Positions 1-64,000 of a stretch of 64,000 nt of DNA are shown one piece after another. The notes beneath the pieces were generated by a model. That model saw nothing but the letters and a program-made list of their open reading frames with translations, was not told the DNA's origin and made no database searches. This DNA comes from Variovorax sp. PBL-E5. Lineage in GTDB: Bacteria > Pseudomonadota > Gammaproteobacteria > Burkholderiales > Burkholderiaceae_C. The stretch is taken from the NCBI RefSeq assembly GCF_901827185.1, contig NZ_LR594671.1, positions 3,410,001-3,474,000 on the forward strand, in the 5' to 3' direction. The position numbers were made by a program, and so were the translations under genes. Numbering within the stretch: the stretch's first letter is position 1; each line of letters begins with the position of its first letter.

Positions 1-1118
<1,118 letters not shown>

Positions 1119-1334
1119 TGAGATTCCTGTGGCGTTGGCGACAGGACGAACGGTAGGCCTTCCGGGCCGGGCGCGCCAAGACGGCTTCGTTCTGCGGCGA
1201 TCGCATACCCAGATGGCGCCCGGGCCGGCATAAGCGTTCCGGATGGGACCAGAGCGAACTTGTCTTGGCGCCCGGGCGCGGATTGCGTAACGTGGCGTCC
1301 TCGCACCGCGAGCATCGAACCACCCGGAGACACC
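1119..1334. promoter_or_regulatory. Divergent promoter region with repeated TTGGCGC-type motifs
   Basis: This 216-base gap separates the divergent aminotransferase and sugar-acid genes. GCGCCAAGAC at 1173-1182 is the exact inverse of GTCTTGGCGC at 1262-1271. The 12-mer TGGCGCCCGGGC occurs at 1214-1225 and again at 1266-1277, the second copy overlapping the 12-base palindrome GCGCCCGGGCGC at 1268-1279. Repeated and inverted copies of one motif in a divergent promoter suggest operator sites. No regulator gene is adjacent, so the factor is unknown. Confidence 0.4.
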
Positions 1335-2330
1335 GTGCGCCCATCCGTCCTGGCGACCCGCGCCACCTTTGCCGACATCGCCGACCGCCTGCGCGAGCAT
1401 TTCGACGTCGAGGACAACCCGTCCGACACCGTCTGGAGCCCGGAAGAACTGCGGCGCCGCCTGCAGGGCAAGCAGGGCGTGATGAGCACCGGCACCGAGC
1501 GCATCGACGCCGCGCTGCTGGACGCCTGCCCCTCGCTCAAGGCCGTGTGCAACGTCGGCGTGGGCTACAACAATGTCGACGTCGCGGCCTGCACCGCGCG
1601 CGGCGTGCTGGTCACCAACACGCCCGACGTGCTGACCGAGACCACGGCCGACTATGGCTTCGCGCTGATGATGGCAACGGCCCGCCGCATCGCCGAATCC
1701 GAGCACTTCCTGCGCGCCGGCGGCTGGACCAAGCCCGGCATCTTCGACATGTTCGCCGGCGCCGACGTGCACGGCGCCACGCTGGCCATCCTGGGCATGG
1801 GCCGCATCGGACGCGCGATCGCGCGCCGCGGCGCGGCGGGCTTCGGCATGCGCGTGATCTATCACAACCGCTCGCGGCTGGCGCCCGAGGTCGAGGCCGA
1901 GAGCGGCGCGCGCTACGTCGACAAGGCGGCGCTGCTGAAGGAGGCCGATCACCTGGTGCTCGTGGTGCCCTACTCGCCCGCCTCGCACCATGCGATCGGC
2001 GCCGCCGAGCTGGCGCAGATGAAGCCCGGCGCCACGCTGACCAACATCGCGCGCGGCGGCATCGTCGACGACGCGGCACTCGCCCAAGCGCTGCGCAAGG
2101 GCACGATCGCGGCCGCCGGCCTCGATGTGTTCGAGGGCGAGCCCACGGTGCATCCGGCGCTGCTGGCGCTGCCCAATGTGGTGCTGACGCCGCACATCGG
2201 CAGCGCCTCGGTGAAGACGCGGCGCGCGATGGCGGCGTTGACCATCGACAACCTGATTGCGGCGCTCGGCTTCGGGCCATCGGCCGGCCATCCGCCGACG
2301 CCGGTCAATCCCGAGGTGCTGGCACACTGA
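1335..2330 (+). CDS. ghrB: 2-ketogluconate/hydroxypyruvate/glyoxylate reductase (GhrB type)
   Basis: This is a D-isomer-specific 2-hydroxyacid dehydrogenase of 331 residues. It resembles E. coli GhrB from end to end (MRPS start, SVGYDN-like and DVFEGEP-like stretches). GhrB-type enzymes reduce 2-keto-D-gluconate to gluconate, and also glyoxylate and hydroxypyruvate, with NAD(P)H. Visible signatures are the dinucleotide-binding LGMGRIGRAIA and the catalytic Arg (NIARGG), Glu (DVFEGEP) and His (LTPHIGSAS). The frame opens upstream at 1260, but I chose GTG 1335 because GGAGA precedes it and its N-terminus matches the family. Gluconokinase follows 4 bases later, so 2-ketogluconate is the likely substrate. 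Confidence 0.85.
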   Translation: MRPSVLATRATFADIADRLREHFDVEDNPSDTVWSPEELRRRLQGKQGVMSTGTERIDAALLDACPSLKAVCNVGVGYNNVDVAACTARGVLVTNTPDVLTETTADYGFALMMATARRIAESEHFLRAGGWTKPGIFDMFAGADVHGATLAILGMGRIGRAIARRGAAGFGMRVIYHNRSRLAPEVEAESGARYVDKAALLKEADHLVLVVPYSPASHHAIGAAELAQMKPGATLTNIARGGIVDDAALAQALRKGTIAAAGLDVFEGEPTVHPALLALPNVVLTPHIGSASVKTRRAMAALTIDNLIAALGFGPSAGHPPTPVNPEVLAH

Positions 2331-2334
2331 GCAC

Positions 2335-2841
2335 ATGCCTTTCAAACTGCTCGTCATGGGGGTCTCGGGCTGCGGCAAGTCCACCGTGGCCGCCGGGCTC
2401 GCACGTGCGCTGGGCGCGGCGCTGATCGAGGGCGACGACCACCACCTGCCGCAGAGCCAGGACAAGATGCGCCGCGGTATCGCGCTCACCGATGCCGACC
2501 GCGAGCCCTGGCTCGACCAGCTGGGTGGGCTGCTCGCGGACGCGCAGGGCGGCGTGGTGCTGACCTGCTCGGCGCTCAAGCGGCGCTACCGCGACCGCTT
2601 GCGCGCGGCCGAGCCGGCGCTGCAGATCGTCTTCATCGAGATCAGCCCCGAGGAGGCGCGCGCACGCGTGGCGGCGCGCGCTTCGCATTTCTTTCCCGCC
2701 AGCCTGGTGGCCAACCAGTTCGATGCGCTGGAATCGCCGCTCGGCGAGCCCGGCGTGCTGCCCGTCGACGCGACCCGGACGATCGAGGCGCAATGCGATG
2801 CGGTGCTGCGCTGGCTCGCTCCCGCACCATCCCATTCCTGA
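2335..2841 (+). CDS. gntK: Gluconokinase
   Basis: This cytoplasmic kinase phosphorylates D-gluconate with ATP to 6-phosphogluconate, feeding the Entner-Doudoroff or pentose phosphate route. It has 168 residues, usual for the family. The Walker A motif GVSGCGKST is at residues 9-17, followed by the gluconate-kinase signature EGDDHH and the SALKRRYRD segment. It starts 4 bases after the reductase and ends 13 bases before the next gene, so the module is probably one transcript. All three neighbouring reductases make or interconvert gluconate, which places this enzyme at the pathway exit. Confidence 0.93.
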   Translation: MPFKLLVMGVSGCGKSTVAAGLARALGAALIEGDDHHLPQSQDKMRRGIALTDADREPWLDQLGGLLADAQGGVVLTCSALKRRYRDRLRAAEPALQIVFIEISPEEARARVAARASHFFPASLVANQFDALESPLGEPGVLPVDATRTIEAQCDAVLRWLAPAPSHS

Positions 2842-2854
2842 GGAGAACTCCATC

Positions 2855-3628
2855 TTGAACAACGTCCTGAAAAGCTTCGACCTCACGGGCCGCACGGCGC
2901 TCGTCACCGGTTCCAGTGCCGGCATCGGCTTTGCGCTGGCGCGCGGGCTGGCCGGTGCGGGTGCGCGCGTGGTCCTCAACGCGCGCAGCGCCGGCAAGCT
3001 CGAACAGGCTGCCGCGCAATTGCGCAGCGAGGGCGCGACCGTCTTCACTGCGGCCTTCGACGTCACCTCGGGCGATGCGGTGAGCGCGGCGATCGCGAAG
3101 ATCGAGGCCGAGATCGGTGCCATCGACATCCTCGTCAACAACGCCGGCATGCAGCGCCGCGGGCCGCTCGACGAATTCGAGGAAGCGCACTGGCACGAGC
3201 TCATGAAGACCAACGTCGACAGCGTGTTCCTGGTCGGCAAGGCCGTTGCGCGCCACATGATCCCGCGCCGGCGCGGCAAGATCATCAACGTCTGCTCGGT
3301 GCAGAGCGAGCTCGGCCGCCCGGGCATCGCGCCCTACACCGCGAGCAAGGGCGCGGTGAAGATGCTGACCAAGGGCATGGCGATCGACTGGGGCCAGCAC
3401 GGCATCCAGGTCAACGGCCTCGGCCCGGGCTATTTCAAGACCGAGCTGACCGATGCGCTGGTGAAGAACGCGGAGTTCACGCAGTGGCTGGTCGGGCGCA
3501 CGCCGTCGCGGCGCTGGGGCGATGTGGAGGACCTGGTCGGCGCGGCGGTGTTCCTTGCGAGCGATGCGTCGAACTTCGTCAACGGCCACATCCTTTATGT
3601 CGACGGCGGCGTGACGGCCACGCTCTGA
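2855..3628 (+). CDS. idnO: SDR oxidoreductase, 5-keto-D-gluconate 5-reductase type
   Basis: This classical short-chain dehydrogenase of 257 residues likely reduces 5-ketogluconate to gluconate. The cofactor motif TGSSAGIG is at residues 18-25, NNAG at 95-98, and the catalytic triad is Ser148, Tyr161 and Lys165. I chose the TTG at 2855 because AGGAG lies about nine bases upstream and the product then begins just before the SDR core. The gene sits between gluconokinase and an idonate dehydrogenase-like gene, the set found in L-idonate catabolism. Substrate specificity is inferred from this context; many SDRs look alike. Confidence 0.82.
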   Translation: MNNVLKSFDLTGRTALVTGSSAGIGFALARGLAGAGARVVLNARSAGKLEQAAAQLRSEGATVFTAAFDVTSGDAVSAAIAKIEAEIGAIDILVNNAGMQRRGPLDEFEEAHWHELMKTNVDSVFLVGKAVARHMIPRRRGKIINVCSVQSELGRPGIAPYTASKGAVKMLTKGMAIDWGQHGIQVNGLGPGYFKTELTDALVKNAEFTQWLVGRTPSRRWGDVEDLVGAAVFLASDASNFVNGHILYVDGGVTATL

Positions 3629-3653
3629 CAGACATCACACGAAAGAACATCCC

Positions 3654-4685
3654 ATGGAAGCCCTCGTCATCCACGCCCCCGGCGATTTGCGCGTCGAGGA
3701 CGTGCCCACGCCCGAACTCGGACCCGGCCAGTTGCAGGTGCGCGTGCGCTGCGGCGGCATCTGCGGCTCCGACCTGCACTATTACCAGCACGGCGGCTTC
3801 GGCACGGTGCGCATCCAGGAACCGATGGTGCTCGGCCATGAAGTGGCGGGCGTGATCGAGGCGGTCGGCGCGGGCGCGCCGTTCAAGGCCGGCGAGCGCG
3901 TGGCGATCAGCCCGAGCCGCCCTTGCGGCGTCTGCCGCTACTGCCAGCAAGGCCTGCAGAACCATTGCCTGGACATGCGCTACTACGGCAGCGCGATGCG
4001 CAATCCGCACGTGCAAGGCGCGTTCCGCCAGCAGATCGTGGTCGAGCAGTGGCAGGCGCACCGGCTGGCCGACAGTGTGAGCGACGGCGAAGGCTCGATG
4101 GCCGAGCCGCTGTCGGTCGCGCTGCATGCGGTGCGGCGCGCGGGCTCGCTCCTGGGCAAGAGCGTGCTGGTCACCGGCTGCGGGCCGATCGGCGCGCTGG
4201 CCATCATCGCGGCGCGGCGCGCGGGCGCCACGCACATCGTCGCCACCGACGTCGGCGCGCACACGCTGGGCAAGGCGCTCAAGGTCGGTGCCGACGAAGT
4301 GGTCAACGTGGCGGAAGAACCCGACGGCCTCGCGCGCTTCGGTGCCGAGAAGGGCCGCTTCGACGTGCTGTTCGAGGCCAGCGGCAACGAGCGCGCGCTG
4401 CGCGGCGCTTTCGACGCGCTGCGCCCGCGCGGCATCATCGTGCAGCTGGGGCTGGGCGGCGAGATGACGCTGCCGATCAACACCATCGTCGCCAAGGAGT
4501 TCGACCTGCGCGGCGCCTTCCGCTTCCACGAGGAGTTCGCGGTCGCGGTGGAATTGCTCAACAAGGGGCTGGTCGACGTGAAGCCGCTGATCTCCGCGAC
4601 GCTGTCGTACCGCGACTCGGCGCGTGCGTTCGCGCTGGCGGCGGATCGCTCGCAGGCGATGAAGGTGCTGTTGAATTTCGACTGA
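3654..4685 (+). CDS. idnD: Zinc-dependent L-idonate 5-dehydrogenase-like MDR enzyme
   Basis: This medium-chain alcohol dehydrogenase of 343 residues likely oxidises L-idonate to 5-ketogluconate with NAD(P)+. The catalytic zinc ligands are Cys37 (GGICGSD) and His62-Glu63 (GHE). The structural zinc site is complete, with Cys91, Cys94, Cys97 and Cys105. A Rossmann stretch GCGPIGALA lies near residue 180. With the SDR upstream it forms the two-step idonate-to-gluconate path. No idonate or gluconate transporter is in the cluster. A sorbitol or xylitol dehydrogenase is a possible alternative from sequence alone. Confidence 0.82.
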   Translation: MEALVIHAPGDLRVEDVPTPELGPGQLQVRVRCGGICGSDLHYYQHGGFGTVRIQEPMVLGHEVAGVIEAVGAGAPFKAGERVAISPSRPCGVCRYCQQGLQNHCLDMRYYGSAMRNPHVQGAFRQQIVVEQWQAHRLADSVSDGEGSMAEPLSVALHAVRRAGSLLGKSVLVTGCGPIGALAIIAARRAGATHIVATDVGAHTLGKALKVGADEVVNVAEEPDGLARFGAEKGRFDVLFEASGNERALRGAFDALRPRGIIVQLGLGGEMTLPINTIVAKEFDLRGAFRFHEEFAVAVELLNKGLVDVKPLISATLSYRDSARAFALAADRSQAMKVLLNFD

Positions 4686-4697
4686 GCGATCCGCTCA
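4683..4697. terminator. Short hairpin spanning both stop codons of convergent genes
   Basis: TGAGCG-ATC-CGCTCA is a perfect six-pair inverted repeat whose outer triplets are the stop codons of the two convergent genes. It could fold in both transcripts. There is no T-run, so terminator function is uncertain. Confidence 0.3.
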
Positions 4698-5468
4698 CTT
4701 GCCGATCAACTGCGTCAGCCGCTCCGCCTCGAAACATTCGGAGCGCGCCGCATCGCCGGGCACGCAGTCCTTCTTGCCCGGCTGCGCGGACAGCGACTCG
4801 ATCGCCTGCCACAGCAACGCGATCTGGTGGTCCTGGCCGGACGCGGTATCGATCAAACCCTTCATGGCCTGCGACAGCGGATCGTCCTCGAGCGTGATGC
4901 CGTAGGCCGAGAATTTCTTCTCGCCGGTCGTCACGTCGGCGCTGGCGCCGGCCTTCGACGGAATGATGCGCGCCGGAATGCCCACCGCGGTCGCGCCCGC
5001 AGGCACCGGCTTGATCACCACCGCGTTGCTGCCGATCTTGGCGCCGTCGCCGACCACGAAGCCGCCGAGCACCTTGGCGCCCGCACTGACCACCACGTCG
5101 CGCCCCAGCGTCGGATGCCGCTTGGCGCCCTTGTAGAGCGAGGTGCCGCCGAGCGTCACGCCCTGGTAGATGGTGCAGCCGTCGCCGATCTCGGCGGTCT
5201 CGCCGACCACCACGCCCATCGCGTGGTCGAAGAACACGCGCTCGCCGACGACGGCGCCGGGATGGATCTCGATGCCGGTGAACCAGCGGGAGCACTGGGA
5301 GATCCAGCGGCCGGTCCACTTCAGCCCGTGGCACCAGCACCAGTGCGCGAGGCGGTGCAGCACCACGGCATGCAGGCCGGGGTAGAGGGTCAGCACTTCC
5401 CAGCGCGTGCGGGCGGCCGGATCGCGGTCGAGGATGCACTGGATGTCGGAACGCAGGCGCGAGAACAT
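4695..5468 (-). CDS. cysE: Serine O-acetyltransferase
   Basis: CysE acetylates L-serine with acetyl-CoA to O-acetylserine, the committed step of cysteine synthesis in the cytoplasm. The 257-residue product has an N-terminal helical segment (MFSRLRSDIQ) and a left-handed beta-helix of hexapeptide repeats from about residue 70 to 170, containing the family hallmarks HPGAVVGE, FFDHAMGVVVGETA and GGTSLYKG. The C-terminal tail beyond the helix is about 70 residues. trmJ lies 35 bases upstream on the same strand, so the two are probably co-transcribed. Confidence 0.93.
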   Translation of the reverse strand: MFSRLRSDIQCILDRDPAARTRWEVLTLYPGLHAVVLHRLAHWCWCHGLKWTGRWISQCSRWFTGIEIHPGAVVGERVFFDHAMGVVVGETAEIGDGCTIYQGVTLGGTSLYKGAKRHPTLGRDVVVSAGAKVLGGFVVGDGAKIGSNAVVIKPVPAGATAVGIPARIIPSKAGASADVTTGEKKFSAYGITLEDDPLSQAMKGLIDTASGQDHQIALLWQAIESLSAQPGKKDCVPGDAARSECFEAERLTQLIGK

Positions 5469-5503
5469 GCGGGTTGTGGTTCTATCGATAGGGCCTGCGC
5501 AGT

Positions 5504-6265
5504 CTAAGGCCCCGGTTCTTCGCTTGCGGCAGGTGGGGTCTTGGGCGTGCCTTGCGCGGCCTCGGTCATCGCCTTCGCGATGCCGCGCAGGATATGGATC
5601 TCCTCCTGCGTCGGCTGCGCGCGGTTGAACAGCTGCTGCAGCCGCGGCATCAGCTTCTTGGGCGCCTGCGGATCGAGAAAGCCAACGTCCACCAGCGCGC
5701 GCTCCCAGTGCCCGAGCATCCCGGCCAGCGCCTGCGCGTCGGCCGCGCTCGCGGGCGGCGTGGCGTCGCGCACGCCGTAGCCGCCGAGCGCGAGCCGCCA
5801 TTCGTAGGCGATCACCTGGATCGCGGCGCCCAGGTTGAGCGAGCCGAAGTCCGGATCGGTCGGGATGCTGAGCGCGACGTGGCAGCGGTACACGTCCTCG
5901 TTGCGCATGCCGAAGCGCTCGGAGCCGAACAGGAAGGCGACGTGCTGCTCGCCCGCCTGCGCCAGCGGTTCCAGATGCTCGCGCGGCGTGCGCGTGGGCG
6001 GGCCGAAGTCGCGCGGCACCATCGCGGTCGCGCACAGGTGGGTGATGCCGTCGAGCGCCTCGTCCAGCGTCTCGACGATGCGCGCGTTGGCCAGCACGTC
6101 GAGCGCGCCGCTGGCACGCTGGATGGTCTCCTCGCGCCGCAGCACGTTGGCCCAGCGTGGCGCGACCAGCACAAGGTCGCCGAAGCCCATGGTCTTCATG
6201 GCGCGCGCGGCGGCGCCGACGTTGCCGGCATGGCTGGTCTGGATCAGGACGAATCGGGTACGCAT
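5504..6265 (-). CDS. trmJ: tRNA (cytidine/uridine-2'-O-)-methyltransferase TrmJ
   Basis: This SPOUT-class RNA methyltransferase of 253 residues is expected to methylate the 2'-O of the anticodon-loop nucleotide 32 of tRNA using S-adenosylmethionine. Family signatures are the N-terminal VLIQTSHAGNVGAAARAMK and the C-terminal knot GSERFGMRNEDVYRC plus SLNLGAAIQV. ATG 6265 starts right at the conserved N-terminus. It diverges from suhB across 91 bases, an arrangement also found in E. coli. The last 20 residues are Ala/Pro-rich and not part of the fold. Confidence 0.92.
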   Translation of the reverse strand: MRTRFVLIQTSHAGNVGAAARAMKTMGFGDLVLVAPRWANVLRREETIQRASGALDVLANARIVETLDEALDGITHLCATAMVPRDFGPPTRTPREHLEPLAQAGEQHVAFLFGSERFGMRNEDVYRCHVALSIPTDPDFGSLNLGAAIQVIAYEWRLALGGYGVRDATPPASAADAQALAGMLGHWERALVDVGFLDPQAPKKLMPRLQQLFNRAQPTQEEIHILRGIAKAMTEAAQGTPKTPPAASEEPGP

Positions 6266-6356
6266 GTAAAATGCCCCGATTCTCGCCGCCCGCATCGCCG
6301 GGCTGCATTCCAAGGCGCGTTTCGCACGCGGCCCTTCCCGTTCTTCCCACAATCCA

Positions 6357-7391
6357 ATGCCGTCCCCCAACCTGCACCCCATGCTCAACGTGGCCGTCAA
6401 GGCCGCCCGCGCCGCCGGCGCCATCATCAACCGCGCCGCGCTCGATGTCGAAGCGGTGCGCATTTCGCAGAAGCAGGTCAACGACTTCGTGACCGAAGTC
6501 GATCATGCGAGCGAGCGAGCGATCATCGAGACGCTGCTCACCGCCTACCCGGGGCACGGCATCCTGGCCGAGGAATCGGGCACCGAGCATGGCGCCAGGG
6601 ATTCGGACTACGTCTGGATCATCGATCCGCTCGATGGCACCACCAACTTCATCCACGGCTTCCCGGTCTATTGCGTGTCGATCGCGCTCGCGATCCGCGG
6701 CAAGATCGACCAGGCCGTGATCTACGACCCGACCCGCAACGACCTCTTCACCGCCACCCGGGGCCGCGGCGCCTACATGAACGACCGCCGCCTGCGCGTG
6801 AGCAAGCGCACGCGGCTCGCCGAGTGCCTGATCTCGACCGGCTTCCCGTTCAGGAGCGGCGACAACTTCAAGCAGTACCTGGCCATCATGGCCGACCTGA
6901 TGCCGCGCGCAGCCGGCCTGCGCCGCCCCGGCGCGGCCGCGCTCGACCTGGCCTATGTCGCGGCCGGCTTCTCCGACGGCTTCTTCGAAACCGGCCTGAG
7001 CATCTGGGACGTGGCGGCAGGCTCGCTGCTGGTGACCGAGGCGGGCGGCCTGGTCGGCAACTTCACCGGCGAGCCCGACTTCCTCGAACAGCGCGAGATT
7101 CTCGCGGGCGCGCCGCGCATCTACGGACAGCTGGTGCCGCTGCTGGCCAAGTACTCGAAGTTCGCCGGCGTCGACGACAAGCTGCGTGCCAGCGAACGCG
7201 TGCGCGCGGTCGACCCCGCCGCCGCGCCCGGTCATGCCTATGCGCGCAGCAGCATCGATGCGATGTCGCCGCCCGCCGAGGCCGAGGGTGCGGCCGAAGC
7301 CGCACCCGCCGCGCCCGTGCAGCGCAAGCTCACGCGCATCCGCCGCGAAGCTCCCGTCGCCCCCGTCGAAGGCGACCCGCGCGCCAAGTGA
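6357..7391 (+). CDS. suhB: Inositol-1-monophosphatase family protein SuhB with a C-terminal extension
   Basis: This Mg2+-dependent phosphatase hydrolyses inositol monophosphates; in E. coli SuhB also takes part in rRNA transcription antitermination. Signatures in order: [27 protein letters not shown], the metal ligands EESG and [13 protein letters not shown], and [15 protein letters not shown]. The product has 344 residues while E. coli SuhB has about 267. The extra 75 or so residues (from about 270) are Ala/Pro-rich and end in a basic patch, [10 protein letters not shown]. The stop codon overlaps the ATG of the next gene, so translation is probably coupled. Confidence 0.92.
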
Positions 7392-9616
7392 TGCAGGCGC
7401 TCCGCGCCAGCGCGCGCAGCCGCGCGGCCCTGCGCGTCGCGCTGAGCCACTACGTCGCGAACGGGCTGTCGGTCGCGTTCGGCCTGCTGCTGATCTCGGG
7501 CGGCGTGCATGTGTTCATGGGTCCGCTGGCCGCGGCCGCCGCGGCCACGGGCGTGATCGTCGCCTCGCCGCCCGACCTGGCGGCGCCGCGCCGCGGCAAG
7601 TTCCTGCAGATGCTGCCGGCGCCGCTGATCGGGCTGCCGCTCTTCTTCGGTGTGCAGCTGGTGCATGCCGATCCGCTGCGCCTCGGGCTGGTGCTGGTGC
7701 CGGCGACCTTCCTCGCCTTCCTCGGCATGGCCTGGGGCAAGCGCGGCATTCCGATCGCGATCGCGGTCACCTTCTCGATGATCTTCTCGATGGCCACGCA
7801 CGCGCCCACGGGCATCGACGAGGCGGTCGAGCGCACGCTGAATTTCGGGCTCGGCGCCGCGCTCTACGTGGTCTACGCGACGCTGGCGAACCTCGCGCTC
7901 AACGCGCGCTACCGCGTGCAGGTGATGGCCGACATCGTGTTCTCGCTGGCCGCGCTGATGCGCCTGGAAGCGCGCCAGTTCACGCCGCGCGATGAAGCGG
8001 ACGACGTGCGCAAGACGCCGGCCTCGATGCTCGGCCAGCTGCTGCGGCAGCAGGCGGCGCTGGCCGACCAGTTGCAGGGCGCGCGCGACATCGTGCTCGA
8101 ATCGCCGCGCACGCCGCGGCGCCAGAAGCTGGCCGGCATGCTGATTGCCGTGATCGAGATGCGCGACCAGCTGCTGGCCAGCGAGCTCGACCTCGACGCG
8201 CTGCGCGCGCATCCGGGCCATGGGGAGGCGCTGGCCGAGATGCGCGGCGTGCTCGAGACACTGGCCGACGAGATGACCGCGCTCGGCGATGCGCTGCTGC
8301 TCGGCCGCCAGCCCGCGGCGATGCTGGACCGCCGGCCGCAGCTGGCCGCCATCGCGCTGCAGGACGACGGCCAGCGCAAGGGCCACGCCGGGCCGACCAC
8401 CGCCGTGCTCGGGCGCGGCCTGGCGAGCCGCATCGGCCACATCAACGACGAGGTGCTGCACCTGGTCGCACTGGCCCGCGGCGACGCGCAGCCCGACCTC
8501 GCACTCGTGCGCGCGAACTGGCAGATGTTCGTGAGCCCCACTGCATGGTCGCTCAGCCCCTTCTTCACGCTGTGGCGCTGGGACGCGCCGCCGCTGCGCC
8601 ATGCGATCCGCGCGACGCTCGCGATCGCGACCGGCTACGTCATCGCGGTGTTTCTGCCCTGGGGCTCGCACGACTACTGGATCCTGCTGACCATCATCGT
8701 GGTGCTGCGCGGCAGCCTGTCGCAGACGCTGGAGCGGCGCAACAGCCGCGTGGGCGGCACGCTGGTGGGCTGCGTGTTCGCGGTCGGCCTGCTGTCGACG
8801 CATCCCTCGCCGGTCACCCTGCTGATCACGGTCACCGTGGCGCAGGCCGTCGCCCATGGCTTCGCGATCCGGCGCTACATCATCACGGCCGTATCGGCCA
8901 CCGTGCTCGGGCTGGTGCAGGCGCACATGCTCTACGTCGGCGTCGGGCCGACCTTCGCGCTGTTCGAGCGGATCGCCGATACGCTGATCGGCGCGGCGCT
9001 GGCCTGGGCCTTCTGCTACGTGCTGCCGTCGTGGGAGCGCAGCCAGATCCCGGCGCTGGTGGCACGCACGCTGACCGCGCAGGCACGCCATGCGCGGCTC
9101 GCGCTCGGGCTCGGCCAGCTGCGCGCGGTCGACAGCAGCCCCGAGCTCGAATGGCGACTGGCGCGGCGCGAGGCCTTCGACAGCCTGTCGGCGCTGGTGC
9201 AGGCGACGCAGCGCTCGCTCTCCGAACCGCGTGCCGTGCGGCCGCCGATCGAGGCGCTCGAGCATCTGCAGGCGCACAGCTACCAACTGCTCGCCCAGCT
9301 GAGTGCCGTCAAGTCGATGCTGGTGCTGCGGCGCGACCGGCTGACGCCGGCCGAGGTCGAGGGCCCGCTCGCGCGCACCGCGGAACGCATCGAGGCGCTG
9401 ATCGGCGCCACGCCCACCACCGGGCCGTCGATGCCGGAAAGCGGATCCGCCACCGCGCTCACCGGGCCGATCCCGCTGCCCGACCCTTTCGACAACGACA
9501 TCAGCCCCTGGCTGCTGCGCCGGCTCGACCTGGCGACCGGCATCGCCGCGCAACTGCGCGAGGATGCGGCGCGCATCCTGCAATCCCTCGACGACGAAAG
9601 ACTCCGCCCCGCCTGA
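7391..9616 (+). CDS. FUSC/YccS-type inner-membrane protein (aromatic acid exporter family)
   Basis: This 741-residue membrane protein has two blocks of hydrophobic helices, about residues 20-175 and 395-545, each followed by a long helical soluble region. This is the layout of YccS/AaeB-like FUSC proteins, which are linked to efflux of aromatic acids. The second block contains RATLAIATGYVIAVFLPWG and the family-like RNSRVGGTLVGC. The ATG overlaps the suhB stop, and the stop overlaps the MscS ATG, so suhB, this gene and the channel form one translationally coupled operon. The transported substrate is unknown. Confidence 0.82.
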   Translation: MQALRASARSRAALRVALSHYVANGLSVAFGLLLISGGVHVFMGPLAAAAAATGVIVASPPDLAAPRRGKFLQMLPAPLIGLPLFFGVQLVHADPLRLGLVLVPATFLAFLGMAWGKRGIPIAIAVTFSMIFSMATHAPTGIDEAVERTLNFGLGAALYVVYATLANLALNARYRVQVMADIVFSLAALMRLEARQFTPRDEADDVRKTPASMLGQLLRQQAALADQLQGARDIVLESPRTPRRQKLAGMLIAVIEMRDQLLASELDLDALRAHPGHGEALAEMRGVLETLADEMTALGDALLLGRQPAAMLDRRPQLAAIALQDDGQRKGHAGPTTAVLGRGLASRIGHINDEVLHLVALARGDAQPDLALVRANWQMFVSPTAWSLSPFFTLWRWDAPPLRHAIRATLAIATGYVIAVFLPWGSHDYWILLTIIVVLRGSLSQTLERRNSRVGGTLVGCVFAVGLLSTHPSPVTLLITVTVAQAVAHGFAIRRYIITAVSATVLGLVQAHMLYVGVGPTFALFERIADTLIGAALAWAFCYVLPSWERSQIPALVARTLTAQARHARLALGLGQLRAVDSSPELEWRLARREAFDSLSALVQATQRSLSEPRAVRPPIEALEHLQAHSYQLLAQLSAVKSMLVLRRDRLTPAEVEGPLARTAERIEALIGATPTTGPSMPESGSATALTGPIPLPDPFDNDISPWLLRRLDLATGIAAQLREDAARILQSLDDERLRPA

Positions 9617-10707
9617 TGACCAAGGACATGCTGCTCACCCATCCGTGGTTCGGCCCTGCCGTGGCCGCCCTGATCGCTGTGCCGCTGGCGCTGCTCGTGC
9701 ACCGCGTCGGCGGGCTCGTGCTGCGCCGCCTGGCGCGCGGCACGCCGACGCTGCACGCGATGCTGGTCAACATGCAGCCGGCCGGCCGGCTGGTGCTGCC
9801 GCTGGTGGCCCTGCAGATGGTGTGGCAGGCCGCGCCGGACGATCTGCGCTTCCTCGCCCAGGTGCAGCACCTGAATGGCCTGCTGCTGATCGCCGCCGTG
9901 ACCTGGCTCGCGGTGCGGGCGGTCAACGGCTTCGCCGACGGCGTGCTCGCGCAGCATCCCTACGACGTGGCGGACAACCTGCAAGCGCGCCGCGTGCTCA
10001 CGCAGACCCGCGTGCTGGTCCGCACAGCGAGCAGCATGCTGCTGGTGGCCGGTGGCGCGCTGATGCTGATGACTTTTCCCGGCGCGCGCCAGGTCGGCGC
10101 CAGCCTGCTGGCCTCGGCAGGCGTGATCGGCATCGTCGCCGGTCTGGCCGCCAAGCCGGTGTTCAGCAACCTGATCGCGGGCCTGCAGATCGCGCTGGCG
10201 CAGCCGATCCGCATGGACGACGTGCTGGTGGTCGAAGGCGAATGGGGACGGGTCGAGGAGATCACCGGCACCTTCGTCGTGCTGCGGATCTGGGACGACC
10301 GGCGGCTCATCCTGCCGCTGTCGTATTTCATCGAGAAGCCGTTCCAGAACTGGACCCGCAGCAGCTCGCAGCTGCTCGGCGCGGTCTTCGTCCATGCCGA
10401 CTACGGCATGCCGCTCGCACCGCTGCGCGCGGAAGTCGAGCGGCTGGTGAAGGCGGCGCCCGAATGGGACGGCCGCTTCTTCAACCTGCAGGTGACCGAT
10501 GCCACCGAGCGCACCATGCAGCTGCGCGTGCTGTGCACGGCGGCCTCGTCCTCGCTCGCCTTCGACCTGCGCTGCAAGGTGCGCGAAGGCGTGATCGGCT
10601 TCATGCAGCGCGAGTACCCGCAGTTCCTGCCGCGCATGCGCATCGAGGATGGCGCGGGCGCGGACATGGCTGCGGCAGCCGCGCAGCACGCCATGACGAC
10701 GGCCTGA
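9616..10707 (+). CDS. MscS-family small-conductance mechanosensitive channel
   Basis: This 363-residue protein has four predicted hydrophobic segments (about 8-30, 58-78, 88-105, 138-160) and an MscS core. The pore helix region reads VIGIVAGLAAKPVFSNLIAG. It is followed by the beta domain (PIRMDDVLVVEGEWGRVEEI, then RLILPLSYFIEKPFQNW) and an alpha/beta C-terminal domain. MscS channels open on membrane tension during hypo-osmotic shock and sit in the inner membrane. The start overlaps the FUSC stop by one base. It ends 4 bases from the convergent AraC gene. Confidence 0.9.
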   Translation: MTKDMLLTHPWFGPAVAALIAVPLALLVHRVGGLVLRRLARGTPTLHAMLVNMQPAGRLVLPLVALQMVWQAAPDDLRFLAQVQHLNGLLLIAAVTWLAVRAVNGFADGVLAQHPYDVADNLQARRVLTQTRVLVRTASSMLLVAGGALMLMTFPGARQVGASLLASAGVIGIVAGLAAKPVFSNLIAGLQIALAQPIRMDDVLVVEGEWGRVEEITGTFVVLRIWDDRRLILPLSYFIEKPFQNWTRSSSQLLGAVFVHADYGMPLAPLRAEVERLVKAAPEWDGRFFNLQVTDATERTMQLRVLCTAASSSLAFDLRCKVREGVIGFMQREYPQFLPRMRIEDGAGADMAAAAAQHAMTTA

Positions 10708-10711
10708 TCGG

Positions 10712-11698
10712 CTACAGCCGGCGCACCGGCATGCACAGGGTGCAGGAGAAGGCGCCGGTCTTCTCGTCCATCTCGAAGTCCGTGCCGTAGATCTCGATGG
10801 GTGCGCCGTCGTCGGCTTGCCAGCCGCTGTCGGGCAGCCAGTCGCACAGCGCCATCCAGGCCTGGTGGATCACCGCCGACGTGCCGGTGAAGCGGGTGCA
10901 GGCAAAGCGGCCGCCGCGCAAGGTCTGCACGCCGATCTCGCCTTCGGGCCTGAAATCGCCATCGACCTCGATACAGGCGTCGTAGCGGCATTTCGCAGGC
11001 GGCGTGACGTCGGGGTTGTCGTGGCTGATGCCGTACATCGGCCGGCGCGGCTGCATCAGCCCGTGCTCGCCGCACCAGGCGGCAAAGCGCTGCCAGGTCC
11101 GGGCGATGCCCGAATCGCCATAGGGGCCGACATGCCGCAAGTAGGCGACACGGACCTCCGGCAGGGTCTTGATCTCGATCGTCATCTGCGTCTCTCCGGG
11201 TTGAGGAACACGGCCCGTGGGCCAGGAACTCTCATCGTGCAGAAAAGCCTCGACGGCCGCTTGATGCGCGTTGCGGTCGGCTTGATGAATCTTGCGCAAT
11301 TGAACGCGGTGACGCTCGGCCCATGACCTGAAGGCACCGCGCCGCCACGCGCTCGGCGTCACGCCGAAGTGCGCGCTGAAGGCCCGCGTGAACACCGCCG
11401 CCGAACCGAAGCCGACATCGAGCGCAATGGACAGCACCGGCTCGGGCGGCAGAAACAGCAGCCGGCCGGCCGCCACCTCCAGCCGGCGCCTCCGCACACG
11501 CTCGGCCAGTGTCTCGCCGGTCATGGTCTGGAACACGCGATGGAAATGCCAGGACGAGAAGTGCGCGACCTCGGCCAGGGTCGCGAGGTCGAGCGGCTCC
11601 GACAGATGGTTGTCGATGTGGTCGATCACGCGGTTGATGCGCGCGACATAGGCATGGCGCGGGGTCATCGCGGACCGCCCCACGGTGCGCAGGAACAT
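10712..11698 (-). CDS. AraC-family regulator with C-terminal GyrI-like effector domain
   Basis: The N-terminal part (about residues 15-115) is a double helix-turn-helix of AraC type, with LATLAEVAHFSSWHFHRVFQ and LDVGFGSAAVFTRAFSAHFG. The C-terminal part (about 170-328) is a GyrI-like ligand-binding domain (IEIKTLPEVRVAYLRHVGPY near its start). This order, DNA-binding first and GyrI second, is that of Rob-like activators that sense small, often toxic, ligands. Start 11698 is used; an internal ATG at 11668 (MTPRHAYVARI) is equally plausible. It diverges from the PadR gene, so it could be autoregulated or act there. No target is known. Confidence 0.88.
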   Translation of the reverse strand: MFLRTVGRSAMTPRHAYVARINRVIDHIDNHLSEPLDLATLAEVAHFSSWHFHRVFQTMTGETLAERVRRRRLEVAAGRLLFLPPEPVLSIALDVGFGSAAVFTRAFSAHFGVTPSAWRRGAFRSWAERHRVQLRKIHQADRNAHQAAVEAFLHDESSWPTGRVPQPGETQMTIEIKTLPEVRVAYLRHVGPYGDSGIARTWQRFAAWCGEHGLMQPRRPMYGISHDNPDVTPPAKCRYDACIEVDGDFRPEGEIGVQTLRGGRFACTRFTGTSAVIHQAWMALCDWLPDSGWQADDGAPIEIYGTDFEMDEKTGAFSCTLCMPVRRL

Positions 11699-11707
11699 TC
11701 TGCTGGC

Positions 11708-11736
11708 TTGACTTCGACACTATTTAGATATATCTT
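11708..11736 (+). promoter_or_regulatory. Promoter with overlapping AGATATATCT palindrome (PadR operator candidate)
   Basis: TTGACT at 11708-11713 and TATCTT at 11731-11736 are 17 bases apart, as in a sigma-70 promoter. The perfect 10-base palindrome AGATATATCT at 11726-11735 covers the -10 element. It lies 36 bases before the PadR gene, so autorepression by that protein is the simplest reading. This AT-rich dyad stands out from the GC-rich surroundings. Confidence 0.55.
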
Positions 11737-11771
11737 TATCAAATCCGATACCCACAACGAGGTGCATTTCC

Positions 11772-12362
11772 ATGCGAGATTTCAAACGCTTTTTACACGG
11801 CACGCGGCGCGGCGAACACGGCGACGGGCTCGGCGGCAGCCGCACCGACGGCGGCGAACACCACGGCGGTCCGCGCGGTGGCCGCGGCGGCGGCGGACGC
11901 GTCTTCGGCCACGGCGGCCTGCGCTTCGTGCTGCTGCGGCTCATCGCCGACAAGCCGGGTCACGGCTACGAACTGATCAAGGCCATCGAGGAGCGCCTCG
12001 GCGGCCGCTACAGCCCGAGCCCCGGCACCGTCTACCCGACGCTCACCATGCTGGAAGAGCTCGGCTACGTGCGCGTCGACGCCGCCGACGACGGCGGCCG
12101 CAAGCGCTACACCATCACCGACGCCGGCCGCGAATTCCTCGCCGCCAACCAGGTGATGACCGACGAGATGATGGCCCGCATGAATGGCGGCGTCGACGGC
12201 GCGGGACCGCGCTCGGGCCGGCCGCCGCAGGTGGTGCGCGCCATCGAGAACCTCAAGCTTGCGATGCGCATGCGCCTCTCGCGCGAACCTCTCACCGAAC
12301 AACAGGCCCACGAATTCGCCGCAGTGCTCGACAGCGCCGCCCAGCAACTCGAACGCATCTGA
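11772..12362 (+). CDS. PadR-family regulator, YqjI/NfeR-like, with His/Gly-rich N-terminal tail
   Basis: The PadR winged helix-turn-helix spans about residues 48-125 (KPGHGYELIKAIEER, SPSPGTVYPTLTMLEELGY). A C-terminal helical dimerisation region follows. The first 48 residues are Gly/Arg-rich with histidines at 9, 16, 30, 31 and 47, a tail like the nickel-binding extension of E. coli YqjI (NfeR). YqjI represses the neighbouring ferric-chelate reductase gene and responds to nickel and iron. Here the next gene, one base downstream, encodes exactly that type of reductase. Metal response is inferred from the tail and the neighbour. Confidence 0.85.
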   Translation: MRDFKRFLHGTRRGEHGDGLGGSRTDGGEHHGGPRGGRGGGGRVFGHGGLRFVLLRLIADKPGHGYELIKAIEERLGGRYSPSPGTVYPTLTMLEELGYVRVDAADDGGRKRYTITDAGREFLAANQVMTDEMMARMNGGVDGAGPRSGRPPQVVRAIENLKLAMRMRLSREPLTEQQAHEFAAVLDSAAQQLERI

Positions 12363-12363
12363 C

Positions 12364-13206
12364 ATGCCCATGACCGATTTCTCCACCACCCCCTCCTCCG
12401 CGCCCGAGCGCCTGCCGCGCCGCCTGCGCCACGAACTGCGCTTTCGCCAGCTCCAGGTGCGCACGGTGCGGCGCCTCACGCCGCACCTGATCCGCATCAC
12501 GCTCGGCGGCGAAGCGCTCGACGGCTTCACCAGCCCCGGCTTCGACGACCACGCCAAGCTTTTCTTCCCCGACCCGCAGACCGGCGCACTCACCCTGCCC
12601 ACGGCCGGACCCGGCGGACCGGTCTGGCCCGAAGGGGCGAAGCCCACCATGCGCGACTACACGCCGCGCCGCCACGACGCGGCCGCCGGCACGCTGGAGA
12701 TCGACTTTGCGCTGCACGATGCCGGCCCGGCCACGCAATGGGCCGAACGCGCCCGGCCCGGCGACGTGCTCGGCGTCGGCGGCCCGCGCGGCTCCTTCAT
12801 CGTTCCGACGGAGTTCGACTGGCACCTGCTGATCGGCGACGACACCGCGCTGCCCGCGATCTGGCGCCGCCTGGCCGAGCTGCCCGCCGGCGCGCGTGCG
12901 GTGGTGATCGCCGAGGTCGATGGCGGAGCCGACGAGCTCGCGTTCGAATCCGCCGCCGATATCGACCTGCAATGGGTCCACCGGCGCGGTGCCGAACCGG
13001 GCACCGGCACCCTGCTGCTCGACGCCCTGCGAAAAAAGACGCTGCCCGAGGGCGATTTCCACGCCTGGGTGGCCTGCGAATCGGCCGCGGCCAAGGCGCT
13101 GCGCGCCCACCTCGTCGGCGAACGCGGCGCCCGTCCGAAGTGGGTCCGGGCGTCGGGCTACTGGCGGCGCGGCGCGGTCGCGATACACGACACGCACGAA
13201 GACTGA
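12364..13206 (+). CDS. Siderophore-interacting protein / NADPH-dependent ferric-chelate reductase (YqjH/ViuB type)
   Basis: This 280-residue flavoprotein likely reduces ferric siderophore complexes in the cytoplasm to free ferrous iron. The FAD-binding motif MRDYTPRR (Arg97, Tyr99, Thr100) is intact. It is followed by VGGPRGSF and a SIP-type nucleotide domain beginning [14 protein letters not shown] and ending [12 protein letters not shown]. The ATG is one base after the PadR stop, so the pair is one operon and the reductase is probably repressed by its neighbour. E. coli yqjH and yqjI form the same functional pair. Confidence 0.9.
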
Positions 13207-13218
13207 TCCCCTGTCCAC

Positions 13219-13316
13219 CCCCCGAAAGCAGTAGGCCGCGCCGGCGTTTGACACACCGCAGCACAGGGTCGAGAATTTCCCCGCTCTGAGCACTTAAGGA
13301 CTATTGCTTTCGGGGG
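13219..13316. repeat. Long imperfect inverted repeat flanking a promoter
   Basis: CCCCCGAAAGCAGTAG at 13219-13234 and CTATTGCTTTCGGGGG at 13301-13316 are inverse complements with one mismatch in 16, 66 bases apart. Between them lies a good promoter. The right arm contains the G-rich ribosome-binding site of the next gene. It could be a small mobile remnant or a regulatory hairpin in read-through RNA. Confidence 0.65.
13248..13276 (+). promoter_or_regulatory. Sigma-70-type promoter inside the inverted repeat
   Basis: TTGACA at 13248-13253 is a perfect -35 hexamer. GAGAAT at 13271-13276 is the -10 candidate at exactly 17 bases spacing. Transcription would start near 13283 and include only the right arm of the inverted repeat before the start codon at 13324. 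Confidence 0.55.
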
Positions 13317-13323
13317 CTGAGAA

Positions 13324-13839
13324 ATGAACATCGGACTTGCGCAATGGCATTTCTTCGCGGTGCTTTCGACGGGTGGATTGATCCTCCTCGCGCTGATGTG
13401 GTTCGCATGGCACCGGGTGATCGGCCGCCGCGAAGCCGAACGCCGCATCGCTGCGGCCCGGGTCCGTTCGGGACACGTGCCGCTCGAAATCCCCACCGTG
13501 CGCGGCCGTCTGGATGACCTGGGCGAGACGCCGCCCGACACGCTGCCCGAGTGGTTCATCCAGGGCAAGGGCGAGCATGCGATCGTCGACGAGCAGCCGC
13601 GCATCCGGATCCGCTATCTCGACCCCCACGGCAAGAAGGCCGAATGCACGATACAGGTCGACCACCTGGACGTGCAGAAGAAGATCATCACGGGCCATTC
13701 CGAATTGCCCGGCGACATCCACCGCCTGCCGCTGCACGCGATCACCGGCGCGCGCATCGCGGACTCCGGCCAGCGCTTCAACATCGACCTGTGGGTGGAT
13801 GCGGTGCGCGTGGCGCGCCGGCGGCGCGGACAGGCCTGA
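13324..13839 (+). CDS. Membrane-anchored protein of unknown function with a possible WYL-like domain
   Basis: I do not recognise a named family for this 171-residue protein. Residues 8-28 form one transmembrane segment (FFAVLSTGGLILLALMWFAW), followed by a basic stretch RRREAERR-like (about 35-45). The remainder is soluble and probably cytoplasmic. From about residue 92 the pattern RIRIRYLDPHGKKAE, then IITGHSELPGDIHRLPLHAI, recalls the WYL fold (a beta strand ending in YxD-G, then a strand and an H/R-x-L-P-L-x-x-I helix). WYL domains bind ligands or nucleic acid and are normally found in soluble regulators. The similarity is by eye only. Confidence 0.65.
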   Translation: MNIGLAQWHFFAVLSTGGLILLALMWFAWHRVIGRREAERRIAAARVRSGHVPLEIPTVRGRLDDLGETPPDTLPEWFIQGKGEHAIVDEQPRIRIRYLDPHGKKAECTIQVDHLDVQKKIITGHSELPGDIHRLPLHAITGARIADSGQRFNIDLWVDAVRVARRRRGQA

Positions 13840-13859
13840 GCCGCGCAGGCGCACCCTCC

Positions 13860-14834
13860 TCAGCGAGCCGGTATCTTCGCGCTGGCGATGACCTCGCCCC
13901 AGCGCCTGATCTCCGATGCAAGAAGTTGCGCCAGCTGCTCGCGCGTGCCGGCCTGCGCGCGGACACCGAGCGACAGCAGCCGCTGCCGCACGTCGGGCGT
14001 TTCCACGGCTTGCCGCACGGCTGCGTTGAGGCGGTCCAACACCGCGGGCGGCGTGCGCGCGGGCGCGGCCAGCGCGTTCCACGAGGCCACGTCGTAGCCG
14101 GCGAGACCGGACGCCTGGACCGTCGGCACCTCGGGCAGCCCGGCGAAGCGCCGGCCCGAGGTGACGGCGAGCGCGCGCAGCCCGTCGGGCTTCAGCTGGG
14201 ACAGCATCGGCCCCAGCACCTCGAAGCCGACATCGAGCTGGCCGGCCAGCAGCGCGGTCTGCAGCGCCGGCGTGCCGTTGTAGGGCACGATCAGCGCGTC
14301 GATGCCTGCCATGGTCCTGAACATCTCGGCGGCGAGGTTCTGCGTGCTGCCGGCAGCGATGGTGCCGATCGTCAGCTTGCCGGGGCTGGCTTTCGCGTAG
14401 GCCAGCAGATCGCGCAGGTTCGCGAAGCGCGAGGCCTGGGGAACGAACAGCGCCAGATCGAAGAAGCCGAGCGTGCCGATCGGCGCGAAGTCCTTCACCA
14501 CGTCATAGGGCAGCCTGGCGAACAGGCGGCTGCTGATCGCGTTGCCGTTGCTCAGCAGCAGCAGCGTGTAGCCGTCGGGCGCCGAGCGCGCCACCACGGC
14601 CGAGCCGACGATGTTGCCCGCGCTCGGCCGGTTGTCGATGATCACCGGCTGGCCGAGCGACGTCGCCATCGCCTGCCCCACGATGCGCGCCGTGATGTCG
14701 GCGACGCCGCCGACGCCGAAGGGCACGATGATCGTGACCGCGCGGCCGGGAAAATTTACCGGCGATGCCGCCAACGCCGGTGCGGCAGCGAAGCCGAGCA
14801 GCGCAGCGACCGATGCGCGCCGGGTCGGGTTCAT
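13860..14834 (-). CDS. Bug-type (tripartite tricarboxylate transporter) periplasmic substrate-binding protein
   Basis: This 324-residue protein has an export signal at residues 1-23 (an RR pair, a hydrophobic core and ALAASP). It then shows the Bug fold signatures VTIIVPFGVGGVADITAR, NRPSAGNIVGS and APDGYTLLL. Bug proteins bind carboxylates or similar ligands in the periplasm for TctAB-type transporters. No tctA or tctB is nearby. Its start overlaps the ligI stop by four bases, so it is the last gene of the dicarboxylate operon and probably captures a substrate of that pathway. The ligand is inferred. Confidence 0.88.
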   Translation of the reverse strand: MNPTRRASVAALLGFAAAPALAASPVNFPGRAVTIIVPFGVGGVADITARIVGQAMATSLGQPVIIDNRPSAGNIVGSAVVARSAPDGYTLLLLSNGNAISSRLFARLPYDVVKDFAPIGTLGFFDLALFVPQASRFANLRDLLAYAKASPGKLTIGTIAAGSTQNLAAEMFRTMAGIDALIVPYNGTPALQTALLAGQLDVGFEVLGPMLSQLKPDGLRALAVTSGRRFAGLPEVPTVQASGLAGYDVASWNALAAPARTPPAVLDRLNAAVRQAVETPDVRQRLLSLGVRAQAGTREQLAQLLASEIRRWGEVIASAKIPAR

Positions 14835-15703
14835 GACCAGTACAGCCGCATCGGGTTGTCGACCAGCAGTTGGCGCTGAAGCGCCGCGCTCGGTGCGATG
14901 CGCGGAATCATGTCGACCAGCGTGCCGTCGTCGGGCATGTGCGATTTCAGGTTCGGATGCGGCCAGTCGGTGCCCCACAGCACGCGGTCCGGAAAGCGCT
15001 CGACCAGACGGCGTGCGAACGGCACCACGTCGTCGTAGGTCGGCGGACCGGAGACCGACAGGCGCTCCGGGCAGCTCACCTTCGACCACACGTTCGGATG
15101 CTCCTGCATCAAGCGCACGAAGCGCTCGAACTGCGGCCCGTCGATCGGTTGGCCGACATCGGGCCGGCCCATGTGATCGACCACCACCGTGGCCGGCAGG
15201 CGGGTGAAGAAGTCCCACAGCCCGGGCAGGTCCTGCGCCTCGAAATAGACGACCACGTGCCAGCCCAGCGGTGCGACGCGCTCCGCGATGTTCGACAGCA
15301 CTTCGCGCGGCGTGAAGTCGGCCAGCCGCCGCAGGAAATTGAAGCGCACGCCGCGCACGCCGGCCGCGTGCAGCATGCGCAGCTGGTCGTCGCTCACGTC
15401 GCGTGCCACCGAAGCGACGCCGCGCGCCCGGCCGCCCGAATGCGCCAGCGCATCCACCAGCGCGCGGTTGTCGTTGCCGTGGCAGGTCGCCTGCACGATC
15501 ACGTTGCGCTCGAAGCCCAGGTGATCGCGCAGCGCGAACAACTGCTCCTTCGAGGCATCGCAGGGCGTGTACTTGCGCTCGGGCGCGAACGGAAACTTCG
15601 CGGCAGGCCCGAACACGTGGCAGTGCGCATCGACCGCGCCAGGCGGCGGCGTGAAGCGCGGCTTCGAGGGGGCGGGATGGAAGCAGAGCCAGTCCGGATC
15701 CAT
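14831..15703 (-). CDS. ligI: 2-pyrone-4,6-dicarboxylate hydrolase
   Basis: This amidohydrolase-superfamily lactonase opens 2-pyrone-4,6-dicarboxylate (PDC) to 4-oxalomesaconate in the protocatechuate 4,5-cleavage and related lignin-aromatic pathways. The 290-residue product has the family-specific N-terminus with PPGAVDAHCHVFGP and PFAPERKYTP, then FNFLRRL, VVDHMGRPDV and the C-terminal LWGTDWPHPN. LigI works without a metal, consistent with a reduced ligand set. Flanking genes encode the next three enzymes of the same route, which supports the assignment strongly. The start codon lies 7 bases after the ligK stop. Confidence 0.9.
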   Translation of the reverse strand: MDPDWLCFHPAPSKPRFTPPPGAVDAHCHVFGPAAKFPFAPERKYTPCDASKEQLFALRDHLGFERNVIVQATCHGNDNRALVDALAHSGGRARGVASVARDVSDDQLRMLHAAGVRGVRFNFLRRLADFTPREVLSNIAERVAPLGWHVVVYFEAQDLPGLWDFFTRLPATVVVDHMGRPDVGQPIDGPQFERFVRLMQEHPNVWSKVSCPERLSVSGPPTYDDVVPFARRLVERFPDRVLWGTDWPHPNLKSHMPDDGTLVDMIPRIAPSAALQRQLLVDNPMRLYWS

Positions 15704-15710
15704 CGCCCGC

Positions 15711-16394
15711 TCAGTCGACATAGCGCAGGCCGGCCTTCGCCAGCGCGTCGCGCATCTTGTACATGTCCAGTCCGAGCTCGCCGGCGGCAAGCCGCTCGCG
15801 CTTGGCGGTTTCGTTGGCCTCGCGTGCTTCGGCCGCATCGGCCGTCTGCTGCGCGAAGGCGGCCGGCACGACGACGACGCCGTCGCCATCCGCCACCACC
15901 ACGTCGCCCGGATGGACCAGCGCGCCGGCACAGACCACCGGCACGTTGACCGAACCCAGCGTGGCCTTGACGGTGCCGCGGGCACTGATGGCACGCGAGA
16001 ACACCGGGAACTGCATCTCGGCCAGCGTCTCGACGTCGCGCGCACCGGCATCGATCACCAACCCTCTCGCGCCGCGGGCACGGAAAGAGGTGGCGAGCAG
16101 GTCGCCGAACATGCCATCCTCGTTGTCGGTGGTGCAGGCCACGACCACGACGTCGCCTTCCCGGATCTGCTCGGCGGCGACGTGCAGCATCCAGTTGTCG
16201 CCGGGCTGGGCCAGCACGGTCACGGCCGTGCCGCACAGGCGCGCGCCCACGTAGACGGGACGCATGCAGGGCTTCATGAGGCCGACACGGCCCATGGCTT
16301 CATGAATGGTCGCGACGCCGAGCTGGCCCAGGCGTGCCACCGCATCGGGTGCGGCGCGAACGATGTTGCGTTGGACGATGCCGAGCGTATTCAT
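15711..16394 (-). CDS. ligK: 4-carboxy-4-hydroxy-2-oxoadipate aldolase / oxaloacetate decarboxylase
   Basis: This class II aldolase of the RraA-like fold (227 residues) splits 4-carboxy-4-hydroxy-2-oxoadipate into pyruvate and oxaloacetate and can decarboxylate oxaloacetate. Diagnostic stretches are [15 protein letters not shown], the [20 protein letters not shown] region with the conserved Arg-Asp pair, and [21 protein letters not shown]. Its ATG overlaps the ligJ stop by one base. It completes the lower pathway, delivering two central metabolites. Confidence 0.9.
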
Positions 16395-17419
16395 CACTTG
16401 CCTGCCTTCTTCAATGCGGCATCGAGCCGGGGATAGACGCGACGGGCATTGCCCTCGTAGACCTTGTAGCGGTCCTCGGCGCTGAGCGCAGACGCCTCGA
16501 TGTAGCGGCGCGTGTCGTCGTAGGGATGGCCGGTCTCGGGATCGATGCCGCGCACCGCGCCGATCATCTCGCTGGCGAACAGCACGTTGTCGACCGGGAT
16601 CACCTTCGTCAGCAGGTCGATGCCCGGCTGGTGGTACACGCAGGTGTCGAAGAAGATGTTGTGGAGCAAATGGTCCTTCAGCAATGGCTTCTTGAGTTCC
16701 TGCGCCAGGCCGCGAAAACGCCCCCAGTGGTAGGGCACCGCGCCGCCGCCATGCGGAATGATGAAGCGCAGCGTCGGGAAGTCCTTGAACAGATCCGAGG
16801 TCAGGCACTGCATGAAGGCCGTGGTGTCGGCGTTCAGGTAGTGGGCACCGGTCGTGTGGAACGCCGGGTTGCAGCTCGTGCTCACATGGACCATGGCCGG
16901 AATGTCCAGCTCGACCATCTTCTCGTAGATCGGATACCAGTGGCGGTCCGACAGCGGCGGCGAAGTCCAGTGGCCGCCGGAGGGATCGGGGTTGAGGTTG
17001 ATGGCGACGAAGCCGTAGTCCTTGATGCAGCGCTCGAGTTCCGGCAGGCAGCTGCGCGGGTCCACGCCCGGCGATTGCGGCAGCATCGCGGCGCCGATGA
17101 AATGCGCGGGAAACAGCGATGCGACGCGCGCGCAGAGTTCGTTGCAGATCGCCGCCCAGGTCGACGACACCGCGAAATCGCCGATGTGATGCGCCATGAA
17201 GCTCGCGCGCGGCGAGAAGATCGTGAGGTCGCTGCCGCGCTCGCGCATCTTCGCCAGCTGGTTGGACTCGATCGATTCGCGCAGCTCGTCGTCGGAGATC
17301 CTGAGCGCCGACGGGCTCGGCGCCGTGCCGGGATTCGCGAGGCTGTCGATCTGGCGCTTGCGCCAGTCCTCCAGCGCCTTCGGTGCCGTCGTGTAGTGGC
17401 CGTGGATGTCGATGATCAT
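16394..17419 (-). CDS. ligJ: 4-oxalomesaconate hydratase
   Basis: LigJ adds water to the enol form of 4-oxalomesaconate to give 4-carboxy-4-hydroxy-2-oxoadipate. The 341-residue protein begins [20 protein letters not shown], the characteristic LigJ start with the HGH metal motif. Later it has [16 protein letters not shown] and [13 protein letters not shown], typical of this zinc-dependent amidohydrolase branch. Start and stop overlap the neighbouring genes (4 bases with galD, 1 base with ligK), so the operon is tightly coupled. Confidence 0.92.
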
Positions 17420-18507
17420 TCTTGCTCCTTGTTCCAGACTGCGGCAGGCACCATGGCCTCGCCGCGCATGATGAGCCGTGCCGTGCGAAGCAGCGCGGCC
17501 CGCGTGACGTTCTGCGGGTCGGCCGCGTCGACCTCGATCTCGACGCTGAATTCGCCGGTCGGATGCTCGACCGAGATCTGCTTCACGCGGCCCTCGGGCA
17601 CCCGCGCGAGGCCTTGCGTCACCGAGCCTTCGAGCACGCAGGCGGTCGCGACCGTCACCGCGGCGAGCACGCCGATCGCGTCGTGGCACACGTGCGGAAT
17701 GAAGCAGCGCGTGTTGAGGGCGCCGTCCGCCGTCGGTGCGGCCACCAGGCACATCTTCGGGTAGTTCTTCTTCGTCACGTCGCCCAGGCCCATCGCGTGG
17801 CCCGCGGCCAGGCGAAGCTGTTCGAGACGGCCCTTGAGTTCGACGTCGCCGTTGAGCGCGGCCACGCTCTCGTCACCGGTACGCCCGACGTCGGCGGCGC
17901 GGAACAGCACCATCGGCATGCCGTTGTCGATGCAGGTCACCTCGATGCCGTCGATGGTGTCGCGCGCCCGACCCGTGGGCAGCAGCCTCGCGCAGACCGA
18001 GCCGGCGGTGTCGAGGAAGTTGATGGTGATGGCGGCCGAGCTGCCCGGCACGCCGTCGATGCGCGCGTCGCCGTCATAGCGCACGTGGCCGCCGGGCGTC
18101 TGCACGGTGATGTCGCACTGCATGTCGGTGTTGAGCGTCAGCACGCGCAGCGTGGTCGTCTCGCCCTGCGCCGCGGCCAGTCCGGTCTCCAGTGCGAAGG
18201 GCACCACGGCCGCGAGCATGTTGCCGCAGTTGGGCGTGGTATCGACCGTGTCGCTGTCGGGCTGCAACTGCGCGAACAGGAAGTTGAGGTCGACACCCTT
18301 GGTCTGGCTGCGACTCACGATGCCGACCTTGCTCGTGAGCGGATGCGCACCGCCCAGACCATCGATCTGGCGCGGGTCGGGCGATCCCATCACCGCCAGC
18401 AGCACGCGGTCGCGCCGTGCGATGTCTTGCGGCAGATCCGCGGCATGGAAAAACGGACCGCGCGATGTGCCGCCGCGCATGAAGAGGCAGGGAATGGCTG
18501 TTTGCAT
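17416..18507 (-). CDS. galD: 4-oxalomesaconate tautomerase (PrpF family)
   Basis: This PrpF-family isomerase of 363 residues likely interconverts keto and enol 4-oxalomesaconate, the step between PDC hydrolysis and hydration. Family signatures are [20 protein letters not shown] at residues 6-25, [17 protein letters not shown], and [16 protein letters not shown] with the conserved Cys. The C-terminus has [14 protein letters not shown]. It is the first enzyme gene after the LysR regulator, and the leader between them carries a TTGCGC-N7-GCGCAA dyad. PrpF proteins also act in methylcitrate metabolism, but the lig neighbours decide the role. Confidence 0.87.
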
Positions 18508-18517
18508 GGTGTGGATC

Positions 18518-18536
18518 TTGCGCAAATTCCGCGCAA
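18518..18536. promoter_or_regulatory. TTGCGC-N7-GCGCAA dyad ahead of galD
   Basis: A six-base perfect inverted repeat with a seven-base spacer lies 11-29 bases before the galD start, inside the 56-base gap after the lysR gene. Interrupted dyads of this size are typical LysR-family contact sites. The adjacent LysR protein is the natural candidate. Confidence 0.45.
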
Positions 18537-18554
18537 TGAGCGAGGCTGGAAATG

Positions 18555-18574
18555 CGCTAGCAGCTAGCGTTTTT
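18555..18574 (+). terminator. Hairpin CGCTAG-CAG-CTAGCG followed by T5, pointing against the operon
   Basis: The stem (18555-18560 and 18564-18569) overlaps the lysR stop codon, and the run of five T is on the plus strand. As a terminator it would stop plus-strand (antisense) RNA entering lysR, not the operon itself. The short stem makes this uncertain. Confidence 0.35.
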
Positions 18575-19475
18575 CGGCATGGCTGCGCTGGCGCATGAGC
18601 TCGGCCACCAGCGCGGCGGTCTGCTTGGCCAGCGGCGTCGGCTTCTTGTGCGCCGGCAGCGCGAGGCACAGCACGCTGACCAGCCGCGGCTGGACGATCG
18701 GCCGCACCGACAGCTGCGGCGCGCGCGCCGACGCCTTCACCCCGCTCGCGGTGAGCACGGCATGGCCGTAGCCGGCGCGCACCAGGTCGATGATCGCGGG
18801 AACGCTCGACACCTCCCACGCGATGTCGAGCTTGAAGCCGGCCAGCGAGGCGTGGGATTCGAGCAGCTTGCGGATCACGTGGCCGCGCTCGGGAATCACG
18901 AGCGGAAATGCCGCCAGCTCGGCCAGCGGCAGCGGCGCCGGCGGGGCGCGCCTTCGCTTGGCCACGGGTGACACGAGGCACAGGTTCTCCTCGCGCAGCG
19001 GCGTCACCTCGATCGCGGCCTGCGGCTCGGGGTTGAACACCACGCCGAAGTCGATGCGTCCCGACGTGATCCATTCGGCGATGTGGGTCGACAGCCCCTC
19101 GACGACCGCCAGCTTCGCTTTCGGCCACTTGGCCCGGAAGCGGTCGATCAGCGGCAGCGTGAACTGAAGCCCGACGCTCGGCGGCAGCCCGACCACCACG
19201 CGGCCCAAGGGCTCGTCGCGGCCCGCGGCCAGGTCTTCGCGCGCGCGCTCGACCTGCTCGAGGATGCCCACGCTGTGGTCGAACAGCCGCCGGCCGGCAT
19301 CGGTCAGGCGCACGCCGCGGCCGTTGCGCAGCAGCAGCGTCTGATGGAGCTCGACCTCGAGCATGCGGACCTGGCGGCTGAGCGCGGGCTGCGCGACGCC
19401 GAGCACGACCGACGCCTTGCTGAAGCTGCCGAGCTCGGCCACTCGGACCAGCGTCTCCAGGTGCTTGAAGTTCAT
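18564..19475 (-). CDS. LysR-family regulator of the PDC/oxalomesaconate operon
   Basis: This 303-residue regulator has an N-terminal winged helix-turn-helix (LVRVAELGSFSKASVVLGVAQPALSRQ within residues 8-36) and a periplasmic-binding-like effector domain from about 90. It is transcribed in the same direction as the catabolic genes and ends 56 bases before galD. Most LysR genes diverge from their targets, so this arrangement implies self-inclusive regulation or a separate galD promoter. The likely inducer is a pathway acid such as PDC or oxalomesaconate (inferred). Confidence 0.88.
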   Translation of the reverse strand: MNFKHLETLVRVAELGSFSKASVVLGVAQPALSRQVRMLEVELHQTLLLRNGRGVRLTDAGRRLFDHSVGILEQVERAREDLAAGRDEPLGRVVVGLPPSVGLQFTLPLIDRFRAKWPKAKLAVVEGLSTHIAEWITSGRIDFGVVFNPEPQAAIEVTPLREENLCLVSPVAKRRRAPPAPLPLAELAAFPLVIPERGHVIRKLLESHASLAGFKLDIAWEVSSVPAIIDLVRAGYGHAVLTASGVKASARAPQLSVRPIVQPRLVSVLCLALPAHKKPTPLAKQTAALVAELMRQRSHAEKR

Positions 19476-19532
19476 CTCGCCCGAGGATACTGGAGACGGC
19501 GGCGCGCGGAAGCCGGCAGTGCCGGGCGCCGG

Positions 19533-19554
19533 AGGCCTCCGCGCCGGGAGGCCT
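19533..19554. repeat. AGGCCTCC-N6-GGAGGCCT hairpin between pirin and lysR
   Basis: A perfect eight-pair stem with loop GCGCCG lies just after the pirin stop codon on its strand. It may end the pirin transcript, but no T-run follows on either strand. Confidence 0.4.
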
Positions 19555-19561
19555 GCGGCGC

Positions 19562-20428
19562 TCAGGCCGCCATCCGGCCGAAGCGGCCGCTGTTGAAGTC
19601 GGCCATGGCCTGGCGGATCTCGGCCTCGTTGTTCATCACGAACGGACCGTAGCCCACCACGGGCTCGTCGATCGGCTCACCGGACAGCCACAGCACGGTC
19701 GCGTCGCTGTTGGCTTCGATCTCGACGCCGGTGCCGGTGCGCTCGAGATGCACCAGCTGTCCTTCGCGCGCAACGGTGTTGCCGTTGATCAGCACCGTGC
19801 CGTGCAGCACGACCAGCGCCAGCGTGTGGCCTTCCTTCGCGTCGAACCGGCCGACGCCGCCCTGGCCGATGCGAACGTCCCACACATCCATCGGCGTGAA
19901 GGTCCGCGCCGGCCCGCGATGCCCGTCGAACTCGCCGGCGATCACCCGCACCCGGCCTGCACCCCCGGACAAATCCACGGACGGAATCTGCGTATCCAGC
20001 AGGGTCTGGTAGCCCGCCTCGGTCATCTTGTCCCTGGCGGGCAGATTGACCCAGAGCTGCACCATCTCGATCGTGCCGCCACGTTCGGTGAAGGCCCGCG
20101 AGTGGAACTCCTCGTGCAGGATGCCGCCGCCGGCGGTCATCCACTGCACGTCGCCCGGACCGATCAGGCCGCCCGCGCCGGTGGAGTCCCTGTGCTCCAG
20201 TTCGCCCTGATAGACGATGGTCACGGTCTCGAAGCCGCGGTGCGGGTGCCGGCCGACGCCGCGCGGGCGTGTGGCCGGTCCGAAGGGCGTCGGCGCTGCG
20301 TGGTCGAGCAGCAGGAACGGGCTCAGGTGCTGGCCCAGGCCGTCGTAGCCGAACAGCGAACGCACCGGAAAACCATCGCCCACCCAATGCGGACGAGGGG
20401 CGCTGTAGACACCGAGGATCTTCTTCAT
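19562..20428 (-). CDS. Pirin family protein
   Basis: Pirins are bicupin proteins that bind iron; several bacterial members degrade flavonoids such as quercetin, others modulate transcription factors. The 288-residue product has the N-cupin motif RGVGRHPHRGFETVTIVYQG with the metal histidines, then GGILHEEF with the third His and a Glu, and a C-terminal cupin (VLHGTVLINGN). I chose ATG 20428 since GGAG stands seven bases upstream; ATGs at 20434 and 20440 are possible. It diverges from a LysR gene, its probable regulator. Confidence 0.88.
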   Translation of the reverse strand: MKKILGVYSAPRPHWVGDGFPVRSLFGYDGLGQHLSPFLLLDHAAPTPFGPATRPRGVGRHPHRGFETVTIVYQGELEHRDSTGAGGLIGPGDVQWMTAGGGILHEEFHSRAFTERGGTIEMVQLWVNLPARDKMTEAGYQTLLDTQIPSVDLSGGAGRVRVIAGEFDGHRGPARTFTPMDVWDVRIGQGGVGRFDAKEGHTLALVVLHGTVLINGNTVAREGQLVHLERTGTGVEIEANSDATVLWLSGEPIDEPVVGYGPFVMNNEAEIRQAMADFNSGRFGRMAA

Positions 20429-20559
20429 GTTCATCTCCATGTGTCGCCGAGACAAAGGTCTTGGCCGATGGATAGAGAATAGGAACCGAACGATGATTCC
20501 GCTAGTCGGCAATACTTGCCATCAGCGTTCTATCTTGTGAACGATGAAGACGATGGCCG

Positions 20560-21462
20560 ATGAAAGACCTGAACGACCTCTACTACTACGTGCAGGTGGT
20601 GGACCACGGTGGTTTCGCGCCCGCCGGCCGCGCGCTGGGCATGCCGAAGTCCAAGCTGAGCCGGCGCATCGCGCTGCTGGAGGAACGTCTGGCCACGCGC
20701 CTGATCCAGCGCTCGACAAGGCGCTTCGCCGTCACCGAGTCGGGCCAGACCTACTATGGCCACTGCAAGGCGATGCTGGTCGAGGCCGAGGCCGCCGATG
20801 AGGCCATTGCGCTGACCCATGCCGAGCCGCGAGGCATCGTCCGCATGACCTGTCCGGTGGCGCTGCTCGATGCGCGCATCGCCGACATGGTGTCGGCCTT
20901 CATGGTGGCGTATCCGCGCGTGGAGATTCATCTGGAAGAAACCAACCGCCGCGTGGACGTGGTGGGCGAAGGCATCGACGTGGCCATCCGCGTGCGCCCG
21001 CCGCCGATCGAGGACAGCGATCTGGTGATGCGTGTGCTCGCCGAACGGGGGCAATGCCTGGTGGCCTGCCCGCGCCTGCTGTCGAACGGGATTCCCAGAG
21101 TGCCTGCCGATCTGGCAGGCCTGCCGAGCATGGACCTGGGCCTGCCGCAGCATGAGCACGTGTGGAACCTGATCGGCCCCGAGGGTGCGCAAGCGGCCAT
21201 CCGCCACCAGCCGCGCCTGATCACGCGCGGCATGCTGGCATTGCGGGCAGCCGCCATGGCCGGCGTGGGCGTGGTTCAGTTGCCCTCGATGATGGTGCGA
21301 GAGCAGATTGAGCGCGGCGAACTGGTCCACGTCATCCCGGGATGGGCTCCGCGGCGCGAGATCATCCACGCAGTGTTCGCTTCGCGCCGCGGGCTGCTGC
21401 CGGCGGTCAGGGCGCTGGTGGATTTCCTGGCGGATCGGTTCCAGGCGCTGGACGAGGACTGA
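20560..21462 (+). CDS. LysR-family transcriptional regulator
   Basis: This 300-residue protein has a LysR helix-turn-helix (VVDHGGFAPAGRALGMPKSK, residues 10-29) and an effector domain. The first helix reads MKDLNDLYYYVQVV, as in the AaeR/YhjC-like group. It diverges from the pirin gene over 131 bases, the usual LysR-target arrangement. That gap contains AGAC-N4-GTCT at 20450-20461, a weak dyad. The pirin gene is the likely target; the ligand is unknown. Confidence 0.88.
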   Translation: MKDLNDLYYYVQVVDHGGFAPAGRALGMPKSKLSRRIALLEERLATRLIQRSTRRFAVTESGQTYYGHCKAMLVEAEAADEAIALTHAEPRGIVRMTCPVALLDARIADMVSAFMVAYPRVEIHLEETNRRVDVVGEGIDVAIRVRPPPIEDSDLVMRVLAERGQCLVACPRLLSNGIPRVPADLAGLPSMDLGLPQHEHVWNLIGPEGAQAAIRHQPRLITRGMLALRAAAMAGVGVVQLPSMMVREQIERGELVHVIPGWAPRREIIHAVFASRRGLLPAVRALVDFLADRFQALDED

Positions 21463-21540
21463 TGAGGCCGGGTGAAAAAGCGCCCCGTCGGCGACACCCT
21501 GGAAAATAGCGGCATGATTCTCAGGTAGTTGACTTTTTTG

Positions 21541-24165
21541 ATGAACAAAGCAGACATCTCCTCGCACACCCCGATGATGAGCCAGTACCTCGGGCTCAAG
21601 GCGGACCACCCGGACACGCTGCTGTTCTACCGGATGGGCGATTTCTACGAACTGTTCTACGCCGATGCCGAAAAGGCCTCGCGCCTGCTCGACATCACGC
21701 TCACGCAGCGCGGCCAGTCGGCCGGTCAGCCGGTGGTCATGTGCGGCGTGCCCTTCCATGCGGTCGACACCTATCTCGCGCGGCTGATCAAGCTCGGCGA
21801 ATCGGTCGCCATCTGCGAGCAGGTCGGCGAAGTCGGCGCCTCCAAGGGACCGGTCGAGCGCAAGGTGGTGCGCGTGGTCACGCCCGGCACGCTGACCGAT
21901 GCCGAGCTGCTCAACGACAAGAGCGAATCGCTGCTGCTCGCGGTGCATGCGGGTACGCGCAATTTCTGCGGGCTCGCGTGGCTCAGCGTGACCGGCGCCG
22001 AGCTGCGCCTGGCCGAATGCCCGGCCGATGCACTGGAAGCCTGGATCGCGCGCATCGCGCCGAGCGAATTGCTCTACAGCGCCGAGGTGACGACCGCCTT
22101 CGAACAGCGCCTGAAAGCCGCGCGCAGCGCCACGCCCTTCACGCTGTCGGTGCGGCCGGCCTGGCAGTTCGATGGCGGCCTCGGCGAGCGCAAGCTGTGC
22201 GAGCAGATGGGCAGCGCCAACCTCGCCGCCTGGGGCGCAGAGTCCCTGACCCAGGCGCATGCGGCGGCGGCCGCGCTGCTGGGCTTTGCCGAGCACACGC
22301 AGGGCCGCGCACTGTCTCACGTGCAGCGACTTGCGGTCGAGCGCGACGGCGAGCTGATCGAACTGCCGCCCACCACGCGGCGCAACCTCGAGCTGGTGCA
22401 GACCCTGCGCGGCGAGGATTCGCCGACGCTGTTTTCGCTGCTCGACACCTGCATGACCGGCATGGGCAGCCGGCGGCTCAAGCGCTGGCTGCTCGCGCCG
22501 CGGCGCGACCGCAGCGACGCGCAGGCACGGCTGGAAGCCATCGATGCGCTGCAGGCCACGGCCTTCGGCGGCACGGCCGCGCCATGGCGCACGCTGCGCG
22601 AGCAACTGAAGAACACCAGCGATGTCGAGCGCATCGCGGCGCGCATCGCGCTGCGGCAGGTGCGCCCGCGCGAACTGGTCGCGCTGCGGATGGCGCTCGC
22701 CAAGGCCGAGCTGCTCGCGCCGCTGCTGCCGGCAACTGCTTCGCTGCTGGACCAGGTCGCGGAACATCTCGCGCCGCCACCCGGCTGCGTCGACCTGCTC
22801 GTGGCCGCGGTCCATCCGGAGCCGGCCGCGCTGGTGCGCGATGGCGGCGTGATCGCCACCGGCCACGATGCCGAACTGGACGAACTGCGCGCCATCAGCG
22901 AGAACTGCGACGACTTCCTGCTGAAGCTCGAAGCCAGCGAACGCGAACGCACCGGCATCACCAACCTGCGGGTGCAGTTCAATCGCGTGCATGGCTTCTA
23001 CATCGAGGTCACGCAAAGCGCGCTGTCCCGCGTGCCCGACAACTACCGCCGCCGCCAGACGCTGAAGAATGCCGAGCGCTTCATCACGCCCGAACTCAAG
23101 GCCTTCGAGGACAAGGCGCTGTCGGCGCAGGACCGCGCACTGGCGCGCGAGAAGTGGCTCTACGAGCAGCTGCTCGATGCGCTGCAGCCCTCGGTCGCGG
23201 CCCTGACGCACCTGGCCGGCGCATTGGCCGCGCTCGATGCGCTGTGCGCACTGGCCGAACGCTCGCACACGCTGCACTGGCATGCGCCGAGCTTCGCCGC
23301 GCATCCGTGCATCGAGATCGATCAGGGTCGCCACCCCGTGGTGGAAGCGCGCCTGGCCGAGAAATCCTCGGGCGCCTTCATCGCCAACGACACCCGGCTC
23401 GGCCCGCAGCAGCGCCTGCAGGTGATCACCGGGCCCAACATGGGCGGCAAGTCGACCTACATGCGGCAGGTCGCGATCATCGTGCTGCTGGCCTCGATCG
23501 GCTCGCACGTGCCGGCCGCGGCCTGCCGGCTCGGGCCGATCGATGCCATCCACACGCGCATCGGCGCGGCCGACGACCTGGCCAACGCGCAGTCGACCTT
23601 CATGCTGGAGATGACCGAGGCGGCGCAGATCCTGCACAGCGCCACCGCGCACTCGCTGGTGCTGATGGACGAGATCGGCCGCGGCACCAGCACCTTCGAC
23701 GGCCTGGCGCTGGCCGCGGGCATCGCGGCGCAGCTGCACGACCGCACGCGTGCCTTCACGCTGTTCGCGACGCACTACTTCGAGCTCACGGAATTTCCCG
23801 CGACGCACCACGGCGCGGTCAACATGCACGTGAGCGCCACCGAGGCCGGCCGCGACATCGTGTTCCTGCACGAGATGCAGCCCGGCCCGGCGAGCAAGAG
23901 CTACGGCATCCAGGTCGCGCGGCTGGCCGGCATGCCGGCTGCCGTGGTCAACCATGCGCGCCAGGCGCTCGAGGCGCTGGAGGCGCAGCAGACGCAGACG
24001 CGCGCCCAGGTCGACCTGTTCGCGCCGCCGCCGGCCGCCGAGGCGCCGGCGATCAGCGCCGTAGAATCCGCGCTGGTCGCCTTCGATCCCGACGCGATGA
24101 GCCCGCGCGAGGCGCTCGAAGCGCTCTACACACTCAAGAAACTCCAGGCGCGCGAAGCCGGTTGA
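21541..24165 (+). CDS. mutS: DNA mismatch repair protein MutS
   Basis: MutS recognises base mismatches and small loops and starts methyl-directed repair with MutL. The 874-residue length is normal. The mismatch-reading FxE motif is at Phe35-Tyr36-Glu37. The ATPase Walker [10 protein letters not shown] is at 631-639, and the Walker B/signature [14 protein letters not shown] follows about 70 residues later. The C-terminal tail has the dimerisation/beta-clamp-like end [12 protein letters not shown]. No strong ribosome-binding site precedes ATG 21541; in-frame TTG codons at 21529 and 21538 are alternatives. Confidence 0.97.
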
Positions 24166-24191
24166 TGGCCCGGTTCGTGCAAGACCCTCTC

Positions 24192-25019
24192 ATGACCTAC
24201 TGCGTCGGCATCAAACTCAACGCCGGACTGGTGTTCCTCTCCGACTCGCGCACCAACGCGGGCGTGGACCACATCAGCACCTTCCGCAAGATGATCGTCT
24301 ACGAGCAGCCGGGCGACCGCTTCATGGTGCTGCTGTCGGCCGGCAACCTGAGCATCTCGCAATCGGTGCGCGAGATCCTGCAGATCGAGGAACTGCGCGA
24401 GACCGAAGACGGGCCGCCGATCACGATCTGGAATGCGAAGAGCATGTTCGACGCCGCGCGCGTGCTCGGCTCGGCGGTGCGCCATGTGTACGACCGCGAT
24501 GCCGAAGCGCTCAAGCATGCGGGGGTGGATTTCAACGTCTCCTTCGTCTTCGGCGGCCAGGTCAAGGGCGAGAGCATGCGGCTCTTCCTGGTCTACGCGG
24601 CCGGCAACTTCATCGAGGCGACCACCGAGACGCCCTACTTCCAGGTCGGCGAATCGAAGTACGGCAAGCCGGTGCTCGACCGCGTGCTCACGCCCGAGAC
24701 GCCGCTCGACGAAGCCGCCAAGTGCGCGCTGGTGTCGATGGACTCGACGATGAAGTCCAACCTCTCGGTCGGCCTGCCGCTCGACCTCGTGGTGTACGAG
24801 GCCAACCGGCTGCAGACCGACAAGGTGGTCTGCATCGATGCCGACAATCCGTACTACCGCATGATGCACAACAGCTGGGGCCAGAAGCTGCGCGAGGTGT
24901 TCGACAGCATCGAGGACCCGGTCTGGGACGACGGCTTCACCGAGCATCCGCTCAAGATGCCGGCCACGCGCCACGGCGCGCTGCGCAAGATCTCGACGCC
25001 GGAAGAAAAACTGATTTGA
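24192..25019 (+). CDS. Anbu-type proteasome-like peptidase (Ntn hydrolase)
   Basis: Anbu proteins are bacterial homologues of proteasome beta subunits that assemble into open helical rings. The 275-residue product begins MTYCVGIKLNAG, and Met removal would expose the Thr1 nucleophile. Asp17 (in SDSRTNAG) and Lys32 (STFRKM) fit the catalytic set. An in-frame ATG at 24165 overlaps the mutS stop, but starting there would bury Thr1, so 24192 is preferred. In many bacteria anbu sits with an alpha-E protein, a circularly permuted ATP-grasp and a transglutaminase. None is here; it stands between mutS and an alpha/beta hydrolase. Confidence 0.85.
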   Translation: MTYCVGIKLNAGLVFLSDSRTNAGVDHISTFRKMIVYEQPGDRFMVLLSAGNLSISQSVREILQIEELRETEDGPPITIWNAKSMFDAARVLGSAVRHVYDRDAEALKHAGVDFNVSFVFGGQVKGESMRLFLVYAAGNFIEATTETPYFQVGESKYGKPVLDRVLTPETPLDEAAKCALVSMDSTMKSNLSVGLPLDLVVYEANRLQTDKVVCIDADNPYYRMMHNSWGQKLREVFDSIEDPVWDDGFTEHPLKMPATRHGALRKISTPEEKLI

Positions 25020-25033
25020 GCGCGTCCAGGGGC

Positions 25034-25837
25034 ATGCCGCCCGTCATCTTCTCGCACGGCAACAGCTTTCCCGCGAGCACCTACCGCGTGATGCTCGACA
25101 GCCTGCGCCAGCGCGGCTTCGAGATCGACGCGATCGAGAAATTCGGCCACGACCCGAAATACCCCGTGACCGACAACTGGCCACACCTCGTGCAGCAGCT
25201 GGCCGATTTCGCACAGATGCACGTCGACAGGACCGGCGGCCCGGTCTTTCTGGTCGGCCATTCGCTGGGCGGCTTCCTGAGCCTCATGTGCGCCGCGCTG
25301 CACCCCGGCCTCGCCCGGGGCGTGGTGCTGCTCGATTCGCCGCTCATCGGCGGCTGGCGCGCCGGCACGATCCATCTCATGAAGCGCACGCCCTGGATGA
25401 AGAGCGTGTCGCCCGGCACGGTGAGCCGCAAGCGCCGCAACAGCTGGGAGCACAGCGAGGCGGTGTTCGCGCACTTCCGCGAGAAGAAGGCCTTCGCACG
25501 CTGGGACGAGCGCGTGCTGCGCGACTACATCGAACACGGCACCTTCGATGCCGAGGATTCGCGCACGCTGAGCTTCGACCGCGACATCGAGACCGCCATC
25601 TACGACACCATCCCGCACAACCTCGGCGCCCTGCTGCGCGCGCATCCGCTCAAGTGCCCGGCCGCCTTCGTGGCCGGCCGCCAGTCGATCGAGATGCGGC
25701 GCGTCGGCATGGCGATGACGCAGCGCGTCACCAGGGGACGCATCACGGTGCTCGATGGCACGCACCTGTTCCCGATGGAAAAGCCGATCGCGACCGCGGC
25801 CGCGGTCGAGGCGTCGCTGCGCAATCTGATCGACTGA
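25034..25837 (+). CDS. Alpha/beta hydrolase
   Basis: This 267-residue protein is a probable serine hydrolase. The oxyanion motif VIFSHGNSFP is near residue 5, the nucleophile elbow GHSLGG near residue 77, and the catalytic His probably in DGTHLFP near 245. No signal peptide is present, so it is cytoplasmic. A TTG at 25016 overlapping the anbu stop is in frame and has GGAAG upstream, so six more residues are possible. Tight spacing makes mutS, anbu and this gene a likely transcript. Substrate unknown. Confidence 0.8.
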   Translation: MPPVIFSHGNSFPASTYRVMLDSLRQRGFEIDAIEKFGHDPKYPVTDNWPHLVQQLADFAQMHVDRTGGPVFLVGHSLGGFLSLMCAALHPGLARGVVLLDSPLIGGWRAGTIHLMKRTPWMKSVSPGTVSRKRRNSWEHSEAVFAHFREKKAFARWDERVLRDYIEHGTFDAEDSRTLSFDRDIETAIYDTIPHNLGALLRAHPLKCPAAFVAGRQSIEMRRVGMAMTQRVTRGRITVLDGTHLFPMEKPIATAAAVEASLRNLID

Positions 25838-25859
25838 AGGCAGGGCGCGCGCGCAGGCG

Positions 25860-27443
25860 CTACAGCAGGTCTTCCGGCACCAGCGGTGCGAAGGTTTGGT
25901 TGTAGACGCGCTGGAACCAGGTCGACTCGGGCTCGCTGTGGAGGATGACCTCCTTCTCGTTGTCGATGGTGAGCCACTCGATCCGGTCGCCGGGTTCGGC
26001 CAGGCGCAGCCGGTAGGCGCTTTCGAGCTTGCTGATGTTGATGATGCGCAGCATCTCGCGCGCCAGCTGCGGGCTGTCGACCACGATGCCGAGCTCGGTG
26101 TTCTCGGTGGCCGAACGCGGATCGAGGTTGGCCGAGCCGATGAACATCTCGCGCCGGTCGACCACGGCCGTCTTGGCATGCAGCCGACCGACCGACTTGC
26201 CGAACATGCCCAGCCGCTCGCTGCGCGCAGTGCGCGCCGGACTCAGCTCGTAGAGGTCTATGCCGGCCTTGAGCAGCCGTACCCGGTAGCGGACATAGCC
26301 GCCGTGCACCAGCGGCTCGTCGTTGGCCGCGAGCGAGTTGGTCAGGAGCGTCACCTTCACATTGCGCCGGCGCACGTCTTCGAGCGACGCGATGCCGCTC
26401 TCGCCCGGCACCAGATAGGGCGTGGTGAGGAAGATGTCGTGCTCGGCCTCCATCAGCCGCGCCCACAGGCGCTTGGTCACACTGGCGTCATAGGCCTGGT
26501 CGGGCCGCACGAAGCGCAGCTTGGCCGGCGGATCGGCGATCGCATGGGCCTCGCCCCACAGCAGGCCCATGCGGCCGGCATCGAGCTCCTCGCCGATCGG
26601 GCCGTAGCCCAGCGTGTCGGTCGAGGGCAGCGGGATCCTGCGCTCGGGGCCGGCCATGCCGACCGAGACGTCGAAGGCCTTGTCCCGCACCGGAACCTGG
26701 CGGCCGGGCCGCACGATCTGGGCGATCGGATAGACCTCTTCGCTGTTCCAGTAGTCGTCGAAGATGTTGCCCAGCTGTGCGACCACCTTGCCGACCACCA
26801 GCGCGTCCATGTCGACGAAGTTCTGCGCGATGTTCAGCGTGAAGTATTCGTCGGCGATGTTGCGTCCGCCCGCGACCGCCATCACGCCGTCGGCGATGAA
26901 GAGCTTGTTGTGCATGCGGTGGTTGAGCCGCGGCAGGTCGAAGGCCGAGGCGATGAAACGGCTGGCCAGGTGGCCGCGCGCACAGCAGAAGGGATTGAAC
27001 AGGCGCACCTCGACGTTGGGCGTGTCCTGCAGCGCCAGCAGCATCTGCTCGGTGCTCGCGGTGTAGAGGTCGTCGACCAGGAGCCGCACGCGCACGCCGC
27101 GCAAGGCCGCTTCCTTCAGCGAGCGCAGCAGCAGGCGGCCGGCGCCGTCGTCGGCGATCAGGTAGTACTGCAGGTCGAGCGTGTGCTGCGCGCGCGCCGC
27201 GAGCTCGATCCGGGCATCCAGCGAATAGACGCCGAGCGGCATCAGCCGAAAGCCCGAATGCTCGCCGGGCGGCGTCGACGCGGCGACGACCTTCGCGAGC
27301 GGGGTCGACGCATCGACCGGCAGCGTCAGGGTCGGCGCCATCTGCTTGAACGGCGGCAGGCTGCCGCAGGCGCCGAGAAGCACGCACAGCAGCAGCACCA
27401 TGGCGCGCCATGCCATGCGGACTGCGAAGGGCTGGAATAACAT
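25860..27443 (-). CDS. Phospholipase D-like / cardiolipin synthase family lipoprotein
   Basis: This 527-residue protein carries two HxKxxxxD catalytic motifs, HNKLFIAD near residue 177 and HAKTAVVD near residue 420, each followed by a GG/GS-x-N strand. These are the paired motifs of the PLD superfamily, seen in ClsC-type cardiolipin synthases that transfer phosphatidyl groups. The N-terminus is a lipoprotein signal with lipobox LGAC (Cys26), so the enzyme is anchored on the periplasmic side. An internal ATG at 27416 would give a shorter signal. Its start lies only 28 bases from the divergent peroxiredoxin gene. Confidence 0.87.
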   Translation of the reverse strand: MLFQPFAVRMAWRAMVLLLCVLLGACGSLPPFKQMAPTLTLPVDASTPLAKVVAASTPPGEHSGFRLMPLGVYSLDARIELAARAQHTLDLQYYLIADDGAGRLLLRSLKEAALRGVRVRLLVDDLYTASTEQMLLALQDTPNVEVRLFNPFCCARGHLASRFIASAFDLPRLNHRMHNKLFIADGVMAVAGGRNIADEYFTLNIAQNFVDMDALVVGKVVAQLGNIFDDYWNSEEVYPIAQIVRPGRQVPVRDKAFDVSVGMAGPERRIPLPSTDTLGYGPIGEELDAGRMGLLWGEAHAIADPPAKLRFVRPDQAYDASVTKRLWARLMEAEHDIFLTTPYLVPGESGIASLEDVRRRNVKVTLLTNSLAANDEPLVHGGYVRYRVRLLKAGIDLYELSPARTARSERLGMFGKSVGRLHAKTAVVDRREMFIGSANLDPRSATENTELGIVVDSPQLAREMLRIINISKLESAYRLRLAEPGDRIEWLTIDNEKEVILHSEPESTWFQRVYNQTFAPLVPEDLL

Positions 27444-27471
27444 GCGGGCCGGAACCTGACGGGATGAAGAC

Positions 27472-28035
27472 ATGAAAAAGCTGCTGCCTGGAACTGCGAC
27501 CGCCATTGTGCAGATGATGCTCGTTCTTGGGTTTGCCGGGCCTGCCCGGGCCGCGCTCGACGTCGGCCGCGCCGCGCCGATGTTCAGCACCCAGGCCGCG
27601 CTCGGCGGCAAGCCCTTCGAGTACGCGCTGGCCGATGCGCTGGCGAAGGGACCGGTGGTCGTCTACTTCTTCCCCGCGGCATTCTCCAAGGGCTGCTCGA
27701 TCGAGGCCCATGCCTTCGCCGAGGCGATGGACCGCTTCGCGGCGGCCGGCGCCACGGTGATCGGCGTGTCGACCGACGACATCCAGACGCTCGCGAAATT
27801 CTCCAGCGAGGTCTGCCAGGGCCGCTTTCCGGTGGCGTCGGACGAGAGCAAGTCGATCAGCCAGTCCTTCGACGCGATGATGGAAACGCGGCCCGACTAC
27901 GCAACCCGCGTGTCCTATGCGCTCTCGCGCGACGGCAAGGTGGCTGCCGTCTACCAGAGCCTCGACCCCGATCTGCATGTCGAGAAGATGCTCGAGGCCG
28001 TGAAGAGCATGTCGCCAGGCCGCGCCGGCAAATAG
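27472..28035 (+). CDS. Exported peroxiredoxin (AhpC/TSA family)
   Basis: This 187-residue thioredoxin-fold peroxidase has a signal peptide ending about residue 28 (GPARAALD), so it acts in the periplasm. The peroxidatic cysteine is Cys75 in FFPAAFSKGCSIEA, which matches the Prx active-site pattern FFP-x(7)-C. Cys114 may be the resolving residue. It would reduce peroxides using an external thiol donor, not identified here. A LysR gene follows 14 bases downstream in the same direction, so the pair may be one transcript. Confidence 0.87.
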   Translation: MKKLLPGTATAIVQMMLVLGFAGPARAALDVGRAAPMFSTQAALGGKPFEYALADALAKGPVVVYFFPAAFSKGCSIEAHAFAEAMDRFAAAGATVIGVSTDDIQTLAKFSSEVCQGRFPVASDESKSISQSFDAMMETRPDYATRVSYALSRDGKVAAVYQSLDPDLHVEKMLEAVKSMSPGRAGK

Positions 28036-28049
28036 GCGGCGCGGGTCGG

Positions 28050-28943
28050 ATGAGCTATTCGTTCAACGACATCGCCTATTTCCTCGAGGTCGTGCGTCAG
28101 GGCCACCTGGGCCGGGCGGCCGAGTCCATCGGCGTGACGCAGCCGACGATCTCCAAGGCATTGCGGCGCCTCGAGGAAGCTGTGGGCATGCCGCTGCTCG
28201 AGCGCAGCAGCCACGGCACGCGGCTCACCGGCAACGGCGAACTCTTCGTCGAATCGGCGCGGCGCTTTCATGCCCAGCATGTCGAGATGGCGCGCGTCGC
28301 GACGGAGATACGGGCGCAGCACCAAGGACTGCTGCGCATCGGCCTGACCAATTCGGCGGGCGACACCGACGCCGTCCGTGCGCTCGCCGACATGGTCCGC
28401 AGCCGGCCGGGGCTGCGGATCCGCCTGACGATCGGCAAGTCGGACGCGCTCAACGACGAGGTGGAGCAAGGTGCGCTCGATCTCGCCGTGGTCCCGTCCT
28501 ACCCGGGCGCGAACTTCAGCTGCACCCATGCGCGCATCGGCGAGGACAAGGTCCAGGTCGCGGCGCGAACGCGGCATCCGCTCTTTCAGCGGGCCACGGT
28601 GACGCTGGCCGATCTGTCGGCCTACCCGTGGATCCTGGCCAGCCGCGCGAGCGCGGCGCGGCGCCTGGTCACCGAGATCTTCGAGCGCGAGGGCGTGCCG
28701 CCGCCGCAGGTCGCGCTCGAGGCCGACTACACCTCCGGCACCGCGATGGGCCTCTTGGCCAGCACCGACCTGCTCGCGCTCGTCCCCGGCTCCATGCTGC
28801 GGGGCTGGGCGGCGCAGGTGGCGCCGCTGCCCGTGCCCCAGTTCGCGTTCCAGCGCACGCTGGTGCTGCTGGCGCAGCCGCGCGCAAGCTGGTCGCCGCT
28901 GATGACGACGTTCCGGGATCTGCTGCTGGCCGGACGTTCCTAG
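28050..28943 (+). CDS. LysR-family regulator upstream of sulfatase/Bug genes
   Basis: This 297-residue LysR protein has the helix-turn-helix VVRQGHLGRAAESIGVTQPT (residues 14-33) followed by ISKALRRLE and an effector-binding domain. It is read in the same direction as the peroxiredoxin before it and the sulfatase after it. The 105-base gap to the sulfatase contains CATTCCGG-N23-CCGGAATG. Control of the sulfatase and Bug genes is the best guess from position. Confidence 0.86.
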   Translation: MSYSFNDIAYFLEVVRQGHLGRAAESIGVTQPTISKALRRLEEAVGMPLLERSSHGTRLTGNGELFVESARRFHAQHVEMARVATEIRAQHQGLLRIGLTNSAGDTDAVRALADMVRSRPGLRIRLTIGKSDALNDEVEQGALDLAVVPSYPGANFSCTHARIGEDKVQVAARTRHPLFQRATVTLADLSAYPWILASRASAARRLVTEIFEREGVPPPQVALEADYTSGTAMGLLASTDLLALVPGSMLRGWAAQVAPLPVPQFAFQRTLVLLAQPRASWSPLMTTFRDLLLAGRS

Positions 28944-28953
28944 CCCGCGAGGG

Positions 28954-28992
28954 CATTCCGGATCGTCATCCGAAAACGCGCTCACCGGAATG
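28954..28992. promoter_or_regulatory. CATTCCGG-N23-CCGGAATG dyad before the sulfatase gene
   Basis: Two perfectly inverted 8-base arms (28954-28961 and 28985-28992) lie in the LysR-sulfatase gap, 57-95 bases before the sulfatase start. This position suits an activator site for the adjacent LysR protein. No clear promoter hexamers were recognised. Confidence 0.35.
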
Positions 28993-29048
28993 GCCGGCGG
29001 TGCCGGACTGGCTAGATTGAAGGACTCGACTTCGACCGGGCCCGACAC

Positions 29049-30371
29049 GTGCACCAACCCAACATCGTCCTCATCGTTGCAGACAACCTCGGCTGGGGAG
29101 AACTCGGCTGCTACGGCGGTGGCGCGCTGCGCGGCGCGCCGACACCGCGCATCGACGCGCTGGCCCGGCAGGGCCTGCTCCTGCAGAACTTCAATGTCGA
29201 AAGCGATTGCGTGCCGACGCGCTCGGCGCTCATGACGGGCCGTCATCCGATCCGCACCGGCTGCCTGCAATCGGTGCCGGCGGGCCTGCCGCAGGGACTG
29301 ACGCGGTCGGAGGTCACGCTGGCTCAGGTCCTTTCCGACAGCGGCTACGCGACGGCGCACTATGGCAAATGGCACCTGGGCGACATCCCGGGCCGCTACC
29401 CTTCCGACCGCGGCTTCGACAGCTGGTACGGCATTCCGCGCACGACCGACGAAAGCCAGTTCACCTCGACCCCGGGCTTCGACCCGTCGGTGGCCGAGTT
29501 GCCGCACATCATGCAAGGCACGCGCGGATCGGCGTCCGAGAATGTCAAGGTCTACGACCTCGAGAGCCGGCGCCGCATCGACGAGGAACTGGTCGACCTG
29601 TCGCTGGCCTTCATCCAGCGCAACCACGCGACGCGCAAGCCCTTCTTCCTCTACCTGCCGATGGTGCACCTGCACTTTCCGACGCTGCCGCATCGCGACT
29701 TTGCGGGCCGCACCGGCGCGGGCGACTTCGCGGACTCGATGGTGGAGATGGACCATCGCGTGGGCCAGGTGGTCGACGAGATCGACCGCCTGGGACTGGC
29801 CGACGACACGCTCTTCATCTTCTGCAGCGACAACGGACCCGAGTTCCGCCCGCCCTACCGCGGCACCGCGGGGCCGTGGCGCGGGACGTACCACACGGCC
29901 ATGGAAGGCAGCCTGCGCGTGCCCTTCATCGCGCGCTGGCCGCAGAAGATCGCCGCCGGCCAGGTCAGCAACGAGATCGTGCACGTCACCGATCTGTTCA
30001 CCACGCTGGCCGCGCTGGGCGGCGCGCGCATTCCGGACGACCGGCCGATCGACGGCATCGACCAGCGCGACTTCCTCCTCGGGCGCACGGCGCGTTCGAC
30101 GCGCGAAGGCTTTCTCTTCTACATCAAGAACGACCTGCGCGCGGTGAAGTGGCGCGACTGGAAGCTGCACTTCTTCTGGGAGCCGGAAGTCAACGAGGGC
30201 AAGGGCAAGCTCGAATCGCCCTACCTCTTCAACCTGACGCGCGACCCCAAGGAAGAGAGCGACGTGCTGGCCTTCAACACCTGGGTGCTGCAGCCGGTGC
30301 TGCGCATGGTCCAGGCCTTCAACGACAGCTGCAAGACATTTCCCAACACGGTTCCGGGCGCGCGCGACTAG
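29049..30371 (+). CDS. Arylsulfatase-type sulfatase, apparently cytoplasmic
   Basis: This 440-residue type I sulfatase hydrolyses sulfate esters. The metal site starts at NIVLIVADNLGWGELG. The formylglycine motif is CVPTRSALMTGRH, with Cys54 converted to formylglycine in the active enzyme. HYGKWHLG and a SDNGPE-type stretch supply further ligands. The product begins at GTG 29049 directly on the first core strand, with no signal peptide, and no earlier in-frame start was seen. The C-terminal region is family-typical (LFNLTRDPKEESDV). The maturation enzyme is not in the window. The sulfate ester is unknown; the following Bug gene may import it. Confidence 0.88.
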   Translation: MHQPNIVLIVADNLGWGELGCYGGGALRGAPTPRIDALARQGLLLQNFNVESDCVPTRSALMTGRHPIRTGCLQSVPAGLPQGLTRSEVTLAQVLSDSGYATAHYGKWHLGDIPGRYPSDRGFDSWYGIPRTTDESQFTSTPGFDPSVAELPHIMQGTRGSASENVKVYDLESRRRIDEELVDLSLAFIQRNHATRKPFFLYLPMVHLHFPTLPHRDFAGRTGAGDFADSMVEMDHRVGQVVDEIDRLGLADDTLFIFCSDNGPEFRPPYRGTAGPWRGTYHTAMEGSLRVPFIARWPQKIAAGQVSNEIVHVTDLFTTLAALGGARIPDDRPIDGIDQRDFLLGRTARSTREGFLFYIKNDLRAVKWRDWKLHFFWEPEVNEGKGKLESPYLFNLTRDPKEESDVLAFNTWVLQPVLRMVQAFNDSCKTFPNTVPGARD

Positions 30372-30418
30372 CGTTGTGCGCGCCGCCCTGCCCACCCCTT
30401 CTTGACGGATTCGATATC

Positions 30419-31390
30419 GTGAAACCTTCTTCGCTTCCGCGCCGCGCCATCGCACTGGCGGCGCTCGCATGCATGCTCCCGCTGCACGGCCTCGCAGCGG
30501 CCGCCGACTGGCCGCACGAAAAGCCGATCACCTGGATCGTCGGCTTCGCGCCGGGCGGCAGCCTCGACGTTCTCACCCGGCTCGCGGCGCGGCGGCTGAG
30601 CGAGAAGACCGGCCAGCCGGTGGTGGTCGACAACCGTCCGGGCGCATCGGGCGTCATCGCGCTGCAGGCAGCGGCCAAGGCGGCGCCGGACGGCTACACG
30701 CTGATCTCGATCCCCGGCCCCATCCTGTTCAACCAGCGGCCGCCGGAACTGGGCAAGGAGCTGGTCGCGGTGGCCAGGATCGCCGAGGGACCGATGGTTC
30801 TGGTCGGTCCTGCGGCGGCACCGACATCGACCGTCGCGGAGTTGCTCGCGGCAATGCGCGCCACGCCGAAGGCCTGGAGCTACGCGAGTTCCGGCAACGG
30901 CACCTCGCAGCATCTGGCGGGCGAACTGTTCAACATCACGGCCGGCACGGCGATGACGCACATCCCGTACAAGGGCGGCGGCCAGGCGGTGACGGACGTG
31001 GTCGGCGGCCAGGTGCCGCTGGCGATCCTGGGTGTCACGCCGGTGCTGCCGCAGATCAAGGCCGGCAAGCTCAAGGCCTATGCCGTGACTTCCTCCTACC
31101 GCATCGAGAGCCTGCCCGAGGTGCCGACGATGCAGGAGGCCGGCCTCAAGGGCTACGAGGCCACGCAGTGGTACGTGGTCGGTGCGCCGGCCCGCACGCC
31201 CGCCGCCCGGGTGACGCAATTGAACGCCTGGATCAACGAGATCATGGCTTCCAGCGAGCTCAGGCCGGCGCTGGTTTCCAGCGGATCGATCGCGGGCAAG
31301 GGCAGCGCGCGGGACACGCAGGCCTTCGTCGCCACCGAGACGAACAAGTGGAAGGACATCGCGCACAAGTCCGGGCTCACCCTGGACTGA
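30419..31390 (+). CDS. Bug-type substrate-binding protein linked to a sulfatase
   Basis: This 323-residue periplasmic binding protein starts at GTG 30419, with an export signal through about residue 28 (hydrophobic core then GLAAAADWP). Bug signatures are ITWIVGFAPGGSLDVLTR, DNRPGASGVIALQAAAK and APDGYTLISIPG, then IPYKGGGQAVTDVVGGQV and LPEVPTMQEAG. It follows the sulfatase by 47 bases. There are no TctA/TctB membrane partners. It probably binds a sulfate ester or its desulfated acid product (inferred). Confidence 0.87.
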   Translation: MKPSSLPRRAIALAALACMLPLHGLAAAADWPHEKPITWIVGFAPGGSLDVLTRLAARRLSEKTGQPVVVDNRPGASGVIALQAAAKAAPDGYTLISIPGPILFNQRPPELGKELVAVARIAEGPMVLVGPAAAPTSTVAELLAAMRATPKAWSYASSGNGTSQHLAGELFNITAGTAMTHIPYKGGGQAVTDVVGGQVPLAILGVTPVLPQIKAGKLKAYAVTSSYRIESLPEVPTMQEAGLKGYEATQWYVVGAPARTPAARVTQLNAWINEIMASSELRPALVSSGSIAGKGSARDTQAFVATETNKWKDIAHKSGLTLD

Positions 31391-31411
31391 GCGGCTGCCA
31401 CGCAGCGCGCG

Positions 31412-32236
31412 CTACTCCGCCCAGACCACCGCGCCGCTCCATGCGGTGGCGAGCACCACGATCCCGAACGCGATCCGGTACCACGCGAAGGGCACGAAGC
31501 TGTGGCTCGCGATGTAGCGCAGCAGCCAGCGCACGCACAACCAGGCGCTGACGAACGAGAACACCAGGCCGACGAGGAACAGCGGGATGTCGGCCAGCGA
31601 CAGCAGCGCGCGCTCCTTGTAGAGGCTGTAGACGCCGGCGCCGATCAGCGTCGGGATCGCGAGGAAGAAGGAGAACTCGGTCGCCGCCTGGCGCGACAGG
31701 CCCAGCAGCATGCCGCCGATGATGGTCGAGCCGCTGCGGCTGGTGCCCGGGATCATCGCGAAGCACTGGACCACACCGACCTTCAGCGCGTCCCACGGCG
31801 TCATGTCGTCGACATGCTCGACGCGCACTGCGCCGGGCGGGCGCTTCTCGGCCCACAGGATGATGAAGCCGCCGATGATGAAGGTGCTGGCCACCACGAC
31901 CGCGGTGAACAGGTGCGCCTTGATCGCCTTGCCGAACAGCAGGCCCAGCACCACCGCGGGCAGGAAGCCGACCAGCACGTTGAGCGCCAGGCGCCGCGCC
32001 TTGGGCTGGCGCGGCAGCGCGACGACGGTCGAGCGGATCTTCTCCCAGTAGACCCCGATCACCGCGAAGATCGCGCCGGTCTGGATCGCGATGTCGAACA
32101 CCTTGGCCTTGTCGTCGTCGAAGCCGAGCAGCGAACCCGCGAGGATCAGGTGCCCGGTCGACGAAATGGGGAGAAACTCGGTCAGGCCCTCGACGATGCC
32201 CATGACGGCGGCCTTCACCAGCAAAACGATATCCAC
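31412..32236 (-). CDS. uppP: Undecaprenyl-diphosphatase
   Basis: UppP (BacA) dephosphorylates undecaprenyl diphosphate at the membrane to recycle the lipid carrier for peptidoglycan and other envelope polymers; overexpression gives bacitracin resistance. The 274-residue polytopic protein has the two catalytic signatures, [18 protein letters not shown] (residues 13-30) and [10 protein letters not shown] (about 163-172). The start codon is followed at once by the first family helix. It converges on the Bug gene with 21 bases between. Confidence 0.95.
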
Positions 32237-32457
32237 GCGCGCTCCTTGTAAGAGTGCCGATTATCGCGAGGACATCGCTCAGCTTCCGTTCATTGCGCTC
32301 GAGCGCCCGGGAAGACCGAGGTGCAGGCGATGCGTTGAATGATGTTAAAAATCGACGTCAGCTCGCCAACAGGCTCGCGACGTCAAGCGAGATCCGAGCG
32401 GGACCTCGTTGCTGCGCGCCGAGTCGCGCGGCGCTATCCAGGAATGAAAGAAAAAGC
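32237..32457. other. Divergent intergenic region uppP / DUF2889 gene
   Basis: This 221-base gap contains a 12-base palindrome GCGCTCGAGCGC at 32295-32306 and two GACGTC palindromes at 32354-32359 and 32379-32384, 25 bases apart. The second half is richer in A/T around GTTAAAAATC. I see no RNA gene or convincing small coding frame. Confidence 0.4.
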
Positions 32458-33054
32458 ATGGACGCCCTCCCCGACCCCGTTTCTCGCGAGCCCGCGCACA
32501 TCCGTGCCATCACGACCCGGAGCTTTCTGCGCGCCGACGGGCTCTGGGACCTCGAGGCCGAACTGGTCGACACCAAGGCCTATGCGACAACGACCAACGG
32601 CGACCGCTCGCGTGCCGCGGGCGAGCCCGTCCACCACATGCACATCCGTCTGACGATCGACGACGCACTGATCGTGCACGCCGCAGTGGCGGCCATGCCC
32701 AGCACGCCCTTCGATGAATGCGCGCCCGCAGCCGACCCCTTCGGCGGCCTGGTCGGCGCAAGGATCGGTCCGGGTTGGCGCAAGCAGGTCGACGCGGCCA
32801 TGGGCGGCGTGCGCGGCTGCACCCACCTGCGCGAGTTGCTGGGCGTGATGGCGACCGTCGCCTTTCAAACCGTTCCGGGCTACCGGCGCCACCAGCGGCT
32901 ACAGCGCGGAGAGGCACCCCTCGTCGCCACCGAGCCCGACCATCAGATGGGCAAATGCCTGAGCTGGGATTTCGACGGCCCTGTCATCGCGCGCATCGCG
33001 CCGCAATTCATCGGCTACCGCCCGAAGGCACCGTCGCGCCGAGACGCCGCGTGA
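32458..33054 (+). CDS. DUF2889 domain protein
   Basis: This 198-residue protein matches the DUF2889 pattern by eye: an N-terminal ITTRSFLRADGLWDLEAELVD, then MHIRLTIDDALIVHAAVA and a central GCTHLRELL near residue 120. Its function is unknown. It has no signal or membrane segment. It lies between uppP and the CoA-catabolic island, and such genes often neighbour aromatic or CoA catabolic clusters. The sequence alone does not allow a reaction to be proposed. Confidence 0.8.
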   Translation: MDALPDPVSREPAHIRAITTRSFLRADGLWDLEAELVDTKAYATTTNGDRSRAAGEPVHHMHIRLTIDDALIVHAAVAAMPSTPFDECAPAADPFGGLVGARIGPGWRKQVDAAMGGVRGCTHLRELLGVMATVAFQTVPGYRRHQRLQRGEAPLVATEPDHQMGKCLSWDFDGPVIARIAPQFIGYRPKAPSRRDAA

Positions 33055-33069
33055 TGCGGCAAGGTCCTC

Positions 33070-34002
33070 TCAAAAGCCGACAGCAGAGGCACCTTTCAGC
33101 TGGAGAATCTCCCGCGCCTCATCCGCCGTGGCGATCTCCAGCCCCAAGCCTTCGAGGATGGCGCGCACCTGGTGCACCTGCTCGGCATTCGATTTCGCCA
33201 GACGGCCCTTGCCGATCCACAGACTGTCTTCCAGGCCCACCCGCACGTTCCCGCCCATGGACGCCGCCATCGCTGCGACTTTCATCTGACTGGCGCCGGC
33301 GCCCAGCACCGACCAGCGGTAGTTGTCGCCGAACAGCCGGTCGGCCGTGCGTTTCATGTGCATCACATCGTCGGGATGCGTGCCGATGCCGCCGAGGATG
33401 CCGAACACGGTCTGGATGAAAAACGGCGCCTTCACCAGGCCACGCTCGACGAAGTGCGCCAGGTTGTACAGGTGCGAGGTGTCGTAGCACTCGAATTCGT
33501 AGCGGGTGTCGTTCGCCGAGAGCTCGGTCAGCACGGTTTCCAAATCGCCGTAGGTGTTGCGAAAGATCAGGTCCTTGCTTCCTTCGAGGTAAGGGCGTTC
33601 CCAATCATGCTTGAACGCCTTGAAGCGCTTGAGCATGGGGAACAGGCCGAAGTTCATGGTGCCCATGTTCATCGATGCGACCTCGGGTCGAAGCACCTTC
33701 GCCGGCAGCATGCGCTCCTGCACGGTCATGTAGGGCGAGCCGCCGGTCGTCAGATTGACGACCGCCTTGCTCCGGGCCTTGATCTGCTCGAGGAATGGCT
33801 TGAACGCCTCCGGGCGCTGATCCGGCTTGCCGGTGACGGGATCGCGGGCATGCAGGTGAATGATTGCCGCGCCCGCTTCGCAAGCCGCGATGGACGCCTC
33901 TGCGATCTCGTCGGCCGTGACCGGCAGGTGCGGAGACATCGACGGCGTGTGGATCGCGCCGGTCACTGCGCAGCTGATGATGACCTTCTTTTGCTGGAAC
34001 AT
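33070..34002 (-). CDS. BKACE family beta-keto acid cleavage enzyme (DUF849)
   Basis: BKACE enzymes are zinc-dependent and condense a beta-keto acid with acetyl-CoA, giving acetoacetate and a new acyl-CoA. The 310-residue product begins with KVIISCAVTGAIHTPSMSP and has GAAIIHLHARDP, whose two His are probable zinc ligands. NLTTGG, FGILGGIGTHPDD and VRVGLEDSLWIGKGRLA follow, all family-typical. It is the last gene of a minus-strand CoA-catabolic operon, 17 bases after the acyl-CoA dehydrogenase. The exact beta-keto acid is unknown. Confidence 0.9.
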   Translation of the reverse strand: MFQQKKVIISCAVTGAIHTPSMSPHLPVTADEIAEASIAACEAGAAIIHLHARDPVTGKPDQRPEAFKPFLEQIKARSKAVVNLTTGGSPYMTVQERMLPAKVLRPEVASMNMGTMNFGLFPMLKRFKAFKHDWERPYLEGSKDLIFRNTYGDLETVLTELSANDTRYEFECYDTSHLYNLAHFVERGLVKAPFFIQTVFGILGGIGTHPDDVMHMKRTADRLFGDNYRWSVLGAGASQMKVAAMAASMGGNVRVGLEDSLWIGKGRLAKSNAEQVHQVRAILEGLGLEIATADEAREILQLKGASAVGF

Positions 34003-34019
34003 GGAAACTCCGGAGGCTC

Positions 34020-35186
34020 TCAGTAAGACTTGGGAAGGTTCAGCACCTTCTCCGCAATGAAAGACAGGATCAGTTGGATGGACACGGGTGCCAGCCTGGG
34101 AAGCATCGCCTCTCTCAGGTAGCGCTCGACGTGGTACTCCTTCGCGTAGCCCATGCCGCCATGCGTCAGCACGGCCGTCTCGCAGGAACGGAAGCCCGCC
34201 TCGGCGCAGAAGAACTTGGCGGCGTTGGCCTCCGCGCCGCAGGGCCGGCCCTGGTCGTAGAGCCATGCGCCGCGCCGGTACAGCAGTTCCGCCGCTTCCA
34301 GTTCCACCCAACGCTCCGCCAGCGGATGCTGAACACCCTGGTTCTTGCCGATCGGGCGGTCGAAGACCACCCTTTCGTTGGCATAACTCGCCGCCCGGCG
34401 CAGCGCCGCGCGGCCGAGACCGGTGGCTTCGGCCGCGAGCAGCAGGCGCTCGGGATTCATTCCATCGAGGATGTACGAGAACCCCTTGCCTTCTTCTCCG
34501 ATCCGGTCTTCCACCGGAATCTCGAGCCCGTCGATGAACAGTTGATTGGAATCGACGCACTTGCGGCCGAGCTTCTCGATCTCGCGAACCTCGATGTGGC
34601 TGCGGTCCAGGTCGGTGTAGAAGAGACTGAGCCCTTGCGAGGGCGACTTGACCTGTTCGATCGGCGTGGTCCGCGCCAGCAGGAGGATCTTGTGAGCGAC
34701 CTGGGCGGTGGAGATCCAGATCTTCTGCCCGTTCACGATGTACCGGTCGCCCTTGCGCACCGCCATCGTCTTGAGCTTGAGCGTGTTGAGCCCGGTGTTC
34801 GGCTCGGTGACGCCGAAGCAGGCTTTCGCCTCGCCCCGGATGATCGACGGAAGCCAGCGGCGCTTCTGTTGTTCCGTGCCGTGCACGGCGACAGGATGCA
34901 ATCCGAACACGTTCATGTGAATGGCGGAAGCGCCGGACAGGCCTGCGCCGGAGCCCGCGACGGCTTCCATCATGAGGGTGGCTTCGAGGATGCCCAGGCC
35001 CGCGCCGCCGTGCTCCTGCGGCATGGCGATGCCGAGCCAGCCGGCGTTGGCCATGGCGCGGTAGAAGTCCTCGGGAAAGCCGCCTTCGCGATCCCTGAGC
35101 AGCCAATAGTCGTCGCCGAAATCGCGGCAGATGCCGGCCACGGCTTCCTGGATCGCACGTTGTTCATCACTCAGATCGAAGTTCAT
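34020..35186 (-). CDS. Acyl-CoA dehydrogenase with an IVD/LCAD-like catalytic glutamate
   Basis: This FAD enzyme of 388 residues oxidises an acyl-CoA to its enoyl-CoA. Signatures are FGVTEPNTG (about 124-132), WISTAQVAHKILLLART, and the C-terminal helix GGMGYAKEYHVERYLREA. The usual C-terminal catalytic EGT segment is replaced by RLAPVSIQLI. Glu246, in MNPERLLLAAE, aligns with the alternative catalytic Glu of isovaleryl-CoA and long-chain dehydrogenases. That suggests a branched or otherwise unusual substrate. The start overlaps the CoA-transferase stop by four bases. Confidence 0.88.
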   Translation of the reverse strand: MNFDLSDEQRAIQEAVAGICRDFGDDYWLLRDREGGFPEDFYRAMANAGWLGIAMPQEHGGAGLGILEATLMMEAVAGSGAGLSGASAIHMNVFGLHPVAVHGTEQQKRRWLPSIIRGEAKACFGVTEPNTGLNTLKLKTMAVRKGDRYIVNGQKIWISTAQVAHKILLLARTTPIEQVKSPSQGLSLFYTDLDRSHIEVREIEKLGRKCVDSNQLFIDGLEIPVEDRIGEEGKGFSYILDGMNPERLLLAAEATGLGRAALRRAASYANERVVFDRPIGKNQGVQHPLAERWVELEAAELLYRRGAWLYDQGRPCGAEANAAKFFCAEAGFRSCETAVLTHGGMGYAKEYHVERYLREAMLPRLAPVSIQLILSFIAEKVLNLPKSY

Positions 35187-36388
35187 CGCGCTTCCCCTTT
35201 CGACGCGAGGCGGACGATCTCCGCCTCGCTGTAGCCGAGCTCGGCCAGCACTTCACGCGTGTGCTCGCCGTGCATCGGCGCGGCCCGGCGGACCTCGGTG
35301 CGTTCGCCATCGAATCGCAGCGGCTGCGCCACGGTGGCGAGCGTGCCGAGCGCGGGATGCTCGTACTCGAACACCATGCCGCTGGCGCGCGTGTGCGGAT
35401 GCGCCGAGAGTTCGCCGAGGGTATGCAGCGGCGAGCAGGGGATGCCGGCTGCGTCCAGCGTCTGCAACCAGTCGGCCCGCCCGCGCGTCCGCATGGCGGC
35501 GCTGACCAGTGACAGCGTCTGGGCTCGATGCTCGACGCGCGTCGCGTTGGTGGCGAAGCGCGGGTCGTCGCGCACGGACTCCAGCCCGGCCAGGGCGCAG
35601 AAGCGCTGCCAAAGCGCGTCGTTGGCGACGCCGAGGATGAGCGGCTTGTCGGCGGTCTCGAACACCTGATAGGGGCACAGCGACTCGTGGCCGCTGCCCG
35701 GCCGAACGGGTTCGGTGCCGCGTTCCCAGAAGTTCTGCAGGAAGTAGGCGAGGAAGCCGGTCGCGGTGTCGAAGAGCGAGGCCTCCACCGTGCCGCCGAC
35801 CCCGCTTCGTTCCCGCTCGTACAGCGCCGCCAGGATGCCGGCGAGCGCATGCAGGCCCGTGCCCTGGTCCACGGGGGAGAAGGGACTGCGCACCGGCGGG
35901 CCATCCGCTTCGCCGGTGATGGAGAGCATGCCGCAGAACGCCTGCAGGATCACGTCGTAGCCCTTGCCCTGGGACATCGGCCCAACGCTGCCGAAACCCG
36001 AGATGTCGCAGAACACCAGCCGGGGGTTCAACGCGCGAAGCGATGCGCTGTCGACGCCGAGCTTCGTGGCCACGCCCGGTCCGAAGCTCGTGATCGCGAC
36101 GTCCGCTCGCCGCGCGAGCCGATGCACGATCTCGCGGCCGTCGTCGGTGGCGAGGTCGACCGCGATCGAGCGCTTGTTGCGATTGGTGCTGATGAAGATC
36201 GCGCCGGTTCGCGCTCCCCCGCCCTCGCGCAGCGGAGGCCATCCACGGGTTTCGTCACCGCCGCCCCGCGGCGACTCGATCTTGATCACGTCGGCCCCCA
36301 TGTCGCCCAGGTACTGGGCGCACAGGGGGCCGGCAAGAACCTTGGACAGGTCCAGCACGCGCAGGCCGCGCAGAGGCTGTTTGCTCAT
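35183..36388 (-). CDS. Class III (CaiB/BaiF) CoA-transferase
   Basis: This 401-residue enzyme moves CoA between acids, probably activating a dicarboxylic acid using succinyl-CoA or a similar donor. The N-terminus LRGLRVLDLSKVLAGPLCAQ is diagnostic. GADVIKIESPRGGGDETRGW follows, and the catalytic aspartate is Asp174 in FSPVDQGTGLHALAG. It overlaps the CitE gene upstream by four bases and the acyl-CoA dehydrogenase gene downstream by four. Transferase next to dehydrogenase, hydratase and CitE lyase is the set used for itaconate, mesaconate or methylsuccinate. Confidence 0.9.
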   Translation of the reverse strand: MSKQPLRGLRVLDLSKVLAGPLCAQYLGDMGADVIKIESPRGGGDETRGWPPLREGGGARTGAIFISTNRNKRSIAVDLATDDGREIVHRLARRADVAITSFGPGVATKLGVDSASLRALNPRLVFCDISGFGSVGPMSQGKGYDVILQAFCGMLSITGEADGPPVRSPFSPVDQGTGLHALAGILAALYERERSGVGGTVEASLFDTATGFLAYFLQNFWERGTEPVRPGSGHESLCPYQVFETADKPLILGVANDALWQRFCALAGLESVRDDPRFATNATRVEHRAQTLSLVSAAMRTRGRADWLQTLDAAGIPCSPLHTLGELSAHPHTRASGMVFEYEHPALGTLATVAQPLRFDGERTEVRRAAPMHGEHTREVLAELGYSEAEIVRLASKGEAR

Positions 36389-37317
36389 GAACGATCCGAT
36401 CCGCCTTCCGCCGTGCTTCCGGCGAAGCGCTGCGCGAGCGCGAGCAGGCGCTGCGCCTGCTTCAGGTGCGGCATGTCCAGCATCTTGCCGTCGAGGCCGA
36501 CCGTGCCCAGCCCCGGGTTGCTCTCGAAGATCTCGACCACGCGTCTGGCGTGTGCAAGCTCCTCGTCGCTCGGCGTGAAGGCCGCGTTGATCGTGTCCAC
36601 CTGGCCGGGGTGGATCGCGATCTTTCCGGTGAAGCCGCGCCGGCGCGCACGCTGTGCATCGCGCCGCAGGCCTGGATCGTCCTTGAAGTCGGCCCAGATC
36701 GTGTCGATGGGCTGCACGCCCGCGGCATGCGCACCCGCGAGGCAGAGGGAGCACGCGAGTTGATAGATGGTGTCGTACTCGCCGTCCTGTGCGCGGTTCG
36801 TGCTGGCGCCCAGTGCGGCCGCGATGTCCTCGGCGCCCCAGGTGAGAGCGGCCAGCCGGGAAGAGCAACCCTCGTAGCTGCCCAGGGTGAACAGCGCCTG
36901 GGGCGTCTCGGTGGCAACCGGCATGATCCGGATGCTCCCCTTGGCAATGCCGTCGCGGACTTCGATCGCTTCCAGGTAGTGAGAGAGCCTGACCACGTCG
37001 GCGGCCCCGCGCACCTTCGGCAAGACGATGCCATCGGGCGCGCCCTGCGCCGTCACGAGGTCCTGCAAGGCCGATTCCGTCTCCAGCGGGTTGATGCGAA
37101 CCCAGAGTTGCTGGCGGCTGCGATCCGGCCGGCTGCGCAGATAGTCGAGCGCCATGCCGCGAGCGATCTGCGTGCGACTCGCGGCGACTGAATCCTCCAG
37201 GTCGAGGATCAGGGCATCGGCCGCGCTGTCGGCGCCCTTGGCCATCTTGCGCTCGCTGTCGGCGGGCACGAACAGAAAGGACCGGACGGGTCGGATGGGG
37301 TCGGGTAGTTGGTTCAT
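36385..37317 (-). CDS. CitE-like beta-hydroxyacyl-CoA lyase (HpcH/HpaI superfamily)
   Basis: CitE-like lyases split beta-hydroxyacyl-CoAs such as citramalyl-CoA or malyl-CoA by a retro-aldol step needing Mg2+. The 310-residue protein has RSFLFVPADSERKMAKG, ALILDLEDSV with the metal acids, VRINPL, VLPKV, ATETPQALF and WGAEDIAAALGAS, in the expected order. Stand-alone CitE proteins act on CoA thioesters directly, unlike citrate lyase subunits. With the MaoC hydratase and CoA-transferase in the operon, citramalyl-CoA cleavage to acetyl-CoA and pyruvate is a reasonable guess. Confidence 0.88.
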   Translation of the reverse strand: MNQLPDPIRPVRSFLFVPADSERKMAKGADSAADALILDLEDSVAASRTQIARGMALDYLRSRPDRSRQQLWVRINPLETESALQDLVTAQGAPDGIVLPKVRGAADVVRLSHYLEAIEVRDGIAKGSIRIMPVATETPQALFTLGSYEGCSSRLAALTWGAEDIAAALGASTNRAQDGEYDTIYQLACSLCLAGAHAAGVQPIDTIWADFKDDPGLRRDAQRARRRGFTGKIAIHPGQVDTINAAFTPSDEELAHARRVVEIFESNPGLGTVGLDGKMLDMPHLKQAQRLLALAQRFAGSTAEGGSDRS

Positions 37318-37326
37318 GGTGTCGAA

Positions 37327-38286
37327 TCAGTTCGCCTTCAGGCCGGCCGCAGTGATCAGGCGGCCCCACTTTTCCTTCTCGGATGCGGCGAACGCCTTGA
37401 GTTCCTCGGCGGACTTCTTCTGCGGCTCGATGCCGAACTGGAGAAGCTTGTCCTGCACCTCGCTGCGTGCCAGCACCTTGTCGAGGGCAGCGGAAAGCGT
37501 GTGCGAGATCTCGGCCGGCACGCCCCTGGGCGTGTACAGCACGGTCCATCCCACCAGTTCATAGCCCTTCACGCCCTGCTCGGCCAGCGACTTGACGCCG
37601 GGCAGCAGCTTGCTCTGGCTGGCGGAGGTCACGCCGAGGGCCTTCACCTGATTCGACGTGATCGCGGCGCGCAGCGAGGTGATCGTGTCGACCATGAATT
37701 CGACCTGTCCGCCGATGACGGCCGTCAGGGCCTGGCCACTGCCCTTGAAGTCGACCGGGAACATCGGTGCCTGGGCGAGCGACTTGAAGAGCTCGTGCGC
37801 GGTCCGGCACGTCGTGGTCGAGACCGCCGTATTCAGGGCGTTGGGCTTCGCCCGGGCCGCGCGGATCAGGTCCTGGATGTTGTTGACGGAACTGGCGTTG
37901 TTGGCGACGTAGACCAGCGGCAGGATGCCGATCATCCCGATGGCCTCGAAGTCCTCGGCCTCGTAGCCGGGATTCGCGTAGATGAATGCGTTCGCCGCAT
38001 TGGTTGCGTTCGTGCCCACCATCAGCGTGTAGCCGTCGGCAGGCGCATGGGCGGCGAACTGCGCGCCCACATTGCCGTTGGCGCCGGGCTTGTTCTCGAT
38101 ATAGACCGCTTGCTTGAGTTCCTTGCCGAGCGCATCGGCAACGAAGCGGGCCACGATGTCCGTGCCCTGCCCGACCGCGTACGGCACGATCACCTTGATC
38201 GCCTTCGATGGATAGGCGTCGGCGAACGCGCTGAGTGTGCCGGCTGCCAGCAGCAGGCCGGCGATGAAGTGGTGCAGCTTTCGCAT
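37327..38286 (-). CDS. Bug-type substrate-binding protein in the CoA-catabolic operon
   Basis: This 319-residue binding protein has a Sec signal, residues 1-23, ending SAFADAYPSK. The Bug motifs are IKVIVPYAVGQGTDIVARFV, NKPGANGNVGAQFAAHAPAD and GYTLMVGTNA. The usual Gly-rich loop after VPY reads AVGQGTD in place of FPPGG/SAGG forms, which may shape ligand choice. It lies between the CitE and MaoC genes. A carboxylate substrate of the operon is the inferred ligand; no membrane subunits are near. Confidence 0.87.
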   Translation of the reverse strand: MRKLHHFIAGLLLAAGTLSAFADAYPSKAIKVIVPYAVGQGTDIVARFVADALGKELKQAVYIENKPGANGNVGAQFAAHAPADGYTLMVGTNATNAANAFIYANPGYEAEDFEAIGMIGILPLVYVANNASSVNNIQDLIRAARAKPNALNTAVSTTTCRTAHELFKSLAQAPMFPVDFKGSGQALTAVIGGQVEFMVDTITSLRAAITSNQVKALGVTSASQSKLLPGVKSLAEQGVKGYELVGWTVLYTPRGVPAEISHTLSAALDKVLARSEVQDKLLQFGIEPQKKSAEELKAFAASEKEKWGRLITAAGLKAN

Positions 38287-38317
38287 GGATGCTTCCTTGG
38301 TGTGAGTTCGACGCGGA

Positions 38318-38770
38318 TCAGTCCGGCTGGCGCAGCATCAGGGCCTGCCGCGTGCAGGTGCAGACTTCTTCGTCGCGCTGATTGAAGCCCTGGTGCAGGA
38401 AGGTGATGATTCCGGCGTTCGGGCGCGAGTGGCTTTCGCGGCTCGCGGTGACGGTGGTCCTCGATCGGATCGTGTCGCCGGCGAACACCGGCTTCGGGAA
38501 GCGCGTATCGGTCATGCCGAGGTTCGCGATGGTGGTGCCCAGCGTCGTGTCCTGGACCGACAGCCCGATGACGAGTCCCAGCGTGAAGATGCTGTTGACC
38601 AGCGGTCTGCCGAACTCCGTTCCCTTGCAGTATTCCGCGTCGATGTGGATGGCCGCGGGGTTGCATGTGGCATTGCTGAACCACATGTTGTCGGCCTCCG
38701 TCACGGTGCGCCGGATCTCGTGTTCGAAGATCTGCCCGACGCTGAATTGCTGAAACCACAAACCTGCCAT
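38318..38770 (-). CDS. MaoC-like hot-dog hydratase
   Basis: This 150-residue hot-dog protein is a probable (R)-specific enoyl-CoA hydratase. The MaoC signature region reads RRTVTEADNMWFSNATCNPA followed by AIHIDAEYC, with His and Asp at the usual hydratase positions. FGRPLVNSIFTLGLVIGLSV and RFPKPVFAGDTIRSRTTV follow the family pattern. Similar short MaoC proteins beside CitE lyases hydrate itaconyl-CoA or mesaconyl-CoA to citramalyl-CoA. The operon context makes that the best proposal, but the substrate is not proven. Confidence 0.84.
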   Translation of the reverse strand: MAGLWFQQFSVGQIFEHEIRRTVTEADNMWFSNATCNPAAIHIDAEYCKGTEFGRPLVNSIFTLGLVIGLSVQDTTLGTTIANLGMTDTRFPKPVFAGDTIRSRTTVTASRESHSRPNAGIITFLHQGFNQRDEEVCTCTRQALMLRQPD

Positions 38771-38806
38771 GTCACCTCCTGTGTTCTGTATGGGCGTGAT
38801 TGAAAG

Positions 38807-39790
38807 TCACTCGCCCTTGATGCCCGCGCCCTGGATCACCGGCCTCCACTTGTTCGTCTCGGCGACGATGAATGCGGCGGCGCCTTCCGGCGTCATCGGC
38901 TCCAGGCGATCGAGGCCAAGGTCATCGAAGGTCTTCTGCAATTGCGAACTGCCGACGGCGGCCGTGATCTCGCGATTCAGCCGCTCGATCACGGCGCGCG
39001 GCGTGCCCTTGGGCACCAGCACCGCATTCCATCCATAGGCGGAGAAGCCGGGGATGGCGGCCTCCGCCAAGGTCGGCATCTCCGGCAGGGAAGCCAGGCG
39101 CTTCGGCGTCGTGACGCCCAGGCCGATCAGCTTGCCGCTCTTGACGTACTGCACCGCCGAGGACGCCTGGCCGACCATGAAGGCGACCTGCCCGCTGAGC
39201 AGGTCGTTCATCGCCGGCGCCTCGCCCTTGTACGGGATGTGCTGGGCTTTGACGCCGGCGCTCCGCAGAAAATGTTCCGCCGCGATGTGCAGGGTCGTGC
39301 CCACGCCGGAGGACGCATAGCTGAACCGGCCGGGCTGCGTCTTGAGCAGTTCGATGAAGGCGCGCGCGTCTCGCGCCGGCACCGACGGGTTCACGGTCAG
39401 CATCAGCGGCGTGCTGTTCACGACCGCGACCGCGGTGAGGTCTTCCGGCCGGTAGGGAAGATTGCCGTAGACCGCCGGTGCGAAGCTGTAGGCCGCGGAG
39501 GCGAAAAGCAGCGTGTAGCCGTCCGCCGGCGAGCGCGCCACGGCCTCGGTCCCGATGGTCGAACCCGCGCCGGCCCGGTTGTCGATCACCACGGGCTGCT
39601 TCAGCCGCTCCGACAGGGTTCTCGCCAGGGCGCGCGCGACGACATCGGTTCCACCGCCGGCGGAAAAGGGCACGACCATCCTGAGGGGCCGGGCGGGATA
39701 GCTGCCTTCTGCGAACACCGACAGCGGTGCAACTGCTGCGGCGCCCAAAAGGAATGCAGCCAGCGCGTCGCGACGGTTGAAGCCTTCCAT
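38807..39790 (-). CDS. Bug-type substrate-binding protein, first gene of the CoA-catabolic operon
   Basis: This 327-residue protein has an export signal with an NRRDALAAFLLG core, Tat-like, cleaved near VFAEG. Bug motifs are LRMVVPFSAGGGTDVVARAL, DNRAGAGSTIGTEAVAR and PADGYTLLFAS. It is the first gene leftward from the divergent promoter with the FadR-type operator, so it should respond to the same signal as the enzymes. It differs clearly from the other Bug protein of the same operon, so two ligands or conformers are possible. Confidence 0.88.
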   Translation of the reverse strand: MEGFNRRDALAAFLLGAAAVAPLSVFAEGSYPARPLRMVVPFSAGGGTDVVARALARTLSERLKQPVVIDNRAGAGSTIGTEAVARSPADGYTLLFASAAYSFAPAVYGNLPYRPEDLTAVAVVNSTPLMLTVNPSVPARDARAFIELLKTQPGRFSYASSGVGTTLHIAAEHFLRSAGVKAQHIPYKGEAPAMNDLLSGQVAFMVGQASSAVQYVKSGKLIGLGVTTPKRLASLPEMPTLAEAAIPGFSAYGWNAVLVPKGTPRAVIERLNREITAAVGSSQLQKTFDDLGLDRLEPMTPEGAAAFIVAETNKWRPVIQGAGIKGE

Positions 39791-39860
39791 GTGTTGTCTC
39801 CTTTGTTGTGTCCGACGCCCAAAAACCCTGTCGCGGGATTGCGCCGAGTTGGTCGAACCA

Positions 39861-39900
39861 TTGACGAATCGGATCGTACAAAGATACGATTGATCTGTAA
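39861..39900. promoter_or_regulatory. ATCGTA-N6-TACGAT operator with back-to-back promoters
   Basis: A perfect six-base inverted repeat (39873-39878 and 39885-39890, spacer CAAAGA) sits in the 126-base divergent gap. On the plus strand TTGACG (39861-39866) and TACGAT are 18 apart. On the minus strand TTACAG (39900-39895) and TACGAT are 16 apart. Each half-site can therefore serve as a -10 element in one direction. The adjacent FadR-type protein is the likely repressor of both transcripts. Confidence 0.6.
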
Positions 39901-39916
39901 ACACCAAAATCAAGCC

Positions 39917-40651
39917 GTGAACGACGTCAAACTTTCTCCCATCCGTGCGCCGAAGAACTCGGACCTGCTGGCGCGCGAACTGCGCCGGCGCATCCTCGAC
40001 GGCGCGCTCGAGCCGGGCATGCCGCTGCCCGCCGAACGCGAGCTCATGGCCCAGACCGGCCTGAGCAGGGGATCGGTTCGCGAAGCCCTGCGCATCCTCG
40101 AAACCGAAAGCCTCGTCCGGACTCGCCCGGGCCGGCTCGGCGGCACGGTCGCCAGCCGGCCGGACGATCAGTCGATGCATCGATCGGTGTCGCTCTTCGT
40201 GGGCGGCCGCGGCATCAGCTTGCTGTCGCTGCTGCAGACGCGGGAAGCGGTGGAGCCGTCGCTCGCCGCGCTGGCGGCGCAGAACCGCACGGCGGCGGAA
40301 CTGCAAAACCTGATCGACGTCACGCGGCGCGTCGAGGAGGCGTTCGCGGACGTGCCGCACTTCCTGCGCGAGAACGTCAATTGGCATTGCGCCATCGCCG
40401 ACGCGAGCCACAACGAACTGCTGCGGGCGTTCATGCTGTCGATCGCCAACCTCGTCTACAAGGCTTCGGCCATCGAGAACTTCGCGACGGAAGACGTGCG
40501 CCATACCGTGATCAGGGCGCACCGCCGGATCCTCGCCGCGATCACCGAGAAGGATGCGGAGGCGGCCAACCGTCGCATGGCGCGGCACCTGGCGGCCTTG
40601 AGCGCTGCCTGCAAGAAGTTTCCCAACGCACCCCTGGTGATCGAAGTCTGA
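39917..40651 (+). CDS. GntR-family (FadR subgroup) transcriptional regulator
   Basis: This 244-residue regulator has an N-terminal winged helix (LLARELRRRILDGALEPGMP, AERELMAQTGLSRGSVREAL) and an all-helical FadR C-terminal domain with probable metal-binding His (NVNWHCAIADAS and IRAHRRILAAI). The start is GTG 39917. It diverges from the Bug/MaoC/CitE operon and leads the crotonase genes, which follow 40 bases later. Such proteins usually repress until an acid or acyl-CoA binds. The inverted repeat in the upstream gap is its probable site. Confidence 0.9.
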   Translation: MNDVKLSPIRAPKNSDLLARELRRRILDGALEPGMPLPAERELMAQTGLSRGSVREALRILETESLVRTRPGRLGGTVASRPDDQSMHRSVSLFVGGRGISLLSLLQTREAVEPSLAALAAQNRTAAELQNLIDVTRRVEEAFADVPHFLRENVNWHCAIADASHNELLRAFMLSIANLVYKASAIENFATEDVRHTVIRAHRRILAAITEKDAEAANRRMARHLAALSAACKKFPNAPLVIEV

Positions 40652-40691
40652 TCAACGGCGGCTCAATCCTTCATTCCGGAGACAAGAACGG

Positions 40692-41465
40692 ATGTCCATC
40701 GATTTCACATTGGCTCGGCATGTCGCCACCCTCACGATCAATCGTCCCGAGCGCATGAATGCGATGGACGCGGCGCACTACAAAGCCCTGTCCGATGCGT
40801 GGCTCAGAGTGCGCGACGATCCGGAAATCCGGGTCGCGATCGTGACCGGTGCCGGAGAGAAATCCTTCTCGGCCGGCGCCGACCTGAAATCCTTCGTCAA
40901 TGCGCAGCCGGCGCTCTCCGAGACGCTTCTGACGCAGAAGGATCAACTGCTCAACCGCGGCCTTGAAGTCTGGAAGCCGGTCATTTCGGCGATCAATGGC
41001 TATTGCGTCGGGGGCGGCATGACCTTGATGCTGGCATCGGACCTGCGCATCGCGGCCGAGCATGCGACCTTCTCGGTCGCCGAGGTCAAGCGCGGCATTT
41101 TTCCCGGCAACGGCGGCACGCAGCGCATCGCCCAGCAACTGCCGCATGCCATTGCGATGGAACTGCTGCTCCTGGGAGACAGCATCGACGCCCAGACCGC
41201 TCTGCGCTGGGGTTTGGTGAATCGCGTCGTCAAGCCATCGGAGCTGATGGAAACAGCCTTGGCTTTCGCGCACCGGCTGGTGCGCAACGCGCCACTCGCC
41301 GTGCAGGCCGCGAAAGAACTCGCGATCCGCAGCCGCGACGTCGATCTCGCGACCGGCCTGCGGCTGGAACAGATCATGCTGCGCCTGCTTCAGGGAACGG
41401 AGGACGTCGCGGAAGGCACCCGCGCTTTCGCGGAAAAGCGCCAGCCGGAATTCACCGGTCGCTGA
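40692..41465 (+). CDS. Enoyl-CoA hydratase/isomerase (crotonase) family protein
   Basis: This 257-residue crotonase hydrates an enoyl-CoA or does a related step. The oxyanion-hole segments are SAGADLKSF and INGYCVGGGMTL. Two catalytic glutamate positions appear kept: FSVAEVKRGIFPGNGGTQR and HAIAMELLLLGD. CGGAG stands ten bases before the ATG. It follows the FadR gene and precedes a second crotonase by 17 bases. The substrate is probably an intermediate of the divergent CoA pathway. Confidence 0.88.
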   Translation: MSIDFTLARHVATLTINRPERMNAMDAAHYKALSDAWLRVRDDPEIRVAIVTGAGEKSFSAGADLKSFVNAQPALSETLLTQKDQLLNRGLEVWKPVISAINGYCVGGGMTLMLASDLRIAAEHATFSVAEVKRGIFPGNGGTQRIAQQLPHAIAMELLLLGDSIDAQTALRWGLVNRVVKPSELMETALAFAHRLVRNAPLAVQAAKELAIRSRDVDLATGLRLEQIMLRLLQGTEDVAEGTRAFAEKRQPEFTGR

Positions 41466-41482
41466 GATCAGGAAGCCGAACC

Positions 41483-42253
41483 ATGAACACACGATTCGTT
41501 GTGGAAGATGCCGTGGCGCGGATCACGCTGGACCGTCCCGAAAAGATGAACGCGCTCACCGTCGAGATGCGCGAAGCGCTCGGCACGGCCTTCGAGGCCG
41601 CCGGGCGGGATCCGACGGTGCGGGCCGTGCTGCTGGACGCCGCCGGGCCGGCGTTTTGCGCGAGCGGCGATGTGGGCAGGATGGGCGACTTCACGCCGGA
41701 GAGCGGCAGGGCCTTGCTGAAGCTGGCGCAACGCATGGTTCGCAACCTGGCGAACATCGAGAAGCCGGTGGTCTGTGCGGTCCGCGGTGCGGTGGCCGGC
41801 ATCGGATGGAGCATGGCGCTGGCATGCGATTTGGTGATTGCATCCGAAAGCGCGCGCTTCTCCCAGGTATTCCGCCATGTCGGTCTGGTGCCCGACGGAG
41901 GTGCCGTGTATTTCCTGACCCAGCATCTCGGCGTCCAACGCGCGAAGGAACTGGTGTATTCGGGTCGCCGCATCGACGCCCAGGAAGCACTGGCACTCGG
42001 ACTGGTCTCCCAGGTCGTGCCGGATGGCGAACTGGAAGAAGCCGCATGGGCTCAAGTGCAGAGCCTCGCGAACGGACCCACCTTTGCGCTGGGTGTGGCC
42101 AAGAAGATGTTCAAGCTGATGTACCAGCCGGATCTCGAAGCCCTCCTGGATGCCGAGGCCTGGGCACAGGGCCTGGCGCTTTTGACCGAGGATCACAAGG
42201 AGGGCGTGCGGGCCTTCTTCGAAAAACGCAAGCCGAAATTCCAGGGACGTTGA
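41483..42253 (+). CDS. Crotonase-family protein lacking one hydratase glutamate (isomerase-like)
   Basis: This 256-residue crotonase has oxyanion-hole segments FCASGDVGRMGD and VRGAVAGIGWSMA. At the first hydratase Glu position it reads FSQVFRHVGLVPDGGA, where the Glu is absent and an Asp occurs in LVPDGG as in PaaG-type isomerases. The second Glu (AKELVYSG) remains. It is therefore less likely a plain hydratase; a double-bond isomerase or another crotonase reaction fits better. It is the last gene of the FadR operon. Confidence 0.85.
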   Translation: MNTRFVVEDAVARITLDRPEKMNALTVEMREALGTAFEAAGRDPTVRAVLLDAAGPAFCASGDVGRMGDFTPESGRALLKLAQRMVRNLANIEKPVVCAVRGAVAGIGWSMALACDLVIASESARFSQVFRHVGLVPDGGAVYFLTQHLGVQRAKELVYSGRRIDAQEALALGLVSQVVPDGELEEAAWAQVQSLANGPTFALGVAKKMFKLMYQPDLEALLDAEAWAQGLALLTEDHKEGVRAFFEKRKPKFQGR

Positions 42254-42262
42254 TGCCGCGTT

Positions 42263-42336
42263 GTCCGGACTCGCATTGTCTGGACTCGATCTGTCGTCCG
42301 GACACCATTGTGCGCCGCACTGCAATGGGCTTAAAG
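42263..42336 (+). promoter_or_regulatory. Three GTCYGGAC repeats and a promoter upstream of the H-NS-like gene
   Basis: GTCCGGAC (42263-42270), GTCTGGAC (42278-42285) and GTCCGGAC (42296-42303) lie within 41 bases; two are perfect palindromes. Directly downstream TTGTGC (42308-42313) and TTAAAG (42331-42336) are 17 apart and form a plausible promoter for the H-NS-like gene at 42371. Repeated sites just above the -35 suggest a regulator that binds cooperatively. Confidence 0.5.
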
Positions 42337-42370
42337 TCGCAACTCCATACGAACCTGGGACTTTCATTCA

Positions 42371-42865
42371 ATGACTCAAAGCTACAAGCAGATTCAACGG
42401 CAAATCGAGGCACTCCAGCAACAGGCGGAAAAATTGAAGAAGAAGGAAGTGGGAGGCGTCATTGGCCGCATCAAGGAGGCGATTGCGCACTATGGGTTGA
42501 CTGCAGACCAGCTCTTTGGAGGCAAGTCCGGCGGCAGCAAGCCGAAGGCGGCCAAGGCTGTCTCCGCCGCGCCTCAGTCGGTCAAGTACGCGGACGGCCA
42601 AGGCAACGCGTGGTCGGGTCGAGGCCCGCGTCCGCATTGGCTGCGCGACGCATTGAAGGCGGGAAGAGCACTCGATGAGTTCGCAACCGCAGGGTCTTCG
42701 CCCGCAAAGACAATGCGCAGCGCAGCGAAGGCTTCGAAAGCGAAGAAGCCCAAAGCGAAGTATCGCGACCAGGCCGGAAACAGCTGGAGCGGCATGGGTC
42801 CGCGCCCGAGGTGGCTCAAGGAGGCGATGGCGGCCGGAAAGTCGCTGGAAGAACTCACTGCGTAG
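42371..42865 (+). CDS. H-NS family nucleoid protein with two DNA-binding domains
   Basis: This 164-residue protein has an N-terminal coiled-coil oligomerisation segment (residues 2-30) and a short second helix region. It then carries two copies of the H-NS C-terminal DNA-binding domain, at about 72-104 (KYADGQGNAWSGRGPRPHWL) and 130-162 (KYRDQAGNSWSGMGPRPRWL), joined by a Lys/Ala linker. Most H-NS/BpH3-type proteins of this order have one copy. H-NS proteins bind AT-rich or curved DNA and silence genes. It converges on the motor-like operon. Confidence 0.9.
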   Translation: MTQSYKQIQRQIEALQQQAEKLKKKEVGGVIGRIKEAIAHYGLTADQLFGGKSGGSKPKAAKAVSAAPQSVKYADGQGNAWSGRGPRPHWLRDALKAGRALDEFATAGSSPAKTMRSAAKASKAKKPKAKYRDQAGNSWSGMGPRPRWLKEAMAAGKSLEELTA

Positions 42866-42875
42866 AGTGCCGCTG

Positions 42876-42898
42876 CATTCCGGCGGGCGCGCCGAATG
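42876..42898. terminator. Bulged hairpin between convergent hns-like and DUF2894 genes
   Basis: CATTC-C-GGCG pairs with CGCC-GAATG across a short loop, giving nine pairs with one bulge, ten bases after the hns-like stop. It sits in a 72-base convergent gap. There is no T-run, so termination is uncertain. Confidence 0.3.
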
Positions 42899-42937
42899 GA
42901 GAGAGGCTCAAGCGTTCTGCAGACGGCGCGACATCCA

Positions 42938-43627
42938 TCAGCCGGACCTGCCGCGAGCCGTCTTCCGATTACTTTCGGCACGCGGGGCATTTGTGCCTGA
43001 CGGGGCACGGCCCGCATCTGCCTGATCGAGCCAATGCAACACGTCGACATAGGACATGAACCGGTTCAGGTATTCCGGCGAAAGATCACGCATCAATATG
43101 AGAGATCGATGCACAAGCTGATGCGAGTTGAGAGGGCCGGCATTCTCCGGCACCTTCGCCAGTGACTGCAGCAGGCGCCGCTCGGCACTGAGCCGCGACC
43201 AGGTGCTCCTGAAATATCGGAGCGCCTTCAGTTCGGGATGGGGAGCGAGACTCGGCGTGCCATCACTTGCTGTTGCGCCGCTCTCGCGGGCAGAGGCACG
43301 CCGGTCGATGTCGTCGACAAGCTCGGCCAGCGCCCCGCGATCGGGTCGGCCTTCCTGCTTCGCATCCGCCGCCGGTGGTGCCGGTGGGCCATCCGCGCGA
43401 CGGGCCTTGGCGAGATCCCCGCCATACACGGCCAGCAGCTTGACGACCTTGTCGTCCAGGATGCGTCGCGCTTCGCCGTGGTGGACGGATGCCCGCGCGG
43501 CCAGCGCTTCGATGAAGTGAAAGCGCACGGGATCGAATCGATGATCGCCACGCTCGCGCCGCGCGTGAACCATCCCGGCGGGGTCGGTGGCCTCCATGCC
43601 CGTTGCGCAGGGCTTGCCGCTACTCAT
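42938..43627 (-). CDS. DUF2894-type protein of the motor-like operon
   Basis: This 229-residue protein appears to match DUF2894 and has no known function. Residues 1-120 include a helical part (FHFIEALAARASVHHGEARR) and a disordered Pro/Ala-rich linker. The C-terminal helical core, about 125-210, holds the most conserved-looking patterns: LKALRYFRSTWSRLSAERRL, AGPLNSHQLVHRSL and LSPEYLNRFMSYVDVLHWLD. It has no signal or membrane segment, so it is probably cytoplasmic. The start overlaps the MotB-like gene by 8 bases. It may be the output or assembly partner of the membrane motor. Confidence 0.75.
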   Translation of the reverse strand: MSSGKPCATGMEATDPAGMVHARRERGDHRFDPVRFHFIEALAARASVHHGEARRILDDKVVKLLAVYGGDLAKARRADGPPAPPAADAKQEGRPDRGALAELVDDIDRRASARESGATASDGTPSLAPHPELKALRYFRSTWSRLSAERRLLQSLAKVPENAGPLNSHQLVHRSLILMRDLSPEYLNRFMSYVDVLHWLDQADAGRAPSGTNAPRAESNRKTARGRSG

Positions 43628-44267
43628 GGGACTTGAGATTTCCGTCGGATCGCCTGGGCGTGGGCGCTATTTCCACGCGCCGGTTGCGGGCGCGTCCGTC
43701 GGCATCGGCATTCGATGCCACTGCTTGTTCGGACCCGAAGGCAGCGGCGAACAGCGAGGCCGACGGCATGCCTTCCTCGATCAGCGTCCGTGTCACCGTC
43801 AAGGCGCGCTGCGCCGACAGTTCCCAGTTGTCGGCGAACTGGCGGTTGCCGCCGCGAACCTGCCGGTCGTCGGTGAAGCCGCTGACCATCAGAATCTCGT
43901 CGCGAGCCTGCAGATAAGCGGCCAAGGGTGCAGTCAGGCTCCTCAGCAGTTGCCGGCCTTCGGGCTGCAATTCAGCGGAGTTGAAGGCGAACAGCACGCT
44001 GCCATTGATGCCGATGCGCCCGTTGCTGAGCGTCACCCGGCCTGTCGCCAAGGGCCCTGCCAGGGCTTGCTCGAGGGCCATTCGGCGCTGCGCTTCCACC
44101 TGCCGCTGATGGACTTCGGCTTCCAGCTTTGTCGCGAGCTCGAACTGCATGCCGAGCACGCACACCAGGATCAGCACGAAGGCGCCCAACATCCCCGCCA
44201 TGAGGTCGCCGAAGACGGCCCATACCGGCACGGTCGGCTCCAGGCCGGCATCCATCTCCTCCCTCAT
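43620..44267 (-). CDS. MotB/ZorB-like OmpA-domain protein
   Basis: This 215-residue protein has one membrane helix at residues 14-38, preceded by a short cytoplasmic tail. It begins VWAVFGDLMAGMLGAFVLIL, with Asp21 where MotB and ZorB carry their ion-conducting aspartate. A short coiled linker (45-70) leads to an OmpA-like peptidoglycan-binding domain (about 85-205) with VSGFTDDR, NWELSAQRA and GRARNRRVEI. It should be the wall-anchored subunit of an ion-driven motor, with the upstream MotA-like protein as partner. The genes overlap by four bases. Confidence 0.88.
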   Translation of the reverse strand: MREEMDAGLEPTVPVWAVFGDLMAGMLGAFVLILVCVLGMQFELATKLEAEVHQRQVEAQRRMALEQALAGPLATGRVTLSNGRIGINGSVLFAFNSAELQPEGRQLLRSLTAPLAAYLQARDEILMVSGFTDDRQVRGGNRQFADNWELSAQRALTVTRTLIEEGMPSASLFAAAFGSEQAVASNADADGRARNRRVEIAPTPRRSDGNLKSHE

Positions 44268-46357
44268 CGCGCGTCGGCGTCCACGAGGGCCTGCTTGCTG
44301 CCGAGGCGCTGCAGATCGTCGACGATCTGCTTCTGCGACATGATGCTCAGGTCGATGACCTCCCTCGCCTGCGCGACGTAGTACGCCAGCTGCTCGTCGC
44401 TGCGCGCGATGGACTTGCCCAGCGTTCCTTCGATGCGCTGCAGATGCGTGCCGAGCTTGTCGTTCGATTCGCTGAACAGCTGAACGGCAAAGCCGAATGC
44501 GTCGCCCAGGCTCGCCACTTCGACGGCACTGCCGGTGATCTGCGCGGCGACAGCGGCCATCTTGCCGGTCTGCGCATCGACCGTGTCCGTGAAGCGGCTG
44601 CCGACCCGGTCCAGCATTTCCGCCGACGAGGTGACCAACGCGTCGATGGCCGTTCGCTGCTCGCCGGACGCATGGTTCACCGCGTCGAGCAGTGTCTCGA
44701 GCACGCTCAGCATGCGGCTGCGTTCCTCCAGCATCGCGTTGTCGCGCGCCATGCTGTCGGAAAGCTTCTGGCGCAGCTCGGCCACCACCTCGGCTGCGGC
44801 ACGAGGCGCCTCGGCGGCGGCTTGCAGCAGCCGGGCGATCTCGGCGACCGTGGTCTCTGCGTGTGCGCCCGTCTGTGCGGACATGTCGCGGGCGGTCTGC
44901 GCCAGCGTTTCGCAGAGCTGCTGCTGCGCACCGAGGGTCTGCGCGCCCGTTTGCTGCCATTCCTGCTGCAGCGAGGCGGCCATGGCCGACAGCGCATGCG
45001 TCCAGGCCGACAGCCGCTGCTCATCGCGCAATGCCGTTCCCGCCTGCAGGTCGGCATGCGCCTGGCCCACGTTGCGCAGCAGCGAGTCCGCGTGCTGCCC
45101 GAAGCTCGCCGCCACCGTGGCCAAGGCCTGGTGCGCATCCTCCGACTGCTTCTCGCTGACCCGCTGATGCTGCGCAAGGACGCTGTCCCAGGTGTCCGAC
45201 ACACGGGCCATCGTGCTTTCCAGACGGCCGCCGACCTCCTGCACCAGAGAGGCCGAACGCTGTTCGAAGCTTTCGGCAAAGTGGTCGTGCGCGTGGCGCA
45301 GCGCCTCGGACAGCGCTTCGCTCGTATGCCGGTGCTCGGCGAGCGCGGTCTTCCAGGTCTGCGCCACGCTGGTGTGGGTGGCTTCGAAGCGGATCGACAG
45401 ACCGTCGAGTTGCTGCTGCACGGTGTGCGCGACGGTCTCGTGCAACCCGGCGGTTTCGCGCGCGATCCCTGCCATCGTGGCTTCGACGACCGGCTGGATC
45501 GTCGCGCCGGCGATGCGGGCGCTTTCGCTCAGGCTCTGGTTCAAGGATTGCCCGACGGAAGAGGCCAGACTGGCGTATGCGGCCTCGGTCTTGCGATGGA
45601 AGCTGTCCTGGCCGGCGGCCAGGCGCTCGTTCAGCGCTTCGCTTTGCCGTTCCATCGTCGCCATCATGCGTTGCAGCCGATCGGCCAGCTCGGGCATCGC
45701 CTGGTCCTGCCGCTGCAGCAGCTTGAAGGATTCCTCGCGCTGATGGGCCAGGGAGAAGCCACGCAAGGTGGTCGCAATCCGCTGGTCGAGCCTTTGTCCC
45801 GCCTGCAGCCGCTCGCGCCGGCACAACGCCGAGGCGAGGCCCAGCATCGCGGAAGCGGCCACGCCCGCGACCGATGTCCCGAAGGCCAATCCCAAGCCCT
45901 TCACGGGGGCGGACAGGGAGGCGCGGATGGCCTGCAGGTCGGTCGCGCTCTCCAGCGCGATGCCGGTGCCCTTCAGCGTGACGACCATTCCCAGGAACGT
46001 GCCCAACATGCCCAGCAACACCAACAGCCCGGCCAGGTACGGCGTCAGCGCCGGGCCGGGCAAGCCAACGCGCTCACCTTCGATCCGCAGGCGCACCGCG
46101 TTTTGCAGGGAAGGATCCAGCTGCTCGAGCCAGGGGCCGAGGCTCGCCGGGGGATCGCGCAGGTCCGCCGTGGCGCGAGTCAAGGTGGACGTGGCCTGGC
46201 GAAAGCGCTGCAATTCCAGCGCGCCCATCAGGTAGAACGCGGCGACGAACACCGTGATGGCCAACGCCAACGGGCTCGAACCGACGTAGCCGGCAGCGGC
46301 CCAGCACACGGCGGCCAGGCCGGCGACAAGGACGGCGTGATGAAGAAATCTATTCAT
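44264..46357 (-). CDS. MotA/ZorA-like membrane protein with long coiled-coil tail and DUF802 repeats
   Basis: This 697-residue protein has four predicted membrane helices (about 8-25, 28-45, 105-127, 154-175). The third, YLAGLLVLLGMLGTFLGMVV, and the fourth, GLGLAFGTSVAGVAASAMLG, have the look of MotA/TolQ/ExbB/ZorA pore helices. About 520 residues follow as a continuous helical, Ala/Gln/Glu-rich cytoplasmic tail. Within it, about 329-378 and 385-430 are related repeats (V-x2-TW-x3-LA-x-H, then SF-x-Q-x3-SL), consistent with DUF802. A pore subunit with a huge tail is the ZorA design. The function of this version is unknown. Confidence 0.85.
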   Translation of the reverse strand: MNRFLHHAVLVAGLAAVCWAAAGYVGSSPLALAITVFVAAFYLMGALELQRFRQATSTLTRATADLRDPPASLGPWLEQLDPSLQNAVRLRIEGERVGLPGPALTPYLAGLLVLLGMLGTFLGMVVTLKGTGIALESATDLQAIRASLSAPVKGLGLAFGTSVAGVAASAMLGLASALCRRERLQAGQRLDQRIATTLRGFSLAHQREESFKLLQRQDQAMPELADRLQRMMATMERQSEALNERLAAGQDSFHRKTEAAYASLASSVGQSLNQSLSESARIAGATIQPVVEATMAGIARETAGLHETVAHTVQQQLDGLSIRFEATHTSVAQTWKTALAEHRHTSEALSEALRHAHDHFAESFEQRSASLVQEVGGRLESTMARVSDTWDSVLAQHQRVSEKQSEDAHQALATVAASFGQHADSLLRNVGQAHADLQAGTALRDEQRLSAWTHALSAMAASLQQEWQQTGAQTLGAQQQLCETLAQTARDMSAQTGAHAETTVAEIARLLQAAAEAPRAAAEVVAELRQKLSDSMARDNAMLEERSRMLSVLETLLDAVNHASGEQRTAIDALVTSSAEMLDRVGSRFTDTVDAQTGKMAAVAAQITGSAVEVASLGDAFGFAVQLFSESNDKLGTHLQRIEGTLGKSIARSDEQLAYYVAQAREVIDLSIMSQKQIVDDLQRLGSKQALVDADAR

Positions 46358-47093
46358 GGCAGTCTGGTGGCCTCATGCGAAGGGCTTCGAGCAGCCCTTC
46401 GATCGGTTGCATTCGAAAATCAAGTTCGGCGAGGAGCAGGTCCTGCATGTCCTTGCAGAACAGATCCAGCCACTCGCCGGGTGGCGTCGTGTTGTCGGGA
46501 TCGATCGACGCCTGTGCTGCCTGGCGCAGGCGCTCGAAATGCCTTGCGAGCCCTGCGGAAGCCGCCGTCAGCAAGCTGCGCTCGCGCGCACCCAGCACCT
46601 GTTCCATCACCACGTCCACGGCAGCAAGCCGGGCCATGGCAGGCGATCGGGCCGCCAGCGCCGCCCGCAGCCGGCTGCGCAACGGGGCGATGCTCGATTC
46701 CATGGCCTGTTGCCGGGCAAGGTAGCGCTGACGGTAGGGCTTGAAGGCGGCTGTCGTGGCCGTGGTGTCTCCGGGCGTCGACGCACGCAGGCGCCGGCCT
46801 TCTTTGTCGGTCGTGGAGAGGCCATCCTCGGCGATCGCATTCTTCAATGCGGTTCGCACGCGGGCGTATTCGCCTTCCTCGGCGCGGCTGGAGGCCCGGG
46901 CGCCGGCGGGCGCAGGCGCCAGGCCACCATTCAGTGCCGCGGACAGCGAGATGGCATCCGTCCAATCGAACCATTGGCTCAATCGATCCGCAGTGGCCTG
47001 TCCGGATTCGCGGACTTCGGTGCCGGTCAGCCGAGAGAGCACGCACACCAGCGCCGAGCCGTTGAAACCTGTGCGCTGTGAAACGTGCGCCAT
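46350..47093 (-). CDS. DUF3348-type protein, first gene of the motor-like operon
   Basis: This 247-residue protein appears to match DUF3348, a family without a known role. The N-terminus, RTGFNGSALVCVLSRLTG then LSQWFDWTDAISLSAALNG, is the conserved part. The middle is basic and helical (YRQRYLARQQAMESSIAPLR), and the end is helical (EWLDLFCKDMQDLLLAELDF). No signal or membrane segment is present. ATG 47093 follows AGGCGG and is preferred to an upstream in-frame start. It overlaps the MotA-like gene by 8 bases, so its production is probably coupled to the motor. Confidence 0.75.
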   Translation of the reverse strand: MAHVSQRTGFNGSALVCVLSRLTGTEVRESGQATADRLSQWFDWTDAISLSAALNGGLAPAPAGARASSRAEEGEYARVRTALKNAIAEDGLSTTDKEGRRLRASTPGDTTATTAAFKPYRQRYLARQQAMESSIAPLRSRLRAALAARSPAMARLAAVDVVMEQVLGARERSLLTAASAGLARHFERLRQAAQASIDPDNTTPPGEWLDLFCKDMQDLLLAELDFRMQPIEGLLEALRMRPPDCHE

Positions 47094-47209
47094 ACCGCCT
47101 GAACGAAAAACCGTGCAGTCTACCTTGATCGAATCGGCAAGGCCGCCCTGCCCCATCCGGCCGCCGGAGGCGAGACGAGTCTCCGCTTCTTATCGAGCGA
47201 TGAGGATGT

Positions 47210-47854
47210 CTAGTCCGACAACCGTGTACGCAGCGCCCGCACCGCGCTGTCGACGGTGGTCAGCACCGGCAGCCCCGATGCCAGTTCGCAGGCCTGCCGC
47301 GCACGGGCCATGCTGAACTGGGCCAATGCGATGCGCGTGCAGCCGCGCGCGCACAACAGCGCCGCCTGTGCGGCGATGAGCCGGTCGTGCGTCTCCCCGT
47401 CGCCGCGGTTCAACGCGTCCATCGCGCCGTCGGCCAGCGCGGGTTCGAGTGCCATGCCGGCCGGAAACTCGGGCGGCATCGACGCCAGCGTCGGCGCGAA
47501 GGTGGCGATGAGCCCGAGCTTGCCGGCACCCGCCGCCGCATCCGCCACCATCGCCTCGTTGGGCTTGAGCACGGGCAGGCCGGCATGCCGCTGCGCGACG
47601 GCCTCGATGCAGGGCCCGAAAGCCGAGCAGGTGAAGAGGATGCCCTGCGCGCCGGCGTCGACCGCATACTGCGTCAGCCGCTGGAAGCGCTCGTGCATCG
47701 CGGCGTCGAGCCCTCGGCCGCTGCGTGCGAGATCGGTCGAGAGGCTGTCGTCGAGCAGGTTCATCCGCGACGCCTGCGGCCAGTCGCGTTCGAAGGCGGC
47801 GTTGATCGGAGCGACCGAATGGCTCAGCGCGTGGATGAGGGCAATGCGTGTCAC
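47210..47854 (-). CDS. Aspartate/glutamate racemase superfamily protein
   Basis: This 214-residue protein has the racemase-superfamily fold pattern: RIALIHALSHSVAPINAAF at the start and the first catalytic cysteine in GILFTCSAFGPCIEAV. At the place of the second cysteine it reads RIALAQFSMARA, with no Cys, so classic two-base racemisation is doubtful. A decarboxylase, isomerase or one-base role is possible. The start is GTG 47854, three bases after the NodT stop, so it trails the efflux operon. No functional link to efflux is evident. Confidence 0.8.
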   Translation of the reverse strand: MTRIALIHALSHSVAPINAAFERDWPQASRMNLLDDSLSTDLARSGRGLDAAMHERFQRLTQYAVDAGAQGILFTCSAFGPCIEAVAQRHAGLPVLKPNEAMVADAAAGAGKLGLIATFAPTLASMPPEFPAGMALEPALADGAMDALNRGDGETHDRLIAAQAALLCARGCTRIALAQFSMARARQACELASGLPVLTTVDSAVRALRTRLSD

Positions 47855-47856
47855 GG

Positions 47857-49350
47857 TCAAGGACTGGTTCTCGGTGCGGAGGCGGAAGGCGCGGGCGCCG
47901 AGGCCCCCTCGCCGTCCCATCCGGCCTGCCAGCCGCCGCCCAGCGCCTGGATCAGCGTGACGGCCGCGTTCTGGCGGCTGACCTGCAGCTGGATCAGCGT
48001 GCGCCGTGCGCTCAGCGCCGAGGCCTGCGCGGTCACCACGTCGGTGTAGCTGACCTGCCCTTGCCGATAGCGGTTGAGCAATTGCTGCTCGGTGCGGTCC
48101 GCCGCCTCCGAGGCTTCGCGGCGCAGGCCGTCCTGCTGCGCCAGCCGGCTGCCGGCGGTGAGCTGGTCCTCGACGTTCTGGAATGCGGTCAGCGCGGTCT
48201 GGCGATAGCGCGCGACGGCCGCATCGCGCGTGGCCGTGGCGGCATCGACGCGTGCACTGATCGCGCCCGCATCGAACACCGTCTGCGCCACCGAGAGACC
48301 GAGCGACCACAGCGTGTTCGAGGCGCCGAACAGATCGCCCACGCGGCTCGCGGTGCTGCCGACCGAGGCACTGAGCGACAGGTTCGGGTAGTAGGCCGAG
48401 CGCGCGATGCCGATCTGCGCATTGGCCGACGCCACGTCGCGTTCCGCGGCGGCGATGTCGGGCCGGCGCTGCAGCAGCGTCGAGGGCACGGCGAGCGGAA
48501 TGCCCGGCACGGTCGGCGTCCAGTCGGCGGCCGGCAGGCTGAACTCGGCCGGCGCGGCACCGGTCAGCACCGCGATCGCATGCTCCAGCGCGTCGCGCGT
48601 GCGCTGCAGCGCGACGCGGTCGGCGCGCGTGTTGACCAGCAGCGTCTGCGCCTGCAGCACGTCGGTCTGCGCGGCGATGGCGGCGTTGTAGCGGTTGCGC
48701 GTGATCTCATAGCTGCGCTCGTAGCCTTCGATGGTCTCGGCCAGCAGCTTGAGTTCGGCATCGGCCTCGCGCAGCGAGAAGTAGTTGGTCGCCAGATCGC
48801 CCAGCGCCGAGAGGCGGGCCGCGGCCAGGTCGGCCTCGCTCGCCTGCGCGCTGGCCTGCGCGCCCGTCACGGCCAGACGCAGGCGGCCCCACACGTCGGG
48901 CGCCCAGTCGGCGCCGAGCGAGGCATTGAACGAATTGCTGGGCGTGGTGTTGCGCGCGCCCGAACGGGTGGCGCCGCCGCCGAGCGAGACCGACGGAAAG
49001 AGCGCCGCACGCTGCTCGCGCACCAGCGCCTGGGCCTGCGCATAGTTGGCGACGGCGGCGGCGATGTTCTGGTTCGATACCTGCACGCGCTGCGCCAGCT
49101 CGTCGAGCTTCGCATCGCCGAAGAGCTTCCACCATTCGCCGCGGTCCAGCGCATCGGCCGGCGCCGCGGGCAGCCAGCCCTGGGCCGTGGGCGCTTCCTT
49201 CCAGGCCGCAGGCAAGGCGGTGGTGGGACGCTCGTAGGCCGGCCCGACGGCGCAGGCGCTCAGGACCGCCGCCAGGGCCAGCGCCATGGACGTTCGTGCG
49301 AGGCGGCGGCTCGGGCGGCCGCGGAGGGATGGGCTGTTCGGTGCGGTCAT
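47857..49350 (-). CDS. NodT/OprM-type outer-membrane efflux lipoprotein
   Basis: This 497-residue protein is the TolC-like channel of an RND pump. The signal ends in the lipobox LSAC (Cys about 33) and CAVGPAYERP, typical of NodT-family lipoproteins. Two repeats of coiled-coil helices follow (NIAAAVANYAQAQALVREQR and its partner near RLAQQDGLRREASEA), plus RRPDIAAAERDVASANAQIG, a family hallmark. It lies 15 bases after mdtC, so the pump carries its own outer-membrane exit. Confidence 0.93.
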   Translation of the reverse strand: MTAPNSPSLRGRPSRRLARTSMALALAAVLSACAVGPAYERPTTALPAAWKEAPTAQGWLPAAPADALDRGEWWKLFGDAKLDELAQRVQVSNQNIAAAVANYAQAQALVREQRAALFPSVSLGGGATRSGARNTTPSNSFNASLGADWAPDVWGRLRLAVTGAQASAQASEADLAAARLSALGDLATNYFSLREADAELKLLAETIEGYERSYEITRNRYNAAIAAQTDVLQAQTLLVNTRADRVALQRTRDALEHAIAVLTGAAPAEFSLPAADWTPTVPGIPLAVPSTLLQRRPDIAAAERDVASANAQIGIARSAYYPNLSLSASVGSTASRVGDLFGASNTLWSLGLSVAQTVFDAGAISARVDAATATRDAAVARYRQTALTAFQNVEDQLTAGSRLAQQDGLRREASEAADRTEQQLLNRYRQGQVSYTDVVTAQASALSARRTLIQLQVSRQNAAVTLIQALGGGWQAGWDGEGASAPAPSASAPRTSP

Positions 49351-49365
49351 GGGTTCAGGCGGCGA

Positions 49366-52300
49366 TCATGCTGGAGCGCCGGGACCGGCGGCTCGGGCCA
49401 GGTGTTTTTCGTTGGCCGGGCGCCGGCGCAGCTTGTCGAGCAGCACGTAGACGACCGGCGTGGTCAGCAGCGTGAGCAGTTGGCTCGCGATCAGTCCGCC
49501 GATGATGGCGACGCCCAGCGGCTGGCGCAACTCGGCGCCGAGGCCGAAGCCGATCGCGAGCGGCAGCGCGCCGAGCGCGGCGGCCAGCGTGGTCATCAGG
49601 ATCGGGCGGAAGCGCAGCATGCAGGCCTCGCGCACCGCTTCGGTCGCGGTCAGCCCGCGCGCGCGCTCGGCCTCGAGCGCGAAGTCGATGATCAGGATGG
49701 CGTTCTTCTTGACGATGCCGATCAGGAGGAAGACGCCGATCAGCGCGATGATGGAGAACTCCATGCGGAACAGCAGCAGCGCCAGCACCGCGCCCACGCC
49801 GGCCGAAGGCAGCGTGGTCAGCACGGTGATCGGATGGATCAGGCTTTCGTAGAGCACGCCGAGCACGATGTAGATCACCACCAGCGCGGCCAGGATGAGC
49901 AGCAGCTGCTGTCCCTGCGACTGCTGCGCGGCGAGCGCCGTGCCCTGGAAACTGCCGCGCACGTTGATCGGCATCGCGATGTCGGCCTCGGCCTCGGCGA
50001 CGATGGCCTTCGCGTCGCCCAGGCTCACACCGTCGGCGAGATTGAACGAGACGGTGCTCGAGAGCTCGGTGTCCTGGTGGTCGATCGAGGTCGGCACCGC
50101 GCGCTCGCGGAGTGTGGAGAAGGCCGCCAGCGGCACCATCGGCGTGACGGCGGTCGCGACCTGCTGGCCGGCGGACGAGGTGCGCGAGGCGGGGTTGGCC
50201 GAGGTGACCGTCGAGGTCCCGCTGCTGGCGTCGGTGTTGAGCTGCAGCGAACTCGTGATCGTGTTGCCGCTCGCGGTCGTGACCGAGTTCAGCGTCGACG
50301 GCACGTAGACGTCCTTGAGCACGATCGGCGAGCGCTGGAAGCGCGGCGCCCATTCCATGATGACCGAATACTGATTGAGTTCGTCGTAGATGGTCGCCAC
50401 CGAACGCTGGCCGAAGGCGTTGTAGAGCGCGTTGTCGACCGCGCTCGAGGTCACGCCCAGGCGCGCGGCGGCGTCGAGGTCGACGTCGACGTAGGTCTCG
50501 ACACCATTGTCTGCATCGTCGCTGTCGACATCGGTCAGCTTGGCTTCCTGGCGCAGGCGATCGGCCAGCTTCGTGGACCAGGTGCGCAAGTCGGCGAGGT
50601 TGTCGCTCTTGAGCGTGTACTGGTAGGCTGAATTGCTCGTGCGCCCGCCCATGCGCAGATCCTGCACCGGGCTCAGGAACACGCGCAGGCCGGTCAGCTG
50701 ATTGAGCTGCGGACGCAGGCGGTCGATCACCGCATTGGTCTTCTCGCTGCGCTCGGAGATGGGCTTCAGGTTGACGAACATGAAGCCGCCGCCCGCGCGG
50801 CTGCCGCCCGCGAAGCCGACCACCGTGTCGACCGCCGGATCCTTGTGGATGATGTCCACGGCCGCCTTCAGCTTGTCGGCGATCGCCACCGACGAGATAC
50901 TCTGGTCGGCCCGCAGCCCGGCATTGAGCTGGCCCACGTCCTGCTGCGGAAAGTAGCCCTTCGGAATCGCGCTGAACAGGTAGATGTTGAGCCCGATCAC
51001 CGCCAGCAGCACCAGCATCACCACGCCCTTGCTCGCCAGTGCCCAGTCCAGGCTGTGGGCGTAGGTGCCCAGGGTCCATTCCCAGGCGCGTTCGGCCTTG
51101 CTGCCGAGCCAGGCGCGCACGCGGCCCGGCGGCTCGCCCTTTTCCTCGGCCTCGCTGCGCAGCAGCATGGCGCACAGCATCGGCGTGGTGGTGAGCGAGA
51201 TCACGAGCGAGATCAGCACCGAGGCCGACAGCGTGACCGCGAACTCTCGGAACAGCCGCCCGACCTGCCCGCCCATGAACAGCAGCGGGATGAACACCGC
51301 CACCAGCGACAGGCTGATCGACAGCACCGTGAAGCCGACCTCGCGCGCGCCGCGCAGCGCGGCCTCCATGCGGTTCATGCCGGCCTCCACGTGGCGCATG
51401 GTGTTCTCGAGCACCACGATGGCGTCGTCCACCACGAAGCCGGTCGCGACCGTGAGCGCCATCAGGCTCAGGTTGTTGAGGCTGTAGCCCAGCAGGTGCA
51501 TCACGCCGAAGGTGCCGAGCAGCGACACCACGGTGGCGACCGCGGGAATGATGGTGGCGCGCGCCTTGCGCAGGAACAGGCCGACCACCAGCACCACCAG
51601 CACGATGGAAATCATCAGCGTGCCCTCGATCTCGCGCAGCGAGGCGCGGATGGAGTTGGTGCGGTCCGACGCGACCTGGATGTCGATGTCCTGCGGCAGC
51701 TGCGCGCGCAGCTCGGGCATCAGCTTGCGCACGCCGTCCACCGTGTCGATGATGTTGGCGCCGGGCGACTGCGTGACCAGCACGATCACCGCGGGCTCGC
51801 CGTTGAACAGGCCCAGCGTGCGCGTGTTCTCGACGCTGTCGATCACGCGCGCCACGTCGCCCAGCCGCACCGCGGCGTTGTTGCGCCAGGCGATCACCAT
51901 GTCGCGGTAGGCGTCGGCGCGCAGGCCGGGCGCGGGCGTGTAGATCTGCATGCGGCGGTCGGCGGTCTCGATCGCGCCCTTGGGCCGGTTGGCGTTGTTG
52001 GCCTGGATCGCGGCGCGCACGTCCTCGCTGCTGATGCCCAGGCGATTCAGCGCGAAGGGTTCGAGCTCGACCCGCACCGCCGGCAGCGAGCCGCCGCCGA
52101 TCTCGACCTCGCCCACGCCTTCGACCTGCGACAGCCGCTGGCTGACGATGTTCGAGACCGCGTCGTAGATCTGGCCCGGCGTGCGCGTCTTGGAGGTCAG
52201 CGCGATGATCATGATCGGCGCTGCGGTCGGGTTGCGCTTGCGGTAGGTCGGGTTGCTGCGCAGCGTGGCGGGCAGGTCGACGCGCGACGCGTTGATGGCG

Positions 52301-52629
52301 GCTTGCACCTCCCGCGCGGCGCTGTCGATGTTGCGGCTGAGGTCGAACTGCAGCGTGATGCGGGCAGCCCCGGTCGAACTCGTCGAAGTGAGTTCGTTGA
52401 CGCCGGGGATGATGCCCAGGCGGCGCTCCAGCGGCGTGGCCACGCTCGAGGCCATGGTGCTCGGGCTCGCGCCCGCCAGGCTGGCCTGGACCGAGATGGT
52501 CGGGAAGTCGACCTGCGGCAAGGGCGAGACCGGCAGCACGAAGAAAGCGACGATGCCGGCCAATGCGATGCCGATGGTCAGCAGCACCGTGGCGATCGGC
52601 CGCTCGACGAAGGGCTTGGAAAGGTTCAT
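49366..52629 (-). CDS. mdtC: RND efflux transporter, MdtC-like
   Basis: This 1087-residue inner-membrane proton antiporter has 12 predicted helices and two large periplasmic loops. NLSKPFVERPIATVLLTIGI starts the protein. The proton-relay aspartate pair is in [15 protein letters not shown], and the second half repeats the plan ([19 protein letters not shown]). Two adjacent RND genes behind one adaptor define MdtABC-type heterotrimeric pumps, which export bile salts, novobiocin and other compounds in E. coli. ATG 52629 has GAGGGG eight bases upstream. A strong hairpin separates it from mdtB. Confidence 0.92.
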   Translation of the reverse strand: MNLSKPFVERPIATVLLTIGIALAGIVAFFVLPVSPLPQVDFPTISVQASLAGASPSTMASSVATPLERRLGIIPGVNELTSTSSTGAARITLQFDLSRNIDSAAREVQAAINASRVDLPATLRSNPTYRKRNPTAAPIMIIALTSKTRTPGQIYDAVSNIVSQRLSQVEGVGEVEIGGGSLPAVRVELEPFALNRLGISSEDVRAAIQANNANRPKGAIETADRRMQIYTPAPGLRADAYRDMVIAWRNNAAVRLGDVARVIDSVENTRTLGLFNGEPAVIVLVTQSPGANIIDTVDGVRKLMPELRAQLPQDIDIQVASDRTNSIRASLREIEGTLMISIVLVVLVVGLFLRKARATIIPAVATVVSLLGTFGVMHLLGYSLNNLSLMALTVATGFVVDDAIVVLENTMRHVEAGMNRMEAALRGAREVGFTVLSISLSLVAVFIPLLFMGGQVGRLFREFAVTLSASVLISLVISLTTTPMLCAMLLRSEAEEKGEPPGRVRAWLGSKAERAWEWTLGTYAHSLDWALASKGVVMLVLLAVIGLNIYLFSAIPKGYFPQQDVGQLNAGLRADQSISSVAIADKLKAAVDIIHKDPAVDTVVGFAGGSRAGGGFMFVNLKPISERSEKTNAVIDRLRPQLNQLTGLRVFLSPVQDLRMGGRTSNSAYQYTLKSDNLADLRTWSTKLADRLRQEAKLTDVDSDDADNGVETYVDVDLDAAARLGVTSSAVDNALYNAFGQRSVATIYDELNQYSVIMEWAPRFQRSPIVLKDVYVPSTLNSVTTASGNTITSSLQLNTDASSGTSTVTSANPASRTSSAGQQVATAVTPMVPLAAFSTLRERAVPTSIDHQDTELSSTVSFNLADGVSLGDAKAIVAEAEADIAMPINVRGSFQGTALAAQQSQGQQLLLILAALVVIYIVLGVLYESLIHPITVLTTLPSAGVGAVLALLLFRMEFSIIALIGVFLLIGIVKKNAILIIDFALEAERARGLTATEAVREACMLRFRPILMTTLAAALGALPLAIGFGLGAELRQPLGVAIIGGLIASQLLTLLTTPVVYVLLDKLRRRPANEKHLARAAGPGAPA

Positions 52630-52646
52630 GCCCAAAGCCCCTCGGT

Positions 52647-52679
52647 CTTGCTCCCTCTCCCTCTGGGAGAGGGAGCAAG
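52647..52679. repeat. REP-like palindrome between mdtB and mdtC
   Basis: CTTGCTCCCTCTCCC and its exact inverse complement flank a TCT loop, giving a perfect 15-pair stem. CCCTCTCCC-type palindromes recur across many proteobacterial genomes, so this is probably a dispersed repeat. It lies 18 bases before the mdtC start in the transcript. It has no T-run and could stabilise upstream RNA or dampen mdtC. Confidence 0.75.
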
Positions 52680-52693
52680 GCTTCCACGGCGCA

Positions 52694-55600
52694 TCATGTC
52701 GACGCCGCTCCGTCAGAAGGCTGACGCCTGAACCGACGCCCCAACCGGTCGAAGCCCAGGTAGATGACCGGCGTCGTGAACAGCGTCAGCACCTGGCTCA
52801 CCACCAGCCCGCCGAAGATCGCGAGGCCCAGCGGGCGCCGCAGTTCGGCGCCCTCGCCCCATCCGAACATCAGCGGCAAGGCAGCGAAGAGCGCGGCCAG
52901 CGTGGTCATCAGGATGGGCCGGAAGCGCAGCAGCGCTGCCTGGTGGATCGCCTCGCCGGGCGACTTGCCCTGGTTGCGCTCGGCATCGATCGCGAAGTCG
53001 ATCATCATGATCGCGTTCTTCTTCACGATGCCGATCAGCAGGATGATGCCGATGATCCCGATCACGCCGAGGTCGTTGCCGGTCACCATCAGCGCCAGCA
53101 AGGCGCCCACGCCGGCCGAAGGCAGCGTCGAGAGGATGGTCAGCGGATGGATGTAGCTCTCGTACAGCACGCCGAGCACGATGTACACGCACACCACCGC
53201 CGCGAGAATCAGCCACAGCTGGTTGGTCAGCGAGCGCTCGTAGGCGCCGGCCGCGCCGAGGAAGGTCATGGTGATGCTGGCCGGGATGCCGATCTCCTTG
53301 GCCGCGGCGCGAATGGCCGCGACCGACTTGCCGAGCGCGACATCGGGCGCGGTGTCGAAGCCCACCGTCGCCGCCGGGTACTGCGCCACGCGCGTGACCT
53401 GCAGCGGCGCGAGCTGCTCGCGCACCGTCGCCAGCGCCGACAGCGGCGTCGCCGTGCCCGCGCCGGTGCGCAGCTGCAGGTTGCCCAGCCCTTGCGTCGA
53501 CGACAGCGCCTCGCGCTGCGCCTCGAGGATCACGCGGTACTGGTTGGTCTCGGTGAAGATGGTCGAGACGATGCGCTGGCCGAAGGCGCTGTAGAGCGCA
53601 TCGTCGACCGAGCTGGCCGTGACCGACAGGCGCGATGCGGTGTTGCGGTCGATGTCCACATAGGCTGCCAGCCCCTGCGCGCCCGCATCGGTGGTGGCAT
53701 TGCGCACCTCCGGCGTTTGCGCCAGGCGCTCGACCAGCTTCTTCGCCCAGTTGTTCACCGTGGTCGTGTCGACGCCTTCCAGCGAGACGCGGAACTCGGT
53801 CGGCCCGGTCTCGGCGTCGATCGTCAGGTCCTGCGTCGGCTGCAGGTAGAGCGTCACGCCGGCGACGCTGTTGCGCACGCGGTCGCGCAGCCGCTGCATC
53901 ACGGTCGCCTGCGCGTCGTGGCCGCTGCGCAGGTTGACCAGCATGCTGCCGGTGTTGAGCGAGGTGTTGTTCGCCGCGTCGACGCCCACCACCGAACTCA
54001 GGCTCTGCACGTCGGGATCGGCCAGGATGGCATTGGCCGCCGACTGCTGCAGCTCGGCCATGCGCACGTACGACACCTCTTGCGCGGCTTCGACGCTCAC
54101 TTGCAGCTGTCCCGTGTCCTGGGTCGGGAACAGACCCTTGGGAATGACCACGTAGAGCAGCACCGTCAGCCCGAGCGTGAGCAGCGCGACCAGCAGCGTG
54201 AGGGACTGATGGCGGAACACCCATTGCAGCCAGATGTCGTAGCGGCCGATCACGCGCTCGAAGAAGCGCTGCACGGCCGCGCCGAAGCGGCCGCCCTCCT
54301 CGGCCTGCGGCTTGAGCCAGCGCGCCGACATCATCGGCACCAGCGTCAGCGAGACCACGGCCGAGATCAGGATGGTGATCGCCAGCGTGACGGCGAACTC
54401 GCGGAACAGCCGCCCCACCACGTCGCCCATGAAGAGCAGCGGGATCAGCACCGCGATCAGCGAGACCGTCAGCGAGATGATGGTGAAGCCGATCTGCGTC
54501 GCGCCCTTGAGTGCGGCCTGGAACGGCGGCTCGCCCTCCTCGAGGTAGCGCGCGATGTTCTCGATCATGACGATCGCGTCGTCGACCACGAAGCCGGTCG
54601 CGATGGTCAGCGCCATCAGGCTCAGGTTGTTGAGGCTGTAGCCCAGCAGGTACATCAGGCCGAAGGTGCCGATGAGCGAGATCGGCACCGCGATGCTGGC
54701 GATGATGGTCGCGCGCAGGCTGTGCAGGAAGAAGAAGATCACCAGCACCACCAGCAGCACGGCCAGGCCGAGCTCCATCTGCACGTGGCGCACCGAGGCG
54801 CGGATGCCGGTGGTGCGGTCGCTCAGCACCTCGACCTTGAGCGAGCCGGGCAGCGAGGCCTGCAGATCGGGCAGCTGCTTCTTGATGGCATCGACCGTGC
54901 CGATCACGTTGGCGCCGGGCTGGCGCTGGACGTTGAGGATGATGGCCGGATACAGCGCCGCGTCCTGACCGCCCGCACGCAATGCGGCCCAGGCGCCCAG
55001 CTGCGTGTTCTCGGCGCCGTCGACCACGCGCGCCACGTCGCTCATGCGCACCGGCGCGCCGTTCTTCCAGGCGACGATCAGGTTCTTGTAGTCGGCCGCC
55101 GCCAGCAGTTGGTCGTTGGCATTGATGGTGTAGGCGCGCTTCGGCCCGTCGAAGCTGCCCTTGGCGCTGTTGGAGTTGGCGGCGGCGATTGCCGTGCGCA
55201 GCGTGTCCAGGCCGATGCCGACCGAGGCCAGCGCGTCGGTGTTGGCCTGGATGCGCACCGCGGGCCGCTGCCCACCCGACAGCGACACCAGCCCGACGCC
55301 GCTGACCTGGCTCATCTTCTGCGCCAGCCGCGTGTTGACGAGGTTCTGCACCTCGGTCAGCGGCATGGTGTCGGAGCTCACGGCCAGCGTGAGGATGGGC
55401 GCATCGGCCGGATTGACCTTGGCGTACACGGGCGGCGCCGGCAGGTCGGCCGGCAGCAGCGAGCCGCCGGCATTGATCGCGGCCTGCACCTGCTGCTCGG
55501 CCACGTCGAGCGTCTGGTCGAGCGCGAACTGCAGCGTGACGATCGAGACGCCGTTGGCGCTCACCGAGCTCATGCGGTCGAGGCCGGCCATCTGGCCGAA

Positions 55601-55810
55601 CTGGCGCTCCAGCGGCGCGGTCACGGTGCGGCTCATCACCTCGGGGCTGGCGCCGGGATAGAGCGTCTGCACCTGGATGGTCGGGTAGTCGACCTCCGGC
55701 AGAGCCGCCAGCGGCAGGAAGCGGAAGCCCACGATGCCCGCGAGGACGATCGCGAGCATCAGCAGCGCGGTCGCGACCGGCCGCTCGATGAAGGGGCGCG
55801 AGGGACTCAT
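52694..55810 (-). CDS. mdtB: RND efflux transporter, MdtB-like
   Basis: This 1038-residue RND protein starts [20 protein letters not shown] and has the relay region [20 protein letters not shown] plus [20 protein letters not shown] in the second half. It is encoded directly after the adaptor gene, with 10 bases between, and before the second RND gene. In E. coli MdtB and MdtC form a mixed trimer in which the subunits have different roles. ATG 55810 is chosen since it begins exactly at the family N-terminus. Confidence 0.92.
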
Positions 55811-55820
55811 GCGAGTCCCT

Positions 55821-57089
55821 TCATTGCGGCTGCCGCTGGCGCCTGCGCTCGCTGCCGCCGGCACGCGGACTCGAAGCGCCTGCGCGCGGGCCCGTGGCGG
55901 GCTTGTCGCCCTGCAGTTGCACGCGCGCGCCGTCCTTGATGCGGTCGCCGCCTTCTGTCACGACATCCTCGCCGACCTTCAGCCCATCGGTGATCGCGAC
56001 CACCTCGACCGTGGACTCGCCGCGCTTGACGGCGCGCATCGAGACCGTGCGGTCTTCATTGATGACGTACACGTAGGTGCCGTTCGGGCCGGTGCGCACC
56101 GCGGTCACCGGCACCACCACCGCGCTCACCGTGCGCAAGGTCAGTTGGATGTTGACGAACTGGCTCGGGAACAGCGTGGTGCCGGCGTTGCCGAAGCGCG
56201 CCTTGGCCTTCACGGTGCCGGTGCTGGTGTCGACCACGTTGTCGAGCGTGGAGAAGGTGCCGGTGTCCAGCGTCGTGCTGCGCACGCGGTCCATTGCCTT
56301 GACGACCAGCGGCGCGCCCTTGGCGATCTGGGTCTGGATGTCGGGCACGCGGTCCTGCGGCACGGCGAACTGGACATCGATCGGATTCATCTGCGTGATC
56401 ACCGCGATCCCGGTCGTGGGATTGGCCGCGACGGTGTTGCCCGGGTCGACCGTGCGCAGGCCGATGCGGCCCGCCACCGGCGCGGTGATGCGGGTGTACT
56501 CGACGTTGAGCCTGGCGGCGGCTTCGGCCGCGCGGTCGGTGATCACGGTGCCTTCGAGCTGCTTGACCAGCGCGGCCTGCGTGTCGACGTCCTGGCGTGC
56601 AATCGAATCCTGGCCCAGCAGCGTGCGGTAGCGCGTCAGCGTGACGCGGGCCGCTTCGAGCTGCGCCTCGTCGCGCACGCGGGTGCCCTGAGCCTGCATC
56701 AGCGCCTGCTCGTAGGGACGCGAGTCGATGCGTGCCAGCAGCTGGCCCTTGGCGACGGTCTGCCCTTCGGTGAACAGCACCTCGGTCAGGATGCCGCCGA
56801 CCTGCGGCTTGAGCGTGATGGTGGCCAGCGGCGTGACGGTGCCCAGCGCCTCGATCGTGACGGGAAGATCGGCTTGGCGCGCAGCCGCGTGCCCGACGGT
56901 GGAGCTCGCGCCGCCGAAGCCGGGGCCGCCCGCGGGCTGTCCCGATCGCTTGATGAGGTACCAGGCGCCGCCGGCCAACAGCAGGACGATCAGCAACGCG
57001 ATCAGGCTTCCGAGCCAGCGGCGGCGCCGCGGCGGTGGCTGCAGCGCGGGCGGGTCGACGGGTGAAGGCTCGGGAGGATGGGATTGCAT
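55821..57089 (-). CDS. mdtA: RND periplasmic adaptor (membrane fusion protein), MdtA-like
   Basis: This 422-residue adaptor bridges the RND pump and the outer-membrane channel in the periplasm. Residues 1-25 are a Pro-rich cytoplasmic tail, and 26-47 are a single membrane anchor ([19 protein letters not shown]). The barrel/lipoyl region reads [20 protein letters not shown] and [14 protein letters not shown], separated by a coiled hairpin (130-185). The C-terminus after about 390 is Gly/Arg-rich. It is the first gene of the pump operon; upstream is a GTAAA-N6-GTAAA direct repeat. Confidence 0.92.
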
Positions 57090-57158
57090 GGAATGGATGG
57101 GGACAGGCAGGCAGCCTTGAGTGGAGCGTGGAATCGTAGCGTTCCTCGCTTACGGAGC

Positions 57159-57177
57159 GTAAAGCCCCTGTAAAGCC
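57159..57177. promoter_or_regulatory. GTAAAGCC direct repeat upstream of mdtA (CpxR/OmpR-family box candidate)
   Basis: GTAAAGCC occurs at 57159-57166 and 57170-57177, 11 bases start to start, giving GTAAA-N6-GTAAA. This spacing fits response regulators of the OmpR family and the CpxR consensus in particular. In E. coli mdtABC is activated by BaeR with help from CpxR. It lies 70-88 bases upstream of the mdtA start codon; TTACG-GAG-CGTAA overlaps it at 57150-57162. Confidence 0.5.
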
Positions 57178-57332
57178 GGCGCCGCGCGGCTGCCATTCGC
57201 ACCCGCCGGCTGCAGTTCACGCCGGCGCAGTGCAATTCGTCGCATCGACGTGGCGGCGCGAGGCGACGGCCGGCACAGTCACGCCATCGACACCGAGTCC
57301 GTTGCGCTTCAACCCTTCCAAGGAGCATCACC

Positions 57333-57845
57333 ATGCTGATCCAGATCCTGACCCACACGCCCAAGTGGGTGTTCGTCACCTTCGCCCTGCTCGTCTGGCT
57401 CGGCGCCAGGCAATTGCTCGCCGGCAGCGTGAGCCTCACCCGGGTGATGGTGATGCCGGTCGCGATGGCCGGCCTGTCGCTCTACGGCGTTGCTTCGGCC
57501 TTCGGCGATGCGCCCGCGGCACTGTCGGGCTGGGCCGCCGCGGCCCTGGTGCTGCTGGCCTTCGTGCTGCAGCGCGGCGTGCCGGCCACCACGCGCTACG
57601 ACGCCGCGTCACGCACCTTCCACGTGGCCGGCAGCGCCGTGCCGCTGGTGCTGATGATGGGCATCTTCTTCACCAAGTACGTCGTCGGCATCCTGCTCGC
57701 GATGCACCCGCAGCTGATGCATCAGGCCTCGTTCGCGCTGGGCATCAGCACGCTCTATGGCGCCTTCAGCGGCATCTTTGCAGGCCGCGCCATCCGGCTG
57801 TGGCGCCTCGCCATCCAGCACGACCGCGCCGCGATCGCGGCCTGA
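57333..57845 (+). CDS. DUF6622-like small integral membrane protein
   Basis: This 170-residue protein has about five hydrophobic helices (13-28, 38-55, 65-80, 98-122, 135-150) and starts MLIQILTHTPKWVFVTFALL. It resembles a DUF6622-type membrane family by eye; I have no function for it. GGAG is upstream of the ATG. It is 30 bases ahead of the 2TM gene and so probably the first gene of the LytSR operon. Confidence 0.7.
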   Translation: MLIQILTHTPKWVFVTFALLVWLGARQLLAGSVSLTRVMVMPVAMAGLSLYGVASAFGDAPAALSGWAAAALVLLAFVLQRGVPATTRYDAASRTFHVAGSAVPLVLMMGIFFTKYVVGILLAMHPQLMHQASFALGISTLYGAFSGIFAGRAIRLWRLAIQHDRAAIAA

Positions 57846-57875
57846 GACAGCAAGCACCCGGCAAGGAGCATCGCC

Positions 57876-58166
57876 ATGGACACCACCACGAACGACGACA
57901 TCGGCCGGCTGGCGCGCCGCCGCGCCAAGGCCAAGCTGGGCTGGTTCAGCCACGCGGCGGTGTACCTCGTGGTCAACCTCATGCTGGTCGCATTCTCCGT
58001 GGCCAGCGGGCGCAGCTGGGCGATCTACCCGGCGCTGGGCTGGGGACTCGGCCTGCTGCTGCACGGCATCTCGGTCTGGGCCTTCGCGCCGGGCGGCGGC
58101 ATGCTGGAACGCATGGTCGAGCGGGAACGTGCCGCGCTCGCCCGCGCCCGGGGAGACCGGACATGA
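57876..58166 (+). CDS. 2TM-domain protein
   Basis: This 96-residue protein has the 2TM pattern: a basic first helix (LARRRAKAKLGWFSHAAVYL), a membrane helix VVNLMLVAFSVASG, a short turn RSWAIYPALGWGLGLLLHGI, and a charged C-terminal helix. 2TM domains are known fused to the N-terminus of some LytTR-linked histidine kinases. Here the domain is a separate gene in the same operon as a LytS-type kinase, so it may be a membrane partner of that sensor. The stop overlaps the next ATG by four bases. Confidence 0.78.
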   Translation: MDTTTNDDIGRLARRRAKAKLGWFSHAAVYLVVNLMLVAFSVASGRSWAIYPALGWGLGLLLHGISVWAFAPGGGMLERMVERERAALARARGDRT

Positions 58167-59197
58167 AAGCCTTCGGGCTGCGGAAGCTGACGCTGGCCGC
58201 GGCCTGCCTGCTGGCTGCGGCCGCACAGGCAGCAACCGGCCTGACCATGCTGCGGGCACCGGCCGACAGCGGCCCGATCACGGTGTTCTATCCCACGGAC
58301 GCGACCGCCACGCGCGTGCAGCGCGGGCCCTTCACGCTCACGGTGGCGGTCGATGCCGCACCGGTCGCCGGCAACCATCGGCTGATCGTGATGTCACACG
58401 GCTCGGGCGGATCCGGCTGGGAGAATTCCGATCTTGCGCAAGCCCTGGTCGCGGCCGGCTTCACCGTCGCCATGCCGGAGCATGCCGGCGACAACTGGCA
58501 TGACCACAGCGCGGTCGGCCCGCCGTCGTGGAAGCATCGGCCGCGCGAGGTGTCGCAGGCCATCGACGCCATGGCGGCGGATGCGCGCTTCGCGCCGCTG
58601 CTCGACGGGCAGCACGTCGGGATGTACGGCATGTCGGCCGGCGGCCTGACCGCGCTGGTGCTCGCCGGCGGAAGCTGGTCGCCCGCGCTGCTCGCCCGGC
58701 ATTGCGAAGCCCACCTGGCGGAGGACTTTCCGACCTGCGTCGGCCTCAGCAGCGAACTCGACGGCATCGCGCTCGATCCGGTGCGCATCGCGGTGGCGCG
58801 CCGGATCATCCATTACAAGTTCGACGAGGACACCACCTTGCAGGAGGGGCACGACGCCCGCATCGCCGCCGTGGTGGCCGCGGTGCCGATGGCGGCGGCG
58901 TTCGACATGCATTCGCTGGCGCATCCGCGCGTGCCGCTCGGCCTGGTGCGCGCCGGCCGCGATGCCTGGCTCGCGCCGCAGTGGCACATCGACGCGGTGC
59001 GCGCGGCCTGCAACGGCTGCGTGCTGCTGGCCGACATGAAGGACGCCGGCCACGGCTCGATCCTCTCGCCGCCGGTGCCCGATCTGCCGCCGCGCGCCGC
59101 GCGCCTGCTCGACGACCCGCCGGGCTTCGATCGCCGCACGCTCGACGGCGTGTATGCAGCCATCGTGCGTTTCTTCGTCCAGAATCTGCAGCCATGA
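58163..59197 (+). CDS. Exported dienelactone hydrolase-like alpha/beta hydrolase
   Basis: This 344-residue protein has a signal peptide to about residue 24 (LLAAAAQAATG). The hydrolase core has IVMSHGSGGSGWE (oxyanion), nucleophile elbow GMYGMSAGG with Ser near 158, and a His in DAGHGSI near 297. It resembles predicted periplasmic dienelactone hydrolases or platelet-activating-factor-hydrolase-like esterases. It overlaps both neighbours by four bases within the LytSR operon. The substrate is unknown; an ester in the envelope is plausible. Confidence 0.8.
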   Translation: MKAFGLRKLTLAAACLLAAAAQAATGLTMLRAPADSGPITVFYPTDATATRVQRGPFTLTVAVDAAPVAGNHRLIVMSHGSGGSGWENSDLAQALVAAGFTVAMPEHAGDNWHDHSAVGPPSWKHRPREVSQAIDAMAADARFAPLLDGQHVGMYGMSAGGLTALVLAGGSWSPALLARHCEAHLAEDFPTCVGLSSELDGIALDPVRIAVARRIIHYKFDEDTTLQEGHDARIAAVVAAVPMAAAFDMHSLAHPRVPLGLVRAGRDAWLAPQWHIDAVRAACNGCVLLADMKDAGHGSILSPPVPDLPPRAARLLDDPPGFDRRTLDGVYAAIVRFFVQNLQP

Positions 59198-60159
59198 ACG
59201 CCCTGATCCTGATCCTCAAGGCGGCGGTGGTGACCGTGCTGGTGGCCTCGCTGGCCGAGGCGCTGGTGCTGTCGTGGCTGCGCGGCCGCGCGAACTACGA
59301 CTGGAAGGCGGCAGGCATCTCGGTGTTCGACTTCCTGGTGCGCGAATATCCGATCCGCATCCTGCTGCCGGCGGCCTTCTACACCGATGCCATGGGCTGG
59401 CTCTACGCACACCGGCTCTGGACCTTGCCGATGAACCACTGGTCGGGCTGGGTGGCCTGCTTCATCGGGCAGGAGTTCTGCTACTACTGGTACCACCGCG
59501 CGGCCCATCGGGTGCGCTGGTTCTGGTGCACCCATGCGATCCACCACTCGCCGAACCAGCTCAACCTCTCGGCCGCCTACCGCTTCGGCTGGACCGGCCG
59601 GCTGACCGGCAGCCTGCTCTTCTTCATGCTGGCACCGCTGCTCGGCATGCCGCCCGGGATCATCCTGCTCATGCTGGCGCTCAACCTGCTCTACCAGTTC
59701 TGGATCCATGCCACCTGGATCCCGCGGCTGGGGCCGCTGGAATGGATCCTCAACACGCCCTCGGCCCACCGCGTGCACCATGCCTCGAACCTCGAATACC
59801 TCGACGGCAACTACGGCGGCGTGCTGATCGTGTTCGACCGCCTGTTCGGCACCTACATCGCCGAGCGCGCCGACCTGCCCTGCCGCTACGGGCTCGTGAC
59901 GCCGCAGACCACCTACAACGTCCTCGAGATCGAGTTCGCGCATTGGCGATCGCTCTGGCGCGATCTGCGCTCGGCGCGCCACCTGCGCGAGGCGGCCGGC
60001 TATTTCTTCATGCCGCCGGGCTGGTCGCCCGACGGTCCGGGCGAGACCACCGAAGCGCTGCGCCGGCGCGCGGCCATCGCGGCGCCGAGTGCCGCGACCG
60101 GCGAGAGGGGCGTTGCGTTCGTGGACTCGGTCGCCGCCGAGCTGCCGACCGCGCAATGA
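59194..60159 (+). CDS. Sterol desaturase / fatty acid hydroxylase family protein
   Basis: This 321-residue membrane enzyme has the eight-histidine di-iron motif of the fatty acid hydroxylase superfamily: HRAAH, HAIHH and, after two membrane helices, HRVHH. Such enzymes use oxygen to hydroxylate or desaturate lipid chains. Hydrophobic segments are at about 5-22, 85-100, 140-165 and 170-180. The C-terminal 40 residues are Ala-rich. Overlapping starts and stops tie it to the hydrolase before it and the sensor kinase after it, so the operon may sense and modify membrane lipids. The lipid substrate is unknown. Confidence 0.85.
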   Translation: MNALILILKAAVVTVLVASLAEALVLSWLRGRANYDWKAAGISVFDFLVREYPIRILLPAAFYTDAMGWLYAHRLWTLPMNHWSGWVACFIGQEFCYYWYHRAAHRVRWFWCTHAIHHSPNQLNLSAAYRFGWTGRLTGSLLFFMLAPLLGMPPGIILLMLALNLLYQFWIHATWIPRLGPLEWILNTPSAHRVHHASNLEYLDGNYGGVLIVFDRLFGTYIAERADLPCRYGLVTPQTTYNVLEIEFAHWRSLWRDLRSARHLREAAGYFFMPPGWSPDGPGETTEALRRRAAIAAPSAATGERGVAFVDSVAAELPTAQ

Positions 60160-61208
60160 ACATCCGCTGGGGCGATGCCGCCCGCCACGCTCTTCAGGTC
60201 GCGGCCTTCTGCTGCGCGGTCGCGGTGCTGACCACGTCGATATGGCCGAACAGGACTTATTGGGAACAGGTCGGCTCTGCCATGTGCATCGGCTTCACCA
60301 CCTGGGGCGTGATCGAATTCGGCCGCTATCTGGTGGACGAGCGCCACTGCCACCGCGACGGCTCGGGCGGTCACGGCTGGCCCATGGGCTGGCGCGGTGT
60401 GACCCTGACCGGGATCGGGATCCTCTGCGGATTCTTTTTCGGCAGCAGGCTCAGCGACTTGGCCTTCGGCAGCAGCGTCGGATACTCCTCGCGCGACGGC
60501 GTCATCGGCCTGGTCATCACCGTGCTGTCGGGTGTCGTCGCCAGTGCCTATTTCCATTCACGGGGTCGCGCGGCCGCACTCGCCGCCAAGGCCAACGCCG
60601 CGGAACGCGATGCCAGCGAAGCCAAGCTCAAGCTGCTCGAAACGCAACTCGAGCCGCACATGCTGTTCAACACGCTGGCCAACCTGCGGGCGCTCATCGC
60701 CACCGATCCGCCGCGCGCGGTGGCGATGCTCGACCATCTCAACAACTACCTGCGCATGACGCTCGCCGGCTCGCGTTCGCTCTCGCATCCGCTGTCGGCC
60801 GAATTCGAGCGGCTCGGCGACTACCTCGAACTGATGTCGGTGCGCATGGGCCCGCGCCTGCGCTACAGGCTCGATCTTCCCGACGAACTGCGCGATGTGC
60901 CGGTGCCGCCGCTGATGCTGCAGCCGCTGGTGGAAAACAGCATCCGCCACGGGCTCGAACCGCAGGTCGAGGGCGGCGAGATCGCCGTGCGCGCCCGGCG
61001 CGACGGCGCGCGCCTGGTGATCGAGGTGCGCGACACCGGTGTCGGCGTCGAGGCCGGCACGACATCGTCGGCAGGCGGCGGCTTCGGCCTGGCGCAGGTG
61101 CGCGAACGGCTCGCGACCGTCTACGGCACGCGCAGCACGATGGAGCTGAATGCGACCGCGGAAGGCGGGACTTGCGCCGCCATCGCCTTTCCCTTGTCCT
61201 CCCCATGA
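60156..61208 (+). CDS. LytS-type sensor histidine kinase
   Basis: This 350-residue kinase has four predicted membrane helices (about 12-30, 38-58, 82-100, 115-132), a short coiled linker, and a His_kinase domain with the phospho-acceptor His168 in LETQLEPHMLFNTLANLRAL. The ATP-binding part has QPLVENSIRHGLEP and RDTGVGVE, then GGGFGLAQVRERL. There is no separate extracellular sensor domain, so a membrane-borne signal is likely. The stop overlaps the LytR gene by four bases. Confidence 0.9.
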   Translation: MNIRWGDAARHALQVAAFCCAVAVLTTSIWPNRTYWEQVGSAMCIGFTTWGVIEFGRYLVDERHCHRDGSGGHGWPMGWRGVTLTGIGILCGFFFGSRLSDLAFGSSVGYSSRDGVIGLVITVLSGVVASAYFHSRGRAAALAAKANAAERDASEAKLKLLETQLEPHMLFNTLANLRALIATDPPRAVAMLDHLNNYLRMTLAGSRSLSHPLSAEFERLGDYLELMSVRMGPRLRYRLDLPDELRDVPVPPLMLQPLVENSIRHGLEPQVEGGEIAVRARRDGARLVIEVRDTGVGVEAGTTSSAGGGFGLAQVRERLATVYGTRSTMELNATAEGGTCAAIAFPLSSP

Positions 61209-62038
61209 AGCCGACCGCCCTCATTGCCGAAGACGAGCCTTTGCTGGCCCAGGCGCTGCGCGCCGAACTCGCTGCCGCCTGGCCCGAGCTGGACGTTCTG
61301 GCCACCGTCGGCGACGGCCGCAGCGCGGTGCGCGAGACGCTGCGGCTGCTGCCGCAGGTGCTGTTCTTCGACATCCGAATGCCCGGCCTCGATGGCCTGG
61401 GCGCCGCCGCCGACCTGGCCGACGCGTGGCCGACCGACGAGGCGCCGATGCCGCAGTTGGTGTTCGTGACCGCCTACGACGAATACGCGGCACGCGCCTT
61501 CGAGGCCCAGGCGATCGACTATGTGCTCAAGCCCGTGCAGCCCGAGCGCCTGCGCCGTACCGTCGCGCGCCTGCAGCAGGCGCTGGATGTGCGCGACACC
61601 GCCGCCGTGCCATCCGACGAAGCACTGGCCGGCACGCTGGCGCAGTGGCGCAAGCTGCTGGCGGCGGCCGGTGAAGGCGCCGTCGCCTCGGGCGCTGCCA
61701 CGCCGCTCAAGCTGATCGCGGCCAGCGAGGCCGGCTCGTCGGGCAGCACGGTGCGCATGGTGCCCATCGACGAGGTGCTGTATTTCGAAGCTGCCGACAA
61801 GTACGTGCGGGTGCTGACCGCGGCACACGAATACCTGATCCGCACGCCGCTCAAGCAATTGCTGCCGCAGCTCGACGCCGATCTCTTCTGGCAGGTGCAC
61901 CGCGCGGTGGTGGTGCGCAGCAGCGCGATCGAGGCCGTGCACCGCGACGATGCTGGCAGGCAGCACCTGACCTTGCGCGGCCGCGGCGAGAAAATCCCGG
62001 TCAGCCGCCTGTATGCCCATCTGTTCCGCGCCATGTGA
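61205..62038 (+). CDS. LytTR-family response regulator
   Basis: This 277-residue regulator has a receiver domain (1-125) with acidic Asp10-Glu11, phospho-acceptor Asp56 in VLFFDIRMPG, VTAYDEYAARAF and YVLKPV. An Ala-rich linker follows, then a C-terminal LytTR DNA-binding domain (about 165-277) with IDEVLYFEAADKYVRVLT and QVHRAVVVRSSAIEAV. LytTR proteins bind direct repeats and often control envelope genes. It is the partner of the kinase before it. A terminator follows within ten bases. Confidence 0.92.
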   Translation: MKPTALIAEDEPLLAQALRAELAAAWPELDVLATVGDGRSAVRETLRLLPQVLFFDIRMPGLDGLGAAADLADAWPTDEAPMPQLVFVTAYDEYAARAFEAQAIDYVLKPVQPERLRRTVARLQQALDVRDTAAVPSDEALAGTLAQWRKLLAAAGEGAVASGAATPLKLIAASEAGSSGSTVRMVPIDEVLYFEAADKYVRVLTAAHEYLIRTPLKQLLPQLDADLFWQVHRAVVVRSSAIEAVHRDDAGRQHLTLRGRGEKIPVSRLYAHLFRAM

Positions 62039-62047
62039 GCACCCATG

Positions 62048-62080
62048 AAAAAACCGGCCCCTTCGACAGGGGCCGGCTTC
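62048..62080. terminator. Bidirectional rho-independent terminator
   Basis: CCGGCCCC-TTCGACA-GGGGCCGG (62054-62076) is a perfect eight-pair GC stem. Six A precede it at 62048-62053, which is a T-run for leftward transcripts of the Tyr/Pro-rich gene. CTTCTC follows on the plus side for the response regulator gene. It therefore should stop both convergent transcripts, best on the minus strand. Confidence 0.8.
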
Positions 62081-62121
62081 TCATGTGACAGCAGGCAAGC
62101 TGGTAGCGACTTGACGGCCGC

Positions 62122-62436
62122 TCAGCGCCAATGACGGTGCGGGCCGTAGTGGCGGTAATAGCCGGGCGCCGGGCGGTAGTACACCGGCGGCGCGTAGTAG
62201 ACGGGTGCCGGGCGGTAATACACCGGCGGCGCGTAATAGGCAGGCGCGGGGGCGTAATACGTCGGTGCCGGCGCGTAATAGACGGGTGGTGCAGCCACGC
62301 CGACCGCAATGCCAGGGGCATTGATGCCGACCGACCAGGCCACGCCGGCGCTGGCCGACGTCGCCGCGAAGAGCGCGCCTGCGGCGACTGCACCGGCGGC
62401 GGCCCATTTGAAGAAAGTTGCACGAGTGGGGTTCAT
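62122..62436 (-). CDS. Small exported Tyr/Pro-rich repeat protein
   Basis: This 104-residue protein has a signal peptide (about residues 1-30, ATSASAGV) preceded by RATFFKWAAA. A short Gly/Ala/Val segment follows, then from about 50 to 94 a run of YYAPAP, YYAPP and YYRPAP units, ending in GYYRHYGPHRHWR. Similar low-complexity YP-rich exported proteins are common and unexplained; some are linked to stress or the surface. ATG 62436 is preceded by AGGAG. The 5' leader contains GGGCGG-N3-CCGCCC at 62457-62471 and a TTGACA at 62500-62495 on its strand. Confidence 0.8.
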   Translation of the reverse strand: MNPTRATFFKWAAAGAVAAGALFAATSASAGVAWSVGINAPGIAVGVAAPPVYYAPAPTYYAPAPAYYAPPVYYRPAPVYYAPPVYYRPAPGYYRHYGPHRHWR

Positions 62437-62571
62437 GGTGGGACTCCTGTATTGGAGGGCGGAAACCGCCCATGCCCGTATTGAACGCTGCAAGTGTCAA
62501 CAAGGTGCACCTCGCTCTGTGAAGAACGTTGCAAGAAGTAACCCATCAGGGGCTACACCTAAAATGAACCG

Positions 62572-64000
62572 ATGACATCCCCTGCAGACCCTGACACCGC
62601 CAAGCCCAGCAATTTCCTGCGCCATGTGATCGAGAGCGACATCCAGGAGGGCGTCTACGCGGGCCGTCAGTGGGGCGGCACGCCCGGCGATGCCGCGCAC
62701 CATGCCCAGGGCATGCACGACCCGGCCAAGGTGCGCATGCGCTTTCCGCCCGAACCCAATGGCTACCTCCACATCGGCCATGCCAAGAGCATCTGGCTCA
62801 ACTTCGAGCTGGCCAAGGACTATGGCGGCGTCTGCCATCTGCGTTTCGACGACACCAACCCCGAAAAGGAAGAGCAGGAATACGTCGACGCCATCCGCGA
62901 CGCGGTCAAGTGGATGGGCTATCACCCCGTGCTGGCCGACAATCCCGCGCGCCCGGGCGTGCCGAACCCGCACGTGTACTTCGCGAGCGACTATTTCGAC
63001 TTCATGTACCGCGCCGCCGAGTACCTGGTCGAAGCCGGCCTCGCCTACGTCGACGAGCAGAGCGCCGACGCGATCCGCGCCACCCGCGGCGACTTCAACA
63101 CCCCCGGCACCGACAGTCCCTTCCGCACCCGCACGCCGGCCGAGAACCTGGAGCGCCTGCGCGCCATGCGCAACGGCGAACTCGAGGACGGCGCCGCCGT
63201 CCTGCGCGCGAAGATCGACATGGCGAGCCCCAACATCAACATGCGCGATCCCGCGCTCTACCGCATCCGCCGGGCGACGCACCACAACACCGGCGACAAG
63301 TGGTGCATCTATCCGATGTACACCTTCGCGCACCCGATCGAGGATGCGCTGGAACAGATCACGCACAGCATCTGCACGCTCGAGTTCGAGGACCAGCGCC
63401 CCTTCTACGACTGGCTGCTCGACCGGCTGGCCGAAGGCGGTCTGATCGCCACGCCGCACCCGCGCCAGTACGAGTTCGCGCGCCTCAACGTCACGCACGT
63501 GATCACCAGCAAGCGCCGGCTGCGACAGCTGGTCGAGGAAGGCCACGTCGAGGGCTGGGACGATCCGCGCATGCCGACCCTGGCCGGCCTGCGCCGCCGC
63601 GGCTACACGCCCGCGGCGCTGAAGCTGTTCTGCGAACGCTCGGGCGTCACCAAGTCGGGCGGCTGGATCGACTACGCGAGCCTCGAAGCCGCGCTGCGCG
63701 ACACGCTGGACCCGGTCGTGCCGCGCGCGATGGCGGTGCTCGATCCGGTGCGGCTCGTCATCACCAACTGGGACGAACTGATGGGCGCGGGCTTCCTGGA
63801 CGACTGCTCGGCGCCCGTGCATCCGCACCAGCCCGACATGGGACGGCGCCACTTCAAGTGCGGCCGCGATCTGTGGATCGAGCGCACCGATTACGAGGAC
63901 GTACAGCCCAAGGGCTTCTTCCGCCTCTTCCCCGGCAACAAGGTGCGCCTGAAATACGGCCACGTCATCGAATGCACCGGCGGCACGAAGGACGCCGAAG
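62572..64000 (+). CDS. glnS: Glutaminyl-tRNA synthetase (partial, C-terminus beyond window)
   Basis: GlnRS charges tRNA-Gln with glutamine. The first 476 codons are present. The class I signature is PEPNGYLHIGHAKS (about residues 60-73), where GHIGH-type residues bind ATP. The second ATP loop reads ITSKRRL where E. coli has VMSKRKL, an accepted variation of KMSKS. HVEGWDDPRMPTLAGLRRRG is strongly conserved. The start at ATG 62572 is chosen because the ATG at 62564 meets a stop after three codons. Confidence 0.96.
   Translation, partial: MTSPADPDTAKPSNFLRHVIESDIQEGVYAGRQWGGTPGDAAHHAQGMHDPAKVRMRFPPEPNGYLHIGHAKSIWLNFELAKDYGGVCHLRFDDTNPEKEEQEYVDAIRDAVKWMGYHPVLADNPARPGVPNPHVYFASDYFDFMYRAAEYLVEAGLAYVDEQSADAIRATRGDFNTPGTDSPFRTRTPAENLERLRAMRNGELEDGAAVLRAKIDMASPNINMRDPALYRIRRATHHNTGDKWCIYPMYTFAHPIEDALEQITHSICTLEFEDQRPFYDWLLDRLAEGGLIATPHPRQYEFARLNVTHVITSKRRLRQLVEEGHVEGWDDPRMPTLAGLRRRGYTPAALKLFCERSGVTKSGGWIDYASLEAALRDTLDPVVPRAMAVLDPVRLVITNWDELMGAGFLDDCSAPVHPHQPDMGRRHFKCGRDLWIERTDYEDVQPKGFFRLFPGNKVRLKYGHVIECTGGTKDAE

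Follow-up and report, generated by a model that had tools for sequence, protein, structure and literature searches.

The operon at positions 42938–47093 of the window (the whole stretch of 64,000 nucleotides of Variovorax DNA analysed here) is classified from its protein sequences as Zorya type III, and as such is an additional example of an already named defence type. All four of its proteins match PADLOC models of type III (the ZorA3, ZorB3, DUF3348 and DUF2894 families), and DUF3348 and DUF2894 match type III models only, even at E ≤ 10. The genes lie on the minus strand, with a transcription order of DUF3348 (46350–47093, 247 aa; PADLOC PDLC00658 2.2e-89, PF11828 2.9e-81), ZorA-like or ZorA3 (44264–46357, 697 aa; PDLC00649/00650, E = 0), ZorB-like or ZorB3 (43620–44267, 215 aa; PDLC00651 4.7e-113, PF00691 OmpA 1.4e-18) and DUF2894 (42938–43627, 229 aa; PDLC00652 1.7e-77, PF11445 1.9e-62). 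A sequence-only reading of the window had described four genes overlapping by 8, 4 and 8 bases, and the minus-strand ORFs bear this out (46350–46357, 44264–44267 and 43620–43627, respectively). The Zorya-like stator that it had recognised can also now be assigned to a type using PADLOC.

Type III was defined from 6,401 loci with ZorA, ZorB, DUF3348 and DUF2894 as its members (Payne et al. 2021, PMC8565338), and our operon has the identical four protein families with no categorical difference, being distinguished by its presence in Variovorax and by a ZorA tail with two DUF802 repeats. It should be noted that the names of the two partner proteins conflict, with DUF3348 referred to as ZorF and DUF2894 as ZorG in Payne et al. 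and in Mariano et al. (2025, PMC11890865) but with these labels swapped in PADLOC-DB (DUF3348 is ZorG3 and DUF2894 is ZorF3), and for this reason we refer to both by DUF number. In NCBIfam the ZorA protein falls under the cut-offs of the named ZorA models (best 44 of 100 bits), and ZorB3 is filed merely as a hypothetical protein (PRK09040). The DUF2894 protein is most similar to one of Variovorax sp. SRS16, with which it shares 95% identity.

The operon has in common with Zorya types I (ZorABCD) and II (ZorABE) a MotA-like ZorA with a long helical tail and a ZorB with a membrane Asp and an OmpA domain, but here these are accompanied by DUF3348 and DUF2894, and ZorC, ZorD and ZorE were not found. 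No ZorC or ZorD was found beside zorAB, where 37 ORFs within ~10 kb of the operon (36 of at least 200 aa plus an H-NS gene, scanned without a G+C filter) have no PADLOC match at 1e-10, and no HNH family of the kind expected for the type II nickase ZorE was seen in the four proteins or in eight Pfam-scanned neighbours. The earlier statement that no Zorya effector genes are present is correct where type I and type II effectors are concerned; type III, however, has DUF3348 and DUF2894 as its own named components, so that partner genes can be regarded as missing with respect to types I and II only. The same reading had left the role of the operon open, and in part this can be narrowed, as the type III operon of another species, Stenotrophomonas nitritireducens, is reported to make at least one of the phages tested plaque less efficiently on E. 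coli and to protect E. coli cultures against PVP-SE1 at MOI below 0.1 (PMC8565338).

Merged hydropathy windows place the membrane segments of ZorA3 at about residues 8–26, 29–47, 108–126 and 157–175, which leaves a tail of ~520 residues and agrees with the four membrane helices and long tail originally described from the ORF. A profile of the ZorA3 core gave one good match in the PDB, to the type I ZorA chain 8VVN (2.6e-6); the single sequence matched no ZorA chain in the PDB, and ZorA3 had no match to PF01618 (MotA_ExbB) at E ≤ 1. Within the tail, Pfam identifies two 55-residue DUF802 repeats (residues 323–375 and 378–430). Conservation across 63 loci is 0.90 at residues 101–125 and 151–175, which correspond to membrane helices 3 and 4, falls to 0.35–0.56 over residues 301–500, and is 0.91 in a near-invariant block close to the C terminus (651–675). 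The stretch aligned to residues 211–500 varies from 142 to 635 residues with 0 to 5 recognisable ~55-residue repeats, and the distance from the fourth membrane helix block to the tail-end block varies about threefold, from 351 to 1021 residues (139 of 140 proteins with 63 distinct values, taken from two locus sets which overlap in some genomes). In contrast, component size is described as well conserved inside each family for the types covered by the structure paper (PMC11890865), and type III therefore appears freer in this respect. With head and end both fixed and only the rod between them variable in length, the tail end may be the working part of the protein. We also considered whether tail length changes in steps of 11 residues, as a hendecad pattern might be read from the 55-residue DUF802 unit, and this was rejected (R = 0.134, p = 0.31). 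In one relative (L036, genome G014, ~4647–7690) ZorA3 is spread over two overlapping ORFs, perhaps through a frameshift or an assembly error.

ZorB3 has one membrane segment (residues 22–40 by hydropathy windows) and matches MotB structures as well as MotB-family models, the latter under their cut-offs, and these features together with the OmpA match support the description of a MotB/ZorB-like protein carrying Asp21. Conservation of this residue had been set beforehand as a point on which the stator proposal could fail, and Asp21 was found to be invariant in 43/43 relatives in the set collected using DUF3348 and in 77/77 of the set collected using the ZorA core. In the predicted peptidoglycan-binding domain, D133, L150, R154 and R197 are each retained in 76/77 proteins with one gap and R192 in 75/77, and all five are conserved in the first set too. 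Judged by motif spacing, they would correspond to D188, L199, R203, R259 and R254 of the type I ZorB, respectively, where mutation of L199, R203, R254 or R259 is reported to disrupt wall binding and defence (PMC11890865). The type I protein also has an essential His (His186) two residues before the wall-binding Asp, whereas at the motif level ZorB3 has Phe in 43/43 proteins of the first set, and Phe in 70, Tyr in six and a gap in one of the 77 proteins of the second. Defence by types I and II is described as dependent on the Asp and the peptidoglycan domain of ZorB, and also on the tail of ZorA (PMC11890865).

Both partner proteins are predicted to be helical, with DUF3348 modelled as an all-helical bundle of long helices (AF2 mean pLDDT 74, pTM 0.73) and DUF2894 with long low-confidence stretches (mean pLDDT 63, pTM 0.33). 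Neither has an enzyme family above cut-off in Pfam or PADLOC, and neither has a PDB fold match at E ≤ 0.001 (with VIA-align used for DUF3348 only); the DUF2894 model is, however, too weak to rule out a hidden enzyme.

The four genes form an ordered unit which we have never seen broken up. In the family sample of 150 genomes, DUF3348 occurs in 44 and ZorB3 in the identical 44, indicating linkage that is more than chance. Of 44 loci examined (the window plus 43 relatives), 43 have all four genes on one strand and in one order as judged by their stop codons, with a contig end cutting through the remaining locus. As this set was conditioned on DUF3348, we note that the ZorB and ZorA searches were free of that condition; the ZorA-core search recovered 568 relatives, and the best 80 comprised 74 complete loci and six cut by a contig end. 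DUF3348 and ZorB3 also occur in the identical 27 plasmid records. The proposal that the four genes are conserved together, another point on which the original reading could have failed, has therefore held in 43/44 and 74/80 loci with all seven exceptions at contig ends, and the suggestion that DUF3348 and DUF2894 are partners of the motor is supported by this strict linkage; the two have also been put forward as ZorAB regulators (PMC8565338).

No fifth gene recurs next to this unit, as the commonest Pfam family appears 5 times among 132 proteins adjoining complete loci (one ORF per side of no more than 700 aa and with third-position G+C >0.72, a filter which may drop foreign low-G+C genes). 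Among the same 132 proteins the PADLOC models for SspA, DndA, GlgB and mad2 were matched once each, and we take the SspA, DndA and GlgB matches to be ordinary relatives. In the window, Pfam found no flagellar or Tol/Ton gene among eight neighbouring ORFs. The flanks of 22 loci from the genus are common only to groups of seven, three, two and two loci, and the window operon has single flank ORFs in common with two of the genus loci.

ZorB3 was found in 95/100 genomes of its own genus (84/86 good ones), in 88/91 genomes of a second genus from elsewhere in the class (84/86 good ones) and in 51/60 genomes of a third from another family of the order (47/54 good ones), always as a single copy, though it should be noted that the second and third genera were selected for having a positive member. 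At wider scales the distribution is patchy, with the operon present in 39/126 genera of the family sample and ZorB3 in 23/397 genomes and 14/231 genera of the phylum sample. There was no match among 50,697 phage records and no confirmed relative among viral contigs, and the 27 plasmid records bearing the operon range from 366 kb to 3.5 Mb with 7/27 predicted to be mobilizable. Taken together, these results indicate that the operon is retained almost throughout these three genera while its location shifts, and that its occurrence varies from genus to genus. Mariano et al. describe the distribution of the three Zorya types as typical of anti-phage systems (PMC11890865), but within these three genera type III looks near-core. 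What our analysis adds to the published descriptions is the single-copy, near-universal presence in three genera, the PADLOC-free surroundings of ~10 kb, and plasmids which are all at least 366 kb.

One PADLOC model for type I ZorB matched 1/100 genus genomes and 7/397 phylum genomes, and one type I protein query matched a single plasmid record; these are lower bounds obtained with one of several PADLOC ZorB models and do not provide a rate comparison with type III. The sole match in the genus (G211:C82:13264-13866, 7e-35) is in a genome which also has ZorB3, and three genomes of one genus (G444, G408 and G449) each have two type-I-like ZorB genes ~4 to 5 kb apart.

We compared Zor and RpoB distances in 50 of the 52 searched genomes (two with a short or missing RpoB frame were omitted). 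Inside the genus the two were correlated (rho 0.478, 0/500 permutations) and the nearest neighbour was in the same genus in 21/21 cases, and between genera agreement was weak (rho 0.127, 31/500 permutations); for DUF2894 alone, the values were 0.224 (41/500) and 0.013 (200/500), respectively. Vertical inheritance throughout was set aside because of the weak agreement between genera, for which neither inter-genus transfer nor saturation is excluded. The proteins diverge quickly, with mean differences within the genus of 0.40 for DUF2894, 0.36 for DUF3348, 0.26 for ZorA and 0.19 for ZorB, compared with 0.03 for RpoB. At the one place shared by seven Variovorax loci, ZorB (91%), ZorA (86%) and DUF3348 (80%) lie inside the 76–96% range of the flanking ORFs (which are unvetted as genes) and DUF2894 alone (67%) lies under it; allelic replacement or an arms race at a fixed site was set aside, since only DUF2894 fell under the flank range.

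We consider it probable that this operon encodes a type III Zorya motor whose signal is delivered at the end of the ZorA tail, with DUF3348 and DUF2894 acting as adaptors or regulators. By analogy with types I and II, an inner-membrane ion motor would be built from five copies of ZorA and two of ZorB. In this scheme, disturbance of the wall by a phage would lead ZorB to grip the peptidoglycan, ions passing Asp21 would turn ZorA, and the ZorA tail would bring this motion into the cytoplasm. In type III the output would be at the conserved tail end, which may be the docking place for DUF3348 and/or DUF2894, and these might serve as helical adaptors or regulators which cause infection to fail either by bringing in a host factor or by gating the motor; the reason for suggesting this role is that neither protein matched an enzyme family. 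Structures and DNA-acting effectors are described for types I and II (PMC11890865), and among the matches listed in our literature search, the scope of which was mostly outside subscription papers, there was no paper on the structure or mechanism of type III. Should the output consist of these two helical proteins and nothing more, cells would be protected by an ion-driven motor without DNA cutting, which would be a different anti-phage route. A more speculative and improbable extension of this is that type III is no mobile cassette but a resident, near-core and nuclease-free motor of several proteobacterial genera, with the tail acting mechanically via DUF3348 and DUF2894 on the membrane or nucleoid, and that types I and II are mobile offshoots which have gained nucleases.

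Several points count against this best explanation of a type III defence motor, among them the low NCBIfam scores of ZorA, the filing of ZorB3 as a hypothetical protein and the lack of a type III mechanism paper in the listed literature. In Burkholderia cenocepacia K56-2, infection is reported to change the expression of the leading gene, or leading two genes, of the predicted Zorya I and Zorya III systems, but a CRISPRi screen with phage Bcep176 found that none of the predicted defence systems, Zorya III among them, altered fitness (PMC12584637). The screen covered one phage and one host, with too few guides for 3/34 predicted genes, and its authors offer several reasons for a miss (PMC12584637), but the result means that native defence is unproven. 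Near-core status and few adjoining defence genes are also unusual for a mobile defence system. The fitness result and the near-core status could be accommodated if the operon instead encoded a resident motor with housekeeping duties, either in the envelope or in wall sensing, and phage protection in E. coli were a side effect, a proposal which also fits the lack of matches in phage records and viral contigs and the scarcity of PADLOC matches nearby (none in the 37 window ORFs and at most 4 among the 132 adjoining proteins). We nonetheless regard this as unlikely, as it has to set aside the protection seen in E. coli (PMC8565338), patchiness between genera in both the family and phylum samples, flanks which differ inside one genus, rapid protein divergence and the mobilizable plasmids, and two of the three genera in which the operon is near-universal were selected via a positive member.

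An equally doubtful possibility is that the operon provides the sensor and motor half only, with killing undertaken by a host nuclease encoded elsewhere. The ZorAB proteins of types I and II have been proposed to recruit nuclease-type partners (PMC11890865), and here neither DUF protein matches an enzyme family above a cut-off or a PDB fold at E ≤ 0.001, and no neighbouring family occurs more than 5 times in 132. However, the four cloned genes protected E. coli (PMC8565338), so any extra factor must exist in E. coli too, and the poor DUF2894 model leaves room for an enzyme within the operon itself. Far less probable than either is a flagellar or accessory MotAB-type stator. The operon does have the general ion-driven motor layout in common with MotAB, TolQR and ExbBD, as seen in the homology of ZorB and in that of the ZorA core to the type I ZorA, and the MotB-family and MotB structure matches of ZorB could be read in this way; but it differs in the long tail and the lack of a PF01618 match in ZorA, which lies outside the six MotA/ExbB places found in a genome-wide search (7.09 Mb in four contigs), and in having eight Pfam-scanned neighbours without a flagellar or Tol/Ton gene.

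Finally, a scan of the operon region for the sigma-70 consensus returned 0 sites (0.3 in shuffles). Downstream, an H-NS-family gene (42371–42865, plus strand) is convergent with the operon with 72 bases between the ends, and two stretches of its protein match the H-NS C-terminal domain. Upstream of the operon, the minus strand at 47210–52635 carries an Asp/Glu racemase-like gene followed by genes for an outer-membrane efflux protein and an AcrB-type pump.
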